Source: a virus
IMG/VR virus record: IMGVR_UViG_3300031951_000607
Location: 1 to 35,471 of that record
Length of the DNA: 35,471 bases
Reading direction: 5' to 3' (one strand)
A program made the position numbers and the translations under genes. Shown here piece after piece: positions 1 to 35,471 of the stretch; position 1 is the first letter of the stretch, and each line of letters begins with the position of its first letter. The notes below the pieces were generated by a model that was given only the letters and a program-made list of their open reading frames with translations, ran no database searches and was not told the origin of the DNA.

Positions 1-49
1 CGGAACACAAATCGCTTTCCCTCAGTTCTTCGTAACTAATGGTCTTTAA
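1..49 (+). CDS. Major capsid protein, C-terminal end only (partial)
   Basis: The window opens inside the last codons of a major capsid gene; the reading frame ends with a TAA at 47-49. These bases are identical to the end of the complete capsid gene at 31657-31705, so this is the same gene seen a second time rather than a different protein. Only about 15 residues are present, ending in the motif FFVTNGL. It is partial because the contig starts here. Confidence 0.85.
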   Translation, partial: GTQIAFPQFFVTNGL

Positions 50-56
50 TATTTAT

Positions 57-77
57 GGTCGGGGGGAAACCCCCACC
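57..77 (+). promoter_or_regulatory. GC-rich hairpin with GAAA loop between capsid and tail-tube genes
   Basis: GGT at 57-59 pairs with ACC at 75-77. Five G (61-65) pair with five C (70-74) around a GAAA tetraloop, with C60 bulged. No T-run follows, so it does not look like a simple terminator. It lies 8 bases after the capsid stop and 38 bases before the tail-tube start, and is identical in the second copy. A role in mRNA stability, processing or partial attenuation between two very highly expressed genes is an inference. Confidence 0.6.
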
Positions 78-115
78 ATTAATTTCAATAAACTAAAAAA
101 TTAAATCAATATAAA

Positions 116-646
116 ATGAGTTGTAATTTGAATAGTGGGATTGGTCTCGGATGTCGCGATGTAGTGGGCGGCGTGTCCACCGTATGGATTACTGACCAAG
201 ACAACTTAGCATCAATCACGAAAAATACAGGTGATACAATTACTCAAATTTCAGGCACAGGCTCGTATTACGAATTTCAATTAATTCGCACGAGTTCTCA
301 GTATACTGAAACTGTTAATGCGTCACTTGAAAATGGAACTGTATTTTATACACAAGAGTTAGTTACATTCTTCTCAAAACTTGAACAATCTAAGAGAAAT
401 ATCTTGAAGACCTTGGCTCAATCTCCAAAACTTTCAATAGTAATGGAAGATAACACAGGGAAATATTTCTTACTTGGTGAAGTATATGGAAGTTTCGTAT
501 CGGCAGGTAGTAGCGTCACGGGTAAAGGCCTGGGAGACGCTCAGGGGTATAATATAACTTTCCAAGCGTTGGAGCAGAATCCGATGTGTGAATTATCAGG
601 TCCAATCACTTCTGTGGTTGCTGGTATCACAGTTATTGCTGCTTAA
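116..646 (+). CDS. Probable major tail tube protein (copy 1)
   Basis: This is a 176-residue protein directly downstream of the major capsid gene. It is soluble, without membrane segments, and rich in beta-type sequence with Gly, Ser and Thr. The C-terminal part carries a GDAQGYNITFQALEQNP segment that resembles the end of the tail-tube fold in Bacteroidota phages. Length and position (after the capsid, followed by a terminator) suit a major tail protein, which would polymerise into the tail tube around the tape measure. A diverged copy lies at 31772-32302; the N-terminal 20 residues differ most and the C-terminal half is nearly identical. The tail-tube assignment comes from position and general resemblance, so another major virion protein remains possible. 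Confidence 0.6.
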   Translation: MSCNLNSGIGLGCRDVVGGVSTVWITDQDNLASITKNTGDTITQISGTGSYYEFQLIRTSSQYTETVNASLENGTVFYTQELVTFFSKLEQSKRNILKTLAQSPKLSIVMEDNTGKYFLLGEVYGSFVSAGSSVTGKGLGDAQGYNITFQALEQNPMCELSGPITSVVAGITVIAA

Positions 647-658
647 TAAAATAATATA

Positions 659-698
659 AATCACAGGGGGGTTAATATCCCCTTGTGATTATTTTTAT
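659..698 (+). terminator. Intrinsic terminator after the tail-tube gene
   Basis: AATCACAGGGG (659-669) pairs with CCCCTTGTGATT (679-690), with one bulged T, and is followed by ATTTTTAT. The second copy at 32315-32354 keeps the whole stem but has a different loop, which indicates selection on the structure. It would reduce read-through from the abundant tail-tube message into the adhesin gene. Confidence 0.75.
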
Positions 699-703
699 CT
701 GCT

Positions 704-3058
704 ATGATTCTTCTAAAAACAAATCAGTTAAATAAGATGGTTGTTACTGTGTCTCAAAACGCAGAACTCGCCAATCCTGAATGGTTATTTTCATTCACTC
801 ATATCTTCTCAAAAAGAAGGGTAACAATGATATTGTCTAATATCTCGACTCACAGAGTTAGATATGATGAATTTGAATTTATAGAAGGACCAAATCCTGG
901 TCAGATTCCATTCCCTTATGAGGGACAATACAATTATGGTATATGGGAACAACCAGCAGGTAGTGGTAATTTAGACCCTGCATTAGCGTATAACCTCGTT
1001 GAATCAGGTATAGCATTATTGATTGCTCAATCTGCTAATACCACAAATGAATACTATATGGAGTTCATATCACCTGATGAAGATGATTCCAATATTATAT
1101 TCGCTCCTGATGAATTAAATCCACCAACAGCGACACCAAGTCAAACTGCTTCACAGACCGCAACTCCAACTCAAACTCCAACAAATACTTCTACTCCAAC
1201 AACTACGCCTACACAAACTCCAACTTTAACAAACACGCCAACTAATACAAAAACACCTACTCCAACCCCTACTACAACAACAACTTTAACTGCGACTCAG
1301 ACACCAACTAAGACGCCAACACAGACGCCTACAAATACATCAACATCTACACCTACACCTTCAATTACTGCGTCACAAACTCAAACTCCAACTCTAACAA
1401 GAACTCCTACACAGACACCAACTACCACTACTACATTAACTGCAACGCCTACTCAAACTAAGACACCTACACAAACGCCTACACAAACACAAACTCCTAC
1501 TACGACAACTACATTGACTGCAACCCAAACACCTACTGTTACACAAACACCAACTCAAACTTTACCAACACCAACTCCTTCATCAACTTCAACCCCAACT
1601 CCTACAACGACAACAACTCTGACTGCGACACAAACACCGACAATAACTGCATCACCGACAATAACTGCGTCTGCAACACCAACTCCAACGGTGACTAAGA
1701 CACCTAACGCTGTTTGTCCAACAGAAATAACATTAAGTAATGTTTCAAGCACCTCCACAATAAATCCTGGTGTATATACAGGAGCGACAATTGCATCAGG
1801 TATTACATTTGATTATGCTTACTTAAATTACACAAACAATAGTTCGAAATTCCTTGTGTTAGGAACTGCTCCTGATGGTAACAACTACAAAGTATATCAA
1901 AATCATTTCGTTGGTGCACAAGCGTATTATACACTATTGAGAGCATTCTCAGGTTTAACAGATTTGGGATGGTCAGTATCAGAAAATGGATTTAATCAAA
2001 GTCCTTTATTCTCAGGTTCTTCAATGACTGGTGATACTGCATACGGAAACTTCACAACAAATATTATTGGTGGAGAGTATTTCCCTGGCACAGGTTCGGT
2101 TAATTTCTCAGGTGGAGTTGGAACAGCAACTGCATATATCGCATATCCTGCTGTTTGTCCTACACCTACACAAACTCCATCACAAACATCAACACCAACA
2201 ATTACATCATCACCAACTCCTACATCGACACAAGTTACACCAACACCAACGCCTACGCAGACATCAACTGCAACACCTAATCCAACACCATCTGTAACAT
2301 TAACACAGACACCGAGTCCTACACCGTTTAATCCTTCATCACTGAGTCCACAGATATGGGTTGACTTCTCTGATAGTTCAACAATGACTTTCAGAACAGG
2401 AACAAACTTCTTGGAAAGAATTACAAACAAAGGGGTGTATGGTGGTATGACTGCATTTACTCAAACAACTGCATCAAATCAACCTGAGGTTACTTCTTGG
2501 ACAGGTGGTTCAGGTGTTAGTATATCAGCAGTTACAAACTCTGATAACTGGTTACAAGGTATTGTTGCAACCACTGCGTCAACGAATTGGACAAGAATTT
2601 TCGTGATTAGTGAACCTAATAACGCTCAAACATTTAGATTTTCAAGAAACTCAGATAGTAGTTCTTATACCATATTCCCTGGTCAAACTTCTACAACTGT
2701 TAGAAATGCAACATTTAATAACACCTCAGGTCAGTTTTGGAGACAAGATTGTGTATTAACAAATAGACCTGCAACAGGTCAAACAATTGTAAGTTATGTA
2801 TCAACCAGTGCTGCAACCATTGTTTCTTATATGAGTATCAATAGTTCTGCAACTACAAATTCGGATGTCGGTGGCTCAGTTCAATCATCAGCACAGAATT
2901 TCCCTGGCGTATCAACTCTATTCTTAATAAATGAATCAGGGGCGGGTTCTTATGTTGGTCAAATCGCTGAAATATTATTAATAACAAGAGAATTGACTAC
3001 AACTGAGACCGATAATCTATTATCTTATCTAAAAACCAAGTGGGGATTAAAATACTAA
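704..3058 (+). CDS. Modular Thr/Pro-rich virion protein, adhesin-like (copy 1)
   Basis: This 784-residue protein has a clear modular order. Residues 1-138 form a folded N-terminal domain with the pattern NLDPALAYNLVESG, of a type I associate with uncultured marine and Bacteroidota phage virion proteins. Residues about 139-335 are a long linker of TPT, TQT and TNT repeats. Residues about 336-482 form a beta-type module containing the motif APDGN. Residues about 483-541 are a second TPT linker. Residues about 543-784 form a lectin-like domain of LamG or concanavalin type, beginning LSPQIWVDFSD. There is no signal peptide. The gene follows the tail tube and precedes the portal, so a virion decoration or receptor-binding role is likely. 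The middle module recurs in the protein at 23177-24571. A variant copy lies at 32360-34717. The exact position in the virion is unknown. Confidence 0.65.
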   Translation: MILLKTNQLNKMVVTVSQNAELANPEWLFSFTHIFSKRRVTMILSNISTHRVRYDEFEFIEGPNPGQIPFPYEGQYNYGIWEQPAGSGNLDPALAYNLVESGIALLIAQSANTTNEYYMEFISPDEDDSNIIFAPDELNPPTATPSQTASQTATPTQTPTNTSTPTTTPTQTPTLTNTPTNTKTPTPTPTTTTTLTATQTPTKTPTQTPTNTSTSTPTPSITASQTQTPTLTRTPTQTPTTTTTLTATPTQTKTPTQTPTQTQTPTTTTTLTATQTPTVTQTPTQTLPTPTPSSTSTPTPTTTTTLTATQTPTITASPTITASATPTPTVTKTPNAVCPTEITLSNVSSTSTINPGVYTGATIASGITFDYAYLNYTNNSSKFLVLGTAPDGNNYKVYQNHFVGAQAYYTLLRAFSGLTDLGWSVSENGFNQSPLFSGSSMTGDTAYGNFTTNIIGGEYFPGTGSVNFSGGVGTATAYIAYPAVCPTPTQTPSQTSTPTITSSPTPTSTQVTPTPTPTQTSTATPNPTPSVTLTQTPSPTPFNPSSLSPQIWVDFSDSSTMTFRTGTNFLERITNKGVYGGMTAFTQTTASNQPEVTSWTGGSGVSISAVTNSDNWLQGIVATTASTNWTRIFVISEPNNAQTFRFSRNSDSSSYTIFPGQTSTTVRNATFNNTSGQFWRQDCVLTNRPATGQTIVSYVSTSAATIVSYMSINSSATTNSDVGGSVQSSAQNFPGVSTLFLINESGAGSYVGQIAEILLITRELTTTETDNLLSYLKTKWGLKY

Positions 3059-3059
3059 T

Positions 3060-3326
3060 ATGAAAGGTTATTTATTATTTCAAGATTTCCAACCAGCAGA
3101 GGACCTAATAAACGAGATTAATACTTGTATGGGATTTCCTAACGGTCAAACTCTAACTTGGATGAATGGACCATACTCATTTTGTTCAGTAGGTCCAACA
3201 AGTGCTTATACTCAATTTGAAGGATATGCAGTTGTTGTAGACACAGAACAGATTAGTCAATGTCTAACACAGGAACAAATTGATAATATTATACAAAAGC
3301 CTGTCGATTGGTCATTTTGTGTCTAA
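3060..3326 (+). CDS. Small conserved protein between adhesin and portal (copy 1)
   Basis: This is an 88-residue soluble protein starting one base after the stop of the adhesin-like gene, so the two are probably translationally coupled. I do not recognise the family. It contains several aromatic residues and three Cys (motifs NTCMGFPNG, SQCLT and SFCV at the C-terminus), and has no membrane segment. The second copy at 34719-34985 is nearly identical in protein, differing at only a few positions. This shows purifying selection on a real gene. Its place suggests a small virion or assembly factor linked to the adhesin. Confidence 0.7.
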   Translation: MKGYLLFQDFQPAEDLINEINTCMGFPNGQTLTWMNGPYSFCSVGPTSAYTQFEGYAVVVDTEQISQCLTQEQIDNIIQKPVDWSFCV

Positions 3327-3333
3327 AAAAATA

Positions 3334-3340
3334 TATTTAT
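3334..3340 (+). promoter_or_regulatory. TATTTAT motif at the portal start
   Basis: TATTTAT lies at the portal start, within ATATATTTATGAATATGAAC, and the context is kept in the second copy at 34993-34999. It is one of a set of TA(T/C)TTATA-like motifs upstream of gene starts. If it is a promoter element, translation would begin at the second ATG (3345) rather than 3339. Confidence 0.35.
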
Positions 3341-4550
3341 GAATATGAACGAATCTGTAAATAAAGAAAATATCCTAAAAGTATTTGATTTTGCACCTGC
3401 AAGAGTTCCAATAATTGAGGAAAACTTAATCATTAATACAAGAACGCCTTGGGTATATTACGGTGTCGCTAATCTTGCACCTCAGGAACTTATTCGTTTA
3501 TACAACACATCCCCAACACATAGAGCAGCAGCAAATTCGAAGTGGTATGCCGTTCGTGGAGAATCAATCAAACTTGTATCAGGTGAAGATGATAGATTGG
3601 TAATGGTTAATTCTCTTGGTGATACAATGTATGATATATGGGAGAAATGTGTTCTCGACTTTATTTTATATGGGTCATTCGCAATTAATATTGTCTATCG
3701 TAAAGATAGAGATATGGGTTTTGAAATGTATTATATGGATTTTTCAAAACTAAGAGCCGAAAAATCAGATTATCACGATAGAATTAATAACTGGTATTAC
3801 TGCGCTGATTGGGCGTTTCCGAAAAAATTTATTCCAAGAAAACTTCCAGCGTTTAATCCAAATGCAGAAGAGCCAAGTCAGGTGTTTGTATACTCTACTC
3901 ACTCAGCAGGAAATAACTACTACGCAACACCTACATATTGGGGTGGAGCAACAGCCATATCAACTCAGGTTGAAATATTCAACTGGCATTATAACAACAT
4001 CGTTAATGGATTATCTCCATCATTATTTGTTGGTATCAACTCAGGTATACCTGACCCCGAGCAGAGAAATGAGATTTACGAAAATTTGGTGGCGAAATAC
4101 GGGGGCAGCAACACATCAGGGAAATTGTTTTTAACATTCAGTGATGGTAAGGACCAAGCACCAACAATTGAACCAATCCCTCACAATGGTTCTGATTCAA
4201 TGTGGACAGAACTTAATGATATGGTTCAACAAGCAATCTTAACATCACATCAAATTTCATCTCCTGAATTACTTGGTATTGTTACACCAGGTCAACTTGG
4301 AAATCCTGACCACTTAGAAGCACAGGACCACTTCCACAACCTTGTTGTAAAACCAATACAGACAGAGATTAAGAAGGTATTTGAGAAGTTGTTATTACTT
4401 AGAGATAAGAGACCAGCAGAGATTGAAATAGACCAATTTGAAATGGTTACCATCGCTGATAAAGCACCAATCAAGGTTGAAGAAATTGATGAGAAAAAAG
4501 ATGTCGCAGTTGATGAAAATAAAAATTTGAATGAAAATATAACCGAATGA
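3339..4550 (+). CDS. Portal protein (copy 1)
   Basis: This is a 403-residue protein. The sequence has the character of a phage portal: an alpha/beta body with LAPQELIRLYNTSPTHRAAA near residues 45-65. Further features are a DIWEKCVLDFILYGSFAIN segment typical of the portal wing, and a C-terminal section rich in Gln, His and acidic residues. The portal forms the dodecameric ring through which the terminase packages DNA. Neighbours fit: a connector follows with a 4-base overlap. The start may be 3339 or the in-frame ATG two codons downstream at 3345. A diverged partial copy runs from 34998 to the end of the window. It is short for a portal, many of which are 450-550 residues, but within the range of compact forms. 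Confidence 0.75.
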   Translation: MNMNESVNKENILKVFDFAPARVPIIEENLIINTRTPWVYYGVANLAPQELIRLYNTSPTHRAAANSKWYAVRGESIKLVSGEDDRLVMVNSLGDTMYDIWEKCVLDFILYGSFAINIVYRKDRDMGFEMYYMDFSKLRAEKSDYHDRINNWYYCADWAFPKKFIPRKLPAFNPNAEEPSQVFVYSTHSAGNNYYATPTYWGGATAISTQVEIFNWHYNNIVNGLSPSLFVGINSGIPDPEQRNEIYENLVAKYGGSNTSGKLFLTFSDGKDQAPTIEPIPHNGSDSMWTELNDMVQQAILTSHQISSPELLGIVTPGQLGNPDHLEAQDHFHNLVVKPIQTEIKKVFEKLLLLRDKRPAEIEIDQFEMVTIADKAPIKVEEIDEKKDVAVDENKNLNENITE

Positions 4551-5152
4551 GTCAAGCAATAATTCCACAGAACATATTACTTGTTTCTGAAAACAAGTTA
4601 AAGAACTTTACAGACATTGACCAAAATGTTACGAGTTCAGTATTACTCCCATTCATAGGTGTTGTTCAGCAGACCAAGTTGGAATATATTATTGGTGCTC
4701 GTTACTATCGTGAATTATTACTTCAAGTATCAGGTTCAACTCTAACAGATATCAACGCAAATTTTCTAAATTATTTTGTTCAGCCAATGCTCATATGGGC
4801 AGCATACGCCGAAGCATTACCATCAATCTTTATGAGAATAAAGAACAATGGTATTGTTAATGGTGCTGAAAATACTGTTACAATTTCTGAGATGCAGTAT
4901 ATGCAAACAAGAGCGGATGATAGAAGCCAATTCTTCGAACAGAGAATGATTCAAGAGATTGTTTTCAATTCAAACAACTATCCATTGGTATACAATTGGA
5001 CAAGTAATGATGGATTGCAACCACATCTCGGAAAGAATTATTTCTCAGGTGTTCACTTAAACAACGGTCAATGGTATAACTCAATTGAAAATACAAGATT
5101 TCCTGGTATGGTTTATTTCGCTGACCCATCTTATTATTGTTGTGGATTATAA
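4547..5152 (+). CDS. Head-tail connector/adaptor-like protein
   Basis: This 201-residue protein overlaps the portal stop by 4 bases. It is mostly helical in the N-terminal two thirds (VSENKLKNFTDIDQNV, YYRELLLQVSGSTL, NFLNYFVQPMLIWAAYAEALP), as expected for a gp6-like adaptor that sits under the portal ring. The C-terminal part is aromatic-rich and ends with two Cys. Position between portal and the next structural gene supports a connector role. The family call (DUF6712-like) is made from memory of similar Bacteroidota phage proteins and is tentative. Confidence 0.55.
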   Translation: MSQAIIPQNILLVSENKLKNFTDIDQNVTSSVLLPFIGVVQQTKLEYIIGARYYRELLLQVSGSTLTDINANFLNYFVQPMLIWAAYAEALPSIFMRIKNNGIVNGAENTVTISEMQYMQTRADDRSQFFEQRMIQEIVFNSNNYPLVYNWTSNDGLQPHLGKNYFSGVHLNNGQWYNSIENTRFPGMVYFADPSYYCCGL

Positions 5153-5176
5153 TAAAAAAATTAAATCAGGTCTATA

Positions 5177-5989
5177 ATGCCAATTCCAAAACCAAAAGAG
5201 GGAGAACAAGAACAGGACTACATTTCAAGATGTGCGAGAGCCATCGCTGATGAGTATCCTGATAATGCACAAAGAATAGCGGTATGTTATTCTCAACTCA
5301 AAGAGAAAATGTCCAAAGATGAATTATTCGTTCTTCAACCAAAGAAGAATGAGAACAGAGGTAACTATCTGTCCCGTTGTTCTAAGAACGGAAAGATGAG
5401 AGGTCAGTTCCCTAATATGAAAGAGAGAATGGGTTATTGTCTTAACTCGTTCAATTCGTATTACAAGTATTGGGCAAAAATGGAAGAATTTGGAGAGATA
5501 CCAAAGGACTCCGCTCTTGGAATGTGCATTGCAAAAAAGAAAGCACAAGGTGTTGATTACAAACAAGCGTATAGAGAATGTGCATCTAAGGTTGTTGTTC
5601 CATCAGGTCCAATAGTATTGGCTGAGGACTTAAACATCTATGGTGTTAGACCTAAGCATTTTGATATATGTCCTGTTGCGGTCGAACTATTCAAACACTT
5701 CATTGATATGGGACTGAATGAAGAAACAATTGGTATGGTTCGTTCCGCAGCACTTGTTGCTGATAGAGTATTCGAAATTGAAAAAGAAGCAATTGAAGAA
5801 GAATATGTTGATGAAGATATGTTGATTGAAGCAATTGCTCTTGTGGAGGATTTCAAAGACATCATTCACGAAGTTGATGAAGAAACTGGTATGGTTCACG
5901 ATGTATCATTTATGGATGGTCACATCGAAAAAATCAAAACATATGTAGATATGGAAGATGATTTATTAATTGAACCTGTTGAATATTGA
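5177..5989 (+). CDS. Cys-motif repeat protein of the phage head module
   Basis: This is a 270-residue protein. Residues 1-47 carry the pattern PKPKEGEQEQDYISRC followed by QRIAVCYSQL. Residues about 53-95 repeat it as PKKNENRGNYLSRC and ERMGYCLNSF. A weaker third copy at about 105-140 gives MCIAKKKAQG and ECASK. This short Cys-containing motif recurs next to prohead protease and portal genes in Bacteroidota phages, but its function is not known to me. The C-terminal half is strongly acidic and helical, without membrane segments. The gene ends the head-connector block before a terminator region. I assign no enzymatic function. Confidence 0.6.
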   Translation: MPIPKPKEGEQEQDYISRCARAIADEYPDNAQRIAVCYSQLKEKMSKDELFVLQPKKNENRGNYLSRCSKNGKMRGQFPNMKERMGYCLNSFNSYYKYWAKMEEFGEIPKDSALGMCIAKKKAQGVDYKQAYRECASKVVVPSGPIVLAEDLNIYGVRPKHFDICPVAVELFKHFIDMGLNEETIGMVRSAALVADRVFEIEKEAIEEEYVDEDMLIEAIALVEDFKDIIHEVDEETGMVHDVSFMDGHIEKIKTYVDMEDDLLIEPVEY

Positions 5990-6019
5990 TTTACCAAGAT
6001 ACAATCATATATTTATAAG

Positions 6020-6072
6020 TGAGGTGAGTTTGCAGGTTTATCCCATTTAACATCTTTTTTTTTCTCACCTCA
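6020..6072 (+). repeat. Perfect 9-base inverted repeat with a 35-base loop
   Basis: TGAGGTGAG (6020-6028) is exactly complementary to CTCACCTCA (6064-6072). It lies between the last head gene and the next terminator and is followed by a T-rich stretch. It may be a first weak terminator or a binding site. The intergenic region 5990-6192 otherwise holds a terminator and a promoter-like region. Confidence 0.5.
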
Positions 6073-6097
6073 TTTATTTATTTTTATCCATTATAAC

Positions 6098-6132
6098 GGG
6101 GGCTTCTATTCTTAGAAGTCCCTTTTTTTTTT
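6098..6132 (+). terminator. Intrinsic terminator closing the head-connector block
   Basis: GGGGCTTCT (about 6099-6107) pairs with AGAAGTCCC (6114-6122) through nine pairs, including one G-U, around a 6-base loop. A run of ten T follows (6123-6132). This is a textbook rho-independent terminator, separating the structural block from the small-gene block downstream. Confidence 0.85.
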
Positions 6133-6178
6133 AACTTTGCTTGATACTACACTCTACTTCACCTATATTTTATTTATA
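6132..6178 (+). promoter_or_regulatory. Promoter-like region shared with 10543-10576
   Basis: The region contains TAACTTTG (6132-6139), a match to the Bacteroidota -7 box but without a visible -33 box. It is followed by TTGATACT, then ACCTATA, then TATTTATA (6171-6178). From TTGATACT through ACCTATA it matches the leader of the gene at 10586 almost base for base over 27 positions. That it drives the small-gene block is inferred from its place after a terminator and 15 bases before a start codon. Confidence 0.5.
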
Positions 6179-6192
6179 AAAAAAAACACATT

Positions 6193-6360
6193 ATGGGACA
6201 AACAAAAAAACTATTGGACAGTATCTTCGAATTCGACTTCGATAATACATCTTATCCTGATGACTTGGATATGGATTATGAGATTTGGTTAGAAGAAAAA
6301 AAAGAGGCTGAAAGAGCAGCATATGAACAACATTTATGTGACCTTTACAAAAACTATTAA
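6193..6360 (+). CDS. Small acidic hypothetical protein
   Basis: This is a 55-residue open frame starting 14 bases after the TATTTATA motif and ending one base before the next ATG. It is very acidic in the first half (FEFDFDN, YPDDLDMDYE) and helical with charged residues in the second half. There is no Cys motif or membrane segment. I do not recognise it. Tight packing, and the fact that it is the first frame after a terminator and promoter-like region, support a real gene. Confidence 0.6.
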   Translation: MGQTKKLLDSIFEFDFDNTSYPDDLDMDYEIWLEEKKEAERAAYEQHLCDLYKNY

Positions 6361-6361
6361 A

Positions 6362-6586
6362 ATGAGAACAAAAGAAGAACAAATCGTATTTCAGAATCAA
6401 TCACATTTGGTTCAAAAGTATTTCACAGATTGTGGTATGTGTCCATCCTTACTTATGATTGCTCTTGCAACAGATGTAATGGTTGACTTCGCAATCAAAG
6501 GACCAACCAAAGAGGTCTTAACTCGCTTCGAGAAAATGGAATCATATATTCAATCAGAAAAAGATAAGAATGCAAAGAAAGTATGA
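6362..6586 (+). CDS. Hypothetical protein, 74 residues
   Basis: I place the start at the ATG at 6362 (MRTKEEQIVF), one base after the previous stop. The frame is open further upstream but that part overlaps the preceding gene. The protein is soluble and mixed alpha/beta, with a hydrophobic stretch MCPSLLMIALATDVMVDFAI that is too polar for a confident membrane helix. I know no family. It overlaps the next gene by 17 bases, which suggests translational coupling in a small-protein operon. Confidence 0.6.
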   Translation: MRTKEEQIVFQNQSHLVQKYFTDCGMCPSLLMIALATDVMVDFAIKGPTKEVLTRFEKMESYIQSEKDKNAKKV

Positions 6587-6842
6587 TGTGGTGTTAACAT
6601 TCATATTCCCTAATCAACAAGAGTCATATGTTATTTGGGATATTGAAATGTATTCACAGATTAGAAATACACAAAAGTTTATTGACTTCGTTTTGGATGG
6701 GGACAAAAATGGATTTGGTGTGAACCCGATTGAGGTTCACGCCTCCATTTATCTCAATGCTCAGGTCCAAGAAATCCAAACTCCAATGGGTAATGAATTA
6801 ATTATCATCGGGAAAAAAATCCTTTTGTTGGATTCATATTAA
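6570..6842 (+). CDS. Hypothetical protein, 90 residues
   Basis: This frame begins inside the end of the preceding gene (17-base overlap). It is a soluble, beta-rich sequence with the pattern YDVVLTFIFPNQQESYVIWD at the N-terminus and a hydrophobic C-terminus (IIIGKKILLLDSY). No recognised domain is present. A host-type promoter for the next gene lies across its last codons. Confidence 0.6.
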   Translation: MQRKYDVVLTFIFPNQQESYVIWDIEMYSQIRNTQKFIDFVLDGDKNGFGVNPIEVHASIYLNAQVQEIQTPMGNELIIIGKKILLLDSY

Positions 6843-6854
6843 TTCATATCTTTG
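6824..6854 (+). promoter_or_regulatory. Bacteroidota-type promoter (TTTG-N19-TATCTTTG)
   Basis: TTTG at 6824-6827 and TATCTTTG at 6847-6854 are separated by 19 bases. This exactly fits the Bacteroidota housekeeping consensus TTTG-N19-TAnnTTTG. Transcription would start near 6861, so the downstream gene most likely begins at ATG 6873. This is direct evidence that host RNA polymerase can read this gene and that the host is in the Bacteroidota. Confidence 0.8.
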
Positions 6855-6872
6855 TCTCCTAAATCAATCACA

Positions 6873-7445
6873 ATGGAGACATCAAGAGGAACAGTAAAAA
6901 ATTTAGACAATTTTAAGGGTATAGAACCATTCACAACAAGTGATTTGTGTGTGTATAGAGCCAGATTTATGGAACAGGCTTATGGTTTCGATGTTGAGTG
7001 CGGGACAGTTCTCGCTTGGTCAAATCGTGGTAATGAATGGGTATGGACATATGACTTCCATTACTGGTTAGTTGATGAAAATGGACACCTGTATGACTCA
7101 TACAATGCTCTTAGGAATATGCATCTCCTAAGTGACCCAATTTGGAAATTTAGAAAACCAACTACATTCAAATATCTTTTGGTTAATGCGAATGATTTCG
7201 ATTTAAGTAATTGGAATCCTTCCAAATCGAATCTCACAAGTTTTGAGAAGTGGGCTAATAAATACATTTCTAAATCCAAATATGATTTCATTTATTTATT
7301 TGGTGCTGGCACACTCAATGGTAGGGTTATGAAAGAAGAAGAACTTTATGACTTCTATGATTCACCATCTATTGGAGTAGAAGGTATGATTAATCAGATG
7401 TTAGTCGATAAACAAGTAAAATTAATTTTGTCTGAATCAAACTAA
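6873..7445 (+). CDS. Hypothetical protein, 190 residues, separately promoted
   Basis: The start METSRGTVKN at 6873 is chosen because an upstream in-frame ATG at 6852 would fall inside the promoter's -7 box. The protein is soluble, aromatic-rich (GNEWVWTYDFHYWLVDENGH) and beta-type in the middle, with a charged C-terminus. No catalytic motif is evident. The gene has its own host-type promoter and sits in a run of small unknown genes. It is a candidate early or accessory (moron-type) gene; no function can be given. Confidence 0.65.
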   Translation: METSRGTVKNLDNFKGIEPFTTSDLCVYRARFMEQAYGFDVECGTVLAWSNRGNEWVWTYDFHYWLVDENGHLYDSYNALRNMHLLSDPIWKFRKPTTFKYLLVNANDFDLSNWNPSKSNLTSFEKWANKYISKSKYDFIYLFGAGTLNGRVMKEEELYDFYDSPSIGVEGMINQMLVDKQVKLILSESN

Positions 7446-7457
7446 ATCCTAACTTAG
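7427..7457 (+). promoter_or_regulatory. Bacteroidota-type promoter (TTTG-N19-TAACTTAG)
   Basis: TTTG at 7427-7430, 19 bases, then TAACTTAG at 7450-7457, with one mismatch to TAnnTTTG. It overlaps the end of the preceding gene and lies 16 bases before ATG 7474. Spacing and placement match the promoters at 6824 and 8372, which supports it despite the imperfect -7 box. Confidence 0.6.
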
Positions 7458-7473
7458 CATAAAATCATCAATT

Positions 7474-7755
7474 ATGAAACTATCAGTATTAGACGGTTTT
7501 CAAGTAGAAAACCAAGAGTATCAAGTGGGATTAATATTCTACTATCCCACAGGTAAGCACCAACTTCGTGCTCAGATTTGGAATCTCAAAACAGATGATG
7601 TTCTGTTTGAAACAATCATTTCGGATTGGAATAAAGCCGTTGCGATGGCTTGCACTTGGCAACACATCACAGGTGAAGAAAATGTCGAAGGAAGAATGAA
7701 AAAAATTATTTCTGAAATGCGTGCAGAATCAAAACAATCCCCTAACTTCGTATAA
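7474..7755 (+). CDS. Hypothetical protein, 93 residues
   Basis: This is a soluble protein of mixed alpha/beta character, opening MKLSVLDGFQVENQEYQVG, with a Lys/Arg-rich helical C-terminus. There is no signal peptide, membrane helix or metal-binding motif. The ATG lies just downstream of a predicted host-type promoter. The next gene starts 12 bases after its stop with an A-rich leader. I do not recognise a family. Confidence 0.6.
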   Translation: MKLSVLDGFQVENQEYQVGLIFYYPTGKHQLRAQIWNLKTDDVLFETIISDWNKAVAMACTWQHITGEENVEGRMKKIISEMRAESKQSPNFV

Positions 7756-7767
7756 AATCAAGAAACA

Positions 7768-8022
7768 ATGAAAAATAAAAAAACAGTAGATGTATGGATT
7801 ATTTCACAGGTATCTGCTTTCCTTGCAGAACCTGTCCACACAATACAAGATGGTATTGGTGAGTGGGTTTTCGATGACGGTTCAGTTCTATGGGTCGATT
7901 GTGAAAACAAGGAAATTAAGTTTGTAGATTGGGTTGGTGATATGAAAACCTACTTCTCAATCGTTGGTGTTGCCGCAATGAACAATTATTCTTATAACGA
8001 TTATTTCACCGATAAAAACTAA
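7768..8022 (+). CDS. Hypothetical protein, 84 residues
   Basis: This is a small soluble protein with a beta-rich middle (GEWVFDDGSVLWVDCENKEI) and no recognised domain. Its leader AATCAAGAAACAATGAAAAA is shared with the lipoprotein gene at 8430, suggesting a common translation-initiation context without a Shine-Dalgarno sequence. It lies 5 bases upstream of the next gene, so the two are probably co-transcribed. Confidence 0.6.
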   Translation: MKNKKTVDVWIISQVSAFLAEPVHTIQDGIGEWVFDDGSVLWVDCENKEIKFVDWVGDMKTYFSIVGVAAMNNYSYNDYFTDKN

Positions 8023-8027
8023 TAACA

Positions 8028-8393
8028 ATGACCAATACTTTAATCCAAAACAATTTTGAAGAATTGATGGAACTATCCAAAGAAGATAGACAAATCGTAA
8101 TGACTTATTTCAACAATTGGACAGAATCAAGTCCTGCATACTATCACGATGGAGATACTCTCTTAGACAAGTATGAACAAATGTTCTATTCATTCCTATC
8201 AGATTATAAAAGATTGGATAGTGATACAGTCGAGGATATTCTTTTTTATGTGAAGGATGAATTACAGGAACACGCATCTGACTCTGAATATTGTGTTTAT
8301 ACTGTGATTGACGCCTATCATAAAAATATTGAAGAATTCCAAGATTGGTTTCAAGAACTTTATGAGAATAATTTGGTGGAATCAGAATCTTAA
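8028..8393 (+). CDS. Acidic hypothetical protein, 121 residues
   Basis: This is a highly acidic, mostly helical soluble protein (KEDRQIVMTYFNNWTES, EEFQDWFQELYENNLVESES). Acidity and small size recall phage DNA-mimic or inhibitor proteins, but nothing specific supports that and I assign no function. A host-type promoter for the next gene overlaps its 3' end. Confidence 0.6.
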   Translation: MTNTLIQNNFEELMELSKEDRQIVMTYFNNWTESSPAYYHDGDTLLDKYEQMFYSFLSDYKRLDSDTVEDILFYVKDELQEHASDSEYCVYTVIDAYHKNIEEFQDWFQELYENNLVESES

Positions 8394-8403
8394 TATAACT
8401 TTG
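8372..8403 (+). promoter_or_regulatory. Bacteroidota-type promoter (TTTG-N20-TAACTTTG)
   Basis: TTTG at 8372-8375, 20 bases, then TAACTTTG at 8396-8403, a full match to TAnnTTTG. The start of the lipoprotein gene is 26 bases downstream. A promoter of this quality directly before a lipoprotein gene suggests expression by the unmodified host polymerase. Confidence 0.75.
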
Positions 8404-8429
8404 TAGTTCACAATCAAAATCAAGAAACA

Positions 8430-8648
8430 ATGAAAAAATTCCTTATGGTCGCAATCGCCTCAATTGCCCTTATGTCTTGTGAGAAAACAGACATCCTTCC
8501 AGTATCCAACCAAACTACTACAAGTCAACCTTGTATTGGTAAGAGAACCGTATCTGTTCAATGTGTGTCCACAACTCAGGCAGGTTCTCGTTGTAAGAAT
8601 TCAACCCTATCTTGTAACTCAAAATGCTACCTTCACGGTGGTAACTAA
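8430..8648 (+). CDS. Phage-encoded lipoprotein with Cys/His C-terminal motif
   Basis: This 72-residue protein has a lipoprotein signal peptide: two Lys, a hydrophobic stretch, then lipobox L-M-S-C with the acylated Cys at residue 17. The mature part of about 56 residues ends in QCVSTTQAGSRCKNSTLSC followed by CYLH. This fits the pattern C-x4-T-x2-G-x-RC-x3-T-x6-C-x2-H of the DUF5763 type, possibly metal-binding. Small phage lipoproteins are known in other phages as superinfection-exclusion factors (for example T5 Llp), which gives a hypothesis only. The gene has its own host-type promoter and is followed by two small membrane-protein genes. The lipoprotein call is solid; the function is inferred. 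Confidence 0.75.
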   Translation: MKKFLMVAIASIALMSCEKTDILPVSNQTTTSQPCIGKRTVSVQCVSTTQAGSRCKNSTLSCNSKCYLHGGN

Positions 8649-8659
8649 AAACTATAACT

Positions 8660-8833
8660 ATGTTATTCAAATCTATTGTTAGAGGTTTCGGTCATACTGT
8701 TGGTTCAAGAGGAGCAAACAGAGTTATGAGGTCATCAGGTATTGATGGTATATTCAATGTGGTGTGGGGTTTTGTGAAGTGGTGTATTATCATTACCTTC
8801 CTCATTGGAGTATTACAAGGTCTATTTTCTTAA
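8660..8833 (+). CDS. Small membrane protein, 57 residues
   Basis: This open frame begins MLFKSIVRGF, 11 bases after the lipoprotein stop, with the leader AACTATAACT before its ATG; the same leader precedes the gene at 8881. The N-terminal 35 residues are basic (three Arg and a Lys). Residues about 37-55 form one membrane helix (VVWGFVKWCIIITFLIGVL). The basic side would remain in the cytoplasm. It could be a holin-like or envelope-modifying protein, but one helix and no lysis neighbours make that uncertain. Confidence 0.6.
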   Translation: MLFKSIVRGFGHTVGSRGANRVMRSSGIDGIFNVVWGFVKWCIIITFLIGVLQGLFS

Positions 8834-8880
8834 CCATCAATAAACATCGGGGACAGGACAAAATCTGAACAACTATAACT

Positions 8881-9312
8881 ATGATTGGAGCAATCGCCAA
8901 CCCGACCAAAAAGGTCACTATTGATTTCCCTATGTCTCAGGTAAAGGACTGTGTTCTTACCATTCCAAAGGTTTTTACCAAATATCGTGTTCAATCACAG
9001 AACCCAATGTTCAATCAGTATACATTCGAAGCGTCAGAGTTCCTGTCTCTTGGTGTATTTATCGACATCAATCTCACAGAGGTTACTCCAACTAAGACCG
9101 AGATTTCCATTGAGGTCCGTAGAAAGTTGGGAGCGTTCGACAATTGGGTTGAGGTTCAAAATGCAAACGAACACATCCAAAATATTATTACCGCCATCTC
9201 GAAGGCTTTGACTTCACCAAATGGACAGGTTCAAGAGGTTAAACAAAAATCTTATGTCCCTGAACTTATCGGATTTGTTATCGGTATCATCATTCTTATG
9301 TCTTTGTTATAG
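8881..9312 (+). CDS. Tail-anchored membrane protein, 143 residues
   Basis: This is a soluble domain of about 120 residues, rich in beta strands, followed by a single C-terminal membrane helix (residues about 126-143, IGFVIGIIILMSLL). It has no signal peptide, so it would be a tail-anchored inner-membrane protein facing the cytoplasm. It shares the leader AACTATAACT with the preceding gene and is followed by a strong terminator. No family is recognised. With the lipoprotein and the 57-residue protein it forms a run of three envelope-directed genes. Confidence 0.65.
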   Translation: MIGAIANPTKKVTIDFPMSQVKDCVLTIPKVFTKYRVQSQNPMFNQYTFEASEFLSLGVFIDINLTEVTPTKTEISIEVRRKLGAFDNWVEVQNANEHIQNIITAISKALTSPNGQVQEVKQKSYVPELIGFVIGIIILMSLL

Positions 9313-9330
9313 TGGTTGTTTCTTGATGAT

Positions 9331-9359
9331 AAAACCCCTGTCGTAATGATGGGGGTTTT
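9331..9359. terminator. Bidirectional terminator between convergent genes
   Basis: AAAACCCC (9331-9338) pairs with GGGGTTTT (9352-9359), with A- and T-runs on either side, so it works from both strands. It lies between the plus-strand gene ending at 9312 and the minus-strand gene ending at 9360. Confidence 0.8.
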
Positions 9360-9716
9360 TTATTTACAGTCCTCCCAAGTGAAGTGTTTTACATTTTTTG
9401 CAGGACGGGGTTTTAAGACCAAATTAGGGTGTCTTTCTATAAATTGGGAGTGTATATCCATTTCAGGATTATAACCGATTTTAGATAGGATTCTGTAAGT
9501 GTGGCACCATTCTGACTTCCTGATACCTTTCATATCTATGTGACTTGAATCAACATTTCTGCTTTCATCGTTTTTTGCTCTATAACCTTGACGATACATT
9601 TTACCATACTCACTCTCACACACTCTACATTGTCCATTGAGACCATCGTAGTTAAGTTTTCTTTTACCGAATTCTTCAAGTGGTTTTTCTATTCCACATT
9701 TCTTACATTTTTTCAT
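9360..9716 (-). CDS. Zinc-ribbon protein, HNH-nuclease-like N-terminus
   Basis: This is the only supported minus-strand gene in the window. The start is placed at the ATG at 9716 (MKKCKKCGIEKPLEEFGK), because the frame upstream reads into the promoter region of the plus-strand gene. The 118-residue protein opens with a four-Cys ribbon, CKKC at residues 4-7 and CRVC about 30 residues later. A helix with YGKMYRQGYR follows. This arrangement is typical of the zinc-binding front half of phage HNH and endonuclease VII-like proteins. The usual catalytic His and Asn residues are not evident behind it, so it may be a DNA-binding remnant or a different family. Opposite orientation to all neighbours suggests an insertion. 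Confidence 0.55.
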   Translation of the reverse strand: MKKCKKCGIEKPLEEFGKRKLNYDGLNGQCRVCESEYGKMYRQGYRAKNDESRNVDSSHIDMKGIRKSEWCHTYRILSKIGYNPEMDIHSQFIERHPNLVLKPRPAKNVKHFTWEDCK

Positions 9717-9757
9717 ATTAATAAATATAAACTTGATTCTTTTTATTGTAAATGATA

Positions 9758-9765
9758 TACTTATA
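9758..9765 (+). promoter_or_regulatory. TACTTATA motif upstream of the replication gene
   Basis: TACTTATA lies 35 bases before the ATG at 9801, in the 84-base region between divergent genes. It is a variant of the TA(T/C)TTATA motif found before several starts. The rest of this gap is AT-rich, with a run of ten A just before the start. Confidence 0.35.
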
Positions 9766-9800
9766 GATACTAAACATACTGAACCAAAAAAAAAAGATAA

Positions 9801-10232
9801 ATGAAAAATGTAATAATCTACGACAGTCACTTTGAACTGATGAAAAATCTGACCGATGAACAAGCAGGAATCCTAATCAAATCGGTTGGGTTATTTAAGA
9901 ACGGACAAGAACCCACAATAACCGACCCGCTTATCTTGGGTATTTTTATGGTAATTCGCCGTGACTTTGAAATTCAATCAGAGAATTATTCAAAGAAAGT
10001 TGAAACAAACAAGAGAAATGGAGTATTAGGTGGTAGACCTAAAACCCAAAATAACCCAATGGGTTTTCCTGAAACCCAACCTAACCCACAAAACCTTAAA
10101 GATAAAGAGAAAGATAAAGAGAAAGATAAAGAGAAAGATAAAGAGAAAGATAAAGATAAAGAGAAAGATAAAGATATAGATAAAGAATTAGAAATGCAAT
10201 TATTGAAAGTTCAAGAAAAATTCAATTTATAA
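9801..10232 (+). CDS. DUF6291-like replication-initiation protein
   Basis: This is a 143-residue protein. Residues 1-80 carry the pattern FELMKNLTDEQAGILIKSVG, then NGQEP, and further on GVLGGRPK. This fits the DUF6291 domain found at the N-terminus of phage replisome-organiser or DnaD-like proteins. Residues about 97-130 are almost pure Lys, Asp and Glu, encoded by a 12-base tandem repeat. The C-terminal domain usual in longer relatives is missing, so this may be a short form that works with the next gene. It is the first gene after a divergent region and probably the start of the replication operon. The identification is by pattern, not by search. Confidence 0.6.
   Translation: MKNVIIYDSHFELMKNLTDEQAGILIKSVGLFKNGQEPTITDPLILGIFMVIRRDFEIQSENYSKKVETNKRNGVLGGRPKTQNNPMGFPETQPNPQNLKDKEKDKEKDKEKDKEKDKDKEKDKDIDKELEMQLLKVQEKFNL
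10098..10186 (+). repeat. 12-base tandem repeat encoding Lys-Asp-Lys-Glu
   Basis: The unit GATAAAGAGAAA is repeated about six times inside the replication gene, with imperfect copies at the end. Because the unit is a multiple of three, changes in copy number would lengthen or shorten the charged linker without breaking the frame. Confidence 0.85.
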
Positions 10233-10237
10233 TAAAG

Positions 10238-10245
10238 TATTTATA
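10238..10245 (+). promoter_or_regulatory. TATTTATA motif before the gene at 10255
   Basis: TATTTATAG at 10238-10246, 9 bases before the ATG. It is one of the recurring motifs described in the findings. Placement this close to the start would give a very short or leaderless mRNA if it is a -10 element. Confidence 0.35.
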
Positions 10246-10254
10246 GTATACCAT

Positions 10255-10545
10255 ATGGAAGAATTTAATAACTTTTTGAACAAGTATTTGAACACAGATG
10301 TGAGAGAATATTTTCAACTAAAAGAAGAAGATAAAGAACACATATCTGATGTTATTACCAATCACTACAAAAGAGCATTACAAATAGAACCAAAACTTAT
10401 TTGGATGTATATTGATAAGATTCAAGGAACAATAGAGAAATCAGAAGAACAGGAAAATTATGAGATAGCAGATATCTTCAAGAGAACATTGGATAAGTTA
10501 AACCAAGATTGTTCTGAATATAAATATTTTCCAAAAGAAGATTGA
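10255..10545 (+). CDS. Acidic helical hypothetical protein, 96 residues
   Basis: This is a soluble, largely helical protein rich in Glu, Lys and Asn, without Cys pairs or membrane segments. It begins MEEFNNFLNKYLNTD. It follows the DUF6291-like gene in the same direction with a 22-base gap that contains a TATTTATA motif. No family is recognised. A role in replication or early regulation is only suggested by its position. Confidence 0.55.
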   Translation: MEEFNNFLNKYLNTDVREYFQLKEEDKEHISDVITNHYKRALQIEPKLIWMYIDKIQGTIEKSEEQENYEIADIFKRTLDKLNQDCSEYKYFPKED

Positions 10546-10576
10546 TACTTCACCCAACTTTACCTATACTTATAAA
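10543..10576 (+). promoter_or_regulatory. Promoter-like region, second copy of the 6141 element
   Basis: The region opens with TTGATACT, continues through CACCCAACTT and ACCTATA, and ends CTTATAAAAA. It lies directly before the winged-helix gene. From TTGATACT to ACCTATA it aligns with the region before the gene at 6193, with only four or so differences. Two near-identical leaders ahead of non-homologous genes point to a shared control element. Confidence 0.5.
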
Positions 10577-10585
10577 AAAAAATAT

Positions 10586-10825
10586 ATGAAATTAAATCCA
10601 AGAGAGCAAGCCGTTTTTGATATTATCGTTAAGGATATTGATAACTCAGACAAACCTTATTCAACTTTATCCAACATTGACTTGGGAATGAAATTGAACA
10701 TTTCTCCAAACATCACAAGAGATAAAGTAAGAAAATTAGTTCTTAAAGGTGCACTCCAACGAGTAGAAGATTTTTGGACACCAGAAGGAAAATATTACAA
10801 TAGGGTTTTGTATAAAGGAAAGTAA
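10586..10825 (+). CDS. Winged-helix DNA-binding protein
   Basis: This is a 79-residue protein with the layout of a winged-helix domain. A first helix (REQAVFDIIVKDI) leads to STLSNIDLGMKLNISPNITR, a helix-turn-helix, then a recognition helix (DKVRKLVLKGALQRV). The wing is YYNRVLYKG. It fills the whole protein, so it is probably a small repressor or activator. A promoter-like element lies directly upstream and a sigma-like gene 11 bases downstream. Together these suggest a regulatory switch between early and late genes. Confidence 0.6.
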   Translation: MKLNPREQAVFDIIVKDIDNSDKPYSTLSNIDLGMKLNISPNITRDKVRKLVLKGALQRVEDFWTPEGKYYNRVLYKGK

Positions 10826-10836
10826 ACCAAATTATC

Positions 10837-11340
10837 TTGAATAAGTGGATAGAAGAAAACCTTAAAGAATTAAAACTAATCTGTAATAAGATTACAAGGT
10901 CTGATGATGTCGATGACCTACTTCAATTATGTATAGAACAACTTCTCAAAAATCAGAGAGCGTATTCTCTCCCTGACCAAGAGAGGTTGTATTTTTTTGC
11001 ACGAATAGTTAGAAACAATTATTCTTCAAAGAGTTCTCCCTACTATCATCAATACAAGAAATATCAATTCATTGAATTCAAGGATATAGATATGCCTGAT
11101 GTTGAATATAGGGAATCACCAATTAACATTGAATGGGTGAATAACAAGATAACACAAGACAAGAAAACAGATAAGTGGTATTTCGCTCGTCTATTTCAAA
11201 TCTATCTTGAAGAAGATTGTTCAATCAAGAATACCGCTAAGAGAACAACCATTCCCCCCAATACGGTATCAAAAGACATAAACTCATACCGCAGAGATTT
11301 AAGAACTGCAAGACAAAATTTTTTAGACAATGGGATGTAA
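10837..11340 (+). CDS. Sigma-factor-like transcription regulator
   Basis: This is a 167-residue protein beginning at a TTG codon; no ATG lies near the front of the frame. The N-terminal part has the pattern SDDVDDLLQLCIEQLL, as in sigma-70 region 2, then RLYFFARIVRNNYSS. The C-terminal part carries CSIKNTAKRTTIPPNTVSKD, a helix-turn-helix like sigma region 4. Size is that of ECF-type or phage sigma factors. It would redirect RNA polymerase to phage promoters. The repeated TA(T/C)TTATA motif before many late genes is a candidate target. The sigma call is from the pattern of the two ends and is moderate. Confidence 0.5.
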   Translation: MNKWIEENLKELKLICNKITRSDDVDDLLQLCIEQLLKNQRAYSLPDQERLYFFARIVRNNYSSKSSPYYHQYKKYQFIEFKDIDMPDVEYRESPINIEWVNNKITQDKKTDKWYFARLFQIYLEEDCSIKNTAKRTTIPPNTVSKDINSYRRDLRTARQNFLDNGM

Positions 11341-11647
11341 TTGTAAATCAAAACAAGTCCAATCAAAACCACAAATTATTAGAGAAGGGGATATTACAGT
11401 CATCTCTCAACCTTCCAAACCAAACTATTCAAGGGAAGAAATTAATAGAGCCATAAACTATGTGAGGGGTGTTACCAACTCAGCGGAAGAAAGAAAGTGG
11501 ACATTGAATTTCCATAACTCACATTTCTCAGAACAACTAATTCCAAGTTGTGCTTCCTGTTGGGAGAGAGTGAAATCAAGAATGGAACACCTAAATCAAA
11601 AACTAACTGAATATGAACAATACGAATCCAGTAGGCAGACCACTTAA
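11330..11647 (+). CDS. Cys-containing hypothetical protein, 105 residues
   Basis: It overlaps the sigma-like gene by 11 bases. The protein starts MGCNCKSKQVQSKP and has a second Cys pair further on (CASCW), so it may bind a metal. Short proteins with an MGCNCK start are familiar in Bacteroidota phages near terminase genes, but no function is known to me. It also overlaps the small terminase gene by 35 bases, which indicates tight translational coupling. Confidence 0.55.
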   Translation: MGCNCKSKQVQSKPQIIREGDITVISQPSKPNYSREEINRAINYVRGVTNSAEERKWTLNFHNSHFSEQLIPSCASCWERVKSRMEHLNQKLTEYEQYESSRQTT

Positions 11648-12044
11648 AAACTTAAATGACTTACCACAAAACTGGAAACTTATCTGCCAAGAGATGGGTC
11701 AAGAAGGTATGTTTGATGTTGACCTGAGAGTAAAACTTGGAATCACAAAAGATACATTCTATTCTTTATTACAAAATGAACCAGAATTTTCCGAAGCCGT
11801 TTCTGAGTTCAGAGAATTATCTCACACTTGGTGGTCATCAATACCAAGAAAGGGATTCAAGAATGGTGAATCAAAGAATCTAAATTCTAATCTTTATTCT
11901 CTTATAATGAGAAATAGATTTAAGGATGAATGGAATGCTGAGAAGAAGGTAGACATCACGACAGGTGGAGACAAATTAGATTCCAATAATAAAATCCAAA
12001 TAGAGATTCTAAAAACAAAAATTGAGGAAGAACCAAATGAGTAA
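11613..12044 (+). CDS. Terminase small subunit-like protein
   Basis: This is a 143-residue protein with a basic N-terminus (PVGRPLKNL). A helix-turn-helix region follows, covering VDLRVKLGITKDTFYSLLQN, then a helical body and an acidic C-terminal tail. This is the usual build of small terminase subunits of the homeodomain type. The small subunit recognises viral DNA and delivers it to the large subunit. The large terminase gene follows about 560 bases later on the same strand, after two small genes. The call is by fold pattern and position. Confidence 0.6.
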   Translation: MNNTNPVGRPLKNLNDLPQNWKLICQEMGQEGMFDVDLRVKLGITKDTFYSLLQNEPEFSEAVSEFRELSHTWWSSIPRKGFKNGESKNLNSNLYSLIMRNRFKDEWNAEKKVDITTGGDKLDSNNKIQIEILKTKIEEEPNE

Positions 12045-12483
12045 TTCAAGACAAACAACATTTCCAATTAAGCAGTATCCAAACATTCAAGTTAAGTCAG
12101 GAACGATGGATGCTCAGACAATGAAAGCGTGTTACTTGGAGTTCAAAGGAACAATCGAGACAGGTGATGAGGACAAGGATAAAGCGATGAATACAACCAT
12201 CAAAAACATTTCAAGAGCGTTGTCCAATTCAATCAATAAGAACCTATTCTATGATAGGTTCATCTGCACAAAAGATATATCAGATTCTTTTGTCTTTACT
12301 GGTAAATCATATACCAAAATTGAGTATACCTTGTTCTTAAAAAAACCCCTACTAAAAGAACAGGTGATATCAGAGATGAATATTCTAACAGACAAGGTAT
12401 GGGAACAATCCATTCAAGATACACCATCGGTTAAGTTCCATAAAAACATTATATCAAAAAGAAGTTATGCCAAAGAGTCATAA
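12037..12483 (+). CDS. Hypothetical protein in the terminase operon, 148 residues
   Basis: I choose the ATG at 12037 (MSNSRQTTFPIK), which overlaps the previous stop by 8 bases; a TTG at 12022 is possible but would lengthen the overlap. The protein is soluble and mixed alpha/beta (KACYLEFKGTIETGDEDKD, KIEYTLFLKKPLL) without a recognised motif. Its place between the terminase subunits suggests a packaging or late-gene role; I cannot name it. Confidence 0.6.
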   Translation: MSNSRQTTFPIKQYPNIQVKSGTMDAQTMKACYLEFKGTIETGDEDKDKAMNTTIKNISRALSNSINKNLFYDRFICTKDISDSFVFTGKSYTKIEYTLFLKKPLLKEQVISEMNILTDKVWEQSIQDTPSVKFHKNIISKRSYAKES

Positions 12484-12667
12484 GAGAGGTGGGGAGAAAG
12501 CCCACAGAAAAAGATTGAAGAATAGAAACAAGTTTATTGACCAACAAAAAAAACATTACACGAAACTATTTAACGATAGGTTAAAAGAAGCGTTAGAAAA
12601 AAAAGAGAATGAAAATACAAACAACGAGGGTATTCGAGGACCTATTGAATTCCAACAAAAGGATTAA
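12467..12667 (+). CDS. Small basic helical protein, 66 residues
   Basis: This protein is very basic in the first 40 residues (KSHKRGGEKAHRKRLKNRNK) and then acidic and helical, probably one long helix. It overlaps the gene before it by 17 bases and the large terminase gene by 59 bases. It could bind DNA or the terminase; nothing more can be said. The long overlap with terminase is unusual, but the frame is open and its charge pattern is coherent. Confidence 0.5.
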   Translation: MPKSHKRGGEKAHRKRLKNRNKFIDQQKKHYTKLFNDRLKEALEKKENENTNNEGIRGPIEFQQKD

Positions 12668-13748
12668 TGTATTTCAAGGTTCATCTCGTGCATCCAAGAC
12701 CTATAACATTCTTATATTTCTAATTTACAAACTATTACAAGAGGAGAATAAAACATTATCCATTGTAAGAAAAACCCTACCAGCACTTAAAGGTTCGGTC
12801 CTGAGAGACCTGAAAGAAATCCTATTGAAGTTCGAGGTATTTGATTCTGAGAAGTGGCATTCTGTTGACGGTTATTTTGAGTTGGGGTCAAATATTATTG
12901 AATGGTTTTCAGTTGATGATGAGACAAAAATCAGAGGTAGAAAAAGAGATTATCTATTTGTGAATGAAGCAACAGAACTATCCTATGATGAGTATATTCA
13001 ACTTGTATTAAGAACCACAGGTCTTGTTGTATTGGACCTGAACCCATCACTATGGAAGTCGTGGATATATGATTTAGAAACTCAACCTGATGTGAAGTAT
13101 AATGTCGTAACATACAAGGACAATCCATTCTTACCACAGGTTCAAGTTGATGAAATTGAAAAACTAAAAGATAGAGACCCCAACCTATGGAGAATATTTG
13201 GTCTTGGTCAAAAAGGTGTTCCGACAAAGATGGTATTCAATCATCATCAACTCTATATGGATTTACCACCATCCAGTAAATTCTTAGGGTATGGAATAGA
13301 TTGGGGATATTCAGACCCATCGACACTTGTTGGTATATGGAAACTTGATGACTCAATATACTGTGAAGAATTTCTGTATCTAAAAAATGTGACCATACCT
13401 GATTTCATTTATAAGATAAAAGATTTGGGGATTAACCTCAAAGATGATTTCATCGCAGATAGTGCTAACCCCCAAGCAATAGAAGAATTAAGAAGACAGG
13501 GGATAAATTGTAAGCCAGTAAAAAAGAATTCAATCCTACACGGTATAGACCTAATTAAGAGGTCAAACTTTTATGTGAAGTATGATTCATTTAATCTACA
13601 AAATGAATTACAATCTTACATATGGAAGACCGATAAGAATGGTAATAACCTTGATGAACCAGTTGATTCTTCAAACCACTTAATAGATGGTATCCGTTAT
13701 GTGATGGAGATGAAGGTTGCGAGAAACCAATGGATTGGTATAATGTAA
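12609..13748 (+). CDS. terL: Terminase large subunit (ATPase and nuclease)
   Basis: This is a 379-residue protein. Residues 23-31 hold the Walker A-type motif QGSSRASKT. Residues about 114-123 hold the Walker B segment DYLFVNEATE. The C-terminal nuclease domain starts with GIDWGYSDPS (about 228-237), whose Asp binds metal. It continues with DSANPQAI (about 286) and ends near DGIRY (about 360). Together these define the Terminase_3 type of packaging motor, which pumps DNA through the portal and cuts it. It is short but has all catalytic motifs. Its gene follows the small subunit as usual. Confidence 0.85.
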   Translation: MKIQTTRVFEDLLNSNKRINVFQGSSRASKTYNILIFLIYKLLQEENKTLSIVRKTLPALKGSVLRDLKEILLKFEVFDSEKWHSVDGYFELGSNIIEWFSVDDETKIRGRKRDYLFVNEATELSYDEYIQLVLRTTGLVVLDLNPSLWKSWIYDLETQPDVKYNVVTYKDNPFLPQVQVDEIEKLKDRDPNLWRIFGLGQKGVPTKMVFNHHQLYMDLPPSSKFLGYGIDWGYSDPSTLVGIWKLDDSIYCEEFLYLKNVTIPDFIYKIKDLGINLKDDFIADSANPQAIEELRRQGINCKPVKKNSILHGIDLIKRSNFYVKYDSFNLQNELQSYIWKTDKNGNNLDEPVDSSNHLIDGIRYVMEMKVARNQWIGIM

Positions 13749-13754
13749 AAAAGA

Positions 13755-13761
13755 TATTTAT
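13755..13761 (+). promoter_or_regulatory. TATTTAT motif before the chaperone-like gene
   Basis: TATTTAT in the context GATATTTATGTATATGAG, very like the one before the portal gene. It lies just after the terminase stop. It favours the ATG at 13766 as the start of the next gene. Confidence 0.35.
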
Positions 13762-13765
13762 GTAT

Positions 13766-14514
13766 ATGAGTGGACTTGTTCTAAAATATGATGGAAGAAA
13801 AATAACTATCCAAGAACCAACAATTCAAATGTGGACTGAGGTAATGAAGTTTAGAGAACTTCTTGATGAAGAAGAACTGAACATCAGAATGTTGTCTTTA
13901 ACAACAGGACTATCAGTTCAAGAGATTAAAGAATCAGATGCTCACTCGATGAGAATCGCAGCCGATACAGTTTATAAATTCTTGAATCAAGAATCTAAAA
14001 AACTATTTAAGGATATAGAGCACAACGGAAAGAAGTATGTTCTTGTAGATATACATAAAATGTCGTTTGGTCAATTTGTTGATGTGGATACATTCTTACA
14101 GAAAGATGAGAATTATAGAGTATCAAATCTCAATGAGTTAGCGGCATACCTGTATACAGAAGAAGGTAAGAAATATGGTGAGACAGATTTTAGAAAACAG
14201 ATTGAAGATTTCAAAACTCTACCAGTGAAATATGTAGAGGGAGCAATTTTTTTTTTGTTGAGTATAGGCGTGGTCTCTCAACAACTTTCAGTTCTTTATT
14301 CCAAGAACAAACCGTTGTGGATGTGGATGATGATAAGAGTTCGTTTGCAAAACATTGGGGATGGTATTCAGCAATATCTACACTTGCCGACAACAAAGTT
14401 TGGGTGGTTGACGATGTTACTAATCTTCCCCTTATATCTTGTCTCAATCACCTCGCATATATTATGGACCTCAATCAACAGGCTGAAAAGCAAATTAAAG
14501 AAATGAACAAATAA
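13766..14514 (+). CDS. Probable tail assembly chaperone, interrupted at a T10 run (-1 shift)
   Basis: The frame from 13766 (an in-frame ATG at 13730 also exists) runs to a T10 tract at 14247-14256. The front part has the pattern SFGQFVDVDTFLQ then NELAAYLYTEEGKKYG, then PVKYVEGAIFF, which resembles tail-chaperone-type proteins of Bacteroidota phages. In the original frame it continues into 80-odd residues of atypical hydrophobic sequence, stopping at 14506. In the -1 frame it continues as FFVEYRRGLSTTF, then KHWGWYSAISTLADNKVWVV, and ends at 14514, directly before the next ATG. The -1 reading looks like genuine protein. So the natural product either needs slippage on the T-run, or the assembly lacks one T. 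The chaperone assignment is tentative. Confidence 0.55.
14247..14256 (+). other. T10 run, probable slippage or sequencing-error site
   Basis: Ten consecutive T interrupt the gene at the point where the protein-like reading changes to the -1 frame. Addition of one T would fuse the two frames exactly (…GAIFFFVEYRRG…). Runs of this length are known substrates for transcriptional slippage. Confidence 0.75.
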
Positions 14515-16671
14515 ATGGCGATTTTATCCTTCTTAGTATCATCAGGTTTAACCATTAACGACACTTGTTCAATTGGTCCATACTTCACGGTTTATACAAA
14601 TGATTTAGGTGGATGTGCAGGATGTATTAGTGCAGGTCTTAATTGTTGGGCTTGTTTACAAGCAGATAATCCAGCACAAACATTATATCTTGATTTAGGT
14701 TTAACTCAACCAATCAGTTCAGTTTTATCTTATTTGGTGAACGAGATGGCACCAGGTCAATACAATTATTGGGTTGTCGATGGTTCATATCCAAGAGGAG
14801 GACCAGGTTTCTTCGGTTCTTGTCCTTTCCCACCAACTCCTACTCCAACAGAACCAGTCCTTATAACACCAACTCCTACACCCACAAATACTGAGACACC
14901 AACTCCTACTCCTACATCACAAACCCCAACTCCTACTCCTACACAAACAGGAACACCTAACATAACACCAACCCCATCATCAACAGGGATTCCACAACTT
15001 GGAATCAACTTCAAAACTATTGCTGATGATTTCAAATACTTAGCCAACAAACACAAACAAATCAATTCGTTTGGTATTGGTGATACAGACCAGTTGGGTT
15101 ATCTAATTCAGTCAAGAGACAAACAAGAGAACCCATCAGATAACTCACCATACTTCCCACTACTTTATGTTGTTCCATCTAATATTAAGAATGACCTTAG
15201 ATTCAAAACTTGGACATTTAATGTCGTAACACTCGATATAGTTGAAAGGGATTTAGCGAACTCACTTGATACATTATCTGATACCTTACAAATCTTGAAT
15301 GATGTTATAAGTCAATTCAGATTATCTGTAACAAACAATCAGGGTAATTTTAATACACTCTATTATCTTGATGATACGGTTCAATGTAATCCCTTCCAAG
15401 AGAAGTATCAGGACTTATGTAATGGATGGAATGGTTTACTACAAATCAAAACTAAGACCCCATTAGACAGATGTGCTGCTGCGTTTAATACATTTACAGG
15501 GACACCAATTTATCACGAAGGAATCAACCTTAAAACCTTCATAGATGATTTCCAATTGTTAGCAGACCATCACAAACAAATCAATTCATTTGGTTGGGGT
15601 GACTTCGATGATTTCTCTTACAATGTAGATTCAAGAGACAAACAAGATAACCCAACATATAACGCCCCATATTATCCTTATATGTTCGTGATTCCAAACA
15701 ACGCAACACAAGAGTTTGGATTTATGACTTATGAGTTTAACATCATTATTGGAGATATTGTAGATAGAGATTTGAATAATATGATTGATGGATGGTCAGA
15801 TACAAACCAAATCCTTGATGATATTATTTCTCAATTTAGATTGTCTGTAACAGATTCACTTGGAAACTTTAATCAGGATTATTATCTCGATGATATTGTT
15901 GACTGTTCACCATTCATTGAGAAGTATGATGATATGTTAATTGGTTGGACAGCAACTCTTAGAATACAAGTTAAGACACCTCTTGATAGATGTGATGCAG
16001 CGTTCGATACAATGACTGGTCCTGAACCAACACCAAATCCAACATTGACTCCAACACCAACAGGAACACTATTACCATCACCAACTCCAACTAATACTGA
16101 GACACCAACCCCGACACCAACAATCACAGATACTCCTACATCTACACCAACACCGACTGTAACAGATACTCCAACATCAACTCCAACAACAACACCAACT
16201 CCAACTTGTCCTGTAACAACTCAATATCTTGAAGTTGAATTACAAGACAATACGAAGTTCAAATTGGTGTTGTGGAATCAACCTGACTTTACATCACCAG
16301 CAGTTGCTCTATGTGATTATTTAATTTCAGGAGCAGCATACGGAAACTTGGGAACAGTTTATTATGGGGTTGAACAAATTAACGCAGGTCAACATCAACA
16401 TCAATTCAATTTAGCACCTGTGTTATTACCAGGTGAGATAGTTCAATCATTTGATGTGTTTGGATTTACGGCTACAACTTGTGTATGTCCTGTGAATTTA
16501 ATTTTACCAATATCACCAACGCCAACCCCGACACATACTCAAACACCAACGATAACTCCAACAATTAACCCAACACCAACTCCTACATCAACTCCACCAT
16601 CAGGAGCACAACTATGGAACACAAATTCAGATTTGTGGAACAATGAAAATCAACAATGGAATTTAATCTAA
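14515..16671 (+). CDS. Modular tail protein with two tandem domains and TPT linkers
   Basis: This is a 718-residue protein. Residues 1-103 form a Cys-rich N-terminal domain (GGCAGCISAGLNCWACLQ). Residues about 104-158 are a TPT linker. Residues about 162-330 and 335-501 are two copies of one domain, each with NSFGxGD, SRDKQ(E/D)NP, a conserved ISQFRLSVT segment and KTPLDRC. A second TPT linker (about 502-564), a further domain (565-663), a third short linker and a Trp/Asn-rich end (QLWNTNSDLWNNENQQWNLI) follow. The doubled domain resembles tail-completion or connector-type proteins I associate with Bacteroidota phages. A tail or virion-decoration role is inferred from neighbours. Confidence 0.65.
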   Translation: MAILSFLVSSGLTINDTCSIGPYFTVYTNDLGGCAGCISAGLNCWACLQADNPAQTLYLDLGLTQPISSVLSYLVNEMAPGQYNYWVVDGSYPRGGPGFFGSCPFPPTPTPTEPVLITPTPTPTNTETPTPTPTSQTPTPTPTQTGTPNITPTPSSTGIPQLGINFKTIADDFKYLANKHKQINSFGIGDTDQLGYLIQSRDKQENPSDNSPYFPLLYVVPSNIKNDLRFKTWTFNVVTLDIVERDLANSLDTLSDTLQILNDVISQFRLSVTNNQGNFNTLYYLDDTVQCNPFQEKYQDLCNGWNGLLQIKTKTPLDRCAAAFNTFTGTPIYHEGINLKTFIDDFQLLADHHKQINSFGWGDFDDFSYNVDSRDKQDNPTYNAPYYPYMFVIPNNATQEFGFMTYEFNIIIGDIVDRDLNNMIDGWSDTNQILDDIISQFRLSVTDSLGNFNQDYYLDDIVDCSPFIEKYDDMLIGWTATLRIQVKTPLDRCDAAFDTMTGPEPTPNPTLTPTPTGTLLPSPTPTNTETPTPTPTITDTPTSTPTPTVTDTPTSTPTTTPTPTCPVTTQYLEVELQDNTKFKLVLWNQPDFTSPAVALCDYLISGAAYGNLGTVYYGVEQINAGQHQHQFNLAPVLLPGEIVQSFDVFGFTATTCVCPVNLILPISPTPTPTHTQTPTITPTINPTPTPTSTPPSGAQLWNTNSDLWNNENQQWNLI

Positions 16672-16677
16672 AAAAAT

Positions 16678-17466
16678 ATGGCTAACTTATCAGGTCAAAC
16701 AATACAATCAACATATCCAGGTTTATTAAACTTAAACACTGCGACAACAGGTATTACATCAACACCACAAGCAATCACAGATGGTCTTGGAAATGATACA
16801 GGACTTAAAATTGCAACCAACTCTTTATCAGGTCCAAACCTCTTTAATGTATTTTCACAATATGTTTTTGATTATGGAGGAACAGGTTTCGGGACAGGAA
16901 GTTCAGCAAGTCCTGCACTTTCACAGAACAGATTGAATTTTAATATATTCTACGACACAGGTATAAATTCATATTCCGCCGTAACAGTGAACTTGGGAAC
17001 AGTATCAACAACAACTGATTCAGTTTCACTTTCTTTTTATACTGCACAATATGTTCCAAATTTTGGAATAGCACCTAAGGATTTAATTCTTAGTGGTATA
17101 ACATTACCAACGACAGGTTCAACGGGAGTGAAGGTAGTAACACTTGGTTCTAATCTTAGTTTCTCAGGTATGGGTGCAGGATATTATGTATGTGCTTGGG
17201 TTACATCAAATAGTGGTGTTACACCTACGGTCAGATATATAAATAGAACAGCACCAGCAGGTTCATTTACAGGTCAAGATGTTTTTGGATATACACTCAA
17301 CGCAGCAGGGACTCAGTTAGTTCCTGTTTACAGAGCAGGTTCTAATACTATTACAAATTGTGTTTTAACATCGATTTTAAGTAGTTATACCGCTTCCGAT
17401 ATAACATCAAGTTTCGCTAATCTTAACCCACCAGTTTGGGGATTTGGATTAAACACAGTTAGATAA
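16678..17466 (+). CDS. Tail fibre/appendage protein
   Basis: This is a 262-residue, Gly/Ser/Thr-rich, beta-type protein. The N-terminus (STYPGLLNLNTATTGITST followed by TDGLGNDTGLKIAT) matches a motif I know from N-termini of fibre proteins in uncultured phages. The rest contains no enzyme motif. It starts six bases after the TPT-linker protein and its stop overlaps the next start by one base, so it is part of the tail operon. Probably a fibre or a receptor-binding appendage. Confidence 0.55.
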   Translation: MANLSGQTIQSTYPGLLNLNTATTGITSTPQAITDGLGNDTGLKIATNSLSGPNLFNVFSQYVFDYGGTGFGTGSSASPALSQNRLNFNIFYDTGINSYSAVTVNLGTVSTTTDSVSLSFYTAQYVPNFGIAPKDLILSGITLPTTGSTGVKVVTLGSNLSFSGMGAGYYVCAWVTSNSGVTPTVRYINRTAPAGSFTGQDVFGYTLNAAGTQLVPVYRAGSNTITNCVLTSILSSYTASDITSSFANLNPPVWGFGLNTVR

Positions 17467-18026
17467 TGTTTGAACTATCCGAAATAGAATTACAGAGATT
17501 AGGGACTCTATTCGTTAACTTCTTCAAACAGAAGTTACAGGAGAAGATATATCCCTATGGTAATCCTCAAAGAGGTGTTGGAGATAAAGTTGCGTCAGGT
17601 CAATTATTAAATTCACTCACAGCAACCGTTGTTCCAAAACAAGGTGGAGGATTCGAACTTGTAATTACCTATATGGATTACTTCCAAAATGTGAATTTTG
17701 GTAGAAGACCAGGAAAGGGGATGGTGCCCATACCAGCACTTCTTGATTGGATAAAGGTTAGAAGAATCAAGGGTAGAAACAAACAAGGAAAATTCATATC
17801 CAATCTATCATTAGCGTTCGCTATCAGACAGAACATTTTTAAGTTTGGTATCCGTCCTTCTAATATTTATGATAAAGCGTATGACTCATTTGAAGCACTT
17901 CTTGAAAACCCTCCACAAGAATTTCAAGATGAATACAACGCACTCTATGAAGCAATCGGAAATGATGTGGAGAACTTTATGGAGCAAACAGTAAACAAAG
18001 AATTCCCATCAATCATAACAGAATGA
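17466..18026 (+). CDS. Head-tail joining/tail-completion protein, HK97 gp10-like
   Basis: This 186-residue protein has the signature of gp10-type neck or tail-completion proteins. An N-terminal helix is followed by VASGQLLNSLTATVV, a beta strand YMDYFQNVNFGRRPGKGMVP, then IPALLDWIKVRRIKG, and a helical C-terminus. Such proteins close the tail tube against the head. It overlaps the preceding gene by one base and the next by four (ATGA), typical of coupled virion genes. Confidence 0.6.
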   Translation: MFELSEIELQRLGTLFVNFFKQKLQEKIYPYGNPQRGVGDKVASGQLLNSLTATVVPKQGGGFELVITYMDYFQNVNFGRRPGKGMVPIPALLDWIKVRRIKGRNKQGKFISNLSLAFAIRQNIFKFGIRPSNIYDKAYDSFEALLENPPQEFQDEYNALYEAIGNDVENFMEQTVNKEFPSIITE

Positions 18027-19699
18027 GTTTAGATTTAACGATATTACAAAAACCATTAGATGTTACTGAGTCACATTCAGACCATACTTGGAATGTTGCC
18101 CTCAACGACTATTCAGCATATACAGACATTAGATTGGTTGTTGATGTATACAAGAATCCGTATCAGAATGATATTGGTCCAAATAATCAACAAGGAACAA
18201 ACCAACAATTCGGAAAGTTTGGAAGATTATTAGTTCCATCAAATGAGTTTGGTAACTGTATCTTCAATGTGGAAACAGTTATTAGAAACTTCGTTCAGGC
18301 TAATCCAAGAAATATGGATATGGTTATGACTATGACCGCAGGAACAGCACAGAACGACCCCTATCTTGTTGAATACTATAACCAAGCAGGTCTTAACTTT
18401 ACAGCGAACACATCACAAGCCACAATCGTTAATGAGAGACCCTCCACAGTATCGTTTTCTAACGGTTTTAACGGAGGTTTTCCTGGTTTTGATAACATAT
18501 ATCACATCAACGAATATCGTTTAATTTTCGGGGTGCAATACACATCTGGTGGGACTTCACAAATCATCATAGATACTGCAAATTATAATGTCTATTCAGG
18601 TTGGACAGGTCAGAGCATTTCGGTATACTCTGCATCCACTCAACCATATGGAGTTACAATTTATCCTGGCGTTCAGGACAACAAAAGATTTGCTGTCTCA
18701 ACAAATTCAAATTTTGAGTATTACTACTCTGGCACAAACTTATCTGGGCAATACAACTACTGGAATACAAAGGTGTTCGACTTCGCAATGAACACAGGGG
18801 TCTCCCCATTCAATCAGCCTGGTAGGTTTATGGGAACATTCGGTAATGAAACAATCCCAATGACTTTATTCGGTGGACCAGTTATCCAAACAAGATATAG
18901 AACACACTACTACAAGTGTCCAATAGTTCTTGGATTTATGTATGGTGAAAATCAACTCTATAACAACTCAGTTCCTGTTCAGTCAATTTCTTACTTACAG
19001 AAAACACTTAATAACACACAATACAATTATGATGTTTTACAATCTGTTCCAATTGACTACACAACAAAACCATTTGGTTTATACTCTTGGTTAGGTCAGA
19101 GAATTGCTTACGCAGTATGGAAACAAAATCCAATAATCAGAACTCAGAGTGATGTCGCAATCTTCCTATCAAGTGGTGATTGTGACCCTTCATATGTTTC
19201 AGGAGTATCTGAGGTTGTTCAATACAAGATGGTTGGAGAAGAATGTTTTAATGACCCTGTTAACTTTTTGTTCTTGAATAGAAACGGAGTATGGGACACA
19301 TATACATTCACAAAGAAATACTCCAAGAAATATAATGTAGACAAGAAAGTTTATTCTCAATTCAAGACACTTAACACACAAGTCTGGAATAGACAATCAT
19401 ACGACTCACAAGAGACAGTATTTTGGGGTAACGCAGATGAGTTAGTTACTGTGGATTCAAACTTCGTTCAACAAAACGATGTGGATATCATTGAGGAATT
19501 ATTGATGTCCCCTTATGTTTATATGATAATGGACAACTGGGTTCCTGAGGGTGACCAACAAAAAAATTATCCTTACTTAATACCTTGTGTAGTTCAAAAT
19601 AAATCTGTTCAAGAATATATTCAAAAGTATGTTAGAATATTTCAATACACAATTGAACTTAAACAGACACCTTATAGAAGATTTGAATTACCAATATAA
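18023..19699 (+). CDS. Tail/baseplate structural protein, 558 residues
   Basis: This is a large soluble protein, rich in Tyr, Asn and Gln, without membrane segments or catalytic motifs. The N-terminus reads LDLTILQKPLDVTESHSDHT. The C-terminus reads YIQKYVRIFQYTIELKQTPY. It is encoded between the gp10-like protein and the large hub-like protein, with one- and four-base overlaps on either side, so it is certainly part of the tail block. It is probably a minor tail or distal-tail/baseplate component; I do not recognise the family. Confidence 0.55.
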   Translation: MSLDLTILQKPLDVTESHSDHTWNVALNDYSAYTDIRLVVDVYKNPYQNDIGPNNQQGTNQQFGKFGRLLVPSNEFGNCIFNVETVIRNFVQANPRNMDMVMTMTAGTAQNDPYLVEYYNQAGLNFTANTSQATIVNERPSTVSFSNGFNGGFPGFDNIYHINEYRLIFGVQYTSGGTSQIIIDTANYNVYSGWTGQSISVYSASTQPYGVTIYPGVQDNKRFAVSTNSNFEYYYSGTNLSGQYNYWNTKVFDFAMNTGVSPFNQPGRFMGTFGNETIPMTLFGGPVIQTRYRTHYYKCPIVLGFMYGENQLYNNSVPVQSISYLQKTLNNTQYNYDVLQSVPIDYTTKPFGLYSWLGQRIAYAVWKQNPIIRTQSDVAIFLSSGDCDPSYVSGVSEVVQYKMVGEECFNDPVNFLFLNRNGVWDTYTFTKKYSKKYNVDKKVYSQFKTLNTQVWNRQSYDSQETVFWGNADELVTVDSNFVQQNDVDIIEELLMSPYVYMIMDNWVPEGDQQKNYPYLIPCVVQNKSVQEYIQKYVRIFQYTIELKQTPYRRFELPI

Positions 19700-22600
19700 T
19701 GAGTTTACAGATTAGAGCATTCGTTCAAGGAGAACCAAAATTTTTAGATTTATACAAGGATGAACCAGTCCTATTGTCTTTATCATTCGCAGAAGTGCAA
19801 GACATTACAAAAAAGAACTCAGCATTCTCAAAGGGATTCTCAGTTCCTGGTTCACAGAGAAACAATGAAGTATTTAACTTCTTCTATGACCTCAATTCTG
19901 TTCCTGTAACATTTGACCCCAACAATAAATTCGATGCTCAACTATTGTGGGATGGATATGAAATCCTACAAGGACATATTAGATTAAATGGTGTATCAAT
20001 ATCCAATGATGAAATCATTTATCAGGTTACATTCTATAATCAGGTTGGTGACTTAGCAGCAAACATTGGAGACAAGTATCTTAGAAATCTTAATCTATCA
20101 GGTCTATCACATCCATACCAAGAGACAGTAATTTTAGAATCAATTATTGACCCAACATTATGGAATTTAACAGGAGCAACAAATTATTCTTATCAGAATG
20201 GTAAAACATTTTGGGGTCTATATAACATTGGTTATGACTATTTGAGTGGAACAACTCTTAACACAGATGTATCACCACTTATTCAATTCTCACCATTAGT
20301 ATCTGGTTCTACTGGTCCTCAATTCATACCTCAGTTTGGTAACTTTGATTTTTCAGGAACACCTGTTAGAGATTACTATTACAAGCCAACATTACAAGTA
20401 AAAACCTTGTATGAAAAAATCTGTGAAGAAGCGGGTTATGAAATTCAATCTGACTTCTTTAATACTGATTACTTCAAGAAATTTTATATTCCATTGAAGT
20501 TCTTAGATGAGACAATTTATGCGAGACAATCTATCCCTGCTTGTTTCAAGTATGGTCCACAAGATTTTAATTTAACGAGTGTATTGAACGATGTTTATAC
20601 AATTCCAAACTCAGCAACAACTTGTAACGCTCTCGGATTTCCATTAACAAATACAGGGTTCACAATTGATGAACAATTCGCTGGTATCTACACATTTAGA
20701 TTCACTTGGTCAATGATTGGTCAATGTGATTATTTTAGTTTCAATATCCCTCTTGTTAACCTTATGATTGTTGATGGTTCAGGTGGACAAAATTTTTATT
20801 CTACCTACTGGTGTGATGGAGAAAGACAAACTGTGTCGATAGAACAGACATTTAATTTCACAGGAACATCAAGTGTGGGATTTGTATTCAAAGGTGAATA
20901 TGCACAGATTTCAGGATTCACAGCAGAGATTATCAATGCTCCAAGATTTATTCCAACAGGGTCAACGATTAACTACGCAGAAGAATTCCCTGATAATGAC
21001 TACACACAAATTGATTTTTTAACATCTATAAACAAGTATTTCAATCTCGTTGTAGTTCCAAATCCTGATAAGCCAAGAAGTTTAATTGTAGAACCTATTA
21101 TCGATTACATTGGAAAGGGTAGAACACTTGATTGGACAACAAAGGTTGACTTTAATCAGATTCAATCTCTATATCCAACAACATCTCTAATCAACGGAAC
21201 ACTTGATTTTGAATTCAAGTTGGACCAAGATTATGCGAACCAAGATTTTAATTCTCGTGCGAACAGAATATTTGGAACAGATAAGTTCAAACTGAATCTA
21301 CAATACAAAGATGAGGTTACGAAATTTACATATTTATTCTCATCCCCAATCGACATCACAATTAACAACTCGTATGTTCCTCTAATCACAATTGAGTCAA
21401 TGTCCAAGTTGAAATCAATTGATAAGGATGGTCAATCACAACAGACATTCGTTCCATTTAAGATATTACCAAAACTGATATTCAGAGGACCGACAATACC
21501 AAATGATAGTTATGGATTCGTTGGGGGAACAGGTTCAACAACTGGTTCATCTGTTTGTAAATCAGGTATAACATTCAACATAAATGCAACATCACCAGTT
21601 TATTACAACGATTGTTTTGGAGTTCAACAAGTATATTATGCTAACAATGGTTCAAACACAATAACAAATTGTGGTGACCCATCAACACTTAGAGTTCCAT
21701 TGGTTGTATTCCCACCACCAACAATTACAATAACAAGTTCAGGAACAACTTGTGGAACTGTTATTCAAGACCCTGTTTATCAGACCTATTGGATGAACGA
21801 TAACGAACTTGATAGATTCCCCAATCTTAATAGATTCACAACCTATCCATTTGCTTATAATAACTTCTCACACTATATTAATTTTAGAGGTGAGGATAAA
21901 ACCAATATTACACCAGCAGAATTCTCATTTGTTTCTGAGGACTTATACGACATATATTACAAGCCTTATGTTGATGATTTAATCAATGAAGAAAACAAGA
22001 TTTATTCTTGTAAGATTTATCTATATCCACAAGAGATTCAACAACTCAGATGGAACGAGAAAATATTAATCAACAACACCTATTTTAGAATCAATAGAAT
22101 TACCAACTACAATATGACCGAACCATCAATCTGTGATGTTGAGTTGGTTAAGTTAACAAGAGAATATCCTGGTCATAGGGTTTTATATTATGATTTAATC
22201 CCTTGTGCAACAGGTGGAACTGAACTTCATTCAAGTTCTGATTTAATGTATCACTTATACGCATATGCAGGAAACTTCGTAACACTATATGATGATAACA
22301 ACTTATATCTTGGTTGTTATAATGTTTCGATTGGTGAATATAATTCAGGTTATACCTATAACCACTATTATCTAAATTCAGCATTCACATTTAACAATGT
22401 TGGGGTATATGCAGATTGTGGTTGTTCAGGAAGAACCCCATTTGATATAGTTCAAGAAGAGCCAGGTGAACCAAGATTATTTTGGTATAGAGGAACAGAA
22501 TGTAATGGAACTACTCAGTATGTATTTACATCATCAGGTTCATCAATCGATTTAAGTGGAGGAACATTTACACTTTATAATCCATCAATATTTGATGAGG

Positions 22601-23184
22601 TTTGTGTGAGTGGTGTTACAGGATATTTTGCACAAGAAACTCTGTGGGAACAGGTGGGACAATTCAGTTCGTGCACAGAGTGTTCTTGTGTAATCTGTGT
22701 CTCTTATTCGATGACCGCTAATACAACAGGTCTTGTATCTTGGTTGGATTGTGATGGAATTGTTTCAGATACATTCCTATTAGCAGGTCAGACATATACA
22801 ATCAATTGTCCTGGTGCAAGACCTGGCACTGTTTCAGGTGATGTTACACTTGATAAAGGACCAGTATGTTTTAATAGTTGTGTTACCCCAACTCCGACTC
22901 CGACAATACCAGTCACTCCGACACCTACTCCAACATCACCAACTCCTACTCCAACTGCAACACCTGATTCAACGCCTACACCAACACCATCAACAGGTCT
23001 TGTTCCTTGTTATAACTACATTAACAATTCTGACTTCGCTTGGTTTGGTGATTATGTTGATTGCTTGGGTAATGTTGTTCTCAATTGGTATTTACCACCT
23101 TATGAATCAATATGTGCTCAGGATGGAACACCACAAACTCAAAGTGGAGAAGATTTAGTCGCAATATTTACTTGTTATGGATAA
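19699..23184 (+). CDS. Large baseplate hub-like protein with C-terminal TPT modules
   Basis: This is an 1161-residue protein. Residues 1-120 carry FVQGEPKFLDLYKDEPVLLS and SAFSKGFSVPGS, an N-terminal domain I associate with baseplate proteins of Bacteroidota phages. Residues about 430-480 (YTQIDFLTSINKYFNLVVVP, then SLIVEPIIDYIG) resemble the gp27-like hub region. The C-terminal third has Cys-rich beta modules, a TPT linker at about 1062-1099, and a last module of about 60 residues. That module is of the kind also found at the front of the next two proteins. It would sit at the tail tip. Its stop overlaps the next gene by 8 bases. Hub assignment is by resemblance; the modular end is directly visible. 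Confidence 0.6.
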   Translation: MSLQIRAFVQGEPKFLDLYKDEPVLLSLSFAEVQDITKKNSAFSKGFSVPGSQRNNEVFNFFYDLNSVPVTFDPNNKFDAQLLWDGYEILQGHIRLNGVSISNDEIIYQVTFYNQVGDLAANIGDKYLRNLNLSGLSHPYQETVILESIIDPTLWNLTGATNYSYQNGKTFWGLYNIGYDYLSGTTLNTDVSPLIQFSPLVSGSTGPQFIPQFGNFDFSGTPVRDYYYKPTLQVKTLYEKICEEAGYEIQSDFFNTDYFKKFYIPLKFLDETIYARQSIPACFKYGPQDFNLTSVLNDVYTIPNSATTCNALGFPLTNTGFTIDEQFAGIYTFRFTWSMIGQCDYFSFNIPLVNLMIVDGSGGQNFYSTYWCDGERQTVSIEQTFNFTGTSSVGFVFKGEYAQISGFTAEIINAPRFIPTGSTINYAEEFPDNDYTQIDFLTSINKYFNLVVVPNPDKPRSLIVEPIIDYIGKGRTLDWTTKVDFNQIQSLYPTTSLINGTLDFEFKLDQDYANQDFNSRANRIFGTDKFKLNLQYKDEVTKFTYLFSSPIDITINNSYVPLITIESMSKLKSIDKDGQSQQTFVPFKILPKLIFRGPTIPNDSYGFVGGTGSTTGSSVCKSGITFNINATSPVYYNDCFGVQQVYYANNGSNTITNCGDPSTLRVPLVVFPPPTITITSSGTTCGTVIQDPVYQTYWMNDNELDRFPNLNRFTTYPFAYNNFSHYINFRGEDKTNITPAEFSFVSEDLYDIYYKPYVDDLINEENKIYSCKIYLYPQEIQQLRWNEKILINNTYFRINRITNYNMTEPSICDVELVKLTREYPGHRVLYYDLIPCATGGTELHSSSDLMYHLYAYAGNFVTLYDDNNLYLGCYNVSIGEYNSGYTYNHYYLNSAFTFNNVGVYADCGCSGRTPFDIVQEEPGEPRLFWYRGTECNGTTQYVFTSSGSSIDLSGGTFTLYNPSIFDEVCVSGVTGYFAQETLWEQVGQFSSCTECSCVICVSYSMTANTTGLVSWLDCDGIVSDTFLLAGQTYTINCPGARPGTVSGDVTLDKGPVCFNSCVTPTPTPTIPVTPTPTPTSPTPTPTATPDSTPTPTPSTGLVPCYNYINNSDFAWFGDYVDCLGNVVLNWYLPPYESICAQDGTPQTQSGEDLVAIFTCYG

Positions 23185-24571
23185 TTTTAGTTGCTCACGA
23201 TATAGTCACAATGAACCAAACTATGGTCCAAAAGTAATCTCAGGAACTACTTGTTCAGGAGTTACTGGCTCATTCACATTGGTGTATGGTCAATCAATCT
23301 GTATGTCCAATGCAGAACCACTTGATGCTTGTGATAATTTTGATATTGATGAGATATGTGGATTCCCAACACCTACTCCATCAGCAACTCCAATCATCAC
23401 ACCAACCCCAACTTTAACTTCCAGTCAGACACCAACATTGACTCCTACTCCAACAACCACAACAACTCTCACATCCACTCCTACTGAAACTCCAACTCAG
23501 ACACCAACTACAACAACTACTTTAACATCAACACCAACTGAAACAGTTACTCCAACACAAACCCCTACAACAACAACTACATTAACATCTACTCCATCAG
23601 AAACACCAACACATACTCCAACATCGAGTTCTACACCCCCACCTACCCCAACTCAAACGCCAACAGAAACACCAAATAGTGTATGTCCCGTATATTTTGA
23701 ATTAAATGACCCATCACCGAATCCACCTACAATACCAAACGCAACATATTTTAGGATGTTCGATGGTTCAGGTTTTACATTTAATATCGGTTATTTGGAT
23801 TTTATTTCTAATACACAGGGAATTGTGAAATACGGAATTGCACCCGATGGAAATTCATATCCCGTATTCTCAGCATTTACAAGTAGCGCAAATTATTTGT
23901 TTTCAAGAACATTTTTTACTACAACAGACCAAGGCTGGTCTGTAAAAGAAATGTTTGGTCCTTCACCATTCCCACTTGTATCAGGTGTAACACTTGTTGG
24001 TGATACCGCTTGGGGACAATATGATGTGATATCATTCGATGGTTTATTGTATCCACCAACAGGATTCATTAATTTCAATTCTGGTATTGGATTCGGAACA
24101 ACATACTTACAATACCCTGAACTATGTCCAACACCAACTCCAACACCGTCCGTTACTGCGAGTCAAACACAAACACCTACACCCTCTGTTACAATAACTC
24201 AAACACCTTCGATTACTCCAACTCTAACACAGACACCAACTTATACAACTACACCAACTGTTACTAAAACACAAACTCAAACTCCATCCATAACACCATC
24301 CAATACACCAACGCGTTCAACCGTGTATAATTATTATAGGGTTCGTTTGGTTGACCCATTAGTAGGTTCACCTTGTAAATGTGGTAGTGAGTGTTTACAA
24401 CAAATTAGAACCACTCAAACTTGGACTGATGATGGTTTATTTCATTGTATAACTTATAACGGTGTGAGTGGGTATAAAGCAAAATATTTTTCAACTACTA
24501 TTTCAGGTAATCATCCTGTGGCATTCAAAACAGGTAGTAGTGCAATATCTTGTAATGCAGTATCCTGCTAA
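23177..24571 (+). CDS. Modular TPT-linker virion protein, 464 residues
   Basis: Residues 1-63 form a Cys-containing module (VISGTTCSGVTGSF, SICMSNA) related to the N-terminus of the next protein. Residues about 64-167 are a TPT linker. Residues about 168-314 form a beta module with APDGNSY, DQGWSV and GDTAWG. It is homologous to the middle module of the protein at 704-3058 and its copy at 32360. Residues about 315-378 are a second linker. Residues 379-464 form a Cys-rich end domain. It overlaps the hub-like gene by 8 bases. It is likely a tail-tip fibre or adhesin; the shared module shows shuffling between distant genes. Confidence 0.65.
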   Translation: MDNFSCSRYSHNEPNYGPKVISGTTCSGVTGSFTLVYGQSICMSNAEPLDACDNFDIDEICGFPTPTPSATPIITPTPTLTSSQTPTLTPTPTTTTTLTSTPTETPTQTPTTTTTLTSTPTETVTPTQTPTTTTTLTSTPSETPTHTPTSSSTPPPTPTQTPTETPNSVCPVYFELNDPSPNPPTIPNATYFRMFDGSGFTFNIGYLDFISNTQGIVKYGIAPDGNSYPVFSAFTSSANYLFSRTFFTTTDQGWSVKEMFGPSPFPLVSGVTLVGDTAWGQYDVISFDGLLYPPTGFINFNSGIGFGTTYLQYPELCPTPTPTPSVTASQTQTPTPSVTITQTPSITPTLTQTPTYTTTPTVTKTQTQTPSITPSNTPTRSTVYNYYRVRLVDPLVGSPCKCGSECLQQIRTTQTWTDDGLFHCITYNGVSGYKAKYFSTTISGNHPVAFKTGSSAISCNAVSC

Positions 24572-24580
24572 AATAAAATT

Positions 24581-25375
24581 ATGAGTTGTATAACATATAT
24601 CAATAATGACCCAAATGGTGTTCCTGTAACAGTATCAGGAACAACTTGTGGTGGTGTTGTCGGAAATTATATGGTTAATTTCGGAGAGGCAATCTGTATG
24701 GATAATGATTTTCAAATCATCACTTGTGGTAATGCTGATATTGGTCCTGAGTGTTTACCACCAGTAACACCATCTAATACTCCATCCAACACACCTACAC
24801 CATCTGTAACCGCACAGGTAACATCTACGCCAACAAATACTCCTACGAATACTTTAACTCCAACCCCATCGGTAACAATTGGACTTACTCCAACAGCAAC
24901 TCCTGCTGAGACATCAACTCCAACACCGACATCTACAATTACATCAACTCCACAAGTGACTGTAACCCCAACAAAAACATCTACACCACAAGTAACATCT
25001 ACACCTACAACAACTCCTCAGGTAACATCAACACCTACATCTACAATACCTGCAACCCCAACAATCACATCATCACCAACACCTACTGAAAGTTGTCCTA
25101 ATACAATCTACACACACGGAGCAATATTGGGGACTTGTAGTGATTATTGTAATAACAACTATAATATCACAGTTCAAGATTGTTCAAGTCAACCTTATTC
25201 AACTCTAAGTATTGGTGATTTCATTTATGGGTATTCAGGTCAGAGTGGTTATCTCGCATATTCGAATGTATCAACAGACACATCAACAGGACCATTCTTG
25301 ATTGCTGATATAGATGGTTCAGGTGAAATACTTGGAATCTATGTTTGTTCAGGTGGAAGTTGTATACCTCAATAA
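24581..25375 (+). CDS. Modular TPT-linker virion protein, 264 residues
   Basis: Residues 1-61 are a module with VSGTTCGGVVGNY and EAICMD, paralogous to the front of the preceding protein. Residues about 62-170 are a TPT, STP and QVT-type linker. Residues about 171-264 form a small Cys-containing domain (ESCPNTIYTHG … CSGGSC). It lies nine bases after the previous stop and ends 17 bases before the start of a small gene ahead of the tape measure. It is probably a small tail appendage; there is no signal peptide or membrane helix. Confidence 0.65.
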   Translation: MSCITYINNDPNGVPVTVSGTTCGGVVGNYMVNFGEAICMDNDFQIITCGNADIGPECLPPVTPSNTPSNTPTPSVTAQVTSTPTNTPTNTLTPTPSVTIGLTPTATPAETSTPTPTSTITSTPQVTVTPTKTSTPQVTSTPTTTPQVTSTPTSTIPATPTITSSPTPTESCPNTIYTHGAILGTCSDYCNNNYNITVQDCSSQPYSTLSIGDFIYGYSGQSGYLAYSNVSTDTSTGPFLIADIDGSGEILGIYVCSGGSCIPQ

Positions 25376-25381
25376 AAATAA

Positions 25382-25389
25382 TATTTATA
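25382..25389 (+). promoter_or_regulatory. TATTTATA motif before the tape-measure operon
   Basis: TATTTATAG lies three bases before the ATG at 25393, at the head of the tape measure genes. It is one of the best matches of the recurring motif. Confidence 0.4.
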
Positions 25390-25392
25390 GAT

Positions 25393-25512
25393 ATGGACTA
25401 TACGCCGAAAAACATTGCTCAAAACCTTAGTGACTTGAAGTTGGTTTTCCCGAGCATTATGAACAACATAAAGTTCATTAAATTTTTTACCAAGAAAATA
25501 GAGAATGGCTAA
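25393..25512 (+). CDS. Short protein overlapping the tape-measure start, 39 residues
   Basis: An ATG frame (MDYTPKNIAQNLSDLKLVFP) begins directly after a TATTTATAG motif. It ends 8 bases inside the tape-measure gene, as the other genes in this operon overlap. The peptide is basic at its end (KFFTKKIENG) and likely helical. Without it the 129 bases between 25376 and 25504 would be empty in an otherwise closely packed operon. It may be a tape-measure-associated peptide or a leader for coupled translation. Confidence 0.5.
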   Translation: MDYTPKNIAQNLSDLKLVFPSIMNNIKFIKFFTKKIENG

Positions 25513-27796
25513 GAAGAAAATAGAAGTTGATGTTGATATAGATGTTAACGCAGAACCGTCCCTCAAACAGTTAAGAGAACTCAAAAAACAACTCAAAGAA
25601 ACTGCTGCTGGTTCAGCAGAGTTCAAGAAGATTGCAAATGAAATCGATGACCTTGAAGACAAACTAAAAGGTGCGAAGGCAGGTGCTGCGGATTGGATTG
25701 ATACACTTGAAAATGCTGGTGGTCCTCTTGGTCTATTGGGTAAGGGACTCAACAATACAAAGGTTGCATTCTCATCATTCAACACAGCACTTAAAGCCTC
25801 AGTCATTGGTATTATTGTGACCGCTCTCGGTGGTCTTGTCGCAGCATTCAGTTCCAATGAAGCGGCGATGAAGAAACTACAACCAATCTTCATTGCATTT
25901 GAGAAAATTTTAGGTGGAATATTTCGTGCGTTTGAACCAGTATTAGACATCTTCATCGAGATGGCTATGACTGCTCTCCCCTATGTTACAAAGGGGATTG
26001 GAATGTTCTATTCGGGTCTATTCGGTCTATTCACATTTATTAAAAATGTTGGTCAGGGCGTTATCAATATTCTCAAAGGAATATTCACACTTGATTTTGA
26101 ACAAGCACAAGTAGGTTTTGACCAACTTAAAAACTCTGTTGCTGATGCGGCAGGTGCTGCACAAGACGCTTACAAAAGATTTACAGATGGAACTCAGGAG
26201 TTAACCAAGACAGAGAAGGAAGAAATTGAAAAAAGAAATGCAGCAAAGAAGGCTGAACAAGATGAGAGGGACAAGAAAGCAAAAGAAGCCTTAGAGAAAC
26301 AAAAGAAAAATCTTGATGCTCAAATTCAACTTGAAGTAAACAAAGACAACACCTCAAAAGAAAATCTCAAAAAACTTCTTGATGAAAGAATGAATTTGGA
26401 GATGAGAAGTCAGAATATGACTGAAGCAGAGAAGGAACTTTTGAGACAAGAGTATGCGAAGAAATTAAATGAGGCTCTAAAAGAAGATGAAGATAAGAGA
26501 CAAGAAAACGAGAAGAAGAAACTTGAAAGAAGGGGTCGTGAACTTGACGCTCTTATTCAACTTGAAATAGACAAAACAAATACTTCAACTGCTGAACTTC
26601 AAACTCTCCTTGATGAGAGAATGAATATTGAGTTACAGAATGTTGAACTTACAGAAGCCGAGAAAAATGTAATCAGAGCAAAGTATGCGAAACAGTTATC
26701 AGACGCAATCAAGGCTGATGAAGACAAGAAGAAGAAGGATAGACAAGATGCACTTGTTAATGAATTAGCACTTGTATCAAATGACTTTGATAGACAACTT
26801 GAATTATACAAACAATTCCAAGCAGAAGTATTAGCGTCAGAACAATATACCGCTGGTGAGAAACTGAGAATAATTGGTGAGACCAATCAGAAGATATTAG
26901 CACTCCAAGAACAACGATTCACTGAGGAAAGATTAAAAGATGAGATAAGATTCCAAGAAGGTGAATTGACTCAAATCAATTTACTACAACAGGAAAAAAC
27001 AAGATTAGACCAACAGGCTGCGAATTATCTTGATTTGAAGAACAAAAAACAAATCAATGATGTTCAATATCTACAATTCATCAAGCAGAACAATCAGGCT
27101 CAGATGAATGTGGATAAGGCGTTGTTAGACGCTAAGATGGCTAACTTCCAAGCCGTATCTCAACTCTTATCTGCAACTGCATCACTTGTTGGAGAACAAA
27201 CAAAGGCGGGTAAGGCGTTAGCAATCGCTTCTGCTACCATCGACACCTATGTTGCCGCAAACAAGGTATTAGCAGACCCAACACCAATGCCGACAGTCCT
27301 AAGATTCGCTCTCGCAGCAGCGGCAATCGTTCGTGGTATTGTATCAGTTAAGAAAATCGTTGATACAAAATTACCTGTATCAGGTGGTGGAACTGCTGGT
27401 CAATCTGGTGGACAACCAGCGAATCAACCTCCTGGCATCATCAATGTCGCAGCCAAGAAAATGGCAAATGGTGGATTTGTATCAGGACCAGGAACATCAA
27501 CATCAGATTCAATCCCCGCACTTCTTAGTGATGGGGAGTTCGTTGTTAATGCTCGTTCAACTCAGTTATTCAAACCATTGTTAACCGCAATCAATGACGC
27601 AGGAGCACTACCACAGTTTGCAGTAGGTGGAATGGTTAAAGGTCAGAATCAACCACAACAAGATAATAGTTCGAAGATTGCAGAAGTTATACAACAGACA
27701 TTCCAAAACCAACCAATTAGAACATTCGTAACAGCGACAGATATATCAAATCAACAACAATTTGATAGAGTAATTAAATCTCGTTCGTTGATATAA
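25505..27796 (+). CDS. Tape measure protein
   Basis: This is a 763-residue protein. Residues 1-75 are charged and helical; about 95-185 contain long hydrophobic helices (SVIGIIVTALGGLVAAF, YSGLFGLFTFIKNVGQG). Residues about 230-540 form an extended coiled coil rich in Lys, Glu and Gln with two related blocks. Another hydrophobic alanine-rich stretch follows. The C-terminal part has the typical end NGGFVSGPGTSTSDSIPALL then SDGEFVVNARST. This is the standard order for a tape measure, which sets tail length and is ejected ahead of DNA. At about 1.5 angstrom per residue it predicts a tail of roughly 115 nm, fitting a siphovirus. Confidence 0.85.
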   Translation: MAKKKIEVDVDIDVNAEPSLKQLRELKKQLKETAAGSAEFKKIANEIDDLEDKLKGAKAGAADWIDTLENAGGPLGLLGKGLNNTKVAFSSFNTALKASVIGIIVTALGGLVAAFSSNEAAMKKLQPIFIAFEKILGGIFRAFEPVLDIFIEMAMTALPYVTKGIGMFYSGLFGLFTFIKNVGQGVINILKGIFTLDFEQAQVGFDQLKNSVADAAGAAQDAYKRFTDGTQELTKTEKEEIEKRNAAKKAEQDERDKKAKEALEKQKKNLDAQIQLEVNKDNTSKENLKKLLDERMNLEMRSQNMTEAEKELLRQEYAKKLNEALKEDEDKRQENEKKKLERRGRELDALIQLEIDKTNTSTAELQTLLDERMNIELQNVELTEAEKNVIRAKYAKQLSDAIKADEDKKKKDRQDALVNELALVSNDFDRQLELYKQFQAEVLASEQYTAGEKLRIIGETNQKILALQEQRFTEERLKDEIRFQEGELTQINLLQQEKTRLDQQAANYLDLKNKKQINDVQYLQFIKQNNQAQMNVDKALLDAKMANFQAVSQLLSATASLVGEQTKAGKALAIASATIDTYVAANKVLADPTPMPTVLRFALAAAAIVRGIVSVKKIVDTKLPVSGGGTAGQSGGQPANQPPGIINVAAKKMANGGFVSGPGTSTSDSIPALLSDGEFVVNARSTQLFKPLLTAINDAGALPQFAVGGMVKGQNQPQQDNSSKIAEVIQQTFQNQPIRTFVTATDISNQQQFDRVIKSRSLI

Positions 27797-27822
27797 AAAT
27801 TGGAACATTTTAATAAAACAAA

Positions 27823-27830
27823 TATTTATA
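27823..27830 (+). promoter_or_regulatory. TATTTATA motif before the prohead protease gene
   Basis: TATTTATAG lies four bases before ATG 27835, in a 38-base intergenic gap after the tape measure. It is a near-identical context to the one at 25382, suggesting a shared element for the two operons. Confidence 0.4.
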
Positions 27831-27834
27831 GATA

Positions 27835-29463
27835 ATGAATCCTACTCGTATTATTGAACTTTTTATTGATGATGAGTTCGAGGAAAGTGGTATTGAAGCA
27901 ATCTCACTTGTATCAAGACCTGCTCACGATGAGCAGTGGATTGCTTTTGGTCACGGTGAAGAAGTTGAAAGATTAGAACCGAACTACAAAATAGTGTCGG
28001 ATGACTTCTGTTCACACAACCCAAAATTAGACCAATTAGGAGAGCCTTATTCTCAATTGATAGAAGAAGGTTGGGAAGTAATTAAAGTCGAAAAAATCAC
28101 ACCTATGATGGTTCAGAAGATGAACCAAGAGAGGTTCTCAGAACCAAACGAACCATCATTCTTAGATAATGACCAATTTAGAGTTAGATTCAAGTATGTA
28201 GGTCCAAGAGATGAGAAGAACAGACAGTTCTGTTCTGATATGTTATCCAAGAATAGAGTTTATAGACAAGAAGATATTGATGAGTTAACTGATTCAGTTG
28301 CTAATGAAGAATTTGGTTTCTATAACATCTTTTTATGGAGAGGTTCATTTAACTGTCGCCACACTTGGGTTAGATTATTATACGCACCAACTGGTAAGAT
28401 TAGAAACTCAGGTTCATCAAGTAAGGGGTTAGAAGATACAAGTGCTCAGTCATCGAATCTTCAACCTGATACAAGAACAGAGGCGACAATTAATTCACCA
28501 AATCCATCAAAACAATGGAAGCCAGGTATGCCAAGAACAGGTCCAAATCTTTTTAAGAAAGATGAAATGGGACTTGAAGATGCTTGTTGGGAAGGATATG
28601 AACCAATCGGGACTAAGATTCTTGATGGTAGAGAAGTTCCAAACTGTGTTCCAATCAAATTGACTGAGGATGATTTCGTTGATTCAATTTCTGACTACCC
28701 TGAGGGTGTTAAGAACGCAGCAAAAAGTGCTGTTGCATATGCAGAGAAAAACGGATGGGGTTCTTGTGGAACTGGCGTAGGAAAACAAAGAGCATCTCAA
28801 CTCGCGAAAGGTGAAAACATCTCAGTTGATACATTAAAAAGAATGTATTCTTATTTATCAAGACACAAGACAGATTTAACCAAATCAAAATCATATGATG
28901 ATGGTTGTGGTAAGTTGATGTATGACGCTTGGGGTGGTGAAGCAGGATTAAAGTGGGCAGAAAGAAAGTTGGCTCAACTTGAAAAAGAGAGAATGACTTT
29001 CGCAGTAGCCGATGAAGACAAACAAATTCTTGTTGGAGCGGCGATGGTGCCAAACAAGATGATTCATAGATATGATGATTTGGGGAATATGTATTATGTG
29101 TATTTCTCAAAAGCATCCATCAGAAAAATGGCGGATAAGTTTCTTAAACAAAAAAGAACTGATGAAACTTCAATTGAACATAATGGAATTAAGTTAGGTT
29201 CTGATAAAGTTTATATCACAGAATCTTGGGTATCAGAAGACCCCATCAAAGACAAATCAAATATGTATGGTTTTGAACTACCATCGGGAACTTGGTTTGT
29301 TCAGATGCGAGTTGAAGACAAGAAGATATGGAAATTAGTTAAAGATAATATGTTAACAGGATTTTCTGTTGAAGGATTATTCGCTAATAAATCGGTTTTC
29401 TCAAAAGAAGACAAAAAAATAAACCAAATAAAGCAAATACTTAAATCAATAACAGATGAATAG
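27835..29463 (+). CDS. Prohead protease fused to a MuF-like region
   Basis: This is a 542-residue protein. Residues about 110-185 end in YNIFLWRGSFNCRHTWV, where the CRH motif is typical of the end of MuF-type minor head proteins. The middle holds EGYEPIGTKI then the GWGSCGTGVGKQRASQLAKG region. Residues about 396-520 resemble the XkdF-like serine protease: ILVGAAMVPNKMIHR, EHNG with His near 448, and ITESWVSED with Ser near 463. The protease trims scaffold and capsid proteins during maturation. Scaffold-like and capsid genes follow directly. The overlap with the next gene is 8 bases. Catalytic residues are inferred from position in the pattern. Confidence 0.7.
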   Translation: MNPTRIIELFIDDEFEESGIEAISLVSRPAHDEQWIAFGHGEEVERLEPNYKIVSDDFCSHNPKLDQLGEPYSQLIEEGWEVIKVEKITPMMVQKMNQERFSEPNEPSFLDNDQFRVRFKYVGPRDEKNRQFCSDMLSKNRVYRQEDIDELTDSVANEEFGFYNIFLWRGSFNCRHTWVRLLYAPTGKIRNSGSSSKGLEDTSAQSSNLQPDTRTEATINSPNPSKQWKPGMPRTGPNLFKKDEMGLEDACWEGYEPIGTKILDGREVPNCVPIKLTEDDFVDSISDYPEGVKNAAKSAVAYAEKNGWGSCGTGVGKQRASQLAKGENISVDTLKRMYSYLSRHKTDLTKSKSYDDGCGKLMYDAWGGEAGLKWAERKLAQLEKERMTFAVADEDKQILVGAAMVPNKMIHRYDDLGNMYYVYFSKASIRKMADKFLKQKRTDETSIEHNGIKLGSDKVYITESWVSEDPIKDKSNMYGFELPSGTWFVQMRVEDKKIWKLVKDNMLTGFSVEGLFANKSVFSKEDKKINQIKQILKSITDE

Positions 29464-30442
29464 TAAGCAAGCATTAGACAAGATTATGAAAATCTTAAAT
29501 CTAACTCCACAAAAATTTTATGATGCAAAAACTGAACAAGGAATTGCAGTTAAGATTGATGGTGATTTAGAATTAGGTGCTCCAATCTATGTCGCAACGG
29601 AAGAAGGTATGATTCCTGCTCCTGCTGGTGTTCACAAACTTGATGATGGTTCTGAAATCGAAGTTGATGATGACGGCAAAGTATCCAAAATTAAAATGGG
29701 TGCTACTCCTGACGCAAAGATGGAAGACAAGAAAGAAAAAGAATCTATCAAGGATGAGAATATGAAAGCGGCTTTTGCTGATGTTAAGATGAAAGACGGA
29801 AAGATGATTAGAGTTGAAGGTGAAGAACCAATGGTTGGTTTGATGACCAAACTCGTTAATTATGATGGAACTCTTACAGCATTAACTGATGGCGTTTATG
29901 AAACTGAGAATGGTAAGAAAATCAACATCGTTGGTGGAACTATTCAAGGTATAGACGAAGCAGATGAAAAAGCAGCGGAGAAATTTACCGAAGCAAAAAC
30001 AGCAGATGGTGCTATTGTTGAATCCCCAACATTCGATGTGGGAGAAGATTTAATGGTAGTTAAAGATGGTGATAAGTCGCCAGCACCAGATGGAGAACAC
30101 CAAATTGTTCTCAAAGATTCTGAGGGTAACGATGTTAAAATCAGAGTTATGACTAAGGATGGTAAAATCGTTGAGAGAGAAAATGTTGAGGAAATGGAAG
30201 ATGATATGATGTCCGCTGAAGAAGTGGCAGAATTATTCTCACAAGCACTTAAAAAAATCGAATCAAAGATTGACGCAATCTCTGCTAAACAAATTGAACT
30301 TGATGGTAAATTCCAAAAGTTCTCTAAGGAACCAGCAGGTCAAAAAGTGTTCACACAAAAAACAATAAACGAAACCTTCTCTCAAACAGAAGATAGAGTA
30401 GAGTCCTTCAAGAGATTGAGAGCGGCTCTAAACAAAAACTAA
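29456..30442 (+). CDS. Scaffold-like capsid assembly protein
   Basis: This is a 328-residue acidic protein between the protease and the capsid gene. The middle has three to four copies of a short beta unit around the pattern DG-x-E-I-x-V-D-x-D-G (HKLDDGSEIEVDDDGK, VKMKDGKMIRVEGEE, IVLKDSEGNDVKIRV). The C-terminal 90 residues are helical and probably coiled coil (LFSQALKKIESKIDAIS). Position and build suit a scaffolding protein or a fused scaffold cleaved by the upstream protease. It starts inside the protease stop (8-base overlap). Confidence 0.65.
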   Translation: MNSKQALDKIMKILNLTPQKFYDAKTEQGIAVKIDGDLELGAPIYVATEEGMIPAPAGVHKLDDGSEIEVDDDGKVSKIKMGATPDAKMEDKKEKESIKDENMKAAFADVKMKDGKMIRVEGEEPMVGLMTKLVNYDGTLTALTDGVYETENGKKINIVGGTIQGIDEADEKAAEKFTEAKTADGAIVESPTFDVGEDLMVVKDGDKSPAPDGEHQIVLKDSEGNDVKIRVMTKDGKIVERENVEEMEDDMMSAEEVAELFSQALKKIESKIDAISAKQIELDGKFQKFSKEPAGQKVFTQKTINETFSQTEDRVESFKRLRAALNKN

Positions 30443-30468
30443 ACAATAAATAAAAATTAGGTAATAAA

Positions 30469-31705
30469 ATGAAAAACAAATTATCAAAAATGTCGTTCAA
30501 TTACGATTTAGCAGGGCTAAGTTCGTATGTTGACCAACTTTCATCTGATATTATCTCAGAAGCAGTGTTAACTCCTGTTACAATGAAGTATGTTAATGTG
30601 ATTGACCACCAGTTGAGTCACCTTTGCCAGGAATGGTAATGTAAAATTGGGCAATATCGGTGGAAGGTGTGAATCCCAATACCGAGATAAGTCAAGATAT
30701 GTAAAAGGATTTTGACCATCGTAACGCATAGAGAGTGAAGAATATAATAATCTCTCCAAGAGTGTCCACAACGAGAACCGTTGAAAATATATGCTGAACT
30801 TTAAGGAATAAGAACTTAAAGAAGTTGAGGATAAAAAGCCACAACGATAACAAAACTGTCCTGGAATTAAAGGCACACAGAATGTAAACTTACTTTCTGA
30901 AACATTATCAGTTCAAACTGGAACTACTTGTGGATGGAATGATGCAGGTGATGTAACTTTCGAAGTTGCTCCTTTAACTGTTCAATCATTAAAGGTTAAC
31001 CAATCATTATGTCTTCAAGAATTGAACACACTATGGTTAGGTCAATATCTAAATCCAGGCTCATACAATGAGCAACCGCCGTTCGAACAGGCGATAGTGG
31101 ATTTGCAAACTAAACAGATAAAAAGGTATAACGAAGACCTGGTTTGGAATGCATCAAGTGGTTCATCTGCATTTTCAGGTTTCATTGAGTTGTTGAATAA
31201 CACTGCTGGTGTTGTAAAGTTAGACACACTTCCTGCATATTCAGCAAACACAGTTGCACTTTGTTCTGTAACAGGTGCTACTGTTCAAGAACAAGCAAAT
31301 AAAGTTTTAGCACAAATCGATAATATTATCAATGAATTAGATAGAAATATTTATGATAGAGATGATATCGTAATCTTTATGTCTCAAACTCAGTTCAAGT
31401 GTTACTTGACTGCAATCAGAAATGTAAACAACTTCCATTTCAGTGAACCAACTCTTGGTCAAGTATTTGAAACATTCCACCCTCAAACAAAGTATAAAGT
31501 TGTAGGAGTTCCTGGTCTTAATGGTTCAAACTTAATCGCTGCTGGTCCACAACAATACTTTATGGTTGGTGTTGATTTAATGAGTGATGAAGATTCATTC
31601 CGTTCTTGGTGGTCTATGGATTTCCAAGAAGTGAGAATCGCTGTGAACTGGAAAATCGGAACACAAATCGCTTTCCCTCAGTTCTTCGTAACTAATGGTC
31701 TTTAA
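30469..31705 (+). CDS. Major capsid protein, split by a group I-type intron
   Basis: Exon 1 (30469-30602, 44 codons plus two bases) and exon 2 (30859-31705) join to one frame of 326 residues. The junction reads YVNV-I-PGIKGTQNVN, with Ile made from AT of exon 1 and T of exon 2. Unspliced, the frame stops after 12 foreign residues at 30637-30639. The protein has the size and composition of an HK97-fold capsid protein. It has a helical arm, a central RNIYDRDDIVIFMSQTQF segment, and an aromatic C-terminal part (FRSWWSMDFQEVRIAVNW). The scaffold-like gene is upstream and the tail tube downstream. Expression of an intact capsid depends on removal of the insert. Confidence 0.8.
30603..30858 (+). 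ncRNA. Probable group I self-splicing intron in the capsid gene
   Basis: This is a 256-base insert without an ORF. The 5' site follows U30602, which pairs with G30617 in a P1 helix (GUGAU 30598-30602 with GUCAC 30617-30621). The last intron base is G30858, as the family requires. Proposed helices: P2 30624-30629/30634-30639 (GGAA loop); P4 30646-30651/30675-30680; P5 30654-30658/30666-30670; P6 30683-30685/30719-30721; P6a 30691-30698/30709-30716. P7 is 30726-30730/30790-30794 with bulged C30725 and a G-C pair beside it. P8 is 30769-30773/30779-30783. J8/7 is AAAAUA, close to the consensus AAGAUA. P9 is 30799-30805/30815-30821. P3 could not be placed. These pairings were found by eye. Confidence 0.8.
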
Positions 31706-31712
31706 TATTTAT

Positions 31713-31733
31713 GGTCGGGGGGAAACCCCCACC
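31713..31733 (+). promoter_or_regulatory. GC-rich hairpin with GAAA loop (second copy)
   Basis: Identical to the hairpin at 57-77; it lies after the capsid stop and before the second tail-tube copy. No T-run follows it. Confidence 0.6.
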
Positions 31734-31771
31734 ATTAATTTCAATAAACTAAAAAATTAAATCAATATAAA

Positions 31772-32302
31772 ATGAGTTGTAATGTAAGTGCGGGGATTGC
31801 GTTAGGCTGTCGAGACGTCGTGGGTGGTGTTCAAACCATCTGGATTACAGACCAAGACAATATCGCATCCATCACAAAAAATACAGGTGATACTATCACC
31901 CAAATTTCAGGCACAGGCTCGTATTACGAATTTCAACTGATTAGAACTTCTTCTCAATATACTGAGACAGTTAATGCATCACTTGAAAATGGAACTGTGT
32001 TTTACACACAAGAATTGGTTACATTTTTCTCTAAGTTAGAACAATCAAAAAGAAATATTTTGAAAACACTCGCTCAATCTCCAAAACTATCAATAGTGAT
32101 GGAAGATAATACGGGTAAATATTTCTTACTCGGAGAAGTGTATGGCTCTTTTGTGTCTGCTGGTTCATCAGTAACGGGTAAAGCGCTCGGAGACGCTCAG
32201 GGTTATAACATAACTTTCCAAGCGTTGGAGCAGAATCCGATGTGTGAGTTGAGCGGTCCTATTTCATCAGTTGTTGCTGGTATCACAGTAGTCGCTGCTT
32301 AA
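31772..32302 (+). CDS. Probable major tail tube protein (copy 2, variant)
   Basis: This 176-residue protein has the same length as copy 1. Residues 1-4 are identical, then changes cluster (VSAGIALG for LNSGIGLG, VQTIW for VSTVW). From about residue 38 the two proteins differ at only a few positions, while the DNA differs at many third codon positions. This is the mark of two lineages under protein-level constraint, and argues that both copies are or recently were functional. If the contig is a read-through into a strain variant, a single genome has only one of them. Confidence 0.6.
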   Translation: MSCNVSAGIALGCRDVVGGVQTIWITDQDNIASITKNTGDTITQISGTGSYYEFQLIRTSSQYTETVNASLENGTVFYTQELVTFFSKLEQSKRNILKTLAQSPKLSIVMEDNTGKYFLLGEVYGSFVSAGSSVTGKALGDAQGYNITFQALEQNPMCELSGPISSVVAGITVVAA

Positions 32303-32314
32303 TAAAATAATATA

Positions 32315-32354
32315 AATCACAGGGGGACTCATATCCCCTTGTGATTATTTTTAT
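32315..32354 (+). terminator. Intrinsic terminator after the tail-tube gene (second copy)
   Basis: Same stem as at 659-698 (AATCACAGGGG with CCCCTTGTGATT, then ATTTTTAT), but the loop reads GACTCATAT-like instead of GGTTAATAT-like. The stem is kept while the loop drifts. Confidence 0.75.
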
Positions 32355-32359
32355 CTGCT

Positions 32360-34717
32360 ATGATTCTTCTAAAAACAAATCAGTTAAATAAGATGGTAGT
32401 TACTGTGTCTCAAAACGCAGAACTCGCCAATCCTGAATGGTTATTTTCATTTACTCACATCTTCTCAAAAAGAAGGGTAACAATGATATTGCCTAACATA
32501 TCAACTCACAGAGTTAGATATGATGAATTTGAATTTATAGAAGGACCAAATCCTGGTCAGATACCATTCCCTTATGAAGGACAATACAATTATGGTATAT
32601 GGGAACAACCATCAGGTAGTGGAAATTTAGACCCTGCATTAGCGTATAACCTTGTTGAATCAGGTATCGCATTATTGATTGCTCAATCTGCTAATACAAC
32701 AAATGAATATTATATGGAGTTCATATCACCTGATGAAGATGATTCCAATATTATATTCGCTCCTGATGAATTAAATCCACCATCACCAACTCCAAGTGTA
32801 ACAGCATCTCAAACTGCTACACCAACAATGACGCCAACACAAACCAAAACTCCAACACAAACACCTACCCAAACTCCGACAAATACTAACACGCCAACTA
32901 ATACAAAAACTCCTACTCCAACTCCTACCACAACAACAACTCTGACTGCGACTCAGACCCCAACTAAGACGCCAACACAGACGCCTACAAACACAAGAAC
33001 ATCTACACCAACACCTTCAATTACTGCATCACAGACACAAACTCCTACCCAAACAAAAACTCCTACACAGACCCCAACAACTACAACCACATTAACTGCA
33101 ACGCCTACTCAAACTAAGACCCCTACACAAACTCCAACACCGACAACTACAACTACTCAAACCCCTACAACTACAACAACTCTCACTTCTACTCCAACAC
33201 AGACGGCAACAGTTACTAATACACCAACAACTACAACTACATTAACTGCAACACCTACACAGACACCGACAGTTACACAAACGCCAACGCAAACATTACC
33301 TACACCAACGGTAACCGCAACATCAACTCTTACACCAACTAAGACACCTACACAGACACCAAATCCAATTTGTCCAACACAATTGGTTATTAGCAATGCT
33401 GTATCAACCGCGACAATCAATAATGGTGTTTACACAGGTGTTACAAGTTCATCAGGTGTAACATTTAGTTCTGTTTATTTGGACTATACAAACAATACGA
33501 ACAAATTTGTTTCTGTTGGGGTTGCTCCTGATGGAAATAGTTATTTGGCTTATGAGTTCTATAATTCATCAAATAACGCATTCTATTCCTTAATGAGAGC
33601 ATTCTCAGGAGTTACAGATTTGGGATGGTCAGTTACAGAACAAGGTTTCGGTCAGAGTCCATTCTATTCAGGCGTAACTCTAACAGGAGATACTGCTTAT
33701 GGTAATTATGGTTATATTACATCAGGTGGTCTATCTTATCCATCTACTGGTTCTGTTAACTTCTCAGGTGGGGTTGGAACAACAACTTGTTATATCGCAT
33801 ATCCTGTGGCTTGTCCAACACCTACACCTACACCAAGTATTACGGCATCACAAACACCAACACCTTCAATAACATCATCTCCGACTCTTACCCCGAGTGT
33901 TACACCAACTTCAACAACTATAACTCCAACCCCTACAAATACATTAACACAAACACCAACAGTAACACCATCAACAACACCATTTAATCCTGCGTCATTA
34001 AGTCCTCAAATATGGGTTGACTTCTCTGATACATCAACAATGACTTTCAGAACAGGAACGAATAACTTGGAGAAGATAACAAACAAAGGTGTGTATGGTG
34101 GATTGACCGCATTCACACAGTCAACCGCGTCCGTTCAACCTGTGGTGAGTGCGTCAACACAATTCACAGGGGTTACAATCTCTGCTGTTACATTGAGTAA
34201 TGATTATTTACAATCTAATATTTCAACTACCGCATCAACCAATTGGACCAAAGTATTTGTTATGGGTAATGTTGTTAATAACGGAATATTCAGGTTTGAA
34301 TGGGGTTCACCAACTAACTCATTTGCTGACTATCTTGCTCCTTCATCTACTTCATTCAGAAAAGCAACTTACAATGGAACAACTGCTCAGTATTGGAGAA
34401 GGGATTGTAGTTTGACTAATAGACCTTCCACAGGACAAACTATTGTTGATTACACTTCATTTTCTTCTTCAACACCTGTATCTTATTCATACATTAATGG
34501 TAGTGCGACAACTGAATCGAATGTTGCAGGTTCAAACAATGGTTCAACACAAAACTTCCCTGGTGCATCAACATTGTATATCTTAAATGACCCTGGTGAT
34601 GGAAATACTTATAATGGAGAATGTGGTGAACTCTTTATGTTCACAAGGGAACTAACATCAACCGAAAGAAGTAATTTGGAAAATTATCTAAAAAATAAAT
34701 GGGGACTACAATACTAA
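32360..34717 (+). CDS. Modular Thr/Pro-rich virion protein, adhesin-like (copy 2, variant)
   Basis: This 785-residue variant of the protein at 704-3058 has the same order: N-terminal domain, long TPT linker, APDGN module, short linker, lectin-like C-terminal domain (LSPQIWVDFSD). The N-terminal domain is nearly identical between copies. The linker differs in both repeat order and wording, and the two folded modules are clearly diverged (for example SYLAYEFYNSSNNAFYSLMR against NYKVYQNHFVGAQAYYTLLR). So variation concentrates in the outer part of the protein, as expected for a receptor-binding or surface-exposed module. Confidence 0.65.
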   Translation: MILLKTNQLNKMVVTVSQNAELANPEWLFSFTHIFSKRRVTMILPNISTHRVRYDEFEFIEGPNPGQIPFPYEGQYNYGIWEQPSGSGNLDPALAYNLVESGIALLIAQSANTTNEYYMEFISPDEDDSNIIFAPDELNPPSPTPSVTASQTATPTMTPTQTKTPTQTPTQTPTNTNTPTNTKTPTPTPTTTTTLTATQTPTKTPTQTPTNTRTSTPTPSITASQTQTPTQTKTPTQTPTTTTTLTATPTQTKTPTQTPTPTTTTTQTPTTTTTLTSTPTQTATVTNTPTTTTTLTATPTQTPTVTQTPTQTLPTPTVTATSTLTPTKTPTQTPNPICPTQLVISNAVSTATINNGVYTGVTSSSGVTFSSVYLDYTNNTNKFVSVGVAPDGNSYLAYEFYNSSNNAFYSLMRAFSGVTDLGWSVTEQGFGQSPFYSGVTLTGDTAYGNYGYITSGGLSYPSTGSVNFSGGVGTTTCYIAYPVACPTPTPTPSITASQTPTPSITSSPTLTPSVTPTSTTITPTPTNTLTQTPTVTPSTTPFNPASLSPQIWVDFSDTSTMTFRTGTNNLEKITNKGVYGGLTAFTQSTASVQPVVSASTQFTGVTISAVTLSNDYLQSNISTTASTNWTKVFVMGNVVNNGIFRFEWGSPTNSFADYLAPSSTSFRKATYNGTTAQYWRRDCSLTNRPSTGQTIVDYTSFSSSTPVSYSYINGSATTESNVAGSNNGSTQNFPGASTLYILNDPGDGNTYNGECGELFMFTRELTSTERSNLENYLKNKWGLQY

Positions 34718-34718
34718 T

Positions 34719-34985
34719 ATGAAAGGTTATTTATTATTTCAGGATTTCCAACCAGCGGAACAACTAATCAATGAGATTAATACTTGTATGGGATTTCCCA
34801 ATGGTGAAACTCTAACTTGGATGAATGGACCATACTCATTTTGTTCAGTAGGTCCAACGAGTGGATATACTCAATTTGAAGCCTATGCAGTTGTTGTGGA
34901 TACAGAACAAATCAGTCAATGTCTAACACAGGAACAAATCGATAATATTATACAAAAACCTGTTGATTGGTCATTTTGTGTCTAA
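34719..34985 (+). CDS. Small conserved protein between adhesin and portal (copy 2)
   Basis: This 88-residue protein is nearly identical to that at 3060-3326. Among the few changes are QLINE for DLINE, GETLTW for GQTLTW and FEAYAV for FEGYAV. It starts one base after the adhesin stop, as in copy 1. Strong conservation next to a variable adhesin suggests a fixed structural or assembly role. The family is not recognised. Confidence 0.7.
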   Translation: MKGYLLFQDFQPAEQLINEINTCMGFPNGETLTWMNGPYSFCSVGPTSGYTQFEAYAVVVDTEQISQCLTQEQIDNIIQKPVDWSFCV

Positions 34986-34997
34986 AAAAATATATTT

Positions 34998-35471
34998 ATG
35001 AATATGAACGAATCTGTAAATAGAGATAATATCCTTAAAGTTTTTGACTTTGCTGCGGCAAAAGTTCCTTTAATCGAGGAAAATTTAATCATCAACACAA
35101 GAACGCCGTGGACATATTATGGTATCGCCAACCTCGCTCCACAGGAACTCATTCGTTTATACAACACATCTCCAACCCACCGAGCAGCCGCAAATTCAAA
35201 GTGGTATGCCGTTCGTGGAGAATCAATCAAACTTGTTTCAGGTGAAGATGATAGATTGGTAATGGTTAATACTCTTGGTGATACAATGTATGATATATGG
35301 GACAAATGTGTTTTAGATTTCATCTTATACGGAGCCTTCGCAATTAATATTGTTTGGAGAAAAGATAGAGATATGGGTTTTGAAATGTATTATATGGATA
35401 CATCAAAACTAAGAGCCGAAAAATCAGATTATCACGACAGAATAAACAATTGGTATTATAGTGCTGATTGG
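34998..35471 (+). CDS. Portal protein (copy 2, truncated by the window end)
   Basis: The first 158 codons of a portal variant are present and the frame is still open at the last base. Differences to copy 1 are conservative (AAAKVPLIEEN for APARVPIIEEN, GIANLAPQ for GVANLAPQ, VWRKDRDMG for VYRKDRDMG). It carries the same TATTTAT motif and tandem ATGs at its start. Truncation is due to the window end, not a mutation. Confidence 0.75.
   Translation, partial: MNMNESVNRDNILKVFDFAAAKVPLIEENLIINTRTPWTYYGIANLAPQELIRLYNTSPTHRAAANSKWYAVRGESIKLVSGEDDRLVMVNTLGDTMYDIWDKCVLDFILYGAFAINIVWRKDRDMGFEMYYMDTSKLRAEKSDYHDRINNWYYSADW

Follow-up and report, generated by a model that had tools for sequence, protein, structure and literature searches.

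The capsid gene and its genomic context

The window analyzed here comprises positions 1 to 35,471 of the IMG/VR virus record IMGVR_UViG_3300031951_000607. On its plus strand, the reading frame that opens at ATG 30469 terminates at a TAA codon at positions 30637 to 30639, and excision of 30603 to 30858 (256 nt) yields a protein of 326 amino acids (MKNK...VNVI-PGIKGTQ...NGL) that reads I-PGIKGTQ across the junction. Both the stop and the restoration of the frame had been seen in a preliminary description of this DNA and were borne out. The locus consists of exon 1 (30469 to 30602), which covers codons 1 to 45, including the first two bases of codon 45, and is delimited by the frame and by the uninterrupted genes of two relatives (L003 and L004); an insert devoid of ORFs (30603 to 30858) with G30858 as its last base; and exon 2 with the stop codon (30859 to 31705), delimited by the restored frame and by relatives. 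Codon 45 is split by the insert and completed across the exon junction.

The protein matched nothing in Pfam and only a family of unknown function in PHROG, and neither a profile search of PDB sequences nor searches of named phages and bacterial genomes retrieved a relative. It is a candidate HK97-fold major capsid protein. The predicted structure is weak (pLDDT 43); the top matches of its better part are almost all phage capsids, including T4 gp23 (Z score of 6.5) and a BFVD major capsid protein (1e-4). Upstream of the gene lie an XkdF-type protease and a second gene. Positions 27835 to 29463 encode a single 542-amino-acid protein with a portal family at residues 77 to 192 and a phage protease at residues 388 to 515. 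The phage is tailed and has relatives among the phages of Flavobacteriia; a Bacteroidota host appears likely from sequence matches, because the portal protein has its only matches in Nonlabens phages and the best of the terminase matches listed are to Flavobacterium and Bacteroides phages.

The ends of the window (1 to 3812 and 31657 to 35471) are homologous, with 88 to 89% identity over 1 to 1484 and 3025 to 3812. The contig seems to circle a genome of ca. 31.7 kb once and then to run into a second strain, and its two ends are therefore not to be read as a single genome. Three proteins of 464, 264, and 785 amino acids, encoded at 23177 to 25375 and 32360 to 34717, weakly match PHROG 15511 (function unknown), perhaps through a repeated domain.

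Empty and occupied sites in related capsid genes

A protein search of IMG/VR with the capsid recovered 70 relatives, and in nine of them this gene is split by an intron (L002, L015, L018, L046, L062, L063, L066, L067, and L068). The comparison with intron-free homologues, suggested in the preliminary description, showed the junction to be exact: L003 and L004, whose protein is 97.5% identical, encode VNVIPGIKGTQNVNLL with no insert at exactly the junction of the window. The gene is also uninterrupted in 126 fetched entries, some of them duplicates of one contig.

Numbering by the codons of the window protein, ORF-less introns of about 245 to 270 nt were located at six sites. Codon 45 is occupied, at the identical position, in the window and in eight further contigs from separate samples (L002, L018, L066, L067, L076, L168, L269, and L270), among which L002 is identical to the window in the capsid and intron region and may be the same phage. 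The other sites are codon 47 (L015 and L119), about codon 105 (L095, L108, and L168), codon 120 (L066 and L067), about codon 230 (L104, L122, and L149), and about codon 300 (L046, L062, L063, L068, and L269), with two capsid introns each in L066, L067, L168, and L269. A further group I intron lies just 3' of the capsid gene in L066 (6211 to 6429) and L067 (3848 to 4066); its core is 84.5% identical to that of the codon 300 capsid intron of L046.

A covarying group I core

The insert can be drawn as a group I intron element by element. P1 pairs the exon end GUGAU (30598 to 30602) with the guide GUCAC (30617 to 30621), placing a U-G pair at the splice site. This pair and the terminal G are found at sites 45, 120, 230, and 300, the final G also at all capsid-gene intron sites, and at codon 230 the helix is maintained through a double change (GUGCU/GGCAC); P1 is longer at codons 120 and 300, and at sites 47 and 105 it is weak or hard to make out. 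The P2 hairpin (UUGCCA-GGAA-UGGUAA, 30624 to 30639) contains the in-frame stop codon, and in L066, L168, and L149 its GGAA loop is retained while the stem is changed. The core comprises P4 (UCGGU 30657 to 30661/ACCGA 30681 to 30685; 99.4% paired), which encloses P5; P6 (GAU 30686 to 30688/AUC 30718 to 30720) with P6a (30691 to 30697/30710 to 30716), 98.0% paired; the guanosine-binding helix P7 (GCAUA 30726 to 30730/UAUGC 30790 to 30794); P7.1 (GAGAG 30731 to 30735/CUCUC 30752 to 30756; 98.7% paired, with double changes in all five pairs); P8 (CAAC 30769 to 30772/GUUG 30780 to 30783), which covaries in the family; J8/7 (AAAAUA, 30784 to 30789); and P9 (30799 to 30805/30815 to 30821) and P9.1 (30824 to 30830/30839 to 30845), 93.5% and 97.7% paired, respectively. 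P1 with its U-G pair, the final G, P4 to P6, P7, and J8/7 are all as first described; P3, which could not be placed then, lies at UGGGCA 30648 to 30653/UGUCCA 30763 to 30768 (97.2% paired, double changes in six of seven pairs), which completes the group I core. Having P7.1, the intron probably belongs to subgroup IA. No convincing P10 pairing could be drawn for it, and folding of the single sequence produced a global structure that does not resemble such a core (z score of -2.0).

The comparative evidence was decisive. We scored an alignment of 31 related introns at 56 pairs drawn by hand (P3, P4, P5, P6, P7, P7.1, P7.2, P8, P9, and P9.1). Standard pairs occupied 95.4% of the cells at these pairs, versus 69.9 ± 0.7% after shuffling and 33 to 43% with slid partners, the covariation score was 0.636 versus 0.169, and 42 pairs changed on both sides, among them 9 of the 10 in P6 and P6a; P7.2 was present only in part. 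Some of these introns had been picked via their P8-J8/7-P7 motif, which explains why P7 is constant in this alignment and leaves P3, P6, P7.1, P8, P9, and P9.1 free to vary. A covariance model built from the family of the window intron (R1) collected 89 hits, 88 of them distinct; in the alignment fitted to it, 49 of 50 pairs showed double changes. P7 is not a pair of R1 and yet occurs among its hits in three compensatory types, GCAUA/UAUGC (69), GCGUA/UACGC (7), and GACUA/UAGUC (7), indicating that the catalytic helix itself covaries. Within the window, R1 recognizes a single intron (30642 to 30854, 198.5 bits).

Taken with the restored frame and the empty site, the covariation and the R1 match argue that 30603 to 30858 is very probably (about 0.96) a self-splicing group I intron, devoid of ORFs, that interrupts the putative major capsid gene of this tailed phage, with sequence, structure, and family observed directly and splicing itself predicted from homology with group I introns. 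By that homology, U30602 would be held in P1 through the U-G pair, a guanosine docked in P7 would attack after it, and the freed exon would then attack after G30858, joining the exons and completing codon 45.

The preliminary description had suggested that splicing might serve as a checkpoint on late capsid expression, the intron being retained for regulation. An unspliced message would indeed read only 56 codons before the stop at 30637 and yield a 56-amino-acid fragment, but relatives with a 97.5% identical protein lack the intron altogether, and others have introns at different codons or none, so this idea found no support and we regard it as very unlikely. Translational bypass, in which ribosomes would hop over the 256 nt of a message left unspliced, after the manner of T4 gene 60, would likewise restore the frame and give the same protein. 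The hops known so far span far less, about 50 nt, and have matched take-off and landing codons, whereas conservation here falls on a group I core in which P3 and P7 covary, and related elements sit in many unrelated genes; bypass is therefore highly improbable. No more credible is a misassembly, or an insertion in a capsid gene that is no longer functional: the window is known only as a metagenome contig whose overlapping ends seem to come from two strains, but the insert contains a conserved core and recurs at the identical site in eight other contigs, each from a separate sample, and the spliced exons are under purifying selection (dN of 0.14 to 0.24 versus dS of 1.4 to 2.4 in intron-bearing pairs). 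Splicing elements of another type, such as a group II intron, have in their favor only that the insert is an intervening sequence and can practically be dismissed, since group I accounts for the P3/P7 pseudoknot, P4 to P6, P8, and P9, the 5' end reads UGACC and not GUGYG, and no other Rfam family fits the element.

A branch missed by the standard Rfam model

The preliminary description had proposed a search with the Rfam group I model (RF00028) and had counted the lack of a covariance-model hit against an intron. RF00028 returned nothing for the intron at the gathering score and nothing at an E value of ≤10. A match to this model is, however, a detection test and not a defining trait of group I introns, and the model, whose coverage of phage introns has already been reported as incomplete (PMC11878797), fails to see this branch. 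Introns that RF00028 does recognize at other codons of the capsid gene are detected by R1 as well (L046, L062, L066, and L068; 1e-14 to 1e-29), while RF00028 misses introns in phage ROSA, at two sites of phage 6ec, and in L015, L095, and L168, where R1 scores about 1e-33 or better. Among classical introns, more distant in sequence and located in other host genes, R1 matches RF00028-positive places in Twort (9e-15 and 4e-8) and T4 (7e-8), which we take to be the orf142 introns and nrdD, respectively.

Unannotated introns of the same branch appeared in the Staphylococcus phages ROSA, 6ec, and BE02, the crAss-like phage cr7_1, and the Arcanobacterium phage TPWB06 (R1, 1e-33 to 5e-47). Unlike the window intron, they are located within or next to other genes (terminase, tape measure, or tail region), and some adjoin endonuclease genes. 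The one in cr7_1 (L195, 2420 to 2624) falls between the end annotated for terminase and that annotated for portal, which probably makes terminase a split gene. A core-motif DNA pattern derived from J8/7 and the 3' strand of P7 (GAAAATNTATGCTGAACT), run against IMG/VR, matched at least 119 stretches; most of the matches inspected share the remaining group I core, and a few are coding DNA that fits the pattern by chance. Five contigs (L101, L128, L133, L155, and L184) have at least three R1 hits each and represent intron-rich phages.

Group I introns in capsid genes are known from the lactococcal phage Tuc2009 and the mycobacteriophage LittleE, the splicing of the latter having been demonstrated by RT-PCR and protein sequencing (PMC3706429). 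The LittleE intron likewise interrupts the major capsid gene after an exon ending in U and ends in G (R1, 7.6e-7), but at 819 bp it encodes an HNH endonuclease, whereas the window intron has 256 nt and no ORF. The annotated intron in the major head protein gene of Tuc2009 also carries an HNH endonuclease, and its R1 match is weak and short (5e-4). In crAss-like phages of the Delta and Zeta groups, major capsid genes are interrupted by group I introns, sometimes by several in one gene (PMC7886860); these are capsid genes of Bacteroidota phages, although their introns were found via endonuclease domains, which those of the window gene lack. The initial view that a group I intron in a capsid gene of a Bacteroidota phage, this short and lacking a homing endonuclease, is unusual does not hold for the kind as such, which is already published. 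To this known kind the window adds a new member, along with the Rfam-invisible branch and the set of ORF-less introns at multiple sites within one gene.

Probable movement between phages and sites

The cores of the introns at sites 45 and 230 are 88 to 96% identical and form one clade (98/99), while the capsid exons of the phages that carry them are about 70 to 75% identical, with saturated synonymous sites (dS of 1.5 to 2.2). In some pairs the intron is 91 to 92% identical and the exons only 68 to 72%. Selection on the ribozyme could account for part of this similarity; it is not due to constraint alone, because introns of the same branch elsewhere are mostly <80% identical to those at these two sites. 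The guide also fits each site, GUCAC with exon GUGAU at codon 45 and GGCAC with exon GUGCU at codon 230. Since the introns are far less diverged than their exons and P1 suits each site, we infer with good support from these sequences that the introns have moved horizontally and from site to site with no endonuclease of their own. With close relatives lacking it and the insertion site varying, the window intron looks like a mobile, self-removing passenger.

Monophyly of the site 45 introns apart from those of site 230 was not rejected (P = 0.43), and the tree does not set a direction, while monophyly of site 300 apart from site 120 was rejected (2e-5) in an alignment that is fitted to R1 and has long branches. 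Flank identity climbs within 30 nt of the site 45 insertion; this rise could be co-conversion or only conserved codons and thus leaves the mechanism undecided. A Pfam scan of the window ORFs, all but a few short ones, detected no homing-endonuclease domain.

Both homing aided by a free-standing endonuclease and reverse splicing of ORF-less introns into new sites have been described for group I introns (PMC3984707), and an endonuclease acting in trans and reverse splicing are the candidate routes here. Spread at the RNA level among capsid sites, by reverse splicing into short P1-like targets and not by endonuclease-driven DNA homing, is a tentative suggestion that we consider possible but rather unlikely. 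The targets would be GUGAU at codon 45 and GUGCU at codon 230, with the guide shifting from GUCAC to GGCAC or back.

The branch is widely spread, with the at least 119 IMG/VR stretches above and members in Staphylococcus, Clostridioides, and crAss-like phages, and as the standard Rfam model does not detect it, split or truncated genes may have been annotated in many phages where an intron is present. The capsid gene itself provides a natural series, from an empty site through one intron and two introns to nearly identical introns at two different sites, which allows a direct test of how introns move when they have no endonuclease gene.
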